Program-made: the position numbers and the translations under genes
Notes under the pieces: model-generated
Seen by the model: only the letters and a program-made list of their open reading frames with translations
Database searches by the model: none
Told to the model about the DNA's origin: nothing
Assembly (NCBI GenBank): GCA_012932865.1
Contig: SAXG01000088.1
Location: forward strand, 1-64,000
Length of the DNA stretch: 64,000 nt
Reading direction: 5' to 3'
Source: Amylostereum areolatum
Lineage: Eukaryota; Basidiomycota; Agaricomycetes; Russulales; Stereaceae
Shown: in pieces, positions 1-64,000 of the stretch
How positions within the stretch are numbered: the first letter of the stretch is position 1
Layout of the letters: every line of letters starts with the position of its first letter

Positions 1-1414
1 TCATTGCCATTCCGTTAACGTCGAAGACTGCTTGCTCAGAGCCCTCGGTGTCGCACACACCGTCGAGGCGAAAGGCCGTACAGAGTACTCGCACAAGGAG
101 AACGGTCATCGCATCAACGTGCTCGCCGCCGCGCGCAACGCCGCCATGGCGCCTCTCTACTCCGGCGCCGCCGCCCGACACGTCCCCGGCGGTGTCATCG
201 ACGAGGTTATGTGGATCAACGATGTCTTCCATTGCCAGGCCGACCTCCTCGAAGTCATATACCAGAAGCGCGAACAGGGCGCGAACCAGGCCTGTGCAGT
301 TTGATTGGGGAGGCTGGGGAGACTACGTTGTGTACGATCGCTGGGTCCTGCGCACCATGACCGGAAGGTGTGTTCCTTTCTTTCGTCGTTTCTACGTATA
401 TCGTTCTCTGCGTTGCCCTCCGTGCTAGCGCTGCCTCTGCATCGCCCGACCAAGCGTGTGTCGGGGGACAACGTTATGGGACGTGAGGCGCTCAGATGAC
501 CGACAATTGAATTGGTTGACGTCGCGCGCCTGGAGCGCACTGCACCCATCTTCCCGGCCTTTGGGATACTGGGATACGGTCGCCAAACCACCGTAGTTTT
601 CCTGCGTTGCAATCCATCGCAGCCTCCGCATCCTTTTCCCATGGCAAAAGCTTGTTTGATCGCATCTGCATTCTTCGCCATCCTATCCGTTTCACTGACC
701 ATACGTTCACAGGGTGTTCTACATCTGGGAAGACCTCGTGGCGTGGATGTATCCTCCAGAAGACATGCCCACCACGAAACGGCCGCGGCACCCTCCCGCC
801 GCTGCTCCCGTACGACGAAGCCGATCGCGCGCGCTTCGAGGAGCGTCTCCCACTGCAGGTGTTCTCGTGCTGGAATGGCGCGACGGTCATCGACGCCGAA
901 GTGTTCCTCGAGCCGCACGACGTGCGCTTCCGCATCGCGGGCGCGGACCTCGACGAGAACGGCGTACCGAAGACGGTGACGGAGATGGCGAGCGAGTGTT
1001 TCCTCTCGAGCGTCGACTTCTGGAAGAAGGGGTTTGGGAAGATTTTGATCGCGCCGCGGGCGAGGTGCGTTCCTTCCTCCCACCATTTTCACCCCCATCT
1101 CAATCCCATTCACCATCCTCATCCCCTTCCTTGTTACTCGTGTCGACGGACATGGCACTGACGGACCAACGTGTAGCGTGGCATACAACCTACCGAACTA
1201 CGACACCCATCGAGCGGATCAGGTCCTTGTCGGACACAACAGGTCGGAAGAGCGTATAGTATGGACGCTGGATCCACCAGAAAATGTCGCGTTCCAGGAC
1301 TACGCAGCATGGAATGCCCCTGAGGTGCGTTCCATCTTCTTCTTCTTCTCCCTTTCCATTCATGTTTACTGACGACTAATCGGCCAGCGCTGGGCGCCGT
1401 GGGACTCGCAATAG
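1..1414 (+). pseudogene. GT69 (CAP59/CMT1-like) alpha-1,3-mannosyltransferase, 5'-truncated by the window edge, two frameshifts
   Basis: This is the 3' part of a CAP59-type (GT69) mannosyltransferase, a Golgi type II membrane enzyme family that adds mannose from GDP-mannose to glycans. Readable exons are about 27-367, 713-1064, 1177-1324 and 1388-1414. They align residue by residue with the intact paralogue at 43.7-45.4 kb: DEVMWINDVFHC, DWGGWGDYVVYDRW, LPLQVFSCWNGATV, ASECFLSSVDFW, and a C-terminus ending in WDSQ. Two single-base insertions break the frame relative to the paralogue. One lies at about 299-304, where the Ala-Val-Asp codons read GCAGTTTGAT with an extra T and give a stop. The other lies at about 775-780, in an AAA run before NGRGTLPP. 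Splice sites are still good, so the decay is recent, or these are homopolymer errors in the assembly. The first intron (345 nt) is unusually long for this window. Confidence 0.8.
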
Positions 1415-2400
1415 GGCTCGCGTTTGTAGGGTCGCGGTGCTCTCACCGCATGTGTTTTGTATACCCCCGTCTGGTACTCGCCAAGGAGCTTGCTTTTCCT
1501 GTGTCCAATGCTATCGCTATTCGTACTAATTATCTCCTTCCACTTCCACCTTCCCCCACCGCACCGTTTCCCGACCGACGCCCAAGGCACACTTCTCTCC
1601 TTGCGTCTCTACATACATACACACGCCCTGACCGTATACGATACCGTCATAGTATACGTTACTTATTTCCTCCTAGGTATACCCGGTATCTCGGCACACT
1701 GACGCCCCCCATTCCGTCCCACCCCATCCCACGATGCCCATGTCAATGACATACTACTGCACGCACGTATTATTCGAGAGGACGTCGTGGATCTGTAGCT
1801 TTGACTGTTAAGAGAGTGGATGCTACACCGCTCGTCTCCCTGCTGGTGATTCATTCAAAGTTCCCATTTAGACGTGGAGGTCTTCTAACTTGATATGCTG
1901 CCTACTGTTGCGTAGTAAGTAAGCCGTATGGCTTTTGCTCTCGACCTGGTACATGCGAAGTTCCCTGGCCCCTGAATCATTAAAACCCGGGAAAATAGCC
2001 CCCACGGCAGTCACACAGTACAAGGTCGGCCGACGTACAGCATGAGTCTTCATCTATTTAAATAAGAACAATGGAGGATCTTCGGTAACCCTTGCCGGTC
2101 GCCGAGGTCCTGACCGACTCTAGTTGGCTGAGTAGCTCCGAGCAGTTGCCTCGTCAGTGTCACCGCCGCGAATGCCTATACGATGGACGATGAATAAGTA
2201 CAATGGTGTTTGTGGTGCACTAACTTCCTGTCACGACTCGCGGAGGATCCACCGCGCGAGTGTTGGCAGGGATCCTTGGACCTAGAAGCTGGAGGGACTT
2301 CCGGCAGACGGCAGTGTAGGGTTGTTAGTAATGAAAGCCGCTGGCCGCTCTAAAGCATGCTATCTCTCTCATATCGGATGCAGATCAGCAGTTCTGTATT

Positions 2401-2427
2401 GTGCGCCATTGTGCGCCATTGTGCGCC
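2401..2427. repeat. short tandem repeat, decamer x ~2.7
   Basis: GTGCGCCATT is present twice, followed by GTGCGCC. It is a minor local duplication in non-coding DNA. Confidence 0.8.
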
Positions 2428-2783
2428 GGGTAAACTTGAAGTGGCAACTGTGCACGATAAGTAGAGGCCCCGTCGCCGGCTGAGTGAAAGACCCGGGTTT
2501 GTGAGAGTAGACGAAGCTGAGGAAATAGCCTGCATATTCCCAGCGAGCGAGGTTCAAAATGGTCGCGCAAGAGTTGGAGGATGGACTTGGGCGGTGGAGC
2601 GTTGGAGGATCACCGAGAACCGAGGGCATGGTGCGCTGAGTGGAACGATGGCGGGCCGGGGGCCGGCCGGGAGCCCAAGCGGCCAAGTTGAACACGGCGG
2701 CGCGCTTGCTCTCTTTCCATTATCCTTCATCTTCAGCCTCTTCCAAATTCGTCCACACAACAACAATTGAGGTACTCCACTGG

Positions 2784-2790
2784 TATAAAT
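2784..2790 (+). promoter_or_regulatory. TATA-like box of the FunK1 gene
   Basis: TATAAAT about 50 bp upstream of the ATG at 2841; position and sequence suit a core promoter. Inferred from sequence only. Confidence 0.4.
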
Positions 2791-2840
2791 CCTCTTCGAA
2801 ACACAATCATCTGTAAGTCTCTTCCCTCCGCTCTCCCATC

Positions 2841-5652
2841 ATGTCTGCCACTGCACCCGCCAACGTCACCCCCGTCCAGTCCACAGTCGCACCTGATCTC
2901 CGCGCGAACCTCAAGCGTACGCCTCCGCGCTTCAAACCCGGGACAACCCACGTTCACGCTATTCGACAAAACCCTGTTGCAAAAGAAGCATATAAGATGC
3001 ACGATGGCGATATGGCCGGCCTTTACGTCGGTCCTCAGCCTCCCAGAGACTTTCTCGATGCTCACATGGTGAAGCCGCCCGTATCGGCCCCTCCTTTGCC
3101 AAACAAAGGGAAGATACGCTACAGATGGGATGCGAAGGTTAACGAGTTGACGCTCGTATGTCCTTTTTCTCCTGGTCGTCGATGGCAAAGCTGATGAGGA
3201 TACTAGATCACGGCGTTCAAGCCTTTCTGCCCAAACATGGACATTGAGGATACACACACTATCCAAGGAAAAGGGGAGAACACCGGTTTTGCTGGAAAGG
3301 CGGACATGACTGCGTTTCAAAAAGGAAACAATCCTCTCCGACATCCTTCGTCTTCCTCTCGCCAACGAAAGTCGACTACCGGCCAACGCAATCAGACTTC
3401 CACCAAGCTACCCTCCGACAAGCCGCCTCCTGCCACCGACCCTGCCTTGGAGAAGAGGCGCGCCTCGGAATTGTTTATGAAGTCGCAGTTTTTCGCGGAA
3501 CTGAAACTCAAGGACGACTCGGATAAACCACGATGCGAGGATGCGTTCACGGCTCCGGCGCACGATGAGCATCGCAAGGAGCGAGATCCAGTGGGCAAGG
3601 GCAGGGGCGCCTCCGAAGTGCGCGGGCAGCTGTTCTCGTATGCGATGTTGATGTTCGAGAACTCGCATCGTGTCTTCGTCTTCTCCGTGCTCATCATGGA
3701 GGAGGAGGCTCGACTCATGCGATGGGACCGCAGCGGCGTCATCTTCTCCGAGAGGTTCAACTGGCAAACGACATCGTATCTGGCAGAGTTTCTCTGGAGA
3801 TTCAACTTCATGACCCCCGCTCAGCGTGGCTTCGACACGACTGTCTCGCTCCCCAGCGTCCAAGAGGCGAAGCTTGCTCACAGCGTCTTCAAAGCCAAAC
3901 GAGAAGCGGGATCCCACCATGCCCTGCCCGAGGAGACTGAAGTGCTGCGTCGCTTCGAGGTCTGGGACAAAGAAGACTGCCATATCGTTATCACTGGTCG
4001 ACCACAAGCATACCCTCGCACTCTTCCCGGCAGATCGACGTTTGGGTACATCGGTGTCGATATCACAGACCCCAAGGCGCCGAAGTTGGTCTTCCTGAAG
4101 GACAGCTGGCGCATTTCACTCCCGGGCATGCCCATCGAGGGCGAAATCTATGAGCGTCTCAACGACGCCGAAGTTCCCCATCTCCCCGATTATCTTTACG
4201 GCGGCGATGTCCCGTTGAATTCTCCGTCTCCTTCCAAGAAGAAGTCTCCTTCCAAGTCCAAGAAGAAGTCTACACCTACAGAAACGTCAACGCGGAAGGC
4301 ACAGACCACTGAGACGCAAAATCACGCGAAGGCCGAATGGGCATACATGACGCACGACGTCTATCCTCTTACCCACCATCGAACTGTTTTCGGAAAAATT
4401 GGGCGCCCGCTCAACAAGTTCAAGTCGACCCAAGAACTCTGTCGAGTCCTATCACATGTTGTGTTCTGTGCGTACCTTCATTTATGAACATGATCGTGGT
4501 TTCTTACGATAGCTTCAGGTCATTGGAAAGCTTACATAGATGCAGACACACTGCATCGCGACATCAGTGCCAGCAACATTATGATCGACGACGCCGGGAA
4601 CGGAATGCTGATTGACTGGGACCTGTGCTGCTTTCCGAATGACGAATTAGGTGCGCGTCGTGGGTGGCGAACAGTAAGTCTTTCCACACTCATTAGGTGC
4701 TTCATGCTTACCCCACTGTTCTCAATAGGGGACGGTACAGTTCATGTCTGTGTCCATTCTGATGAATCCTTTCGGACGAGATCACCTTCTACGGGATGAC
4801 CTGGAGTCCATTGTCCACATCCTATTCCATCACGTCCTCAAATATCGCCCCACTATCTGCGCCAAGGAAGAGAATTTTGCCTCAAACTTTTACCACGTCT
4901 TCGATAACGCCATCGGAGGGGAGGGCAGGAAGGCAATGCTTATGGGCAACTACTTCGGCACAGACAAACTTGAAGCTAGCTCAACTCTCCCTCGCCCCCT
5001 TGTCGCATTGATGCACCAATTGCGGGAGCTTTTTAAGCCTCTCTACCTCAGGGTGTCGGATATCAAGAACGCCGGCGGCAAGGATCGTTCTGCCTTCGAA
5101 AACGCCTGGGGGAAAGAGCTGGTCGAGAAAACTAAACGCGAGAATGCCTTCCTCGCAGCTCCGACAGTCAGCGAAGCTCAGGTCACGGCGGATAGAGAAT
5201 CGCGTATGCAACTCCTGGAGAACTCGGTGGTGTTGGCGGTGCTCTTCGACGATGCCCTCCAGGAGCATGGCTGGTTCCCGAATGACGGCGCAGAAAACCA
5301 AATTTCCAAGGAAGCGGCTAAGGCAGTCGCCGACAACCAGACGAGCACTACTGTCACGAAATACTTCAGCGAGGCTTTATCGAGGAAGCGATGCGATCTG
5401 GTGGATGGGGAGGAGCACAGGCCGGAAAGTGATCCCAAAAGAGTGCGACTCAATAACGGCTCCGCAGGGACTCCGTCTTCGTCCAGGGCCCAGACGGGGA
5501 GCGATACTGCGTCGAACTCGAAGAGGTCGGGCAGGGGTACTGCGTCGCAGCCAAGAGCTGGCCCTGCCAATGGGACGCGGTCGAGATCCACTGGGTCAAC
5601 GAAGTCGGAATCGGCTGGATCGACGAAGTCAAGCTCGAGGAGGAAGCGATGA
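2841..5652 (+). CDS. fungal-type (FunK1) protein kinase
   Basis: Predicted cytosolic or nuclear protein kinase of the FunK1 family, which is expanded in mushrooms. Exons 2841-3155, 3207-4467, 4519-4673 and 4729-5652 give an open frame of 884 aa. The catalytic loop reads HRDISASNIMI (about 538-548). The metal-binding motif is IDWDLC (about 557-562), the DWD form typical of FunK1 instead of DFG. The activation segment RRGWRTGTVQFMS spans an intron. An FENSHRVFVFSV beta-strand stretch lies in the N-lobe. A Lys/Ser/Pro-rich insert (coded at about 4220-4300) precedes the C-lobe, and a Ser/Arg/Gly-rich basic tail ends in RRKR. The ATG at 2841 was chosen because the frame opens there, 50 bp after a TATAAAT. 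Key residues look intact. Substrates are unknown. Confidence 0.9.
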
Positions 5653-6011
5653 AGACATATGTGCGGTACACCTGCTTTACTTGATGGGCATCACGCTTCT
5701 TTGGGTTTCTTTACTATTCTGCTATGTACAATATTCCATTGGTTGTATCAGCAGCTGTTGGTTCATAAGGCATGCACCGAAAGCTTGGTATTTGTACAGT
5801 GTATAGCAAGTTGTCCGTGTTTTGTAAGTACCGTGACCCAACAACTTAGCGTCAATTCAACTTTCAATCTCAAGCTTGCCTTTCGCCCATCGCCCATTCC
5901 CTAGTTACTGTCCATCCCATTTCCTACTCTGGACTTCTCAACCTCACCGTCATTCTACCGACAGACTATTGGATCTCTATCTCCGAAAGTCTGGATCTGT
6001 GCTTGATGACC

Positions 6012-8331
6012 ATGGCTTCAACTACGACTTCGGATGCCAAATCTACGCCGGCCGCGGATCTACAGTCTTTGCAGTCCAATCGGTTGGCCAGCCGTGTTGT
6101 GGTGCGTATATCATCCCACCGTTGAGGATCCCGGGCCTACGTTGATGGCGAGATGTGTAGATAGGCGCAAATGCCGCAAAAGCAGGATTCAGGAAATCGA
6201 GCAAAGAGGCGGGCAGGTCCCACTCTGGCTTACAGACTCCTCCGCCAATCGCACATCGTCCCCAATCGTCCCGCCGCGTACGAGCTCTTGATCTACGCAC
6301 CACACCATTACACACACCAACGTCGATCCTTTCAACCCCTTCTGGGTCACCTGGTGCAGGAAGTTATCCAACGCCTCCTCCTTCCGCGATCTCTGGCACT
6401 TTTCCGTACACTTCCGCTCCTGTTCCCCGCCGCCCACGTCAGCCATGTCTCCCGAGCGATTCTTCGATCTCAGCTTCCTCGTCTTCTTCTGGAGAGAGCC
6501 TGGACGTGAACTCAAAAGGCTACGTGAGCGCGAACGTCGACCTAGGCCGGGCCTTTGCGGCCAACCCTGAAGATGATTGCGACGAGAACGAAATTGAAGA
6601 AGAAGACCCCTTCCACTTCGACAGGACTCCCTTGGACTCTGGCTCTTCACGCTCGCAGACCTTGTGCAAGCAACCCTCCCGCCTCGCACAAACGCTCTTG
6701 CATCGTGCTAGTATCGCTCCCGCCCCTTCTACCTCCGCTTCGTCCAGTGCTTCCACGGACCACCCTCATCGTTTCAGCATTGTTCGCACTGAATTGTCCA
6801 CAGGAGAACGGGTCTTCATTCAAGAACTCAGCGATAAGGAGGGCCGCCGTTGGAGTCTTTGCGTCCCCGCGGATGGCTTGCCTACTGATATGGTACACAT
6901 GCTTGACGAGCTGGAGGTTTTGGCAAGAGAACTCGAACAAGTCCTTCCCAAGATTGTAGTGACGCAGTCGGGACAGTCGTTGGGTCCGGTGGTGGGATAT
7001 ACCAAGGACGTATCCCCAAAGATTACATTGCCTGGGGCTGAGGTTGGAATACTGAAGAGTCGCAAGGAGCTCGATGGCTGTGACTCTTCGACAGCACGCA
7101 GGGTAGAACAACTATCTGGGCATTCTCTAGCGGGTAAGAAGACAGGACAAAGTCGACCAGGACATGCCGTAGAGACCCTGGACACGCCCTCTCCACCTGG
7201 ACTTGAACCAAAGAACGTCGCTCAGTCTACTCTTACTCGGCCTTCGGTCTTCCTTGCCTCCATGCCCTCGGACCCAAGTCTGGAGTGCATATACCTTCCT
7301 GACGTATGCATCGTCCTTTCCAGCACATCCTTCCCGCAATAATGACATTGACCTCAAATTATTTTCAGTTCGTCCCGGACATACCCTCTGGAAGTCCCAG
7401 GTTACCGGTGGCCGAACCTACTGGCGGATACTATGGCCCCAAACCCTTGACCACACCCTCCAAGCACACGCCTGCAGCCCCTGGACCCTACCTGCATGCC
7501 CGCGATAACCCACGTAACGCCGCTTTCTTCGCTGCCGTCCGGAACGCCGACTCTCCCACCTCCCCGCCGCTCCCCTACAAATTGTTCTCCTCCCGCGCCA
7601 CTCCTACAGCCGCACCAACTCCGTCACCAACACCACCCCGCGCGCTTTCAAGTTACAAACCTTCGTCAATATTATCGCACAAGTCACAAGTTCCCGTACC
7701 GAGGCGGCCTTGCACGGCGCCAGACACATCATCTGCCCCCAGAACATCTATTCCTTACCCCACCGCACGCTCCGTCTCCGCTACCGAACCCTCTGCCATG
7801 GTATCCCCAGCCACCTTCATCAAGTCCCCTCGCCAAGTCTCCGATCCCGGGCCTCCCAGCCGTCTCCCCGCGCTGAAACGGGTTCAGCCTCCAACTGCCC
7901 ATAATGGAAGGACCGTTCCACCGGCGACTAGGTCGAAAGGGCTGCTGGATGGACTTCCGCATGCGTTGCGGACCAGGGCCTCCCGAGCGAACCTTGCCCA
8001 TGCCTTCACGCGGAGCGCGCCTGAGCGGGAACCTGCGACGGGTACTACGAGGCCTCCAGCGCGCAGGGCCAGCGACCAACTGCCCTCCGGCTCGGGATCG
8101 GGATCGGGGTTCAAGGCGTTCTTCAGACGCGCGTCATCTCCTGCCGCCCGTACGGGGTCCATAGTGACGCAGGAAGGGATCCATAGGGATGAAGAGGAAG
8201 AACATGAAGAGTGGGTGTTCAGCGCACCGACCTTTCCTCCGTCAGTGTCAACGGCTCCGGGGTTGGATGTGGAGGTGCGCAGGCTACCCCGGATGGCTTC
8301 GGCGAGGAATTTGCTGAGGAAACTCAAATGA
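6012..8331 (+). CDS. hypothetical Ser/Pro-rich disordered protein
   Basis: Not recognised. Exons 6012-6101, 6161-7303 and 7369-8331, all with phase-0 junctions, give 731 aa. The start MASTTTSDAKS is followed by a Ser/Pro/Thr-rich region. Next comes an acidic patch, DENEIEEEDPFHFDRTPLD, then a short ordered-looking segment (FSIVRTELSTGERVFIQELS to LEVLARELEQVLPKIVV, exon 2) with a leucine-rich helix. The rest is long, Pro/Ser/Arg-rich and probably disordered. The C-terminus has GSGSGSGFKAFFRRASS, an acidic DEEEEHEEW stretch and RMASARNLLRKLK. There are no membrane segments or signal peptide. Codon use resembles the neighbours and the frame stays open across three exons, so the gene is probably real. 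A scaffold or regulatory role is a guess. Confidence 0.7.
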
Positions 8332-8541
8332 TATGGGGAATAGTTGACTTCGCGCGTTCTCGGTGGGAGCTGGGGGACGATTGAGGGCTGGTTGGGTGGA
8401 TTGGCCCTGTTCGATGTTACGAAGGAAATGAATTAGCACATGCTTACACAATGCATTGGTCCTTTGCGACCTGATTATTGAATGAGCATAGTCTCGGCTC
8501 CAGACGTTTTCCCACTCGAACCGGCGCGCAAGGACTCGGTT

Positions 8542-8656
8542 AGGGAGGGAGTTGTGCAGGGGTTTTTTCAGGGGTATTGTGCGCGGTGTCATACAGTTTC
8601 TCGTCATCCCATATAACCTCCTCCTCTGTGATCATCCCCTGCACAACTCCCTCCCT
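8542..8656. repeat. 21-bp perfect inverted repeat, 73-nt loop, in convergent intergenic DNA
   Basis: AGGGAGGGAGTTGTGCAGGGG at 8542-8562 is repeated as its exact reverse complement at 8636-8656. It lies between the 3' ends of two convergent genes. The rest of 8332-8813 shows nothing else recognisable. Confidence 0.85.
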
Positions 8657-8813
8657 CACGTCTGGGAACGAGACTAGAATGAGCATCGAGTCTACGGACT
8701 ATACAACAAGGTATCCATATATTGTTACATAGCAATGTGATACGTAACACTGGCACAAGTGTCCGTTTAATTCTACAGATAAGGAGGACCCAGTGCTGTA
8801 CACACAATCAGCG

Positions 8814-10374
8814 TCACATATGGGTATAACTCAGGCGGAAGTATGACGAACCTTTGCGGAAAATGTCAAGGGTAAACTCGACCACGAGAAGGAGAACACC
8901 GCCACCCGGCGCGAGTCGAAGCACCTTTGGCACGAACCCCTTGTAGAGAGCTGCCAGGCCTTCTTCACGGGCCATCGTAACCAATCTGATCGGAGATATC
9001 ATTTGACCACACAAAGGAAAGATCGGGAGAAGGTGGACTTACGCGGGATATGTCCAGTTGTATTTCGGGACGACGCCAGGGACCTTGGCTACGCTTTGGA
9101 TGCGAGATTTGACAACGTCAAACCTGCAAGACAGGTAAAATATGTATGATGAGTGTATGTGGGGGAATGAGAGCACAGCGGTCGTACGGAGTGTTGATAG
9201 CAGTGCCGATAAAGCCACCAATAGCACCAGAAACGAAGTTGTTAAACAGTTGTGCTTGTGGTGACTGCCCACACCCGGAGCTGCATCAGGACATGGATGT
9301 ACAAGGAAAGGAAGAGAACAGACGCACCTCAGCCTTGGGCATCATAGCCCTCACCTGGAAGATCGAACCGAAGTAGCCACCGTTCCACCAGACATGTCTG
9401 TGATACCATGGTTAGGAGGATGTGAGATAAAAACGACGAGAATAAACGAACCTCCAGAACGTCGCCTCCATGCCAGCATAGAGGCCGAGAACACCCTCGC
9501 GCTTGATGACCTGCTTCACTACATCCATAGGACCGGCGAATGTACTTGACTTGTCCTGCAACCTGTAGCCGAACGTAGTTATGAGCGGGTGAATGTGCCG
9601 CCAAACCACACTCAGAGAGACAACGCACTTAATTTTGACCAGCTCAAAAGGCACCACAACAACACTCTCCGTCGCACCGGCACTACACCCCGTAGCGATG
9701 GCGAGGTTTTGCGTCATCTGCTTCTCGCCGGTCAGAGACTTATAGGTATTACCCCAGAAGTCGTTGGCAGCGCTGCGGGGGCTGTCAAGATGGTGGAAGT
9801 ATGGATACACGCGTAGAAACGCACAATTTTACGGCACGTTTGGAGGCTTCAAGGAGCAGAGGGGGGACGAGTCCTGCGCGCATACAATCAGCCAAGAGAA
9901 CGTTTATGTGTCACTAAAACACGCACCTCGGTATAAGCGACCAAAGCTAAGGAGTACACGTTGTTAAATGAGGAGACAGCGAAGGGTGAAAGATCCCGCA
10001 CCCCTCCTGCTTAATGATGTTTTGGAACGACCCCAAAAGCCCGTGCGAGGACTTGCCGGTCTCTAATTGCATACGAGTCTTGACCTAGACGCGTGACATC
10101 GTATCAAACAAATCAGGGTTCGCCAAAGGACGCGGGGGATTGGACGGTATACTGACAACATCTGCACGCGCCGTAAGGCCAACAAAAACGTACAGGAAGC
10201 ATGTACACGCACCGAGCGGATAGAACGTCAAGATTTCAGAGATACCAGCGATAGCACCAGCCGCGAACGTCGCTGCGAACGGCAACTCTGAAAAAAAGAT
10301 ACAACCAGCGGACAGTCAGTCGTTCGTTTCGGACGGAACAACCGCAGGGACTCACGTTTCCTCTCAGACGACAT
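8814..10374 (-). CDS. mitochondrial 2-oxodicarboxylate-type carrier (SLC25 family)
   Basis: Inner-mitochondrial-membrane carrier, most like the 2-oxoadipate/2-oxoglutarate (ODC) exchangers. Twelve exons: 10356-10374, 10213-10287, 10157-10161, 10002-10084, 9927-9946, 9825-9873, 9629-9772, 9452-9562, 9328-9397, 9188-9264, 9043-9123 and 8814-8985. They sum to 906 nt, 301 aa, the usual size. The three carrier repeats each show the PX(D/E)XX(K/R) signature: PLDVVKTRMQ, PFELVKIKLQ and PFDVVKSRIQ. ODC-like context includes FAANDFWGNTYKSLTGEKQ, YFGSIFQVRAMMPKAE and GTAINTPF. The first signature is split by a 5-nt microexon (ATGTT), without which neither frame nor motif is restored. The start MSSERKQLPF lies just upstream of helix 1. 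The gene is divergent from SRP9, with 629 bp between the starts. Substrate preference is inferred from family motifs only. Confidence 0.88.
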
Positions 10375-11003
10375 GGTGAGATAATCCTAGAGTCAAACGA
10401 AGGGAAAGGGCGAACAAGTCCGGCGTAGGGGAATCCTCGAGCGTTTTTACGGAGTGCGGAGGGGGGGGTCCTTATAGGATCGGGTCTCGGGTCTAGCGGA
10501 AGCTCGGACCTTGCAGTGTGCTCGAACGAGTCGGGCGAAGTCGAGACTTGAAGGCCACTTGGTCCATTTTCTGGGGAAAATCCGGTCGGGCCGGTACCGT
10601 CCAGAATAGGCCCTAAGGTTGATCGGCCGAGAGACCGAATAGCCTTGAAAAAGCGTTTGCCTGCGAAGATAGGTACTTAGTTGGCACTGGGAAGAAATCC
10701 AGTGGGCGCATGGAGGTGCAGGAGTTTGGGGTAAGTAATCGTTGTCGAAGAAGACGAGGAGAACGATGCCAAGTTCCAACGGAATGCTGAGTCTTGGCCG
10801 GGCAAGGGTTCCCGGCGGTGCGCTACCACATTTGGAACAGGTTCGCCGAAAGGAGTCGGTCACCAGAGTGACTGGGGTGACCCATGTGATGGACCGTAAC
10901 ACCGTGACGGGCGAGTCGCAGAGGCAGCGTCGGCAACGACTCCTCTGCACGCCTGGCCGCCGCCAAATGCCTGCTGGTGCCCACCCACACCCTCTGCGCT
11001 GCC
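10375..11003. promoter_or_regulatory. shared divergent promoter region (carrier / SRP9)
   Basis: 629 bp between two head-to-head start codons with no supported ORF, so it should contain both promoters. No clear TATA box was seen. Several short open frames here have no motif support. Confidence 0.5.
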
Positions 11004-11511
11004 ATGGTGTACATCAACTCCTGGCAACAATTTCAAGATGCCGCTGAGGCTCTCTACACCACTTCTCCAACCAAGGTACGCCTCCCGTCGATATCATTCC
11101 ATGCACGCGTTCTGAAACCGGATGCCTATCCCACCAGACGCGATACTGCGTCAAATGGAAATCCTCCGAGGGAAAACTAGTTCTCAAGATCACGGATGAC
11201 ACGACAGTGCGTGCCGATTCCACACCCAGCTTGAACGATCAACACTGACCATCGGTTTTGTGATTCAGTGTCTGAAGTTCAAAACGCACTCCTCGGTCTT
11301 CCTCAATCGATTCGAGATGCTCAACCGCACTCTCATGCAGAAAATGACCAATGCACGCCCACCCACTCTACCGATCCCCGCTACCGTCCCGCCGCGAACC
11401 GCGACCTCGTCCCCCGCGCCTGGCGGATCCACCCCGCGATCGTCCACGCCTCTTCCCACACCCGCGCCCGCGGGTGGCGGCGTCAAGAAAAAGAAGGGAA
11501 AGAAAAGGTAG
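11004..11511 (+). CDS. SRP9: signal recognition particle subunit SRP9
   Basis: Alu-domain subunit of the signal recognition particle. With SRP14 it binds the 5'/3' Alu fold of the SRP RNA and slows translation during ER targeting. Exons 11004-11075, 11138-11206 and 11269-11511 (phase 0 throughout) give 127 aa. The N-terminal domain has the family pattern: MVYINSWQQFQDAAEALYT, TRYCVKWKSSEGKLVLKITD and CLKFKTHSSVFLNRFEML. This matches the beta-alpha layout of SRP9, including the conserved KITDD-x-x-CL turn. The C-terminus is a Pro/Thr/Ser linker and a basic tail KKKKGKKR, as in the longer fungal SRP9/SRP21 proteins. It is short and three-exon, as expected for a housekeeping gene. Confidence 0.9.
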
Positions 11512-11948
11512 AAGCCAAGTGGGAGGACGCTGGTGCAAGGCTCCTTGGAATTTTCGGTCTATAACGTTGTGACCCAAACTACAGACTCGGAGATCGTGGC
11601 TTCATCGCCCGCCACTTACCATCGTGAATACATCTTGTCCTCAACGTCTCGTCCCGGTTATCTTGGAAAAGCTGGACCATTGCCATTGCCTTGCGTTGTC
11701 GTTAAACCCGCTTCACCTCTCCACACGTAAAAACACTAATGTCACATCCATGAGTTCAACGAGTCAACGCATTTCGAATTCGTATCGTGGTACAAGCAGT
11801 TCTAAATCCCATCCTAACGCCTGAAGGTGTCCATGAATCGTGATCTTCCTCATGCTCGTAGAACCATGAGGGCGCACCGCCGGCGACGCGCCCCTAAAGC
11901 TCTCGTAAATCGTCAAATGTTTGTCCGTTCGGTTTGCGGGTTGCCTCT
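11512..11948. other. convergent 3' intergenic region, nothing recognised
   Basis: It lies between the SRP9 stop and the stop of the first Kex2-type repeat protein. Small open frames overlap here on both strands without motifs or splice logic. Confidence 0.5.
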
Positions 11949-12855
11949 TTACTCCAGACCTTCGATCGATCGCGCGGCCATTGCGAGTTCACTATAAACG
12001 TCGACCAGTCAGAACGATATGCGCAATTCAAGAATAAGGAAACGTACAGGTCGCGCTTGAAACTCAGTTCATCCCTGAGTGTCTGCAACAACGCATTCTG
12101 GATGTCTGGCGGGTAACGAGCTTCCGACTCCCGCTTGAAGATGTCCTCAAGCGTCTGGATAGGGTGTTCGAGGGCGTGCTGGATATCGGGAGGATACCGA
12201 GCATCCACGTCGCGCTTGAAGATATCTTCCAGGGTTTGAATCGGGTGCTCGAGCGCATTCTGAATGTCAGGTGGATAACGGGCCTCCGCGTCGCGCCCGA
12301 ATATGTCGTGGAGGGTCTGGATGGGATGTTCGAGGGCATGTTGGATGTCCGGGGGATAACGAGCCTCCGATTCACGTTTGAAGATGTCTTCAAGTGTCTG
12401 GATGGGGTGCTCGAGGGCGTGTTGGATGTCGGGGGGATAGCGCGCGCCAACCTCGCGTTTACCGAAGATATCCTTCAGCGTCTGGATGGGGTGCTCCAAC
12501 GCGTGTTGAATGTCTGGAGGGTACCGCGCCGCGTGCTCCCGCTTGAGGCCAAAAATATCGCCTAGAGTCTGGAGGGGATGTTCGACCGCGTTTTGGATGT
12601 CCGGGGGATAACGCTCTACCACCTCACGCTTGAATCCGAGGACGTCGCCCAAGGTCTGTACGGGGTGCTCGAGGGCCTTTTGGATATCCGGGGGGTATCG
12701 CGCCTGGGAGGTGCTAAACGGTCGGTCAGCAACTTACATAGTGCGTGTGGATGAATGGAGAAAAACACATACACAGCCATAGGCGCCGCGACGGCAGAGG
12801 CAGCAAAGGACACCGCAATGGCGGTTGAAAGAATGGTGGAGGGTGCGGCAAGCAT
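11949..12855 (-). CDS. secreted Kex2-processed repeat protein 1 (eight ~26-aa repeats)
   Basis: Predicted secreted precursor. Exon 1 (from 12855) encodes the signal peptide MLAAPSTILSTAIAVSFAAS followed by AVAA-P. An intron with a GTATGT donor leads into eight near-identical units with core RYPPDIQHALEHPIQTLEDI. Most units are separated by Lys-Arg, the Kex2/furin site: FKR, LKR, GKR, FKR, then a degenerate GRD between units 5 and 6, then FKR, FKR, FKR. A probable last intron (GTACGT to TATAG) removes a poor tail and gives the end DLELAMAARSIEGLE. Reading through it would instead give a longer tail ending at about 11894. Each unit predicts a short amphipathic helix with YPPD at its start. The architecture matches fungal KEP (Kex2-processed repeat) proteins. 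The role of the released peptides is unknown. Confidence 0.85.
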
Positions 12856-13042
12856 GGTCGTAAGGAGGAAGAACCAGAGGACAGACAGAAATGAGGACGA
12901 CGTGGAGGTAGACGTGAGGAGAGGAAGTGATCAAGAGTTCGGAGACGTGAAAGAAAGGAAATGCGAGGCTGCCAGCACCTGCACACGCGAATGAATGGGA
13001 TGAGTAGCGAAGACTGGGAGCTCGTTGGTGCCAGTCGGTCCG

Positions 13043-13048
13043 TTTTAT
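13043..13048 (-). promoter_or_regulatory. TATA box of Kex2-type gene 1
   Basis: Reading the minus strand, CTATAAAACG lies about 190 nt upstream of the ATG at 12855. It is a strong consensus, as often seen for abundant secreted proteins. Confidence 0.5.
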
Positions 13049-14210
13049 AGAGTGCCGATGAGTTACATCTGCATCAGCAATTTATGTCGGGGGATACACG
13101 ATACACCGCCGGACACCTTCGGCCACCTTGTGCTGCCCAGCCACCAATCAACGCGATAGTGCCATCACTGGGATTGCTGACCGCGCTGTTCGTCGACCCG
13201 TCGACCTGTCCAGTGGACCAGAAGACTGCCAGAAGAATACGACTTGCCCGGTGTTTCGGATGATGCAAATTGGTCGATTTGCCTAACGGGCACGTGCACT
13301 AGTCTACTTTCACTACCGATAGCCTTGTCGAGAGTTCGGCCAGCCGGTGGTCGGCATATCATGTGACTGCCTTTTTCAGACACCGCCCGCCCTGCCCGCT
13401 AACAGGATAAGTCCTGCAAACATAATCTATCTTTTCTCACTCTCGTCCCTCTGCATCAGTATCTACGGCACCGTTTTAAATCCAACAAGGGCGTGCATCG
13501 CTACTTCCGGGTCAGGATTCTCGTCAGTAGAATCAGGATGCCGTTGGTAAGTTCCCTTCATTTGTATCATCGTATGCATTCATGATCCCGCGCCGCTGTT
13601 TCCTCATCTCCTAATTGCTGAACGCGTAACATTTGCACCACCCCCTCTGGTACTTGCTCGTTTGTCACATCATTTTGATCCTCGTGCAATCATGCTACGT
13701 CTACCTTCTCCTCCAGCCACCAACCTCAAATCCTGTCCGCCTCCCTTGTGTGACTCCGTCGACATTGGACCTACTTGTTCCAACCCGCAAAGACCCTCTT
13801 CCAACAAACTTCGAAGACAACCCTTGGCGCGGACCATCACGAGCTCATGACGTATGCTCGCGCGCAGGAAACAATTGAGCAGATCTTCGGCATCGAGAAG
13901 GACTACCCCGCGCTCTACCACGCGAACTTATCCCCGAGTCTCTCGACAGACCGCTCCCCCCGAAATGTGCGTAAATCCTTGTTTCTCCTTCCACATTGCT
14001 CCCTCCCAACTTATCTGTAGCCGAATCGAAAGTCCCCGCCGTTCAATTTCCTTGCAAACATCCGGCCTTCAAGCTTCAAGCTTCAGGATTCGAGGTCTCG
14101 GCCTCTACTAATTTAGTGGCATCTGTCGCTGTCCCCTTCGGCTACCTACCACACGATACCTAGACTGCCAACGTTCAACCCGCTGTAGACACCACCTGTA
14201 CTATAGATAT

Positions 14211-14243
14211 TTATTTTATCATATTTTATCATATTTTATCATA
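14211..14243. repeat. tandem repeat ATATTTTATC x ~3
   Basis: Three consecutive decamers (TTATTTTATC, ATATTTTATC, ATATTTTATC) followed by ATA. AT-rich microsatellite-like tract. Confidence 0.85.
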
Positions 14244-14405
14244 TACAAGTTATTGTTTGGATAAGCTTCGACATTTCGTGAGAAGTTCGGCAAAGCTCGG
14301 CTGGCCGAACTCTCGACAAGGACGCGCGAGTGATAGCAGACGTCTGATGAGAGGATCCCGAGGTACGAGGGTTGACTCCATCGACGTCTGCTTTAGGAGA
14401 CTAAC

Positions 14406-14493
14406 GTGCACTGTTGTAGAATGAGTGGTTTCGGCAGCTTTCTGATACCGTGCACTGTTGTAGAATGAGTGGTTTCGGCAGCTTTCTGATACC
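14406..14493. repeat. perfect 44-bp tandem duplication
   Basis: The segment starting GTGCACTGTTGTAGAATGAG and ending TTTCTGATACC occurs twice, back to back (14406-14449 and 14450-14493), without a mismatch. The identity suggests a recent duplication. Confidence 0.9.
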
Positions 14494-15181
14494 TTTGAAC
14501 TTGTAGACAACGTGACGGTAAGGGCTAGTACTTATAGTAGTACTGAGCCATGTATTGATTGCGGTGCGGCACAATTCCCCACGCCGTCGACGGGCAAGAA
14601 ATCGTGTGTCGACCAAGTCATTAAGGTCGAGATCCCGTTCCCAGAAAAATCAGGAGGCTAGAATGCCATCAGCATCAGGGTGAAATGGCAGGCGGTGTCA
14701 AGGCGAGATGGATGTCGAGATGATCGACCGTGACGCATGGGCCTGCGCTGCGGCTTTCTGGCAGTGTGGGAGAATATTACCCTACATCTGAGATGTTCAT
14801 CGGCTCAAACCCACTGGCAACAAGTGACCGCAGGGCATACGTACTTATTGCCCGGAGGACGCTGTCTGAAATCTGCAAGGTCAAGCCATCTATCGTTCGC
14901 CTTCATGAGTGCAGCTTCAAGCTTCCACGTGCGACGATCGCAAGTAATAGCACGCATAGCCATACGAAGGACACTTCGAAAAAAAATCACTCCTTGAACT
15001 CGGCCAATGCCCTGAGTAGCACAAGCAAGACATTCCATTAATCTCCGTCCTCGTAAAGTCATGAACAACGCAGATACACAGAGCCTCTCATGATTTTCAT
15101 AGCATCGCGTTCATCGCCCGCTTCCTCAGCAGCGCCAGTAGCACATCGTTCGACCTGTATCGAGTGATCAGAACATGCGTC

Positions 15182-15876
15182 TCAGAGAACGAGAAAAAGG
15201 ACCAACTCGACAGGCTGAGCACCAGGTTTTGGACGTCCGTATGCCCCCGGCAAACCGTTGATCGCCCGCTTCGCTCCGAAGTAGTTGATAGTCACTTCCG
15301 GGTCATTGGGAATTATGGGGGTTTCAGGGGCGACTCCCGGCTGCCTCTTTGTGTGTGGGGTCCCGAAGTAGTTGATGGTGACATCGGGATCGCTGGAAAT
15401 TATGGGAGTATCGGGTGCGACGCCCGGCTCTCTCTTGCCGGGGGTAGGGGCCCGGCCAGCAAATGTCAAGGTGTCTACGTGGCTCCCACCGGATCGACGC
15501 TCGACGCTGGACGTGTCTGAGTTGAAGTAGGTATCAGGGTTGAGAGGGCGGACACCGGCCAAAGGGTCGTTGATGATGGTGAGATCTTGGGGTCGGACAC
15601 CGGCGAGAGGGTCGTCGATAACAGTAGAATCCTGGGTTTGGATGGCTGAGGTGAACTCGGAACGCGTCTCGACAGCAGGAGTAGCGTAGTTGATAACAAT
15701 GCCCGAGTCAGAAGGAGTCAGAGGACGGATGCCAGAAACTCTGTAAGACGACATTGTCATCAGATGCATGCAGTGTATTAGCGGTAACAAAGGTGCACTT
15801 ACGATGAAATCGGGGCCGCGAGAGCAGACCCCAAGATGGATGCAGTGATGAGGATGTTGGAGAAGGTGGTACGCAT
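15182..15876 (-). CDS. secreted Kex2-processed repeat protein 2 (INYFG-type units)
   Basis: Second predicted secreted precursor, 2.3 kb from the first and on the same strand. Exon 1 starts at 15876 with a signal peptide (MRTTFSNILITASILGSALA-AP). One intron leads to an exon that stays open to the stop at 15182, about 230 aa in all. The C-terminal half has two clear units bounded by KR: EPGVAPDTPIISSDPDVTIN plus YFGTPHTKR, and QPGVAPETPIIPNDPEVTIN plus YFGAKR. A third, older INYATP unit and two NDPLAGVRP units lie upstream. A final AINGLPGAYGRPKPG segment follows the last KR. The repeated tyrosine-containing core INYFG, flanked by processing sites, recalls fungal peptide precursors. No UstY-like (DUF3328) modifying gene lies in the window, so a modified cyclic peptide is not supported. 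Confidence 0.8.
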
Positions 15877-16025
15877 CGTGAACGAGATATTTCAGTGGGA
15901 TGTGCGAGTATGCTTGAGCGTGGGCGTGACAAAAAGCGACGAGGGTGACCAGCACCGTCGAATGAAACAGAGAAGAAGAAATGGGAGAGCGCTGCTGAAG
16001 AGAAAGACGGCATGAATGTGGGTCC

Positions 16026-16032
16026 TTTTATA
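16026..16032 (-). promoter_or_regulatory. TATA box of Kex2-type gene 2
   Basis: Reading the minus strand, GTATAAAAGG lies about 150 nt upstream of the ATG at 15876, placed like the TATA box of gene 1. Confidence 0.5.
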
Positions 16033-16282
16033 CAGCTTTGGGGAGGACATGGCCATGCGATCACGATGCACTGCCGACCACTCGTCGACAACACGACATA
16101 AGGAGACGGAGAGCCAAGACCTCGGTTTGGAGCTTGCCAAGTGGAATGCTTGTTAAGTAGTTGTTACGAGTCCAACCTGCGCGCAATGCGGATGATGGTT
16201 GCGGATCTGTCGTCGTTGAGCGCAAGCTGCAGGAAAGGGGTGGGCAGACCTACATAGCTCCGTGGTGGGTACTCATAATAAC

Positions 16283-16382
16283 TCCCTCTTAGCTCAGTTG
16301 GTAGAGCGCGTCACTAGTACATCATGTGTCTCGTCACGTGATCACAATGACGAGGTCAGTTGTTTAAGTCAGCTAGCGGGAA
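16283..16382 (+). tRNA. tRNA-Thr(AGT)-like, with intron; possibly a pseudogene
   Basis: A full cloverleaf can be drawn. Acceptor arm TCCCTCT pairs with AGCGGGA (one T-C mismatch). The D arm is GCTC-AGTTGGTA-GAGC. Anticodon stem CGTCA (16309-16313) pairs with TGACG (16348-16352), with the anticodon AGT in a CTAGTA loop. A 27-nt intron (16320-16346) sits at the canonical 37/38 position. T stem AGTTG pairs with CAGCT, and a T-run terminator follows. The T loop is TTTAAGT instead of TTCGAAT, so the invariant C56 is T, which damages the B box and the G19-C56 contact. With the acceptor mismatch, this argues for a decaying copy. Confidence 0.6.
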
Positions 16383-16430
16383 GCTTTTTGTCCTGTCAGT
16401 CATTCAACTCGGCTACCTAGAGGGAACTTG

Positions 16431-17012
16431 TAGTGTTCAACAAACTATAAAGTATACTTAAATATAATCATAATAATACGCAAAATTACCGTTAAATATG
16501 TGATCAGCCATAATCATAATTACTGGATATGATTAGATATGGGCTGCATAATATAATATATTTACTCATAGGTCATTGCAGCCAGATCACAGCTTACAAG
16601 AAGTGAATCCTTGGCCATATGTATGTTCTCTGAGGTTCATTATCCCCAATAGAGTCAGCAGACATCATATTGACATCAACTTTCTTGTGTTTACGCTCTA
16701 GATGACACCTCCAAGTCATCTCGGCATTTTCCGAAGCATGTCGATGAGCTTGGGGAAGCCGTAGTGAGACCTTGTATACATGTAACATATCAGAAGTGGT
16801 GCTATCTAGTCCCATCCTGTCATTTCATCAATTGCACGTCCAGAAATATATCAGATTTTGAGTGACTCGGAGACAGAAAAAATGGGAGTAAATACAAAGT
16901 AAATACGATTAAATATGGACATGAATAAATATCCTCCTCTCCATATTCGTAGTTTTTCGTATCAATTATAATACGGTCTCTCGAGATATTTACTTGTATT
17001 TGTTGAACACTA
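16431..17012. mobile_element. hAT-like non-autonomous element A
   Basis: 582 bp bounded by terminal inverted repeats TAGTGTTCAACAAA and TTTGTTGAACACTA, very AT-rich and without an ORF of coding character. Its first ~40 bp (CAAACTATAAAGTATACTTA onward) match element B closely. The right flank GAGGGAAG resembles GAGGGAAC lying 3 bp before the left end, so a target duplication is possible but imperfect. Confidence 0.75.
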
Positions 17013-17036
17013 GAGGGAAGATATCTGAATCCTGAT

Positions 17037-17703
17037 TAGTGTTCAACAAATTATAAAGTATACTTAAATATAATCGTATTCATACAAAAAAATACCGATA
17101 TATTATGGCTTCTACGTATTCTGTTCGGCCTCGATATGGTTGAGTACAATATGTTATATTACGAGTACGATACAGTACGCACCTGATATTTAATTGTAAT
17201 ACAAGTATGCCAGGAACACGGCTACTTACCCGGTCTACCGGCTTCAAGACGGTCTTGCGAGTCCGGAATAGATATCCAAATCGAGAATAGCATCTCCGGC
17301 AATAGCGGGAGCTGTCCGGGACCCTGCCGATGCTCAGTCCCATTCTCAGAAGGTGTGCCGCCGCTGTTTCCCACGACATGCTGCCAATCCCAGCGGCCAG
17401 TATCAGCACCCCGTCACTGCCAATGGTGGTAGGCTCAGTATCTCAACTAAAGTCCCAATAAACATGCTCTTGGGGTACATGGTTAGCTCATTAATGAGGT
17501 TGGACATAGTACAGAAAGTTCATTAGGTCTAGTTGAGGTCTAGAGCAATAACTTCAATTAGATACAAGTAAATAGGAAGATCTGACAAATACGATACAAT
17601 ATAGTACAGGTACGAGTAAATATTGGAATGGCCGCCTTCGTAATAATACGTATTCGATATAATATGGTCGGCCAGCATATTTACTCGTATTTGTTGAACA
17701 CTA
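17037..17703. mobile_element. hAT-like non-autonomous element B with 8-bp target duplication
   Basis: 667 bp with the same terminal repeats as element A (TAGTGTTCAACAAA ... TTTGTTGAACACTA). A perfect 8-bp direct duplication, ATCCTGAT, flanks it at 17029-17036 and 17704-17711. An 8-bp duplication and TAG-starting termini are hallmarks of hAT elements. No transposase is encoded, so mobility would need a source elsewhere. Confidence 0.85.
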
Positions 17704-18101
17704 ATCCTGATATACACGATTACAGCCGCTTTTTTGTTTCCTGTCAGTCGTTGAAGTCGGCTAGCAGCATTTTTGTCCTTGCCAGTTGTTGCACTGTCGG
17801 ATTCGGCAAGGCCCGTGTGTCTCGAAATGCACCCAAGGTGAACCTCACCTAGCGTATTCGCATGAGATACCCCAAGGTTTTGCATATACATGTCTTGTTA
17901 AATAAGCTCGGGGATCACTTCATGACAGGATTGATTCCACCTTAGGCCATGTATCCTGTTAGCACTGTGGTTCCTTCATTAGTGGTCTCCGCGAGATGGT
18001 GGTCTGACGGCTCAAGCGCGGCTCGCAGTGAAATCATTCGTTGAAAGGTGGCATTACTAGTTACAAAATCGGGACGCGCAAACAGTACTCGGGCTACACT
18101 G

Positions 18102-21100
18102 TCAGTCACCTCCGTCCGCCGTCAAAGGACCTGGTATGGTCAGCGCTAAGGGCTGGGTGTGTCGTGAGTATAACGGTGAACTTGAACTCGACAGCAGAGA
18201 GCCATGAGGTTTCCGCAACGCCTCTGCGATCCCGAGGAACGTCTCCGCTAAGCTGACCTGCATGATAAGCTGGTCAGACCTCGAACATGAATAAACTTGC
18301 TTGCGACAGACCGTGTCCAGTGCTTCTGCGTAGGAAGAAGGAACTGTTGCCGCACCAAGTGCTCGTGGATTATGAGGTGTGCGATTTTGGATCAACAGAG
18401 CGACTTCAGCCATCCTGCGTAGCGTTCCCGCACTTCGTCCATCAGGACGGCCAAATGAGACGGAGTGGAAGGACAATAGTGTGCTGGTACAGTATGGGGG
18501 CATATCGTGATCAGGTTTGATACTAGTGTGCACAGATGGGGCCGCGGTGAGAGCTTACCCGAGACGACCGGCCGAACGACACAACCCCTCCATGACACCA
18601 TCTCCGAGTCCACATTCTCCATCTGACAGGAATATGACCACCGGTTTTCTGTGTAATAGATTATTATGGACGGGAGTGTCTTAACAGTCGGTCCACCTTA
18701 CCGTTCAGGACTCCAGTATTCCTCCATCACCGAGCGTGCTGCTGTAAGAGCAGCGGTGAAATTCGTGCCCCGTGACACTTTGTACTGCAACAATCCTTCG
18801 AGGAGTTCATCTGGAGTGCTGGTGAAATCGTTCACCGAGCTGCGAGTGACTCCTTTATCGAAAAATAAGACACTGTACGCATCCCGTCGGAGCTCTCCCG
18901 TATGGGTGGTCGCGTTACGAGCCACCCAAAAGCCATAAAGGGCGGAGTAGGCGGCGCCGAGGCGGTTATTGGATTCACTTTTGATGCGATTGAGAACCAC
19001 GGTTGGAGTGTTAGGCAGAGGGAGACGATCCCTCGCGCCCATAGAACTAGATCTGTTACGAGTCCAATCACCGTAAGTGGAATGATATTAAAGGAGGTTC
19101 CTCGAAAAGCTGACCTGTCAATGACGAAGATCCTGTATCACGACGTCGTCGGCAGGATGAGAGGGCGGGAGATTAATATTGAATCGATGATGATAAGTCG
19201 AAATCACGCACACATGGAACGATTGCTGCATTATGGCCGGATTCTTGCAGAAGAAATGATGGCCTTGGTGTGAAATGTACCCGTCGTTATTGATGATGCC
19301 ATCCGCAACAGGTTCATGGAACATAGGCAAACGGCAGTAGGAAGGTTGCGGTGGTCCCTGTGCTGCATCATTGTGTTCCGGGCCTGGGGAGGTATCATCA
19401 GACAATACAAAGACACGGTTCAATTTTGCGATTACCCGGGCACATAGCATCACTAGGGGAAAGCATTTAGTAGAAACCGGGCTTCCGGGGACATGGATCG
19501 GGCTTACCACTTTGCAAAATCTTCTTGCTGTTGGTGGGAGTATGGATCTATTGTCAACGAGACCCATGTCAGATCTGGTAGCGTGACTACAACGGAGATA
19601 CACCAGGATACCTTTGAATCCTAGTTTCATAGATGTTAGCAAGCAAGAACAGACTGGTGGCAGCACACAACGTACCCGTCCTTCGCCAATACAGATCGTG
19701 TGTTATCTTGTCTTTTGCTCTGTCAGGCTCCGGGAGCATTCGTGCGCCGACATGTTGGACTTCGGCTTGTCTGCAGCTAGCTGCGTCCTCGGAGCGACAG
19801 AATGCAAAGTGGATATGTCGTCCTTGTGACGCACAGACCTGACTACACATCATCGGCGAACCCTCGTCGTTTGCCGAGAATTTGTGATCCCCGACTTTCA
19901 CAAATGTATTGCGCGATCCTTGTACTACCCATTTTGTTTCAGACATGGAACCGTGGCTTGTCTCGTGCTCTTGCTGTCGATGCCCTAGGTAGGCCGTACG
20001 TTCGTTGAGCTCACAAGATACGGAGGGTCGTAAGACGTGATACCTAATTCCAACGTGCAGAAGTAACCACAACTCTCGCACTTAGCCTCGCAGTAGTGAA
20101 AAGCCTTGTTGTGCAGATGATCGCCTGTATGCGCCGTTCGTCCTGATGGAATGACTTCGGCACAGGGAAGGCGCTTTGCCACTGGAGGGTATGGCGAGTA
20201 TCAGGAACTGCGTACATTCAAGATCGCAGTTATCACACCTTGGGTATACTGGAAGAAGAGGTAAATGGCATCATCTACGTATCAGATATAGACACAGACC
20301 TTTGTGTATTGGAAAGTATCATGCCTTCCCGTGAACATGGCTTGTATCGAATGTGGCGTAGTGTCGATCTCGCATATTCCAGGTGCGCCACAAAACTCCG
20401 TGCAGTTGTGCGTCTCCCTGTAGAGTTCAATTAGTTTGTCACCGTTTGAAAGGTACGATGCGCTTACCCGCAAAGATGGACGGCGTCATGTTCCAGCCCA
20501 TGAAGATGAGGTTGACTGCACAGACGCTTACAGAGCTGGCACTGGATAGGGCACAGACGATCGTTGCACTCGTGGACATCGTGGGGTTCATGGCTGAAGA
20601 GCCGAAACAATAAACCAGGCTGTCAACTCATATCTGCTTAGATAACTTGTGGATGGACTCACCACGAAACACGGCAGGTATTTTTACATGAAAAGCTCGA
20701 CTCCTGGAGAGTCACGTCATGTAGTGCGCAAGGCTAAAAGGACGCCGATTAATGTCTTTTGTAACTGATTTGTGACGAGCTTCAGAACTGTTCTCGTACC
20801 TCACCACATGTATGAAGAGGTGCAGAGCACACGTGCTCATCGCCCTCGTGTCGAACGGCCTAGATGAAGACGTCTTACATCGGGCCTTAGCAGTAGAGAT
20901 ATACGAGAATACCTTTGTGCATTGTCCCATACATCCGGGCTTTCCGACAAGCTCACAGGGATCTCCACAGAGATGGGCGTTAACTTCGCAACTAAGTAGT
21001 AGAAGTCCTCGTTAGAACACTTCGCGCGATAAATCAAGTTGATAGTCTTACATATGCTTCCCTGCGTGCCCGGCCCTAAGTGACAGAGATAAATGCGAAC

Positions 21101-24100
21101 CCGAGTATAACCCAGGAGGACGATACTTACGGTAACCCGCATATCTTCCTGGTTTGCGACTCCTTCATGCAGTATGCACAATCGTGAATACAGTGGTGAG
21201 AGGTTTGGCAGTCGTGAGGACCCTCATGCAGACGACTCAGTACGCAAAATAGATGGCAGTCTTGCGGGCACAATGTCTTGCAAAGTTGTATATTGGCCTT
21301 GAGTTCGAGACTGTCGAGGTCGAAGGTTCGTAGCAAATCGTCAATACTAGCTTGCCCTGGTTCAAATCGGGAGGTGTTGGATACTATCCACGTGCGGACA
21401 CGTTGAATGCGCCACTCGGCAAGACTGTCGAGGTACCTGCCGAGATCCGCAATCCAGTCACCGTCAGGAACGAGCTGCCGCTCGTTGTGCCTTTCCCATC
21501 CTTCCCGTAATGCCTGAAGAGTGGTCTCTCGCGCATTGAGTGCCGATCCTGAGTCTTCCGATACGAAGAAAATAGACCCAGTATCGGGAATATCAATCGC
21601 AGTGTCGCTGTCAAGGTCCTACCCAACCACACGTGAGGATTATGAAGCGAGATATAACGCCGCGAAGAACCTTCAGAATCTCTTTGACTGGGCTAACTTC
21701 AGTAAAACCTGTTTGGAGTGCGACAGGAAGCAGCGCAGCTAGAAGTTTCGCACGATGGGAAGCGAGTGTTTCTGTATCGGGAATCGGGGTTAGTTATTTC
21801 GCATCAAGACGGATTCCTCTCAGCTTACGGGACATTGCTCCCCAGTCATTCGCCTGGTAGACAGCACCGTGCATTTGAGTAAGCACCAGTGGCATATAGG
21901 TCGAGATGCGTAACGTACCTTGAGCTTCGCCATGAGAGTCTTCATAGTTAGAGAGAATTCCCCCGCGGTCTTGTACACGGTAGTCTGACGATCGAGGAGG
22001 CGTTTCAAGGCTGGAAAGAGCGTGTAGAACTCGCGTGACTCGATGACGGGCCAAGGTATGATGTTCAATTGGCCCCGATGAAGGCGCGTGATGAAATTTT
22101 GGCCTTGCTCCGCACGAACAATTGTGCTGAATTTCTGCGAGAATCTTCACAGTAGATCAACGGCCGTTAGACGCAGGAGACACGATACATATGCTTACTC
22201 CTCCTTGACTTCCTTGTGGTCGGCATCCACAACATCCTAAACCATTGGGATCTTATTCGGTATTTATACAGGAGGAATCGAAGATATATACCTTAATGAT
22301 TATGACAAGACGAGATTGGAACAGGGACGGGCTTGTAGCCGGGTCTAGGACGGATGAGCTGGACTGGAAAGACTGAAACAAGCCTTTGATATCGCGACTG
22401 AGGGCAAAGTTGTTTCGGAAAAGCACCTAGCCATGATCATCAGTGCACCGATCGCGCGCGAGCACGATGAGATAGCTACCAAGTTCGAAAGGGCGGTGTT
22501 GAATAGGACGAGCAACATGTCTTCCTGGGCGGAACGCTCGATGCTGTGCACCCCTGTGGAATGGCTGATTGAACAATTATCTTTAGTGAGAGCAGGCTAC
22601 ATATCAAACCTTCGAAATCCAAGGATACAATAACCTCGTCATCAGTGGGAGTGACGGACATCCAGACGCCCTCAGTTGTCCTCATGGCGCTCCCCGCGAA
22701 GGACGTGTCCACAAGGTGATTGAGGGTGAAACTCTTGCCCACAGACTGCTCGCCCATAGACGAGACGACTTTGACCGGCTGATAACGCACAGCCGTAGTC
22801 AGTGTCACCGACTTGAAACAAGAACGAATACAAATGACGCACCTTCGCTGCCAGATATGACTGGAATACGGACTCGTACCACCCGAACGACAGTTTATCC
22901 ACAATCTGATTGACATCAGCTCCAAGCAGTGATCTTTCGAGGTCTGCCGACGAGACCCCGTTTCTGAGAGGCATGAATCTGTTATCGCGACAAATGGCAA
23001 TGTGGATGGGAATTAGGCAAAACAGGTCTACGAGCCACTCCCCTGCCTTGAAGGACGTGACAGATTGCCATCCTAGCACCTCCCGGTCGAGAACAGATTG
23101 GAAGTTTGTTCCTTGAACGTTTATGTTGCGTAGTTCGTCACCCACAGGCTTCCGAGTTATTTGCTCAAATGTCTGGATCATCCGTGAGAAGTATGGTTTG
23201 AAAGCCTCCTGGTCCCGGTCTGTCACGAATACAAGGCACTTTTCGCGACGGTGGCTGCATGATGTAATAGTTCGGCGGCCTACGGCGGGAAGAACAGGAT
23301 AGCGGGTCCAAACATCGGTATGACAATCCATGAGGCAATTGTGCACCGTCTTGGGATGCGCCGTACTGTAGTGTCCCCAAGACGTGGAGTCTTTCTGCAC
23401 GAAATTGAAACCAGTAACCTTCTGAGAAACGTCCAAGGCGATGGATGCGCAGGAATGGTGGTTTGGCTGGAGGGCGATGATGTGTATGATTGATTTATCG
23501 ACGAAGGAGGTAGCAATGGCGTGCTCTAACGCAAAGCTCGGCATATCGATGCTGTGGCCCTGGTTAGAACCAAACGTGCTCCAATGGTAGGCCGTGAGCA
23601 TCGGCTGAGCACCATCCGTATGAAGGGCCAAAAAACAAGAGCCGTCTGGAGTTGCGAATATCGTTGTTGGTACGTTGTGTAGCTGCAAACTTGCAGGCCT
23701 ATTCTTGGTATCAGTATCCACAGTGCGTTGCGTAGATAGATAGTTCAAATGTACCTAAATTGTCGCGTTGTCATCGAGAAGATCCTTGCCAGACCGGACG
23801 AATCGACAAGAAGGACATCTTCTGTCCCTGGGATAAAGCACATGTGGCGTGGCGGAACGTCGCGGACCATCCAAGCATGTAAGGGAATGGTAGTTCCAAG
23901 TGACCGTGGATTTTCAAACATCTCATCATATGCGTACATATGGAGCTCCATCTGCAAGAGGAGATTCAATGTCAGGACTGAGGCTGAGGAGCAAGGTGAT
24001 AAATGATATGCAATATATGTACCTCGGAAACAGAACAAATAGCAAGTAGTCGCATAGTTTCATCATATGCGAACATGCATACATGTCCAACTTTTTCGAT

Positions 24101-27100
24101 GAGGACCTCCTTGCAACGGCGGCGAGAAATCGCGAAGTGCATAGCTCCGAGGGGCTCGAGATATATCCGTATACGTAGACTGTCTTGAATAACTACCAAG
24201 AGCCTTTCGTGGTCAAGGAGCTGTGCATATCTGTATCATCGTGTTACGGTTGGCATATACTAATCGAAAAAAGGGTTGGAAGCAGTACCGGATTGATTCA
24301 TCCTTCCGGGTGGGGAATGAGTGAGAATGGTGTGTATTGATAGAAGGGGTCGGTATGAATTTTTGATCGCGTCGGATGTTTTCGATGTGGTCTGAAGGGA
24401 GTTCGAGAAGATGGACGGTGTTCACGATCTCAGGCTCCTTTAGATCAAATTGGACACCAACTACGTCAAAAGCTGTGATAATAGATGAGTGATACTCTGA
24501 AGAAGAAAAGTGCATGCTCACAGCTCGCTTGCATATCTTTCTTGTGAAGGCCGGTAGATTGACTTTGAATCACACTCTGAATGTGCACCCGTCTTCCGAA
24601 ACCATGAGCGAATGAGGGGATGATAGTAAGATGTCTTTACCTCCCGCAGTCGGTGTTCGCAGTGTTATTGATCCTGCCAAAGAAATCCTGCCGAAGAGTA
24701 TTCAGGGCGTGGTCTTTGTCGCTTTTTTGCCGTCTTTGCAACTGGCGACTATATTCCCCCTCCTGTGCATTCCGGAAAACCGAAGAGAACGTAGGGAGCC
24801 GACTTGCGACCGCTCCTGAGAATATATCGTGGACAAAATCCAAAATAGCCTTCGCAGCCTCGAGTAATTCGTCTTCGACGTCGTTCAGACTACTTAAAAA
24901 GTCTTTGTCATGAACAGAACTACTGAGCTGTTTCGCTTCGTTTGCGAGAGCCTGAGGGTTGTGCATGGAACTATTCGAGAAACCTAACGCGGTCGCGAAC
25001 ATTTCACGGTATGACCGTTTGGACTGTGTCCCCAAAAGGAAGCCAACTTCACGGAGATCTGCTTTGAGAATTGTGTCCCCCAGGTCAGCGCGTTGCTGTG
25101 AGCTCCATTTCTTGTTCTTCCGGAGGAGATGTTGCACCAGGATAAAGTGCCGTTTGTGGAGGATGTATCTCTGATCGCTAAGCTGGCGCTTGAAGTGGTC
25201 GGTGCATTGCTTGAGCTCAGCCTGAATCTCTGTGCGCCTTTTGAAGATACTCTCGACGGCTACAGCAAAGTAAGAAAACAAGATGCGGATACCGAAAGCG
25301 AGGGCGTACACATCATACTATGGTTTGATGGTACTTCACTCTCCTGGAAGCGCGACGACAGTGCACTGGACAACGGAGGGTTAATGACGATCCCTTAGCA
25401 AGGGAGCACAACTTACGGATACATAGCCACAACCTCGTTAACAAGAATCGCACGGATACTAATGTCCTGTTGCTGTTGGAAAGCTTGACTTGACAGGTCC
25501 TCGTGAAGTCTTTGCGTCTCTTCTTGTTCGCGAATTTGAAATGTCCGCTCGATCGTCTGCTTCTCAGCAATGTAGGCACTGCATTCTTGAGGGAATTGCA
25601 CCTGAAGACCATGGGCCAGCAGGATATCGATGGAGTCATTATTGAGGCTCTTCGAGAGTGTCAGTCTATCTGCTTTACTTCGAGACATTGAAAACAACGA
25701 TGAGCTCAATCCAGTGGGAACAAAAAAAGCACACACATATATTGACTGAGTAGAAGGGGGTTTACTGGACTTTGAAGACGCTCCTTGTTCGTCGTTGCTT
25801 GTTGTAGCTGTGCGGTAAGGATGCCTTGCATAGTATCACCGCGAAGTAGCCTAGGGTATCCGGGGAAGTCGTCCAATCCATTGATGTACGTTGATGATAT
25901 CTATATGGATATATAAGAGCGTAGACTTGGAAACGTAGCAGTATACGCACACTGATGCCAGCGCGAACGCGCACACTTTCCTCCTGCTCATCAATCTCCG
26001 CCACTTCGAACGTATATAGGCGTTCAGGCTCCAAAGCGTCCGCGTTCGAGGGGCAAGTCAGATCCAGTGGTTCTTCGGTGCAACCACTTTTCCACACTAG
26101 CGAGGCTGCGTGCTCCGAGGATACAAAGGCAAAAGTCTGATCAGCTATCTTGGTGAGATAACTAGGCGAATATATATGAGACAACGGCAGTGCGGATAGT
26201 CAGCTCTTGAGCTCAATCCCTTACCGTATAAAGGTAGCCCTGGTTCTCTGAATGGATGACATAGCAGAATCGTCCCAGGTGGTGTCCTCCGGCCAGTATA
26301 TCACGTATATTTTTTCTTCGGCACCCAGCGTTGCCGTTCGCACGACATATATCCCTGAACGCAAGGGAGGCTCAAGAGAGTTTGCTGGGGGAGATAGAAG
26401 CTTAGACGCCCTGCAACCATACATGTCAAATAAGCTCGTGAATTCAAAAGAATATACATACACCTCGTCGTCAATCGCGCCTATCGAGATTAGGAATCGA
26501 ACGATCACCTCTTTGCTGCCATAGACGCCGATGGGCTTCATCACGTATTGATCGAGGATTTTGAAGTTGATCTTCGTCAGGGAAGAGTACGCGCCGGGGT
26601 GAAGAGCGTTGATAAACTCCTTCACTGAGTCCTGGTCGATGACGATCTTGTCCACTAAGGTCCGAGCAAGGGTTAACCATGCGCGTAGAAAGACAAACTC
26701 GGCGCATAACACTTACCGAGGCCTCCGCTTCCTTTTTCGTTAACTAGATCCAGGATGCGATACATGCCCTCGACCCTCTGACAAAAATCGGCGGCGGCAG
26801 GCGGTGGAAATGCGTCCGTGATCATCTCTTCCAAGTCTTTGAATACAGACCGTTGTGAACACCAGGTGAAAAGTTGAAACGGGACACGTACCATCTTCTA
26901 CCGTGTCTTCCACTATTTCATCCCGCGACGGGGGCAACGAATGGAACTCTTCGTCGCTTTGCGTCTCCTCGTCACTATCACTGGTATCTGCTGATATAAT
27001 GATGTCGACGCAATGAGTATGATAAGGACTCGGATGCGTATGCTACGTACTCTTGGTCTGATCCTCACGTTCGCTCGTCGTGCGCGAATCTAAGATGCTA

Positions 27101-27234
27101 CGATGTATAACGCGATTCAGCGCTCATGTGGTGCGGGACCTACCAGCCCACGTCCCTGCACCAGGGTTGTCTTCGGCTTCGTCATAATCATCCAGGGAGA
27201 GGGGGTTGATAAAGTTATTGTTATTTTGTGACAT
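18102..27234 (-). CDS. giant multidomain protein: beta-propeller-like + GBP/VLIG-like GTPase + Cys/His-rich + VWA domain
   Basis: One minus-strand gene of more than 20 exons (ATG at 27234, MSQNNNNFINPLSLDDYDEA) encoding roughly 2,000 aa. Order from the N-terminus: an acidic region; a segment with IYVIYWPEDTTWDD; coiled-coil stretches (about 25.7-24.6 kb); a beta-propeller-like region (about 24.5-23.3 kb). The GTPase follows, with P-loop GEQSVGKS (about 22.73-22.76 kb), RTTEGVWMS, and a G3 motif LDFEG just before an intron, continuing QEDMLLVLFNTALSNL. Next is a Cys/His-rich region (about 21.3-19.7 kb) with CPQDCHLFC, GPHDCQTSHHC, CGDPCELVGKPGC, CPIQCQLCKRLC and QEHETSHGSMS. Last is a C-terminal VWA domain with MIDAS residues FVIDRSSSM, RGTNFTAAL and VIFLSDGE (19.1-18.5 kb). 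The GTPase resembles vertebrate interferon-induced very large GTPases and GBPs. The architecture occurs in fungal hypothetical proteins, but no function is known to me. Exon joins were checked for the GTPase-to-C-terminus half and partly for the N-terminal half. Confidence 0.8.
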
Positions 27235-28283
27235 GAGTGGGGGGGGGGTGTAGGAGAGGGAAAGGATACGGGATCGATCGCTCTCTCGTGGCGGACAGAA
27301 AGTCTACGCCACCTCAGAAGCTCGGCCTCGCGTGGCCTGTCGTAGGAACTTTAACTGCGGAAAGAGCGCTTCGAAGAACGTCAGACGCCTGAAGTCTCTC
27401 AAGGAATAAGGACGCACCAGCACAACGTTCTGAAAGACCCGGAACTTATAACATGACTACATCTCCTTCGTCAGGGATCTTTCGCCTTTCTTCATTGTAT
27501 CAACGCGGACTCAGCCCTGCGGAGACGATCAATATGAGTACCTACATCTATCGAGTTTTGAAGAGAAGGATGTCGCCGTCCTGATATAGTATGCGATAAC
27601 CTTTGCCCAGGCGACACGGTGCAGCCCAGAGGATAGAAGGTCGTCATTTGGGGGTTTGCGCCCTAAGATACCGGCCCAACCTGACGGTCAGGTGGTCAAG
27701 GGATCAGAGAACGCAGACACGAGGTGCACAACGCAAGCCTACCCTACGGTTGACGGTGCGTCGAAGACTGTCGGAAGGCGCTCGACTCGCATCGCACCGT
27801 CGAGTGAAATAATTTCACGGACGTTACCGGACAATAATACAACTTTTGATTTCTGCGTTGGGCTTTTTCGCGTGATCCCACACGTTCACACTCGTTCACA
27901 CTCGTTCACGCGCGATCATCCGCGTCCATGCGGGATCGCGTAGGTTCCTCCAACTCGGGTTTCTATCTGCAGACTGCTCTGGGTGAGGGACGGGTGTCTA
28001 CACAGTCTTCCTTCTCAGATGGGCCGGACAAAACCAACTGGACAAAATGCGGGGGCTTTTTTTGGTCGCCAGGATGAGGTTCTCCCTCCACGTCTTCTTG
28101 GTGCCTTCGCGGCGGTTGTCTCAAGTTCTCGACGGTGCATGAATGCCCATGAATAGGCACAGTGTATGCGTAGGACCCGAAATGCCTCGGGAGGGACCGG
28201 CGCCTCGTTCAAGTTTTCGGGGGTGCTGCCCTATCTCATCCGCGCTCTCTCCCACTGCCATTCCGTTTGCTGCTCTCCATCCC
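27235..28283. other. divergent intergenic region
   Basis: Promoter side of both the giant gene and the integrase gene. A G-run (27240-27248) lies just 5' of the giant gene start. The motif CACACTCGTTCACACTCGTTCA near 27.89 kb is a short tandem repeat. No gene is supported. Confidence 0.45.
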
Positions 28284-30078
28284 ATGGCGACGCCTGTTGA
28301 CAACATCTTCGCTGCTTACGGAGCCCTCCGTGGACGGGTGAGCACCGCCGTGCAGACCCAAGTGGGAGACGCTGCTCGCTTGGGCCCGGTGCGCTCTGAC
28401 GTTTTGCGACTAGGGTCAGCCATCGACCAGGTAAGACCGCGCTCGTTTCACCGTTTCCTTTTCACTCATGTTCATGAAATTAGCACTCTGCGTCGTTCGA
28501 AGCCGAAGATCTCGCCTGGATCAGGGAGAACCTGGCAGCAATGCTGGACGACATCGATCAGGCGGCGGTCGACTCTGCAGATCCTCCCGACACCGTCCCC
28601 TCTGTCATCCGACGGGTCCAGACCGGGCGTCCTGGCCGTCCGCGGGTTGAAATAGACCCAAATTTCCTCTCATTCGGGCTCGACGTCAGTACCGGGACAC
28701 GCGTAGCCGACCTGCTCAACATAAATCCTCGCACCGTTCGTCGTCGCGCGCTGGAGGCGGGGCTCGTTCTTCCTGGGGCTCCGGTGCGTCTGGAAGTGAC
28801 AGATGCCGACGGGCGCACCGCGGTACAGCATACATCGTCATCCGCCCCGGTGTCCACATTGTCCGACGAGGAACTCGATGCGCTGATCGCGTCTGCCCTG
28901 GAGACCTTTCCAAGCATGGGTCGCACGATGCTCGACGGACACCTGCGCGCACAGGGCCATCGTGTTCCGCGCGACCGCGTCCAAGCTTCTTACCTTAGGG
29001 TGCACGGCGCTCCTGGCACGTTCTCGGGTCGGCGGATCGAACGACGTAGCTACAAGGTCGCCGGTCCAAATTCTTTGGCCCATCACGATGGCCAGCACGG
29101 TGCGTTCAGTCGTCTCCACAACCCCATCCTCGCTCATGACATTCTACAGGCCTCATCCGCTTCAAGATTGTCATCCATTGCTTCATCGACGGATACTCGC
29201 GCTTTGTGACAGGGATTCGGGCGAGCAATAACAACCGAGCGGAGACCGTGGTAGATCTCTTTATGGAGGTCGTCGAGACCCATGGTGTTCCTAGCCGCGT
29301 CCGCGGCGACCATGGCACGGAAAATGTGGGTGTCGCATTATGGATGGAGCAGCAACGTGGTGTAGGGCGCGGCTCATACATATGGGGGCGGCAAGTGCAG
29401 ACTCTTTTGTAATTAAATACAATCCTTATCCGTATGTGTAGGAGTGTCCACAACACGCGAATCGAACGTCTTTGGTATGACATCACGAAGGATTTCGGGC
29501 GCAAGTGGAAGACGTTCTTCCTCACTCTCGAGTTACATCATGGACTCAACCCATCTCAGCCGGCGCACATATGGCTTCTACATTTTCTCTTCCTGCCCTC
29601 CATCAACCAGGATGCGCACGAGTGGGCAGAAGTTTGGAACGCCCATACAATGGAGCTCCCTGACCAGGCCCGGAAGAGCCCGCGAGAACTTTTTTTGTTC
29701 GGGATGGTGCGTGAGGGCGCGCGGGGGGTTAACCATTTGGTGGACCCAGTTGACGAAGATATTGAAGCGGGGCTCGATGAGTATGGCGTTGACTGGGAAG
29801 TCATGGAGGACGATGCCGTGATGGGCCACCTGCTCGAGCACAATCCGCAGGAGCACATCGCCCCTAATCCCTTCTCACCTAACCCAACCCCCGATCGTCT
29901 ATCTCACGTCCCTTGTGATGCTCCAGAGGCACCGCTCAATGTGGAACAAATCGCAGCGTTGACGAACTACCTGAATGAACGAGTGGATCTCAGCTCTGGC
30001 AACATGCACGTCCGTCGGTCAATCTGGGAGGAGGCGCTGTGGTTTTGCGAGCAGCTTTTTCAGGGTGTTGATATTTAG
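28284..30078 (+). CDS. integrase-core (rve/DDE) domain protein of transposon origin
   Basis: Exons 28284-28430, 28484-29099, 29150-29390 and 29442-30078 give 546 aa. The N-terminal third includes a helix-turn-helix-like segment (RVADLLNINPRTVRRRALEA), then YKVAGPNSLAHHDGQHG leading into the integrase fold. The catalytic triad looks intact: Asp in CFIDGYSR, Asp in VRGDHGTENV and Glu in SVHNTRIERLW. It belongs to the DDE integrase-core family common as stand-alone genes in mushrooms. The third intron (29391-29441) must use a GC donor (GCAAGT) to keep SVHNTRIERLW in frame. No terminal repeats or target duplications were found, so it may be a relic or a host-retained gene. The C-terminal ~200 aa after the Glu are family-typical, with an acidic stretch (VDPVDEDIEAGLDEYGVDWE). 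Confidence 0.85.
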
Positions 30079-30230
30079 TTTCCGTTGTTGATCTACAGTA
30101 TCATTGTTTGTAGCTATCGACTCGTGTAGCAATCACTAAGTTTTGGGTAACTGGAACAATGACGACGAGCAACCTGGTGCGGGACATCACGTGCATTGAT
30201 AACGGTGTTCTGAGTTTGCTCCTTCTTGTG

Positions 30231-30254
30231 CCCCCCCCCCCCCCCCCCCCCCCC
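30231..30254. repeat. poly-C tract, 24 C
   Basis: Uninterrupted C run ending 13 nt before the ATG at 30268 of the next gene. It is the longest homopolymer in the window and likely length-variable. Confidence 0.95.
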
Positions 30255-30267
30255 GCCGTGGACTAAA

Positions 30268-32029
30268 ATGCCAACGCAGAACACCCGGAGAGTGCGTGGC
30301 TCCACGCTCTCAGCGTCGAGGATTCTGTCTCGAGCAGAGCGCGCAGCCAACCGCAGCCGAGTTCGCGACGCACCCTCTGAAAGGCGTTCTCAGCGTGGTC
30401 GGGGTCGCGCCAGGGGCCGCCAGTCGACAAGCTCTTCCAGAAGTACGGCTCGAAGGAGTATATCCAACAGGTCTCCCCCATCTTCGCCTTTGACTAGTGG
30501 TGTGTTCTTGTTTGATTGTCTGGTGTAGGCGGCTTGCTTGGAGGGTGCTGACTGCACTCTAGTGGCTTCCTCTGCAGACGAGCATGAAAATTTGCTCCCA
30601 ACGTCCCTGCCTCTCCTATCAGGTATCTCAGATTCCAGTCTCATCCGCGCTCACCTTAACTGACATTCTGGTGGGGTGACAGTGACCACACTGGGGGACG
30701 CAACAGTAGAAGACCCGACACCTCTCTTCCTCCCCAGCCCCACGACCCCTGAGGTGATAGACCACTCCCTTCCGGTGCTCGACAGTGCCACCTCTGAAGG
30801 AGGAAGCCCCGAGGAGCAACCGTTGGAAGTCATCTCCGAGCCGTTCGTCATGCCTACATGGGCAGCGGAACTCTACACCCACATAGTATGCCACCCTTTG
30901 TATCCTACCCGGACTCATTATCAACGTGTTTTCCGCATTCAAGGTTCCAATAACCCGGGCTGTAATGTCACCTCCGCCGCCCTCTTCTCCTGTTCCATCG
31001 GCGAGTCCATCGGCAGCTCCTGCATCGAACAGCATGCCTCTGGATCCGAGTCATCATACTGCCTTCCAGTCCCCGTGCGTGTTCTTGCTTATAATTGGCC
31101 GGAATACCTCACTTACTGGTACCCTCTATAATACAGCTCCGATCAGGAACACCTTGCCACGGGAGCTGAAGAGCACGGACGAGGTCTGGCGTCCGCGCAG
31201 GCTCATCCACCTATCCTAGTACATGACCTCAACGTACCTCCAGGTGGACCAACCAGTGAGACGTTTATCCAGGTCTTGCTCAGTGTCGCTGGGTCAAATG
31301 ATGTGGAGGCCCCCGCCACAGTTTCCTCCTCTAGTGTTCCTCCCTCGGACTTGGAAACGCAGTCGTCTCAGTCAGCTTCAGAGGTCAACCTCACCGAAGA
31401 ACCGGTTTCTTCTCACACCGAGCTCCATCGCTACCTTAGTCAAGCTCTCCCAGTCTCCAGCGCACTCCTCATGGATATACGCCGGGCATTGGACGACAAG
31501 TTTCACTGGCCACTCGAGCCCAAAGTACAAGCAGTTAAGCACGGCCAAGCGTGGACAGATCTCGTCCAATGCATCCACATCAACATGATATTGAAGCACC
31601 TTGGCTTGATATACTCCCGACACTCTGTCCAACAAATCCCCGGTTCGGTCACCGAAGTTCGTGTGGAAGACGTCATCGATTGGGCGACGGGCCAGTCTGC
31701 TTCGTTCGCAAATAAACGCACTCGGGTGAGTTTGACAACCATCATTCCTTTCCTTGTAGTGTTAACCTTGCTTTCGGAAGTGTAAACGGTGGTTATCGCT
31801 CGTGGATCTGGTGCGTCGCGAGCAGCGGGTTCTTCGGGACCACTCTATGAGCACAAAAATGGCTTCTATCACAGCGCTCGTGGACCATGCATCAGGCCCG
31901 AACGTGAGAGATGGTGCACTGGATCCTGTTCTTGCTGTCAAGAGTGCCCCGCTATCGCGCTGGGTAGGAGAGCTTGCCGTCTATTTGAATGTCAACCTTC
32001 GAGACTTGAGTAGTACTTATGACTTGTAG
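30268..32029 (+). CDS. hypothetical protein downstream of the integrase gene
   Basis: Not recognised. Reading starts at MPTQNTRRVRGSTLSASRIL, an Arg/Ser-rich basic N-terminus, just after the poly-C tract. It continues through several short introns into an acidic Ser/Pro region (TTLGDATVEDPTPLFLPSP; HDLNVPPGGPTSETFIQVLL). It ends in an ordered-looking domain (HTELHRYLSQALPVSSALLM; WTDLVQCIHINMILKHLGLI; CKRWLSLVDLVRREQRVL; PLSRWVGELAVYLNVNLRDL). Exact joins between 30.5 and 30.7 kb are uncertain. The frame from about 31136 to 31730 is long and clean. The position 190 bp after an integrase gene on the same strand suggests a possible accessory gene of that element, but this is only context. Confidence 0.55.
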
Positions 32030-32902
32030 CAGTGTAGCCACTTGACGGATACGTACATCCTTCCATTCACTTGCTGAGCTCACCTCACCGGCCCTTTTCT
32101 TTTCTCTTGAATATCTTTGTCTGTGCACTTTACACTCCTTTATTACTTTCTCGTTACCATCATCCTCTACTTAATTCCTATCGCACTCCTATTCTTCACC
32201 CTTGGTCGTTCTTCCGTCTGCAACGACTGAGGGGAGTATATCTTGAATATTATCTACGGGTACATATTATTTGCTTACTTACTACGGTGCTTGATAGATC
32301 ACCTTTCCGCGTCCCAACATCTAGCTTCCAATCCAGTTGTTCTTCCGTCTGCAAAACCAGATAACGCATTCAGTTTGGCGCAGCCATGCGTACGTGTTCG
32401 CCTTTAATTGCACTGGCGAGTGCGCTTGTCAGGAGCGCAACTGTCTGCGTCATGTCGTGCGGTGCATAGGCGGACCCAGGCAGACGCATGCAAGGAGCGG
32501 GGGTGGAACGCATGGGAGGACTGCTGGAAGGAAAGCTTGTTGACGGAGGCGGCGGATGCGTGTTCTGAGAGGGCGTTGCGCTAGGCATGGCATATGGATC
32601 CGAGAGTGATGGAGCAGAGGCGCTTGCAGTCAATGGACACCACGACAATAAAGTGTATTGATCACGAAGCTGCTGGGACATCGTACAGTTCAAAACAAGC
32701 GGGCGACAGGCAGAATGAGTAGGCATGGGTATATGACCTGGGGGATGGGTCGGGTTCGAAGGATATCGGTGGGAGTGACAAGGGCAGAAGTGTCGGCGGT
32801 GGGAGACGGCGGGAGTGATGAGGACGAGGATCAGCGGTGAAACCCAGCGTCCTAGGGAGAAATTAAACACACCAAGTCATTGGAGCACCCCTGCCACAAT
32901 GC

Positions 32903-33392
32903 TCAGTGTTGGCTGGGTATCTGAGAGTCGGCTGTAGGTGCGGGACGGCGCTTCAAGGTCGTCGGGGTACGGGGCATGTTCGAACGAGCTGCAACTATGC
33001 CGCTCCGCTTTCTACGCCCAAAGTAAGCTTACGACTGAGAGGCATCCCCGTATATCAATGAGTACTCACTTTGAGCTGAGCGGGCGAATCTCACGTCGCC
33101 GCCTGTCCTCCTGCTCCTGCCTCTGCGCCTTGCTAACCTTCCTCCGCCCGCCACCCTTGATGAACCGGTAGTCCGCCTGAACACGACGAATCCGGTCTAC
33201 ATTTCTAATAAGACAATTGTAAGTGGCATCTGGAGAGTAAAGAAGGGGGGCGCACCGATAGTAGTAGGCTTGAGAGGGCGTGATTACACCGAGAGCCTCA
33301 TCTCTAGCAATTGCCTCCGAGTCCGATTCATCCTCCGAGCTGGAGGAGAATGGGATTAGCTCCCCATCTGAGTCACCTCCAGTGGAGCCCAT
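32903..33392 (-). CDS. small basic hypothetical protein
   Basis: Three exons from an ATG at 33392. Exon 1 is acidic and Ser-rich (MGSTGGDSDGELIPFSSSS, then EDESDSEAIARDEALG). Exon 2 is charged and probably helical (NVDRIRRVQADYRFIKGGG; SKAQRQEQEDRRRREIRPLS). Exon 3 is basic (KKRSGIVAARSN; PTTLKRRPAPTADS) and ends at 32903. About 125 aa, with no membrane segment; the basic stretches could be nuclear localisation signals. The family is not recognised. An upstream in-frame ATG would add about 40 residues. A further minus-strand Pro/Ser-rich open frame (32370-32870) lies downstream and could be an extra exon or a separate gene. Confidence 0.45.
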
Positions 33393-34352
33393 AAGGTTGA
33401 ATGGGGAGAGTATGACTTCGTGCTGAGATAGATATGAGAGTGACGGCCAGCGAACGATAGGGATGAGGCGGCGACAACAGGTACTAGTAGGAGCCAAGAA
33501 CATCTCCACGACGTGGCGCGACTTAACGCTTTTGTGCTGCACCTGCGAGCGCACCGAATTCTTCACATTAATTGTCGTCCATCTGTCCCCTGCGCCCGTT
33601 TGCCTCGATAGTTGCACCAGAATTTGCGAAAAATCTGCCCCTTTCCACCACACTAAGTCTCATGTGCTCACTTTACAGCACCTTGCATTAGCAGCCTGCA
33701 GCGCGGAACACTCAGTATTCTATTGTGACTCCAATTTGCGAGCAAGTCTATACAATGACAATACAGGAGTAACGTGGGTGGACTGTCTGGATGAAGTATA
33801 TATATCAGCCGCTTGATGTAGAGCATTGCTAGCTCATTACGTTCGATTCTATATGTAGTTCACTACGCTTTCTGTTATAACATGTGCTTATATTCGTACT
33901 ACCAAATACAAAATAAGGAGGGGATGAGGAAGTAAGGTTACTGCTGCTGATGAAGCTGGAACGACATCGAGCGCGTTGGGACGAGCGGTTGCTGGACACA
34001 GCCGCGAGGGAACCGTAGGTTCTAATATCGCGGTGGGGGCAAGAATCCGGTCTGGAGGTGCTGTCCGAGTGGAGACGTAGAGGGGTCGACGCCTATACCG
34101 ACGCGGTCTCCCACTGGCAGTGGCGAGGAGACCACGAGAGAACCGGGTTGATGTCGAGGAGAGAGTCGTGGTCGAGATGTGCGACTCACCGGTGGCACAG
34201 CTTGCGCGCGAGGGACAAAATCCCCATCTTCAACCAGAGGATGTGCTTCTCGGTACAGCGTGAAAAAAGCATTGGACCCAGATCGTAATACTCAGACACC
34301 ATGTGATAGAAAGCCATAGTAGTAAGTATACTAATAGACAGTTTCTGGCTTT
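33393..34352. other. intergenic, nothing recognised
   Basis: No coding chain, tRNA or repeat with clear structure. Short open frames have no motif support. Confidence 0.4.
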
Positions 34353-36471
34353 CTACCCCTGCTTACGATGTTTCGCTTGCTCCCCAGTTTCTGCTATCTT
34401 CCGCTTTTCGACTATGCAAGATGTAAATTGATTTAGTGCTGCAGACAAAAACAAAAATGTAAACAGACCTAAGGCTTTCACCGTGGAGCGCGTCACACGG
34501 CCTCCACTAGCTCTGAGGGCATCTAAGTCATCAATGCGGACGGGTAGTATCGTGGCATTGGCAAGCTCTACAGTAGCCTTGCGGATGGTGACGTGTTTGG
34601 CGTTGATGCGAGCGCGCGCTGTCGCGATACTCTTGGTGGTCGGTGCCTTGCGAGGGCGTCCAGGGAGACCTGTTCTTTCCTATTCAATATATTGATGGCG
34701 TCAGTGTGCAGTGCGATTAAAATGCGAGAGAGCACATACCTTGGGTGGACGTCCAAGGCGGTGGGTAAGTACATTATCATCATCCTTGAGATTGATTTTG
34801 TTCGCCTTGGGCTCATGAAACTCTGCACCTCCAATGGTGGTTGCGTATCCTCCTTGTTTCAGGTCTTTTGCGACGGTCTGTAAGGATAGTAAATAAGCGA
34901 GAGACATGGGAATAAGGGAGAGGGAACGAATCGTTACTCGCTCTCGTTCGGTCCATTCCTTGGGACATTTAGCTCGGATGATGGTATACGCATCTTTGAT
35001 GCCCTTCACTCGGAAAACAGCAGATTGCTTGAAGGCCTTGTTGCAGAACATGGACGCTTTAGGATGGTATTTCTCACCTACAAAAAGGTCAGAAGGGAAC
35101 GCACGCTTCGAACGCGGAGGGAGAACGTGCCAATGGTATGTTCAGGGTCAAGAAGGCCTCGAGAGATGTACTTGTCATATAAAGCGGGAGGGATGTTGGC
35201 GATCCGTGATTTCCGGAATACCAAGATATACATCGAGTAGTATGAGCGATTGGCCCATTCATTGAATGATAGTGGATTGGCAGTGTTGGCTGAGGCGGCG
35301 CAATACCTGAGGAACGCCTCAGAATTCCACTGCTCCATAAAAGGCACAATGGCGTCCAACAGGTCGCCGAAAAGCTCGTCGTCGGCACAGAGATCATAGA
35401 CGGGCATCCCTGGCCACACCGCAATTAAATGGCAGAAGTCGTTGGCCAGATGTCGCCCAAAGCCATTAAAAGCGAAACGATCATTACTCATGACATCGAC
35501 GATGGCGCCATCTCCGCTAGAGGATCCCGGGTCGTTGAGAACTGATGCACGCCATTCGTGCAGGAGCTTTAGGCAGGCTTCGCGTTCCGTAATCCAGTCT
35601 GGCCCGCTCTCGTACTGGGCCCAGAGAGCCTCCCATCCCTGAAACAAAGGCATCAGATATATGATGAAGGACACAAACAATTTGCGACACACCGGACATC
35701 CCACCTCGAAATCCTGCAGCGTCCACATGTCTGACGCGCTCATGACGTGAAAACGGACGAGGCGTGAAAAGTCGCACAGGGTCCAGACGCAATCCTCGCA
35801 GACGAACGCAAGGAAAATTGCGATCTCACGTTTGTCCTTCGGTTGCGTGCCAGGTTCGATGAAAATGTCTGGGACGACGAAGCGGCGCAGTTTCTCGGCC
35901 TTTTCTGCATCCTGATTTGGCCCTGCGGTATCCAAGGAGCATATAAGATGAAAGGCTTCGTGGGACATCTTCAGAATATGTGCCTCGAGCCCAAAGCTGA
36001 TCGTGACGGCATGCTAGATTGAGAACGCTATCAGTACCATGGGACGTTCGACGCGATGACCGGTGTGACACTTACATGACCGGCTCCGATACACATTTGT
36101 TTTCCTCGTGCTTGACAGAAGACGGGGCCTGGTTTGAGGGGCTTGACTAAGTACTCATAGGGCTCGCCGAGGGCGCGGGATGCGTCATAGGGGTCGGGGA
36201 CGAAGTCAAGGGGAATGGGCTCTAGGTCGTCGGAATAATCGCCACGGTCGACGGTGCACGATGTGTAGGATTTAGTATCGGTTCCCATCGCGAAAACGCG
36301 AGGGATAATGACGAGATGTCCTGGATAATGAGAGGTGTCTTGTTCAGATGGGGTCAGACTGGACCAGATAATGGACGCACCTTGGGGCCATTTGCCTGTA
36401 GAAGAGAGCTTTGCACGCACCCATCGGTCAAACCGTTCCTTCCATATATACACCTCTGGCTGTTCCGGCAT
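34353..36471 (-). CDS. hypothetical protein with two AT-hook-like motifs
   Basis: Family not recognised. The ATG at 36471 begins MPEQPEVYIWKERFDRWVRA. Exons run down to a stop at 34353, giving roughly 640 aa. The N-terminal half has aromatic-rich segments (QGASIIWSSLTPSEQDTSHY; FEVGCPVCRKLFVSFIIYLM) and a possible metal site (CEDCVWTLCDF, CPVC). The middle is helical (WNSEAFLRYCAASANTANPL). The C-terminal part has HRLGRPPK followed, after an intron, by ERTGLPGRPRKAPTTKS. These are two GRP cores like AT-hooks, suggesting DNA binding, with a basic end EKRKIAETGEQAKHRKQG. A 33-nt candidate intron near 34.45 kb can be read through without changing the frame, so the last exon is uncertain. The context does not suggest a role. 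Confidence 0.65.
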
Positions 36472-38285
36472 CGCACTGGGTCGCTGGCAGAGAACGGGGG
36501 TGCTTGGTGCGAGTCGGACGTGTCGAGTTGTCGACGCGTCGACGCGAAGTGAACGAACGGTCACGTGTATCCAGGCTTACCTACCTGAAGAGGCTGTTCC
36601 GGACGATTTTCTCGGACGGTCCCGGATTTTATTTTTTTGTAGTAATCTATAGCACTGTATGTAGCTAAATATGCAACAATACCGAAATTGGACGGGTTTA
36701 ATCGACCTTCGGAATTCAAACAAGTCGGGCGCTTAAACTGGCTCGCAGCAATGCGCCACGCACCTGACTGCAGAAGTCCCCCTTGCCTCCACCTCGCCTC
36801 CACCTTCGCTCACCTTTCTCGCACCCATCCATCACTCTCGCGCAACCTCCTTCGGATCGACGCCCTCAATACTCGTATGGTTGGAGCCGCCGGGCTTGGA
36901 CAGCCGGACAGGCTTATGGTTCTGGGCACATAGGTGAGTCTCCCGCCTTTGGCAGATCAAGCGATTGCTTACCGTGTGGGTACGCACGTCCCTCGTCCGT
37001 CACCCTCCTCATAACACTTCAGTGGCGTTCGGCTGCATTCTGGCCTTCATGAAGTACCGGAGACGACACACGCCTGTGCCGCCTGAAGAGTCCCTTCCTC
37101 GTTCACCGCTTCTACCCCGCCTCCTCATCAAACCTTTCGTCAAACTGTTGACCCTCCTGCACAAGATCTCACCTTGCGCTCCACGCGACGGATGTCGTAC
37201 ACCCGTGCGTCGCACGCCGTGACGACGCCCGTCGCGTTCGATGGAAGGAGTTTGGTCTCCCTCCCTTCCCCTCGTCCTGTCCTCCACGGACACTACCCTC
37301 CTTCCTCCATGTACCCGTCACCCCTATCAAGCACGCTGCCGCCTTGTGCTCCCACGCAGCGAATTCGTGCGCCGCACGTTACGACGACGACCTTGGCAGC
37401 ACCAAGCGTTGAGATCTGCCTTCAGCGCCACCCTCAACGCCACGCCACCGTCGTCTCCTGCCCCGTCCGCGTACTTGCGCGTGGACACCCGTTTCCTCCC
37501 AGCTCGCCGCCCTCACCCTCAACCCATCCCTCGCGCGGTGCGCACTCTCTCTTCGCCCCCATCACATGAGCAATCCCGAATCAGCGCCAATGCGTTCCCG
37601 GCGGCGGTAACTGCGAACACAACCGACGAACATAGCGAGTAAGTAGCACTCCCCTCTCGCACCCGCACCCGCACCCGCACCCGCACCCGCACCCGCACAC
37701 CCTCACCGCTCCCTCAGCCTTGGCAACCCTTGCCTCTCACTCCGTGGACTGCACGCGTGCGCGACGGCCCTGGCCACCCTTCTTTGCCCGCCCATCCCAG
37801 ACTCTCACGAGTCGACGCAAACGCGAAGCCTCCGACTCCGCGCTCAATGCCATCGACATCTTCCCATCGACGGGTGGGGCTGTAGGCGGACCTTGACGCG
37901 GAGGATGGCGATGGCTTTGGAGGCGCGCCAGAGGACGGTTTGGAGCGCAAGGAAGGTGGGAGGACATAACATGGAAAGCGGGAGGCTTGGTGGACAAGCA
38001 TATGAGTTAGGTGGGTTGGGAAGGACGCGTTTGGTGTGGCGGGAGGGGGAGGGACGAGATGGACCGACTGGGGATTGATGACAGGTTGAGTTGTATATAG
38101 GGTACTAGGCTTAACGGTCGAACGGCTTCTAAGTAGAAATCAATCCATGCATTGCGGTAATAACCATGGTCCAACAACTACACGACGTGTCTGTCCCCGC
38201 CGCAAATACACCGTAAAGTAAGTAGTCTGTAGTTACTACAAGATGAGCTGGATCGACATCTACTTCATCTGGCCCACCCCACCGC
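36472..38285. other. intergenic; GC-rich, hexamer repeat, no supported gene
   Basis: Several overlapping open frames on both strands reflect high GC content. One short stretch (VAFGCILAFMKYRRRH at about 37.02-37.07 kb, after an AG acceptor) resembles a membrane anchor with a basic stop-transfer, but no convincing upstream exon was found. It contains the hexamer repeat at 37.66 kb. Confidence 0.4.
37659..37698. repeat. (GCACCC)n microsatellite
   Basis: About 6-7 uninterrupted copies of the hexamer GCACCC. It lies in non-coding DNA and is not a telomere-type repeat. Confidence 0.9.
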
Positions 38286-41200
38286 ATCAGAATAACTCGT
38301 AGGAATCATTTTCAATATACTTCAACAGCAGCATGCTATGCATCCAGAGCTCGAAGATGAGAGGAGCAGTTCCTTCATCCCGCATGACTGGGATATCCTG
38401 TCTCATGACGTTACGCAACGCGTCGTCGACGATCACGTCGAACGTCATGAAGCACTGGTGATATCTGATAGCTTGCGGCTGTCAATAGCAAGTGTGAGCG
38501 ACGATACAAGACCTGTCAAAGCGGCAGCTACGTACCTGTGAGTCTACAGGGAAATTCTTGGAGCGGTCGGCCATGCGGCGATGGTCAAACATGATCTGTC
38601 CATGGGGTTTAGACAAGATCGCAAACATCATCGACGGAATGCTCACCTGGATCTCCCAGTTGCCCATCGGTAGCATGGCGACACCACGGACGGCGCCCAT
38701 GAACAAACGAGCCCGCAAGGAAGGAGAGGTAGCCTCTCCGTTCATAAACGCCCGGTCACCCACCAAGGACCTTGCATGGTCATCGCTCGGGTGACCGACT
38801 CCAGTGAGATAGTACCGAAGAAGCTCTTGGAATTGAGCCTCCATCAAGGCGTCTTCGGTACGCGTATTGACTTGCTGAACACGGCTCGTACGATCTGTCT
38901 TGAACGGACGGCCTATGATGCAATCTGGCCCAACGATGCGACAAGTGGTGACGACTTGTAACAGCTCCTTGAACGATTTCCGACCGCACATCTGTAATGG
39001 TATATGAGTAGCGCAAACAAGGACGCGGGGAAGAATGGGACATACGTCAATAACCCCACCACCTGGCAGTCCAAAAGATTGATTGAAGCCGGTGGCAAAC
39101 GCGACAAAATCGGGGTGGCTGGCTGGATCAACGCGCCCGAATATGATACGGGAAAAGATGGCGCGTTCAAGGACCAGGAGACGTTCGGGGGTGACGCCCG
39201 CGTTGAGCTCGTCGATCTGTGAGACATTAGTGAGAAACTGGAGATGTGAAAGGGTAGAGATAAAGCCACGTACGTCAACACCGTCCACCTCAAGAAGGTA
39301 GCACGCCAAGGTCGATTGTAACTCGATTCGCGCGCGGGTTGCCTTCCACTGCTCCCACGTCTGAACAACCTTGTCGTAGGAGGGATCAAGTGCACCGATA
39401 TGCTGCCGATCGCACGAGAACGCCAAGTGACCATCGCCGGCCAGTTGTATGAGAAACGGGGATAAACCTTCGGGCAAGGACTTTAAACAATAAAGGTGGG
39501 CGAGAGCGAGGTAGCCCGCGGTCTGGAAGACCAAGCGCCTGTCGTCGTTGGGCTCGGTGGAGATGTCGAACTTGATAGATCGGTACTGGCCCCTGGTCTC
39601 CCAGAACGCCAACTCCCCGGATATCATCTCGAAGGCTTTTGAGATGATCAGAGCCTCGGGCCCCCTCTGCACCCCGCGTCCTCTGGTAGGAAGATCAGCT
39701 GCAGTATGAAGAAGAAGAGAGATTGACTCACGCGGTAACATTTCTTCGACCACCCAGTAGCGCCGAGAGGGGAACGAGAGGATGTTCAAGGGTGGGTGAT
39801 GCACGAAACGCTGCGGAAAGTGCAGCATTGTACCGAAGTTTTCCCTCCACGCCCCGTCCCTGCAACGAGTACTGCACAGACCAGATGAGAGCGCGAGCGC
39901 CTACGTCGACATTAGGAGCCTTGAGTTTGAATTCCAGACAGGGGTTGGGGAGGATGCGTCGGCGCATCTCGCTGCACCACATATCGAACGCGCGGTCAGG
40001 CTCGATCGTGGAAGGGCACCGAGGAGTGTAAAGACGGGAGGGCCAAGTTCTTGGGAGGGGTGGCCAATTCTATGCGAGTGATGAGACATGTACATACAAT
40101 AAGGAGGGGAACAAGGTGGCGGCACGTACTGGTACGACTTCAATGACTGATTCAGCGCCGTCGCTGTCGTCGTCCTCGTTCTCCTGGGGAGGGTCATCCT
40201 GTTACGATATGATAATGATGAGATAGACAGGATGAGAAAGTGGAAAAGACCGACCGCATGGTGTGAAGTCGACGTACTTGCTTGAATGCGTGGGCGTTGT
40301 GCGGCGGGTTGCCCACTGGCGGTCCCCTCCTGCATGAAGGGCAGTCAGCAAAAGAAAAACAGGAGTGTATGCAGAGGTTCTCACCTCCATTGATTCTGAT
40401 CGGGGGCGGCGAAGAGAAGAATTGTTTGCTCCTTCAGGCTGGATATGAGGACCGATGACAGTGAACGCGAGAGGAGGATTAGGTGGTGCCAGGGCTGTCG
40501 GCGCAAGGTGAACAAGGGGTACATTGGGAATAGCGGCAGGAACGGCGGCAGGAACTTCGGCGGCGGGAACGGCGGCGGGAACGGCGGTGGGAACAGCGGC
40601 GGGAACAGCGGTGGGAACAGCGGCGGGAACAGCGGTGGGAACAGCGGTGGGAACAGCGGCGGGAACGGCGGCGGGAACGGCGGTGGGAACGGCGGCGGGA
40701 ACGGCGATGGGAACGGCAGCGGGTGGGGCAATCGCCACGGGGGGAGGGGAAGGGGTACGTGGCAAGGTAAGATGCCTAGGAAACTGAAAAAGGGGGTGAT
40801 GAGCGTCGGAGTCCCTCACACCAAAACAAAACACACACCATGTCGTCATCATCGTCATCGAGCTCAGGAAGATAGCTGACGAGCTCAACGTCCGAATCGT
40901 CCTGGTCCTGATCGATCGCTGTGGGACAGTTTTGTCCGCACTTGAGCTGTTCCTGGAGCAAACGCTCCCCAACAACCGGCGCCCAGATGCGAGGGGGGAA
41001 ACACTCGTGAGACTTCCATGGTTGGGGAACCAACGTAGACACATCCCGCGGAAGGTGGTCGATCCATACTCCATCGCTGCGGGTGTACTGGAGAGGGCCA
41101 CAAAGGTTTCCGAAACGAGGAGCTAATGGGGATATAGTAAGTATAGCTCGGGAATAGGGCGGGTGGGCGTACCGGCTAGGAAGACGAAGTTGACATCCTG

Positions 41201-42734
41201 AGGGCCAACGTGGTTCGGCACTGCTATGTTCGCAGACGCAGGGATCCCCTTCTTTTTACAAGTGATTGCAGAGAGTGAGAGGGTATGGCTGGGGATCCGT
41301 TCCAGAGGAACGAACTGGCGGACGGGAGTACCTTGGATGGTCCGGTACGCCGATGGTTCGAGGAAGACCCATGTAGTCTGGGGACCAGGTAAACCGGGAG
41401 GAGAAGATGGGAGCTCGATCGCAAGGCTTGAGCAGTGTGCCCGGATCGCCGAGTCGAGAGCGGCGGCGATGGAAAGGGTGCCGGAAGGAACCTCGGCGGG
41501 GATGAGAAGATCGGCGTTCTTGAGGCAATGCTGCATAATGTTGATCTGGCGATCATCGTACGTGGTTGGTGGGGGGGAATAGGTGAGGTCGTCGGCGTCC
41601 GTCGGTAAAGCAGACTGTTCATAGTTAGTCTCGGAGAAGCGAAGTAAACAGCGCTAGTAACGTACGACGTAAGGAATCAACGCGATTAAAATGTTGACCT
41701 TGGCTGGGGCACTTGGGCCTTCATGAGCTTGGGCGGGCGTGCTGGGAGTACTGAGAACAGGGGGCATGTTGAGAACACTGTTGCTTTGCACTCGCCCTCC
41801 GCCATTCTTTCCTCGGCCACGACCGTGTCCTCGAGCGGGAGGAGACACGACGGCAGTCGGAGCAAATGGAGACGGATTTTGAGAGCTCGATGAGGACAAG
41901 GGAGATACCCGAGTGATAGGGACGTTGGGTTCAGGCCGGTGGCGGAGGTAAGCCGCTTGACGCCCGCGATGGATAGAGGCAGGAGTTGCACCCGCCAAAC
42001 CGACCAGCGGCGGCTGAGCGGACACCGGCCCTTGGCGCGCCGAATTGGAAAACGGGGCGGAAGGAGGGGCAGGGAGACCAGGAGGAAGGAAGGGAGAAGG
42101 TCCCGGTCCGACTGAGGAAGCAGGGTGGAGAGGAAGGTGGGCGGGAGAGGGAACGACGCCCGCGAGAACAGACGTCGTGTTGCTCGAACCAGAAGAGCCC
42201 GCAACGGGACTTCAGGAGACCTTTTAGTGATATGCCGTGGCATATAAATGGAAGAAACGCACGGGAAAGGAGGCCTCCATCCAGGGGGGCCATGAACTTG
42301 CCAAGTGGCACCGCACACGCACACGGTTCCTCTGGCCCCGTCAGCAGCAGCATTGACCTATGATGTTGATGTAAGAAAAATGGTTAGAGAGCTAAAAGGA
42401 AGAGACGTACAGGAGTGAAAATTGTGCAATTGGTGGGCATGTAACCACCCTTTCTGCGACGGCCCAAAGGGTCAGGCGCGGGAGTGCCTTCGGATGCTAG
42501 ATAGGACCCTGGGAGATGCTGATAAGCAGGGTGACCGCATTCGCAAACCTCGGTGTCAAAGAGGGGGCACTGTGAAAGTATATATGAGAAGGTATCTATA
42601 AGATGATCGGATGCTCAATGTACATAACGAAAGTCTTCGCCGTCCATTATGTAGAAAACACCACACTCCAGGGGGCAGAGTATGCAAATGAGGCGTTCGA
42701 AGCCAGGGGTGGTTTGCAATTGGTCGTTGGACAT
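38286..42734 (-). CDS. large hypothetical protein with N-terminal Cys motifs and AVP repeats
   Basis: Not recognised. The ATG at 42734 opens MSNDQLQTTPGFERLICILC. Exon joins with conserved phase run to a stop at 38286, giving roughly 1,100-1,200 aa. The N-terminus has two CxCG-x-H-like sites (EVCECGHPAYQHL and TVCVCGATWQVH) and CILCPLEC, possibly metal-binding. A Ser/Pro/Gly linker follows, then an ordered block (QTTWVFLEPSAYRTIQGTPV; GIPASANIAVPNHVGPQDVN) and an acidic run (ELDDDDDDM). A minisatellite-coded (AVPA/T)n stretch comes next. The C-terminal ~500 aa include IWSVQYSLQGRG, SFGLPGGGVIDMCGRKSFKE, GVGHPSDDHARSLVGDRAF and YHQCFMTFDVIVDDALRNVM. I considered a distant HECT-type E3 because of the PDFVAFATGF pattern but cannot support it. 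One intron (40199-40281) appears to need a GC donor (GCAAGT). Confidence 0.65.
40545..40733. repeat. in-frame coding minisatellite (AVPAAVPTAVP)
   Basis: Tandem 12/18-bp units of the type GGCGGGAACAGCGGTGGGAA. On the minus strand they encode alternating Ala-Val-Pro-Ala/Thr. All units keep the reading frame, which supports the minus-strand gene and makes the plus-strand Gly/Asn or Ala/Gly/Thr reading an antisense artefact. Confidence 0.9.
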
Positions 42735-43732
42735 GGTGGAGAGCGGAGTAGTGGCAGAAGATGTTCACGAGAATGGCAAGGAGACCTCAACAGAAAATTT
42801 TGTCGGGGACAAGGCAGTCATAATCCGATAATTCCCGACATGGAGGAGGTGAGAATTTATTTTCCAAGTGATCCTGCATGAACCAGGGGGCATTGCATTC
42901 ACGGAGGCAAAAAATAAGTCTTAGATCGGGTTTAAATGTCAAACCTTGGCATGTGCGAGGATCTCGTCCGTGCTGGATCGTGCGTGATCATACGTGTGAA
43001 TGGTCATGAATGGATAGTTGATTACGATGGGAAGCACAGAAGAGGGATGGAGGGGGTCATGGGTGAGTATGCACGAACGCGCCTGAACATGTATGAGTGC
43101 GCGCGAACGCGCCGGATCACGTGCGATCCTTGGGGATCATGTGCAAATCAGAGTCGCGAGGATTGTGAATAATTAAGTCCGATAACGTCCGTCATAAAAT
43201 AAGCTGGTGAGGCCGAGAGCATTCGCTCCGGGAGAAAAGAGCACATAGAACCGCATTATGAAAGACTGCACAAGTTGTGATATTTGCGATCAAACAGTCG
43301 AAGACGAATGGGAGGACGGTGAAGGTCACGAACGTTAGCGTCGGTAGTTGACCTCAGCGCAGGGCCGCCGCGGGCGGCGGGCGGCGGGCGCGCGCCCCGT
43401 GCCTGGCTGTGCCTTCCGTAGAGTTTGAACGTCACGCTGGTCACCGCCGGTCCGCCACTGTGTAGGCCGGGGGCAACTTATGTACGCTCGTCAAGTCAGT
43501 CAAATCCATCAAAGCCTCGACCTCTTGTACAGCTGGCAGACATAAGAGTCCCATCTTTGAGTCTCGGTTTGCTCTCGAATCGACGGCCTAATGGCGCAGT
43601 CGGGGACTGTGGTACCAATTGCAAAGGTCAACGGCTAACGCAGATAGTATGTTATAATCAACAGCAGGCGTAGAAATATGCTAGTATACATCAATGCGAC
43701 CAATACCAATACAGTGGTGGCTCTACCGCGCG
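42735..43732. other. intergenic, nothing recognised
   Basis: Between two minus-strand genes. A GC-rich CGGGCGGCGGGCGG tract lies near 43.37-43.39 kb. No gene is supported. Confidence 0.4.
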
Positions 43733-45371
43733 CTATTGCTCGTCCCATTTTCCCCACCGCTGCATGGCACGTAGAAAATTAGATAGAACACAAGACAAAA
43801 AGAAAAGTTCATACGTGCCTCCGGAGTATACCAATTGGCGTAATCTTGAAAGGCTATGCGTTCTGGAGGTTCCAGCTTCCATGTTATGAGTTCATCGGAC
43901 GGCTCGTGGGTCATGAGAAGCTGGTCCTTCCTATGTGTGTTGTAATCCTTGAGGTTATAGGTTACACTGTAAGGCGAAACAAGTCAGTCCAGAGCACTTC
44001 AAGGGATTGTGACAACAGACCTCGCGCGCGGCACGATCATGATCTTGCCGTAGCCCTCTTTCCAAAAATCGACGCTGGACAGGAAACACTCGCTCGCCAG
44101 CTCCGTGACGTTCTTGGGCTTGCCGTGGTCCATGTCCGCCTGCGCCATGCGGAAGCGGACGTTGTAGGGCGGAAGAAAGGGTGCCGCGTCGAACACAGTC
44201 GCGCCGTTCCAGCAAGAAAAAACTTGCAGTGGGAGGTGCGCTTCGAACCGGAGTCGGTCCGCCGTAGAGTCGTCGTATGGGAGAATGGGCGGTAGTATAC
44301 CGTGGCCATTGAACTTGGGTGCGTTCGCCGCTGGCCACATCCAACCAACGACGTCCTTGAAACGGTAGAATACTCTGCAAAAATGGCGATCAGTCTAGGT
44401 CAACTGCGGCGGAGGGAAAAAAACAGGAGAAAAATAAAATGCTGCGCGAGCGCGCCACAGCGCAAGTGGGGTGGTGTACGGTTTGGTAAAAAAGGCTAAA
44501 CTCACTGTCCGGTCATCGTGCGCAGTACCCAGCGGTCGTACACGACGTAGTCGCCCCATCCTCCCCAGTCGACTGCGCACACCTGGTTTGCGCCTTGCAG
44601 GCGTTTTTGGTAGAGGACTTCGAAGATATCGGCCCGACAGTGGAAGACATCATTCATCCAGAGAACTTCATCGAAGGCATTGCCGGGGACATGCTGAGCA
44701 GCGACACCGCTGTAAAGGGGCTCCATAGCTGCGTTCCGGACGGCAGAGAGAAGATCGATACGATGGCCGTCCTCTTTGTAAGACGTCGCGTCGCGGCCGA
44801 GGGCGACGATACGGTGGGCGATACCGAGTGCTGTTAGCATCTCATCAACTGTACGCGCCCGTATTCAGTTTAAATCTGTTGAAACTTGTACGGGATCAAA
44901 ATGAAACGTACACTTTTCGAGGAGTTCCACAGTCTTGTCCTTGCTGTTGTTCTCGTAGATAGATATGTAAACACGATGTCGACCAAGGCGTTCGATGAGG
45001 AGTGGGAACTCTTGAAAGAATGTCGGTAGCACGTCTCCATTATTGTAAAGATTGATCGCAATGAAGATATTCTTCTGTGCGAGGTCGGCGTATCGATCTT
45101 CGTGCCAGGGTCGCCAGGAGCACTGTGGTCGTTTTCGTCTGGGAGCAATAGCATACGCGGATTCCTGAAATGGAGCAACGAGAGCGCTGAGAGACGGGAG
45201 TTTGACGGGCATTTGAGCCAATATCATCGCGTCACTGGAGCTAGAGACCAATTGTGTCGCGGGGAAGTAAGAGATGACATGGACTCGCCATGGGTAGAGA
45301 AAGAGTAGAGAGATGAAGAAGGTGCAAAGGACGAAGAAGGACCGTGTGTGGAGGATGGATAAGGATGTCAT
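43733..45371 (-). CDS. GT69 (CAP59/CMT1-like) alpha-1,3-mannosyltransferase, intact paralogue
   Basis: Predicted Golgi type II membrane mannosyltransferase. Exons 44912-45371, 44506-44848, 44021-44374, 43819-43966 and 43733-43759 give 443 aa. The N-terminus has a short cytosolic piece and one signal-anchor helix (SFFVLCTFFISLLFLYPW). The catalytic domain begins IFIAINLYNNGDVLPTFFQE and VYISIYENNSKDKT, followed by DEVLWMNDVFHCRADIFEVL, VDWGGWGDYVVYDRWVL, LPLQVFSCWNGATVF and ECFLSSVDFW. The C-terminus ends RWGKWDEQ. The last intron (43760-43818) needs a GC donor (GAG-GCACGT); it restores PE-RWGKWDEQ, which matches PE-RWAPWDSQ of the left-edge copy. It is probably the working copy of the pair. 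A TATATAAA lies 40 nt upstream of the ATG. Confidence 0.9.
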
Positions 45372-46169
45372 CGGGACTGTTGGGAAAGGGCTCCACCGTC
45401 GGCTGCGAGGTTTATATAGAACGGGGCCAGCGTAAAGTCCATTGGAATCGTCACGGCAATTGCTCCGACGGGCATCGCAACCTATCGTAAACTGATCTTC
45501 GTGTCAGTAGAAGGGAGATACGCGTTCGCGGTTCTCAGGGGGTCAGTCGTGTAATTATAGCTGGAGAGCGCGGTAAGTATTTCGGAGTGACGAAACGCAC
45601 GGCTCCATTGACTGCGCATATGACTGCGTCCTAAACTCCTGGCTGCGTCAAGCGCTGCGCAGGCTTGTCAAAGGATCCGCTGGCCCGGGCTGTCTCAATG
45701 CTCGGATATCCTGCTTTTCCGCTTCGTTTGTGAGGGGATTGACGAGGGTGGAAACGAGCAGGACGTTTAGGGTGGCCGACGTTACCGAATCTTGCTCCAC
45801 AACGTGTGAACCGGCACCTAGCTTCGAGATACGTTGAAATACTTCACGGCGACAGGCGTGTTTATAGGTGCCGTGGTGGGAAGCAAGAAGGAGTTCTCAA
45901 CTTCAAAGAGATCCTGTGATGGGTCGGGGGCGCCGAGCCTTTATCCCAGTTTCGGCGAGAATGAGGCCCTGAGAGAGAATTTGGCACAAATTTGGTATAG
46001 TTCTTTTGACAACGATCACGTGTAGGCAAGCGCTCACTCGTCGCGGCAGACGACGTCGCCCGATCGCTGTACACAATCGACACACCACGAGCTTTGAAAG
46101 GCGGACTCGTCGGGCAACGACTTGAACACGATTCATTCCCCACCCCCGTCATTACCCTTTCCAGCAACA
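45372..46169. promoter_or_regulatory. divergent promoter region (GT69 / MCD4)
   Basis: About 800 bp between two head-to-head starts. Apart from the TATATAAA nothing specific was identified, and short open frames here lack motif support. Confidence 0.4.
45411..45418 (-). promoter_or_regulatory. TATA box of the GT69 gene
   Basis: TATATAAA on the minus strand, about 40 nt upstream of the start codon at 45371. Close spacing implies a short 5' leader, or that the true transcription start is still downstream of it. Confidence 0.45.
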
Positions 46170-49100
46170 ATGGGTGATTCTTGGCCAGTGGCCCGTCTGC
46201 TCACACTCGGCATCGTCTTCCATCTCATATACATCGGCTCTGTCTTCGACTGCTATTTCACAAGTCCCGTTGTCCACGGCATGAAACCCCATCGCGTAAC
46301 TCGTGCGGGAGCGAAAAGGCTTGCTCTTATAGTCGGTACTTTCTCCAGTGTACTCCTCTCCGAGTGGGACTAACCGAGACCTTACCGCAGGCGACGGCTT
46401 GCGGGCAGACTTTGTGTTCAGTGCAAATGCAACAGAGATCGTCAGCGAGGCGCCCAACCTTGTCGCGCCCCACCTCAGAAGTATAATTGAGACAAGAGGA
46501 GCGTATGGGGTCTCGCATACCCGTGTGCCAACGGAAAGCAGACCAGGTCATGTCGCTATCATTGGTGTGTGACACCCAATACTTCCCAGTTGACGTGTTC
46601 CAAACGATAAAATGGTTATAGGTGGAATGTACGAGGACGTGTCCGCCGTTACAAAGGTATGACTTTCGAAGATCCTCGGGCCCTTTCCCTGATCTGCTGT
46701 TTATAGGGCTGGAAAACAAACCCCGTATGTCAAGCTAGCTACTCCCTGCGCTGAAATATGCGCTCAACAATACCAGGTCGACTTCGACTCTGTCTTCAAT
46801 CAATCCAGCCACACATTTTCCTTTGGCTCCCCCGATATTCTCCCCATGTTTGCACGTGGTGCAACACCTGGCAAGGTCAAAACATGGATGTATGACGAAG
46901 AGGATGAGGATTTCACCAAAGGTAAGATTGCTGATTTCCTCCCTTATTTTTGTAGCCGTATCTAATCTGCACTAACAGACGCGACGGCCCTTGATTTCTG
47001 GGTCCTCGACGAGCTGAAGACGCTATTCCATAACGCTACTGAAGACCCCGTCCTCGATGCCCAGTTGCGAGAAGGCAACGTTGTCTTCTTCCTCCACCTG
47101 TTGGGCCTCGACACCACCGGTCATTCCTATCGACCACACTCGAAAGTGGGTGTGTCGGGATTGTTTCACCCTATATATCTGACACTTTGTTTTAGGAGTA
47201 TACGAACAACATTCTTGTCGTCGATCAGATCGTCAGAGAAACCGAGAACTTGGTAAATGACTTTTACAACGACCAAGACACAAGCTTTATCTTCACTGCA
47301 GACCACGGAATGTCGCGAATAGGGAACCACGGCGATGGAGGTGCGCAAACTTCCGTTCGTTTTGCTGAATTTATTGACATCTATCTCGTTCTCCATAGAC
47401 CCAGATAACACGCGAACCCCTCTCATCGCATGGGGAGCCGGAATTCGCGGCCCTCTTCCCGGGGACTCCCTTGCTGACGAGTATTCCGCTCCCTGGTTGC
47501 TAGACCATCTAGTGCGGCGGGATGTAGAGCAAGCCGACATCGCGGCGCTCATGTCAGCCTTGTTGGGTACGAACTGGCCTGTCAACTCTGTTGGTGTCCT
47601 CCCGGATGTAGATCCATCCCGGCCGGGATTTTTGTTCATGAAGAACGGCGAAGAAGACCTGGCGAAGGCAGGACTGGTCAACGCGCAGGTTGTGCTGGAG
47701 CACTATCGTGTCAAACATGGTGAGATATATACTGGTCCCGTCAGCTTTTCATGGCTTACCCTTCAGTGCAGAAATGAAGCAGCGTCATACGCTATACTAC
47801 CAACCCTTCAAAGCTTTGGAAGAATCAACAGGATCTCAGTACCCAGGGTCAATTCGGGTCACAGAGATCGAAGATCTCATTTTTTCTCGTCAATATCGGG
47901 ATGCTCGACAAAAGACATTCAACCTCATCAAAATGACTCTTGAAGGCCTACGATATCTTGAGACGTATGTCACTTCTCTTCTGATTTAAGACATCTAAAT
48001 CTAACGACTTACATCTATATCAGATATGACCGTAGCCTAATCAGAGCCATCGTCGCCCTGGCCTACTCAGGCTGGGTGGCATTCAGCGCTATGTCAATAT
48101 TAGCGCCTCGATCCCAGTCTCCTAGCATGTTCGTACGATCTCGGACCCCTGTTATTTCGTCCATTTTCATCGGTCTTCTTTTGGCGTCGTGGGCGTTGTT
48201 CTTTCTGCAACAGTCGTCATGGACACTTTTTGTCTATATCCTGTTCCCCATTTATTTTTGGCACGAGGTTTTGGTTGCTGTGTGGTTGAGTGTTGGGTGG
48301 CGGCGCTCTGAACACCTTTTCTCAGTGATATCGACTGTAAAATGCAGCTTGGTGTTTATTGTGGTTGCAGCTGTCCTTCAGTTGATGGTGGTGCGTACCT
48401 CTCAGTTGTGCAAACAAGTTCTCGCTGACGTTATCCTATAGATGGCATATACATATCGTGCATTATGGGCCGCGGGATTTGTCGTCATCGGTTGGGCTTG
48501 GCCTTGGATAGCGTGGGGGCGCACGCTGCGGACGACACGGAGGGGTTTGTTATTGGCGTGGACTACCGCATGTTCGGTGACGGGCGTGTTTCCATTGTTA
48601 AGGGTAGACCCTTCTGAAAGCTTGCCCACCATGTACGTTCTCTAGTTTTTCCTGGACTTCTTTTGCTTACCATCGTATAGTTTGGCTGGAGGTTTTTGCA
48701 TGGCAGCCATAGGAATGTACGGCTCCTATTCCCTACTCACACCACTGGAAAGGCCTGCGAAGCGTTTAGTCAAATTCCAGGTAGGATAATATCGCCGTAA
48801 CGCCGTACTAGTCGTCTTATCGTCTCCCCAGATGTTATTGCTACTTGCGAGCATGATCGTGACATCATGTTCAGTTCACAGTCTACAGGCAAAATCAGGG
48901 CTTCCTCTTGGGAACCAGGTCCTTGGTTGGAGCATTTTTGGTGAATAATCATCTTTGTTGCTGTCGGTCATTTTGCTAATGGTCATTTTGTGTAATTCAG
49001 TCCTCGCGGCTTGCAGCCCCTTCTTCGGCGCTTCAAACGCCTCTTCAGAGTCCAAACTGCTGGTGTACTTCCTGACTTTCTGCCCATGCTTCGTCATCCT

Positions 49101-49923
49101 GTCTATTCGCGCTGAAGGATTGTTCTACTTGTCGTACTGCCTGACCTTGTTCCTGTGGATTCAAGCTGAGGAGGCTGTACGAACTCCGACCACGGCCAGA
49201 ATGGTCGACCGAGCCTCAACATCAAGCAGCCTGACACAGTGGAATCCTGGTGAACTCAGGATGGACGACGTTAGAATCGCGCTCTTCTTCTTGTTCTTTG
49301 TCCAAGTTGGGTTCTTCGGGACTGGAAAGTGAGTGTTACCCGATATTTGACCGATGCCATTATTCTGAGCGACCTTTGCAGTGTGGCTTCCGTTTCGTCT
49401 TTCTATCTGGAACCTGTGTATCGACTTGTGCCCATATTCAATCCGTTTCTGATGGCTTCACTACTGGTAGGCCCCCGTCTTCCTTCCACCGGTCCTCTGC
49501 TTATACGGTCAATGCTAGATCTTCAAAATACTGGCTCCTTACGTCCTCTTGTCGGCTTCGTTTGCTACCCTCAACACCCGATTGCGTATGCCCCCCTTTG
49601 CACTGTTCCTTGTCGCTCTGACCTTGACCGACGGTTCGTCTCCTTGTTTCTGTCTACACTTCGTCCTCATTTGGTTTTCATAGGTATGACGATGACATTC
49701 TTCTTCAAGGTCACCGACACTGGTGAGTAGTCCCTGTTACACCAATCGAGATATAGAAGCTCACGGTATGATGCACACAGGATCGTGGCTTGAGATTGGA
49801 CAATCAATATCGCATTTCTGCATCACATCATTGCTGTTGGTCTTCTCTGCAGGGATTTCGGCATTGGGGGGGACGTTGATGGGCAAGAACGGGCTAGTTA
49901 GTGAGAAGACCCGGACAGAGTAG
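46170..49923 (+). CDS. MCD4: GPI ethanolamine phosphate transferase 1
   Basis: ER membrane enzyme (PIG-N in animals) that adds phosphoethanolamine from phosphatidylethanolamine to the first mannose of the GPI precursor. The ATG at 46170 starts an N-terminal helix ([20 protein letters not shown]). The lumenal alkaline-phosphatase-like domain follows with family motifs: [18 protein letters not shown] (split by an intron), [42 protein letters not shown] and [15 protein letters not shown]. These include the metal-ligand Asp, Thr and His residues. After [18 protein letters not shown] a C-terminal half has about a dozen membrane helices ([64 protein letters not shown]). At least a dozen introns of 50-70 nt keep the frame, and no break was seen. 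It is an essential housekeeping gene in yeast. Confidence 0.92.
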
Positions 49924-50285
49924 GCTGCCTTGTATGTGTGGCACATGCATTCGCTACGGGTGAAACGATTACAGATAATGGATGGACATGCTTCGAACTT
50001 GACAGCCTTTCGATCCCAAGGATTTCCTTACCACCTGGAAGGGGACAACGACTGGCATTGATAGATCATGCGTCACACCGACCGGTACGTGTGTTCTGAT
50101 ATCGATGCCATCTTCACAATGGTGTACGCCCACCCGCACAAGGGAAACCAAACACGGCCAAGAGGCGGAGCTGTGCTCGACGGGGCTGTATCAGCAAACC
50201 CTTTTCCCAGGCATCCCCCAATACTTAACTCGAAGGTGCTCTGTACAACCGAAGGTCCAGCCGGCTACGTACGTTCACACAGACA
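49924..50285. other. intergenic, nothing recognised
   Basis: Short spacer between two plus-strand genes, with no motif beyond random short open frames. Confidence 0.4.
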
Positions 50286-52215
50286 ATGAGTGTCCCCTCA
50301 GAAAGCCCCCTGGATCTCTCCAACACCTACGGTGCCGTTTTTGTCGGGGTAGTCCTATCGTGGTTCTTGGCAGGCGTGTCCACTATCCAGACGTGAGCGA
50401 CAGAGCTTGTCCCATTCGAATTGTGACTTACCACATTGCCCTATAGCGTCCAATACTTCCACAAGTGCGTATTTGCTACGCTCGCATGGTGTTGCCCAAT
50501 TGATACATGAATCCAGGTATGGCGATGACAGTCGATTTTTGAAACTTACCGTGAGTTCTCGCTGTAATACACGGAAATCGTCCATTCATACCCCTGGGAT
50601 TTGAGGTCGGCTCGCTCTGGTATGCCGCTTTCGCCCATTTATAATATATAAGTGTCCTACTTACGCAGTTGAGGCAGGATATGGACCATTTCCAGCGGGA
50701 TTGTGATAACAACGCCGGGTAGGCAGCTTCTGTCTCGCCCGTCTTCCCCTCAAATTTGATCTAAAATGGTGCATCGCAGTGTGGACCCGAGCTATCATGC
50801 ACTGGGGGGATTCCGCCACCTTGGCCACTTGTCCTTCGTACGTTCAAATCATTCAGGAGGGCCTTGACGCTGACTGGGTACACGTCTACAGGGCGTTGAT
50901 AGTGTGTTGAACATTCCAGCCAAACGACTGTGCTTTACTAACCACCGTGGCATGCAGCATGCGACGTGGATGTCGGCGAGTATACTGTCCTTTATTCTTT
51001 GCGGATTTTCTGACCCCAATATATTTACAGGTCTTCGTGGGCGTTGCCGTCCAGCTGTTTTTCATCCACCGCATCTGGCTTTGTGAGTCAATCTCCACAT
51101 TTCTCGTATGTCATGTTCAAACGACGACCTTTGAATAGTGAGCAGGAAACGTTACTGGCACATCTGCACTGTTTTGGTAAGTCGTCGGGAGATTTCAATC
51201 GCCGGGAGAGGTACTTATTACTCTGGCTGTACAGATGGCACTCGCTCTCTATCAACAGGGTACGCACAGCTCACGCTACGTAGTAATTTACTAGTGGAAG
51301 ATGCTCATGAAGGTATTACACAGGTGCGATAGTGGGTACGTCTGTCTTCACATCTTCTCATTTACCATGCCTCACATCTCGTAGCGTATGGCGTAATTAT
51401 GTTCGTGCTGGCCATCGGGGTTCGGGAGTTTACCGACCAGGCTGATGACGGATCTTCTACCTTCGCAGTCTGCAGCAGAGGGATATATACATCCTATCGA
51501 GAACTATTACGATCATCAATGTGCGACCGGCCATTTACTTCGACGTGTGCGATTAGTAACATGCTGATACTTGGACGCAGGCACTCGCCATATCAGTTCG
51601 GGGGTGCATGCTCGTCGCCGATATACTCATCGCGGCGTCACTGATGCGCCTGATTCTTCGAGCAGGAGTTCCTCGCTGGTCAATGTAAGGAGTTTTTTCT
51701 GTCTCGGTGGGCCGTACTTATTCGGGTTTCGCATAGGACCCGGAGGCGCGTTTACCGTCTGCTCTTTCTGACCTTCAATACGGGTGTGTGGACTGCAGCC
51801 CTGGGGATCGCGTTCTCAGTTCTTGTATGTTGTCACAATAACTACATTATCTTAGTCTCACCCTCGGTTGGCAGTACACCGCATTTCCGGCAACCCTGTG
51901 GTCCTCAATCTGCACGGCCGTGCTCGCCCCCGTTTACTTCAGCACGCTCCTCGCCAACTTGAATGCTCGTAGATGTATCCGAGACAGTGTGGGCGAGAAC
52001 GAGTATCTTGGAGACGATCTTGATTTACCACCCCTCGGCTCGGACGGGCGAGCGAATAGTCATTTGCTAGTGCTGGGGTCATTGAGCAACGTATGTGCAC
52101 ATTATTGAATAGGCCTCCACGTTGATTTCACTTTCTCCACAACCAGGCATCTCAAAGCCAGGCATCGAAACCGCTCGAAGTATCTATCGAGAAGACGACT
52201 GCAACATGTGAATGA
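50286..52215 (+). CDS. DUF6534-type multi-pass membrane protein
   Basis: Predicted seven-helix membrane protein of a family very numerous in mushrooms. The start MSVPSESPLDLSNTYGAVFV runs into helix 1 (VFVGVVLSWFLAGVSTIQT), then YGDDSRFLKLTV. Later exons encode VFVGVAVQLFFIHRIW, with the family pattern of an aromatic helix ending in NRIW/HRIW. The C-terminal DUF6534 block is SLGVTVDILIAASLMRLIL, TFNTGVWTAALGIAFSVLYT and YFSTLLANLNARR, followed by an acidic Ser-rich cytosolic tail to the stop at 52215. Many very short exons (some under 40 nt) are needed. The overall pattern and C-terminal domain are clear, but several inner joins are approximate. Function in the family is unknown; sensor and transport roles have been guessed. 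Confidence 0.8.
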
Positions 52216-52281
52216 TTCTGCTTCGGAGGTTATTTGAGCAATCCGTGGCACGTCTCGCATGTAGTAGTGTCCAGACAGTAT

Positions 52282-54533
52282 TTATATATCTCTTTGCGCC
52301 TCCCTCCTCCTCACCAGCTCTGCCCTATCCGTTGAGCGTGGACGGATGATGCACTCGTATGGCTTCGGGTACCTAGTCACAGTGGTTCCATTCAGTTCGT
52401 GGTTTGTGAGAAAGAGAGGGAGTATATACCTGATAAGATGGTGGTCGAATTCTTGCACAAGCTTGCCCTCTGCTGGCTCCGAGAAGTTGAAGGAAGCGAG
52501 AAGAGTCGTGATGAAAATGAAAACAGAGTTCTCCCCAAGCTGTTTTCCGGGGCAAATCCTGTTAGGACGATCGCGTGAGACGATCGCGTGGACGATGACG
52601 ACGGAAAATATACCGTCTACCGAAGCCAAATGCCCAGGTGGCAGGATCTACGGTCGGATGGTCCGGGTCTAAGAATCGCTCTGGCATAAACTGGGCCGGA
52701 GGATATTTCGGGTTGGGCTCAAAAGCGAGGGACCTTCACGAAGCACTTATGAGGAGCACGAAACGATGAGTGAAGGCGGTGACGGACCATGAGTTGGGCA
52801 TGATGATAGTATTCTCTGGGATAATGTATCCCTCATATACGTCCGCCTTCTCCGACCGTCGAGCGATACCTGCACTCAGGGTTAGTGACAGCGAAATTGA
52901 AGCGTCAAAAGAGGAGATGCGGACTCAGAGGGAGAACGGGGTTCCAGCGCATCGTCTCCTTGATGACAGCATCGACATAAGGAAGGTCGCCTCGGTCGGC
53001 GATGGTAGGCATTCTGTCAGTACCGATCACGGCGTCGAGTTCTGCCTGGGCCTGGGATTGAGTTGATGGGTTGAGAGCCATAGCGGCAATGAAGTTCAGC
53101 ACTGTCGAATATGTCTGCGACCAGCAGATCGTCAGCGCCTCGTCCGTGCAGGGAGTAGAAGCAACGAACCGTTTCCCCCCCGGCTAACAGGTCTTAGGAT
53201 GAGAGTTGGCACCGAAAATAAATGGATGGCGTACCACCGTACATCGATCCTGGGCTCGTCATTAGCCACATGCATCCCGTCATCGCATTGAAATAGTCAC
53301 ACACCTGTTGTCCACATCACCAACTGTTCATACTCGGCGTGCGACACTTCGTCGTTCGAATCGATGTTGGCAAGTAGGTCTTGGGTAAGAGACGGACGAG
53401 CCACTCCCAAGTCCTATAGTTATGTCAGACCACTGGCACATAGGTATGCATCAGAATGATAACCAGTTTACCATGTCAGCTTTCACCTTCATGAAAGGTC
53501 TTGCGACGAAGTCCGCGATCATGCGCTTGCCTGCTACCGCTTTCTTTTGAAACGGTAGCCACAAAGGAAGATATTTCACTAGCACGAAGGTCAGATGTAA
53601 ACACAAGCTCGGTGGACCGTAAACATACTGCTCGGAATGAGATCGCAGAGATATGCGCCCGGAACTGTCGACTCGCTAATCATTTTCATCGTCGCGTCCG
53701 CTTGAGTTATGTACTACGCCAGACATCAACAGGCTTTCCTTCATCTGAACTCAAATCACGCCACCTCGCTGTCAGCTGTCTTCACGGAAATTCCGTATGT
53801 CACGGCAAGCACGATTCTCCCAGCAGCCCTACAATCACCGTTGAAGCATACCGACAAAGACGACGACAAATGCGTCAAACTCACATGCGAACGTAGTCGA
53901 AAAATTCTTCGGGGTTGTCCAAGATTTCATTCGCGAGCAACGCGGCCATGTCTTCCTGGAGCCCGTGGTACTTCATGACGGCAGATGGTCCCAGCGCCTG
54001 ATGTGCGAGCTTGCGAGTGTGGCGCCATTCCGGACCATAGGGCATGATTGGCATACTCTAGTGACAGAGTATGAGGTTATGAACGCGACCGTGAGGAAGA
54101 GCGCGCCTTGTCAAGTTCCATCAGTTCTCCTACCACAGTGAAAATAGGCCTGTGCGAATTGTTGGTGCCGCGCTTGTCAAGTAAGTCGCTGATGGCCTTG
54201 GCCGAGTTGAGAACGAGGATATTGTTTCCGAGCGCGCGCCAGCCGACTACATCGCCTGAAGAGACATTGATGTTTTGACGTTAGGCCAAGACATGAGGAC
54301 GGTAGGAAGGCCAACGTACCATACTGATACTTCCACTGAGTGAACGTCGTCCAGGGCGCATGCCGGTCGAGGTCAAACACGTTCCCAAGAAAGGGTAGAG
54401 GGCGTGGTCCGGGAAGCCTTGAGGCGGAAGATTTCCTGGGTCTGAAGAACCATAGAGCTAGAAAGAAGAGAGAGGCGGCTATGACGCCTTGGTGAGCCTG
54501 TGTCAACTCGGAGGAGGGTCGAAGAAAGGCCAT
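52282..54533 (-). CDS. cytochrome P450 monooxygenase
   Basis: ER-anchored heme-thiolate monooxygenase. The ATG at 54533 gives an N-terminal anchor ([15 protein letters not shown]) and the hinge [13 protein letters not shown]. Motifs in order: [67 protein letters not shown] (ExxR helix, about 52.96 kb), [18 protein letters not shown] (PERF region) and [15 protein letters not shown], the heme-binding loop with the Cys ligand, split by an intron at about 52.56-52.61 kb. At least ten introns interrupt it, and no stop or frameshift was found in the motif-bearing exons. It resembles the O-methylsterigmatocystin oxidoreductase-like P450s typical of Agaricomycetes. Substrate is unknown, and no other biosynthetic gene lies beside it. 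Its start is only about 250 bp from the inverted repeat of the adjacent mobile segment. Confidence 0.88.
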
Positions 54534-54781
54534 GGTCCTCGTTGTCTTCGTCTACGAAAGCGATTCCCAAGACATTCACAGTCCATCTGAAAACTCACAG
54601 CTGACTCCTGATGCAATTCCCTGAGAATGTGGGAAAGTTCCTTCCAGATACGTAGTTAGATGCCAAATATGTAGGATCCTGAGCTTGCGAAGGTTGACGG
54701 AGTAGCGAAAGAACAACGTCATGACGTCACACGAGTGATGATGTCGGGGCCGGATATTGCCGCCGTGCCACTGCCAGGCAT

Positions 54782-55085
54782 TCACCGCGGGCAGAAGTCC
54801 ATTTGAGCCCGGTTCTCACGCATTCGAAATGCGCGTCGGAAGTACAAATATCAGAAAGCCGTTGTAACTAAGTCTACAAATCCGATATGATCGATTTGTA
54901 ATGTCCATTAGCTCGAAGTGAAGTCAATCAAAACGTGTCGTGTGGAATGTGTATTCGACGGGAAAAAACACATTAGACACGTGAGGTTTCGGACCGCTTA
55001 CGACCGGCTTGAAATGACTTATTTGTGATAGGACTTATTGCGGAGCAAATCGAACTGATACTTCTCGTTTTGGTAGGGATCAAAT
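54782..55085 (+). repeat. left arm of the 304-bp inverted repeat
   Basis: It runs from TCACCGCGGGCAGAAG to TAGGGATCAAAT and is identical, by eye, to the reverse complement of 62959-63262. The last 9 bp (GGATCAAAT, 55077-55085, flanked by TAG on both sides) match the terminus of the MITE present in full in the right arm. Confidence 0.9.
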
Positions 55086-55498
55086 TAGGCTCGGAACCAG
55101 CCGTTACATTCAAGCTCCGCTACGCTACACTGGGTAACGGCTGGGCTCACTCGGGACGTTTTTGGCGGGGGGCAAATCCTGATTTCGACTTAGCGAAATT
55201 TCGCACTTTGCGCGCGGACCTCTTCAAAGCACTTTCTTTCCTCTTTCTCAACACCGTCCTCCATGTTCAAATAAAGTGTCCCCCCCATCATCTATTATGT
55301 CTAAAAAGTAGAAAATAAAGATATACTAGGAGAGACGGCAAAACCGTGACGAGAATCGTCAATTTTCGATGGGGGGAAAGACCCATTAGCCCCACGTGGG
55401 TGGATATCTGAACGACGGGGTGACGGGGCAAGTGAGTTTTGCGAGAAATTTAGCCGTGTTACAAAATACGTACTGCACAGTAGGTGCGCGACGCCGCA
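55086..55498. other. left subterminal region of the mobile segment, non-coding
   Basis: It contains an 11-bp perfect hairpin (CCAGCCGTTAC ... GTAACGGCTGG), the GGCGGGGGGCAAATCCTGAT box shared with the right end, and the helicase 3' flank. Confidence 0.6.
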
Positions 55499-58400
55499 TC
55501 ACCCTCCGAAAGACGAAGGAGGGTGTGGTTGAACTTGAGGGGTTCCCGGCTGAGGCGGCCCTGCACCGCTGAACGACGCGTTCCAACCTGCGAGATATGC
55601 ACCAGGATAGCCTTGGTAATAATGGGTATATGGTGGCCCAGGCGCGGCTTGCCAGTGTTGGACAGGTGAAGAGGGTGTGTACAAATTCTGGAAGGCGGGG
55701 ACATGATGCGGGGGTGTGACAAAGGGGCTTGGGGCTTGAAGATACGGTTGATGAAAGGGAGCGGTGTGCGGGTATGGGTATGCATGCGGGGTAAGCGGAA
55801 GGGACGGTGGCGGCGGTGGAGCTGGACGACTCTGACTTGGACTTTCAGGTGGGAGAAAGGATAACGCAGGACCCGCTGGAGGGAGCTGAAACGACGCAGA
55901 CGTCGACGCCGCGCGCAATGAATGAGATGGCGGACGCGATACAGGAGTGGAGGGTGTGCGGTTCGAGTGTGGAGGTGCAGAGGCGTGAGAGGTTTGAGAT
56001 GGATCGACGCGCCATTCTGCGAGCGAGCTTGAACTTGAAGGTGCTGCATGCGAGTGGACATAGCTCTGAACCTGGAAAGAATGGGAGAGGGTGGGCGCCG
56101 GGAGCGGAGGAGGTTGTGCGGTTTGCGAGGCTGTCGCGGTCGGCGTGGGAGTGAGAGGTGAGCAATCGGGCGCCCGTGTCCTGGGTTTTTTCCGAGCGCG
56201 AGCACTGCCATCCTCATCACCTCCGAGCGTCCTCTGGGTGTCGAGATTGGCGACTCCATCCACGGCATCGTCCCTGGACGCCTGCAACCGTTTGGCGGAG
56301 CGCGGTGGCTGGAGAACAGGAGAGGGAGGCGGCGCCGACGCAAGGATGTCTTGCCCTGTATTAGGATCGAGGCTCGTCGAGGACTCGGATGGAGGGCCGG
56401 AACCTTGTGCTTCTGTCGCTGACACGGAATCGTGAGGGGCGATGGGCTGTGGTGCTGTCAGGGCTGTCGAGGGTCCGAGGAGATGGGTGGTAAGTTGGTG
56501 TTGGTATTGTGTCCACAGAGGCCATGAGCGCGCGAGGACACCCGATATGGTGATTGCGGTGAGTGGCCCTTTGAGTTTTGCAATCTTCTCGATGGCTTCA
56601 TCTGGCAGGATAGCTTCAGGTGTCATGAACGCGTAAGACGGGCTGAGTGCGAAGACATCTTCACGCCAGCTGTACAACGATGCCAAACGCGCGGCCGTAG
56701 GTTCACGGTCGTATGTCAACCGAGGACCTGCTGTCACCGAAGACTTCCGGCCTGGGCGAATACGATCGAGAAGATTAGGAGCACATATGTCGCAACAAGG
56801 GACGGTAGGCGCTATGAAACAAAAGATAAGTCGTCGCTTTGTTCGAGTACGATGCTATGCCAGTGCTCACCGGGTTCAGGGTTGTCGAACACCTGGCGGA
56901 GAACCTCCCTTCGACACTGCGTCGTCTGGACAAAGTGAAGAAGACCCTCGGTGGTATCGTCCTCGTCAACTGGTGGGGTTTCGCTGCCCGGCGGAACGGG
57001 ATCGTCATGGCCACTAGGACCACCCCGGAATCGTCCTCGAGAACGTGCGTAATTCTTGTCGTTGGCTTTCTTGCGCGCTGCCTTGGGTGCTGATCGTGAT
57101 TTACCCTTGCTGGGTGTTTTCGCGGTTTCAGGTGACCGGTCGCCCTGCCCAAGATCGGTTGAGTACGCCGATGGCTCAACCAGTAAAACAGCGAGGCCTT
57201 GGGTGTCGGGCGCACGCGCGGCACGTCCCGCTCGCTGCACGAAGCTGGACAATTTACCCGGCAGCTTCCACTGGACAACCCTCTCGATGTCAAGTATGTT
57301 ACAACCCTGAAAACGTAGTGAGTTTGACGTCCTCTCACAAAGAACGGGCCACTGACCATGCCCGCTGCGTCGGTGCACATCAACACGCGAATCTCCCCCG
57401 AGCGGAAGAGTGCCATGGCTTGATCCCGGTACTCGTTATCGTGCGCGGCATTATAAGGGCGGATGACGCCATGTAGGTTGTCGGGTAAGAGGGTGCGGAG
57501 GTGATCGATAATCTCGCTGCCGTTCGTGATGTTGTCCGCGTAGATCCATGTTTTTGGGATGTCGGTGGCGACTCGCACTCCAGACGGGATGACAAAATCC
57601 AGGTCCACATAGGAGGAAATTGGGTGGTGGATAGCGCGGACAGCAAGGGAGACATTGCCTCTATCATTGCCTAGGTTTTTGTGTAGGAATGGGCCACGGT
57701 TCAATTGAAGTTTGTTGATGATGTCTCGGGTGACGCGTCTAGTGAGAGAGGCCGAAACGGCAATGAAAGGTACTGTACGAGGTAGGAAGGCCCGTATCAT
57801 CCCAATTTCCCCGTACTTCTTGCGAAACTCGGCTCCCCAGTGTGAGATGCAGTGCGCCTCGTCGATGACGACCGAGTAGATGCGGCTTGCAAAGGCGTGG
57901 TTGCGCAGGACACGATCGATGAACCGCCGTGAAACAAGCATTTCAGGCGAGATCAAAACAATACGATAATCGCCGTGAATGATAGCCTAAGTTGGGTGTT
58001 AAAATCGAGTGGAATGGCGAGGAGAATGGAGCATACATCAAGGGTTCCGTCTGTGCATCCGCCATGGGAGCTGTTCACCGCAACGGCGGCCAAATTGAAC
58101 TCGTTCCTAAAGGTTTGCACCTAGCATCCGGACAGTGCAATGAGCAAGACTGTATAGCCCTGAATATGACGGAACACACCATCTCGTTCTGAAGCCCAAT
58201 GAGAGGAGATATCATGAGGGTGACCTTATCCTGGTTTTGGGGGAGTGCATAGGGCCCCGCCGCGATCGCCGTCTTTCCTTGGCCCGTCGCTGCCTGGCAC
58301 AGCGCATCTCTCCGTTCTTCTTGAGATTGAACCATATCGAGTTGAAATGGGCGGGGATCTTTCCCGCCAAATTGCTCTTTCATGAGCCTGCGAATCTCTT

Positions 58401-58530
58401 CAAGCTCTTGCGGTGTGAGGGTCCGTGCGGGCTCAGCAGGTGGCCGTTGGCTCCGACTATTGGCTGGGGCACGGCGGGTGGTGCGAGAACGTCGAACCTT
58501 GTGGGAAGCGGCATGGGGACGCGAGGACAT
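55499..58530 (-). CDS. RecQ-type ATP-dependent DNA helicase
   Basis: Superfamily 2 helicase carried inside the mobile segment. The ATG at 58530 opens MSSRPHAASHKVRRSRTTRR, a basic leader. Motifs in order: PFQLDMVQ (motif 0), ATGQGKT (Walker A), MISPLIGLQNEM (Ia), VVIDEAHCISHWG (Walker B, DEAH plus the RecQ aromatic loop start), IAVSAS (III), TWIYADN (IV), VLMCTDAAGMGCNI (V, across an intron) and FVQRAGRAAR (VI). A RecQ-like zinc region follows (QTTQCRREVLRQVF ... PCCDICAP). The C-terminal ~350 aa are Pro/Ser/Thr-rich and probably disordered, open to the stop at 55499. Catalytic residues look intact. Cellular RecQ genes have RQC/HRDC domains, which I do not see. That and the setting suggest a transposon-borne copy. 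It shares a 243-bp divergent promoter with the DUF6589 gene. Confidence 0.87.
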
Positions 58531-58773
58531 GATATAGGGTGAGTGTGGAGCAATGGGAGGAGGTCACTATGGTGGTGGGACGGAGCAAGATAGGAGACCT
58601 TTGTCATTTGAAACAAAATTTATACACTTGTTAGGAGGTGTCCGTCGCCGTTCGTCCCACCCTCTCACTCAGCTCTTGCGCACAGTGCATCTCTCCACGC
58701 ATCCCCAGGACCCACATTTCGAAGGCCTCCTATCAGAAAAGTGTGAAGAACAAGGACATAGTAGCGAACCTTC
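58531..58773. promoter_or_regulatory. divergent promoter between helicase and DUF6589 genes
   Basis: 243 bp between the two opposite start codons. It is compact, as expected for a self-contained element. No consensus box is evident. Confidence 0.45.
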
Positions 58774-61700
58774 ATGCCTTCCAGCTTGCCATCCTCGTCA
58801 CCCCCCGCGCCGTCGTCGCCTTTATCCGTCCTCCCGTCTTCACCAATCGCAGTTCCGTCCAATGTAGTGCCACTGCCCGCACCGCAATTTGGTGAACGTG
58901 CCGACACTCAAACCCCCGAACCCGGCACACTTTCTGGACCACAGCCCTTGACTCGACTGAGCTCTCCCGATTCTCCTATACCAGGATATCCTCCACTTCC
59001 CCGACCGGTGACCCCTGAACGGTATAGGGGGAGGGAGCTCCTCGGCGCCGATGGCAGTGATCCCGGTGTGTACGCGTCTTCTCCTATTCGAACCAAAGAG
59101 GATCGGCGGCGGAAAGGGCGCAAACAGCGCGATGACACGATAGCGGCACGAAGTGGACCTGAAGAGCAACAACGGTTGGATAATGAGGAAGCTGAAGAGG
59201 AAGCCAAACGTACAACCATTGTGGAGGCATTGACCATCCTTGAAGAAGGCGACGTGACGATGGGAGAGCTCCTACTCTACGTGTTTGACCCCCAAAATCT
59301 CTCGCGAGGTTGGCGTTGGACTCAGTTCTTCTCCAAGCCTGCGGTTGTTCACCGAGTCCTGGAGTGGTGGGCCTCAAAGTCAGACAAGTCGAAGCGTGCG
59401 CGGGAGACTGTCGAAGAAGGAGTGATGAGTATTGCAGTCAAGGTCGTTGGCCACGAGGCAAATCGAATCACCAAACTCAAACTACTTTTCCCGCCTGCCA
59501 CAATCGATAAAGCGTTCGTGCTGGGCATGGATTTTCACTCTCAATGCAATATCCTGCAAGAGCATGGCCGGAATATATTGCACCTCTTCAAGGCCGTCGC
59601 GACGACTGAACGGCAAGAGATTGAATGTTCTCCCGCAAAGCTGGAACATAAGGAGTTTGTAAGTGTCGTATATTTGTACAATACTGCGGCGGGGAATGCT
59701 TACCTTCCAATGTCACAGCTCGCAGCAACGAGCGCAATCACACTGCTGGGAGAACGGAGCCAGCGTAACTCGTATTCCCGGCACGTTCTCGGCCTATACC
59801 TCTACTCAACTGGAGCCAGCCGCCAGCACATCAGTGTCTTGAACCACCTAGGATTGAGTGTCAGCTATGTGACCTTAGCAGGCCGAGGGGGGAAAAGCCT
59901 GGACTCACTGTTTGACAACTCGGAAGTTGACAGCATTCACGAACCTTCGAGTGAGGATGCAGAACCTCAACCGCTTTCCGTCTCGCCCCGTGCAGCCACC
60001 GTTCAAGACCTCGATACTGCGAACAGCAACAATCTCAGTCCTCCAGCCGCTACACAACCTCTCGCCGCTGTCTCGGCTACATTGACACCGAGTCCTACCC
60101 CGCAAGCTGAACCGCGCATCCATGCGGTCCAATCCCCTGTACCCGCGCTGGCACCTTCAGGCCCAAAGATATCAAAAAAAGTGCGCCGGAGAATGGGCAC
60201 ACTTGAACACCTTTCTCGATCCATGCGACGTCTCGCAAGGATGGTCGCTGCGTCCCAACATATCTTGGTCGTCTATGACAATATCAATATGATGTGGAAA
60301 TCCCCCGAGCAGGTGATAGGACGCACCGGTATGTTCCAGCTTTCTGTTCACCTGCCAGGTCCTCAGTTGTATGATGTATCCAGATACCCAGGAAAATGGG
60401 ACGTGCGCGACGACAATACCGCTGTTCGGAGCAGATGACGAAGCTATGAAAACTGGTCAGCTTGACGAAGCTATTGATAAAGCCGGCCCCCTCCTGCCCG
60501 AAGACATAATACTCACACCTGACGAAAGAACGCGGGCTCGGGAATATATGATTCATACAGTTCTCCGCATTGCCGTCCGGTTTGGTGGCGAGAAGATGCA
60601 AGTGCACCGTAAGAACGTCAAAGAATCAGAACCTATCACAGAGCACAAGATACCGTTGCACATTACCGAAGTCTACCCTCTGCCTGCTTTCAACATCAAC
60701 GAGTCCTCCATCACAGGCAACGCGGAGGTAATCCAAGCAATTGTTAAGGAACTTGGGTTTGATACAGAGAAGAAGGAGTTCGCAGAGACCATTAAGTTGG
60801 TGGCAGGTGACCAGTTGTCGATTGCACGGTTGCGTGCTGTGGCGGCAGTGAGAGCAGGAAACGAGGGAGGTGCGTCGGCGATGCGATGGGCGCTTTTCGT
60901 TCCTGGGCTCTTCCACTACAAGCTCGCCGCAACCCACGGCATCATGCAAACCTACCTCGGCCTCGTCAATCATGATTTCACAAACCCCGCCTCTCTCGCC
61001 GCCCACAACACACTACTCAAGCGTAAACCCATCACACCAACCTCTCTCCCCCCTTTCCGTACTTGCCGTGACTTGATCTTTGTTTCATTATATGCACGGG
61101 TCCTTCATTGTCTCCTCCTCGTGTCCGACAAGGCCTCCCTCGACGACTACGCTGAAAACCTAGAATGGGACGACCTGCAACGTCACGCTACAGCTGTTGT
61201 CGACAAGTATGCAAGCCCGGATGTTGCCTACAACCTCCGCAAAGAGCGCGTTCAGAAGGGCGAAGGGCACGGCGACATGGTCTTTGAAAGCGGCGTCCTC
61301 TTCATCCGCGACAGTCTCCACCTCCGCGACTTCACCGATGCAATCAAATCTGGCGACATGGGACGTGTCATCTTGGTCCTCAAAATATGGGCATGCAGCT
61401 TCCGTGCTCAAGGACGCCTAAAGTACGCGCTGGAGGTCCTGTATCTTATACACAACATCACGCGTGTCTGGCCGCCATCTTTAACGTGAGCACCCCTTCC
61501 CAATCAAATTCACATCTCACCAGTCACGGGCAGCGCGGTCGTATTCAAGAACTGCCTAGTCAATCCCACCGGAAAGCCGAACGCGTGGTCAGAAGTCGAC
61601 CTTCTGCAGGAGCACTTGAACTTCTGGATAAAGGTACGTTCTTATTTTTTGAACTATGTTTTTCACGCTTACACTTGGCGGATAGGACTACTACAAAGCT

Positions 61701-62440
61701 CATGGTAGCGGCGCATCATGGGAATGGCTCGGGACCATCGCTCCTTGCGTGGAGATCTTGCGCAAGCTCGCTACCCAGGTCCATGGCACCCTCGGCTCCA
61801 AGCAGGGCAACATTCATGCCGATGCTGATCTCACGGAAGACATTGATGAACTCATGGGCAGCCTTGCACACCACCGGGTTTATGTGGTGGAACATGGCCG
61901 CCATTTCGAAGCCAACGACCCCACCACCGCCGTCGACGTCATCACAGCAGGTTACAACAAACTTACATACGGTGCCCCTTCGCCTCTTCAGCAGTTCAAC
62001 GACGCCTTTGCGATTCTCCAGCAGCGTCGAAGAATTCACCCGCTCGTCGGTGCCAGTCCCAGTGAGCACGCTACAGCTCTGCCCACTGTCGATGGTAAGC
62101 CGATACATCCTTATCAGCCATGATTACAATGTTCATACATCTACTCGTACAGGTCCCTGATCCTAACTCCAGCTTTGCCGATGAGTCGACAATGTCATCA
62201 GCATCCTCCGACACATCCTCCGACACATCCTCCGACACATCGGAAGAAGCGGCGATCGCAGCGGCCATGGACAACATACCCTCACAACCTGATCTTGATC
62301 TATTAAGTGGGGAGGATGTGGCATTGGACATGGATGGAGGGTATTGGCTTGATGAAGATGCTGAGTCTGACATAGAGTTTGACGAAGAGAATAATCCTGA
62401 CAGTGATATTGACGCTATTTCTTCTGACAATGATGACTAA
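58774..62440 (+). CDS. DUF6589 domain protein (putative transposase-like)
   Basis: The ATG at 58774 opens a Ser/Pro-rich leader (MPSSLPSSSPPAPSSPLSVL). A conserved region follows: LSRGWRWTQFFSKPAVVHRV, ILVVYDNINMMWKSPEQVIG and, after an intron (60329-60383), DTQENGTCATTIPLF. Next is the DUF6589 core (VAGDQLSIARLRAVAAV; WALFVPGLFHYKLAATHGIM; NCLVNPTGKPNAWSEVDLLQ; EHLNFWIK; DYYKAHGSGASWEWL). The tail is acidic (ESTMSSASSDTSSDTSSDTS; YWLDEDAESDIEFDEENNPD). DUF6589 proteins are abundant in mushrooms and some invertebrates and are usually thought to be transposon-derived. Acidic residues in YDN, GDQ and NEVDLLQE-like contexts could be catalytic, but that is a guess. The last join, around 62.10-62.16 kb, is not resolved: the best GTAAGC donor gives a stop 9 nt after the nearest acceptor, so the acidic tail may need another acceptor. 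Confidence 0.83.
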
Positions 62441-62722
62441 ACAGATATGTACATCACTTGTATCTATTTAGAAGCCGGGAAATGAGGGTAACGAGTGTCG
62501 GGAGCCACTTGACGGTGCAGGAGGAAGCATAGCTTTGCGCGCAAAACATGAAATTTCGCTAAGTCGGGATCAGGATTGGCCCCCCGCCAAAACCGCCCCA
62601 AGTGTGCCCAGGCTGTATGGAGATTCCACGGCAGGCCGGCTGGAATGAGACTCCGCTTGCGCTCTCATTCCGGACGGTCGGCGTCATGCTTGGTAATCTC
62701 CATCAGCCTGGTCACGAGGCTA

Positions 62723-62967
62723 GGATCAAATGCAACATTTTGAACCTGTGTTCTCCGAGATAAAACACATTAGAAATCTGTTCCTCAGGAACTAATGAAC
62801 GGCTGGATTGAGGACTTGTGCACTTGAGGGTTGATACAGGCAAGGGCTCACCATATCCCCACACAGGTGCACAAGGCTTGAGTCCAGCCATTCATGAGTT
62901 CCTGAGGAACAGATTTCTAATGTGTTTTATCTCGGAGAACACAGGTTCAAAATGTTGCATTTGATCC
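62723..62967. mobile_element. MITE, 245 bp, with ~84-bp terminal inverted repeats and CTA flanks
   Basis: Left arm 62723-62806 (GGATCAAATGCAACATTTTG onward) is the reverse complement of 62884-62967 with only two mismatches near the inner end, so it can fold into a long hairpin. Both sides are flanked by CTA (62720-62722 and 62968-62970), a likely 3-bp target duplication of the PIF/Harbinger type. No ORF. It sits exactly where the left copy of the large inverted repeat holds only a 9-bp remnant. Confidence 0.85.
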
Positions 62968-63262
62968 CTACCAAAACGAGAAGTATCAGTTCGATTTGCT
63001 CCGCAATAAGTCCTATCACAAATAAGTCATTTCAAGCCGGTCGTAAGCGGTCCGAAACCTCACGTGTCTAATGTGTTTTTTCCCGTCGAATACACATTCC
63101 ACACGACACGTTTTGATTGACTTCACTTCGAGCTAATGGACATTACAAATCGATCATATCGGATTTGTAGACTTAGTTACAACGGCTTTCTGATATTTGT
63201 ACTTCCGACGCGCATTTCGAATGCGTGAGAACCGGGCTCAAATGGACTTCTGCCCGCGGTGA
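62959..63262 (-). repeat. right arm of the 304-bp inverted repeat
   Basis: Reverse complement of 54782-55085 over its full length. It begins inside the MITE terminus (ATTTGATCC) and ends at CTGCCCGCGGTGA. Beyond it a weaker match (GCCTGG against CCAGGC) continues for a few bases. Confidence 0.9.
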
Positions 63263-64000
63263 TTGGGCCTGGTGTCAACTCAGTCAAGTGAGCCAAATAA
63301 TCTACGGCCATACGGCATCATATCGAACCGTCGACTCGCAAATTCTCTTACCAAATACTTGGATAGATAGGATCAGTGCACGGAAAGATTTAGTCCTCCA
63401 GCGGGTGCAATCGAAAAACCATACAGGCTGTGTAAACCCTCCGAGGAAAGATGTGAATCTAACCTGAAGTAATGAGCGGCGCCGCCCATGGTTCTCACTT
63501 CTTTCCATCACGCTCCGTGCATTATACTCTTGATACATACAATACCCCTTAGACACACCTTCTTCGCATTGATCATGGTTTCACTGTGTACATGTGATCA
63601 TAGGCGGGGCGGCCGGCGACGGGCGTTGGTCTGACTCTAACGCGAGGGGGAGTCTCACCTCGTTCGAGCGAAGGTTTTTTTGTCACCGTGTCAAAGACTT
63701 TCGTCAGTACACTGATAGGATCTGAACGGGAAGTGTTGTGAACGATAATCATAAATCGCATAACCACCTAATTTACACATTCGAACATAGGTGTCGAAGT
63801 CGCGGAAGGGTACCCACTCCCGGGGAGTCTCGAGATGAAACACAAGAAAGTCTAAAAACAGGATACGCTTCAAAAGACGAGCACCATACATATAAGAAAG
63901 CACGGACGCCTTACTCGTTATAGCAGTCTGAAGTCAGCGAAATCTAGAGAATCCCTTTGGTTTGTTGCTCTGGGTCGGGTGACTCCACATCCGACTGTGG
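63263..64000. other. right-edge region, no gene assigned
   Basis: A minus-strand stretch at about 63715-63860 (DFLVFHLETPREWVPFRDFD, CKLGGYAIYDYRSQHFPFRS) reads like part of an exon. It could belong to a gene entering from the right, but no family or splice structure could be established. Nothing else was recognised. Confidence 0.35.

Follow-up and report, generated by a model that had tools for sequence, protein, structure and literature searches.

A two-gene RecQ/DUF6589 transposon, most likely of the AcademH lineage, inserted into an unrelated palindromic repeat of Amylostereum areolatum

In the window analysed here, the 64,000 nucleotides at positions 1 to 64,000 of contig SAXG01000088.1 of Amylostereum areolatum, the interval 55086-62722 is best explained as a two-gene DDE transposon, most likely a member of AcademH, which inserted into an unrelated palindrome. 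One gene encodes a RecQ-type helicase and the other a DUF6589 protein (Table 1). An earlier note on this DNA had described 304-bp perfect inverted repeats bracketing the two genes and had taken them as the termini of a single 8.5-kb transposon. The repeats themselves are as described: over 304 nt, 54782-55085 is the exact reverse complement of 62959-63262, and both genes lie between these arms. The perfection of the repeats and the position of the genes speak in favour of the 8.5-kb reading. It is nevertheless refuted by an empty site in the same genome (below), and the repeats recur elsewhere as ~834-bp palindromes that carry neither gene.

When one 304-bp arm was searched against the same genome, 44 complete or incomplete matches were obtained, and several of them face each other at a distance of about 830 bp. 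At C167:115258-116091 the copy is nearly a perfect palindrome: its 408-nt arms are 97% complementary and flank a 17-nt spacer. The window contains two further inverted repeats that the earlier note does not mention, one at the centre of the host palindrome (62723-62836/62854-62967) and one subterminal in the element (55141-55215/62537-62611). The host repeat is an ~834-bp near-palindrome that is also present elsewhere in the genome without RecQ/DUF6589 genes. When the flanks are placed on an uninterrupted copy, the left piece stops at 55085 and the right one resumes at 62723, with a 9-base overlap. Joined once at this overlap, they amount to 835 bp, 834 of which align to locus L012 with 99.5% identity, four mismatches and no gap; L012 is a same-genome empty site for the window element. 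Because of this gapless empty site and the 9-bp overlap of the flanks, the inserted element can be delimited to 55086-62722, and it is nested in the palindrome because the joined flanks match an uninterrupted copy without gaps. The 304-bp repeats are thus parts of a separate palindromic repeat that was invaded by the RecQ/DUF6589 element, and the true ends of the element are internal to them. Moreover, four other copies, on contigs C128, C145, C111 and C94, share the same or related inner ends, and these contigs are absent among the 44 arm matches, which also argues against the 8.5-kb reading. No clear target duplication of the host palindrome itself was found in the eight copies inspected.

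Table 1. Positions in the window of the RecQ/DUF6589 element, its genes and the surrounding palindromic repeat
Feature	Position	Strand	Remarks
Left piece of host palindromic repeat (= left 304-bp arm)	54782..55085	+	matches uninterrupted ~834-bp copies, e.g. C167:115258-116091
Target duplication (TSD) GGATCAAAT, copy 1	55077..55085	+	exact 9 bp; single occurrence in empty copy L012
RecQ/DUF6589 transposon, 7637 bp	55086..62722	.	same-genome empty site, TSD
Left terminal inverted repeat (TIR) TAGGCTCGGAACCAGCC	55086..55102	+	same end in C128; first base differs in C145; C111 and C94 ends related
Left subterminal inverted repeat	55141..55215	+	75 nt, 85%
RecQ-type SF2 helicase gene, several exons	55499..58530	-	start codon 58530-58528, stop 55501-55499
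Divergent intergenic region, 243 bp	58531..58773	.	between start codons; putative promoter region
DUF6589 gene (1044 aa) with four proposed introns	58774..62123	+	start codon 58774, stop 62121-62123
Proposed catalytic D1 codon (YDNIN; D273 of P0001)	60277..60279	+	D in 91/91
Proposed catalytic D2 codon (AGDQL; D432 of P0001)	60809..60811	+	D in 90/91, one gap
Proposed catalytic E codon (LLQEHLNFWIK; E683 of P0001)	61610..61612	+	E in 91/91
Right subterminal inverted repeat	62537..62611	-	partner of 55141-55215
Right TIR TAGCCTCGTGACCAGGC (read inwards)	62706..62722	-	~17 bp
Right piece of host palindromic repeat (centre + right 304-bp arm)	62723..63262	+	matches uninterrupted copies
TSD GGATCAAAT, copy 2	62723..62731	+	exact 9 bp

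The TIRs of the window element are imperfect over ~17 bp, and the pair of subterminal repeats could serve as transposase-binding sites. The copies on C128, C145, C111 and C94 have identical or related ends and 9-bp TSDs. The first base of the C145 element is a G, not a T, and its TSD can therefore be read as 9 or 10 bp. The C128 copy was split at a later time; its ends now lie ~29 kb apart, with the TSD CCTTTGGCC at both. A second lineage, in which the two genes are convergent, is represented by a 6764-bp element with the perfect 17-bp TIR TAGACTCGAACCAGTCC, and a TIR pattern search of the genome found seven pairs of this type. Altogether, an exact 9-bp TSD was present in 16 of the 18 related elements with both ends located (8/8 in one set and 8/10 in a second); the two exceptions are C117, with one mismatch, and C23b, with five. 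The second set was picked from the TIR pattern list for a partner TIR at a sensible distance; it includes short derivatives of 86-98 bp and, on C3, a 3.3-kb derivative in which a helicase match is present and a DUF6589 match absent. The pattern search gave 78+56 matches with up to three mismatches, against 73+80 in a reversed control. Totals at the level of the control mean that a lone 3-mismatch match carries no meaning, and the partner TIR of C117 is such a 3-mismatch match. For two elements, one end was looked for and not found (the right one for the divergent copy on C66, the left one for C70), and both were therefore excluded from the TSD count; the single ends at C66:384001 and C178:30228 were also left out of the TSD analysis. 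A possible 28-kb TIR pair was seen on C139.

We considered whether the two genes travel together, as the earlier note had suggested in presenting them as one transposition unit. The 112 DUF6589 matches in the genome were grouped into 58 loci, and at least 39 of these have a RecQ-type match on the opposite strand within 4.1 kb, for a chance expectation of 0.8 DUF6589-helicase neighbours within 8 kb; the loci are not independent, since several are identical copies of one family, and the pair counts are probably too low because a single helicase frame served as query. With these numbers we reject the possibility that the two genes are neighbours by chance, and the pair behaves as a recurring unit. 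The divergent layout, in contrast, holds at the window locus, where the start codons lie 243 bp apart on opposite strands, and does not hold as a rule: only 7 of the 39 opposite-strand pairs are divergent and 32 are convergent. Two convergent pairs overlap by 1-2 bases, and the other 37 pairs are 1.7-4.1 kb apart. Among the matches listed, one remaining DUF6589 locus has a same-strand helicase match 7.8 kb away, and the other 18 are without a match; conversely, 10 of the 50 helicase matches listed have no DUF6589 within 8 kb. Twenty pairs were taken for sequence comparison, 19 of which were usable (C56 gave no alignment). Identity to the window copy is 49-97% for DUF6589 and 60-97% for the helicase in the four other divergent pairs, and 24-33% and 28-37%, respectively, in the convergent pairs. 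Across 169 pairs, which are not independent, the identity values of the two genes are correlated (r = 0.90). The divergent copies form a group together with the orphan C63 in the helicase tree (support 0.895), and their grouping in the DUF6589 tree is weak (0.453).

The helicase gene is spread over several open frames, which introns can connect. These frames contain ATGQGKT, DEAHCISHWG, QRAGRAAR and the Cys-rich CCDIC, which we take to be RecQ helicase motifs. One open frame matches TIGR00614 (recQ_fam) with an E-value of 2.5e-23 and 82.6 bits, against a whole-protein cut-off of 219.8, and the Pfam DEAD match is barely above its cut-off; in the PDB, RecQ, WRN and BLM chains were matched.

DUF6589 is a large Pfam family without an assigned function, and one frame of the plus-strand gene matches it with an E-value of 6.4e-103. 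The gene is open to its stop across four proposed GT-AG introns, which were placed by eye from the nucleotide sequence alone. With a fifth proposed intron (62095-62152) the stop comes directly after the splice, and with or without it the frame of an acidic tail (62153-62440) is not joined in the window copy. This copy is without 23 bp at the start of the acidic C-terminal tail, which are present in its sisters on C128 and C145. An AlphaFold model of the protein (pLDDT 85) has Hermes, the P-element, RAG1 and Transib as its best matches, with 8-14% identity in the structural alignments; Foldseek alone gave weak matches (best E 2e-2). In the solved structures of hAT (Hermes), P-element, RAG1 and Transib, the E is preceded by a large helical insertion, and the model resembles them in its predicted DDE core with such an insertion. 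The RNase H-like core that the earlier note had proposed to look for by modelling is therefore supported in the predicted fold. The conserved D/D/E residues, together with this fold, make it very probable that DUF6589 is a DDE transposase. A PDB sequence search with the protein returned nothing credible (best E 0.35).

Which known system does the element belong to? No helicase partner is known for hAT, P-element or RAG1/Transib transposases. In addition, the TSD here is 9 bp, whereas that of hAT elements is usually 8 bp, with 5, 6 or 7 bp in side lineages (PMC12730594). Helitrons are transposons of fungi and other organisms with a helicase of their own, and they are not known to have TIRs or TSDs. 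The TIRs, 9-bp TSDs and DDE core of the present element rule out a Helitron identity, Helitrons relying on an HUH/Y1 nuclease (PMC12730594). KolobokH shares more with it, as a DNA transposon with a RecQ helicase described only from fungi (PMC9587614). However, according to the same source Kolobok elements make 4-bp TTAA duplications, as opposed to the 9 bp found here in 16/18 cases without any TTAA consensus among the 18, and the element can hardly be a KolobokH. A conserved GLFH (G464, H467 of P0001) differs from the C/DxxH that KolobokH has between the second D and the E, at positions that are possibly non-equivalent.

The published lineage that fits best is AcademH. AcademH (Kojima 2020, as cited in PMC10045372 and PMC10799480) has TSDs of 9 or 10 bp, for which a link to its helicase was suggested (PMC10045372), and it occurs at low copy number in Basidiomycota, Ascomycota and Mucoromycota (PMC10799480); furthermore, 1,568 of 1,938 fungal Academ copies have recognisable domains, such as DEAD/DEAH helicase and recQ_fam (PMC6416283). 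The element described here resembles these descriptions in its exact 9-bp TSDs, in its encoded helicase matching both TIGR00614 and Pfam DEAD, and in its agaricomycete, hence basidiomycete, host. Because the RecQ-like helicase, the 9-bp duplications and the occurrence in a fungus all agree with the printed descriptions of this lineage, membership in AcademH is most likely. In the elements found here, the helicase gene is either upstream and divergent or downstream and convergent. The earlier note had spoken of a poorly described mobile system, which is too strong a wording, as Academ elements with a helicase and TSDs of 9-10 bp have been published (PMC10045372, PMC6416283).

Alternatively, DUF6589 could define an unnamed Agaricomycete DDE superfamily of its own, separate from Academ, with TAGNCTCG ends, 9-bp TSDs and two gene arrangements, which gained its RecQ gene independently of AcademH and KolobokH and whose TSD length would be a coincidence. 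One protein search found 403 DUF6589 relatives at E<=0.001, and among the 120 matches listed all are from Agaricomycetes where the organism is named; when relatives in rusts or animals were sought, the matches listed with a named organism were again all from Agaricomycetes. Pfam and NCBIfam revealed no credible second family on DUF6589 (the best other match, RUN, has an E-value of 0.0065 and occurs in 6/34). The confinement of the named matches listed to Agaricomycetes and the lack of a credible second family would suit a separate superfamily, as would the closest solved folds, those of hAT and the P element, and KolobokH offers a precedent for RecQ joining another fungal transposase (PMC9587614). 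It is the joint agreement of TSD length, recQ_fam helicase and fungal host with AcademH as described in print that makes us regard a separate superfamily as unlikely and AcademH as the preferred assignment.

For the AcademH-like element, we propose the following scenario. The DUF6589 protein would presumably bind the ~17-bp TIRs and the subterminal repeats, and would then cut and join the element to its target with a 9-nt stagger, giving rise to the 9-bp duplications. The RecQ-type helicase of the element would probably melt or remodel the ends or a strand-transfer intermediate, or help to resolve the product, which would allow excision, integration or gap repair to be completed. What the sequences show of this reaction are its products, namely the ends, the TSDs and the copies. 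In the window, such a reaction would have brought the element into an unrelated ~834-bp palindrome, the parts of which are now seen as 304-bp inverted repeats.

DUF6589 was not named in the literature searched, where the matches to PF20231 are unrelated by title. Within that literature, the role of DUF6589 as transposase of RecQ-carrying elements appears to be new, and the same may hold for the two opposite arrangements of the genes. If DUF6589 is the DDE transposase of RecQ transposons, annotators can drop DUF6589 genes and their RecQ partners from catalogues of host genes; fungal Academ copies are often annotated as such (PMC6416283). With their defined ends, shortened derivatives and identical copies, these elements provide material for testing what a RecQ helicase does when it is carried by a transposon. 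Moreover, a tempting misreading is corrected here: a gene pair may be enclosed by long perfect repeats that belong to the target and not to the passenger. No relative was found in the viral contigs searched. A relative in the same genome (L006) shares 91% identity over 91% with a protein of Amylostereum chailletii, also an agaricomycete.

Two further stretches of the same genome correspond to the window element. The sister copy on contig C128 is now spread across about 29 kb and has retained its 9-bp target site duplication (TSD) at both far ends; its splitting is the result of a later rearrangement. Contig C18 begins within the element and matches the right side of the window at 99.4% (2268 bp); this contig may be redundant, or it may come from the other haplotype. 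The window copy itself differs from the sisters on C128 and C145 in the acidic tail of DUF6589, where 23 bp present in both are missing.

The lineage with convergent helicase and DUF6589 genes has also left short derivatives. Four miniature elements of 86-98 bp (L063-L066, on C45, C95, C174 and C117) carry its terminal inverted repeats (TIRs) and are flanked by 9-bp TSDs, exact in three of them. On C3 lies a 3.3-kb element whose TIRs match and whose 9-bp TSD is exact. Because it contains a helicase match and the DUF6589 search of this genome found no DUF6589 match in it, this element was perhaps mobilised in trans. A locus on C153 represents a divergent DUF6589 lineage, with NDQ in place of the GDQ seen elsewhere, and its DUF6589 and convergent helicase matches overlap by a base or two.

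The host repeat belongs to a family of near-perfect palindromes of about 834 bp with 408-nt arms, whose termini are TCACCGCGGGC. No clear target duplications of the palindromes themselves were seen in the eight copies examined. In a search of the same genome with the palindrome arm, many loci matched it only in part, over ~45-72 bp. To the left of the window palindrome, at a distance of about 250 bp, lies an ORF that, judged by a motif, may resemble a cytochrome P450 N-terminus.

Coordinates of the features discussed
Feature	Sequence	Position	Strand
Split sister copy	C128	811685-841080	
Partial copy (L011)	C18	1-2263	
23-bp absence, DUF6589	window	62153	
Element with helicase match	C3	15059-18370	
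NDQ lineage (L081)	C153	169600-173600	
Uninterrupted palindrome (L012)	C167	115258-116091	
Interrupted palindrome	window	54782-55085 + 62723-63262	
ORF	window	54177-54551	-
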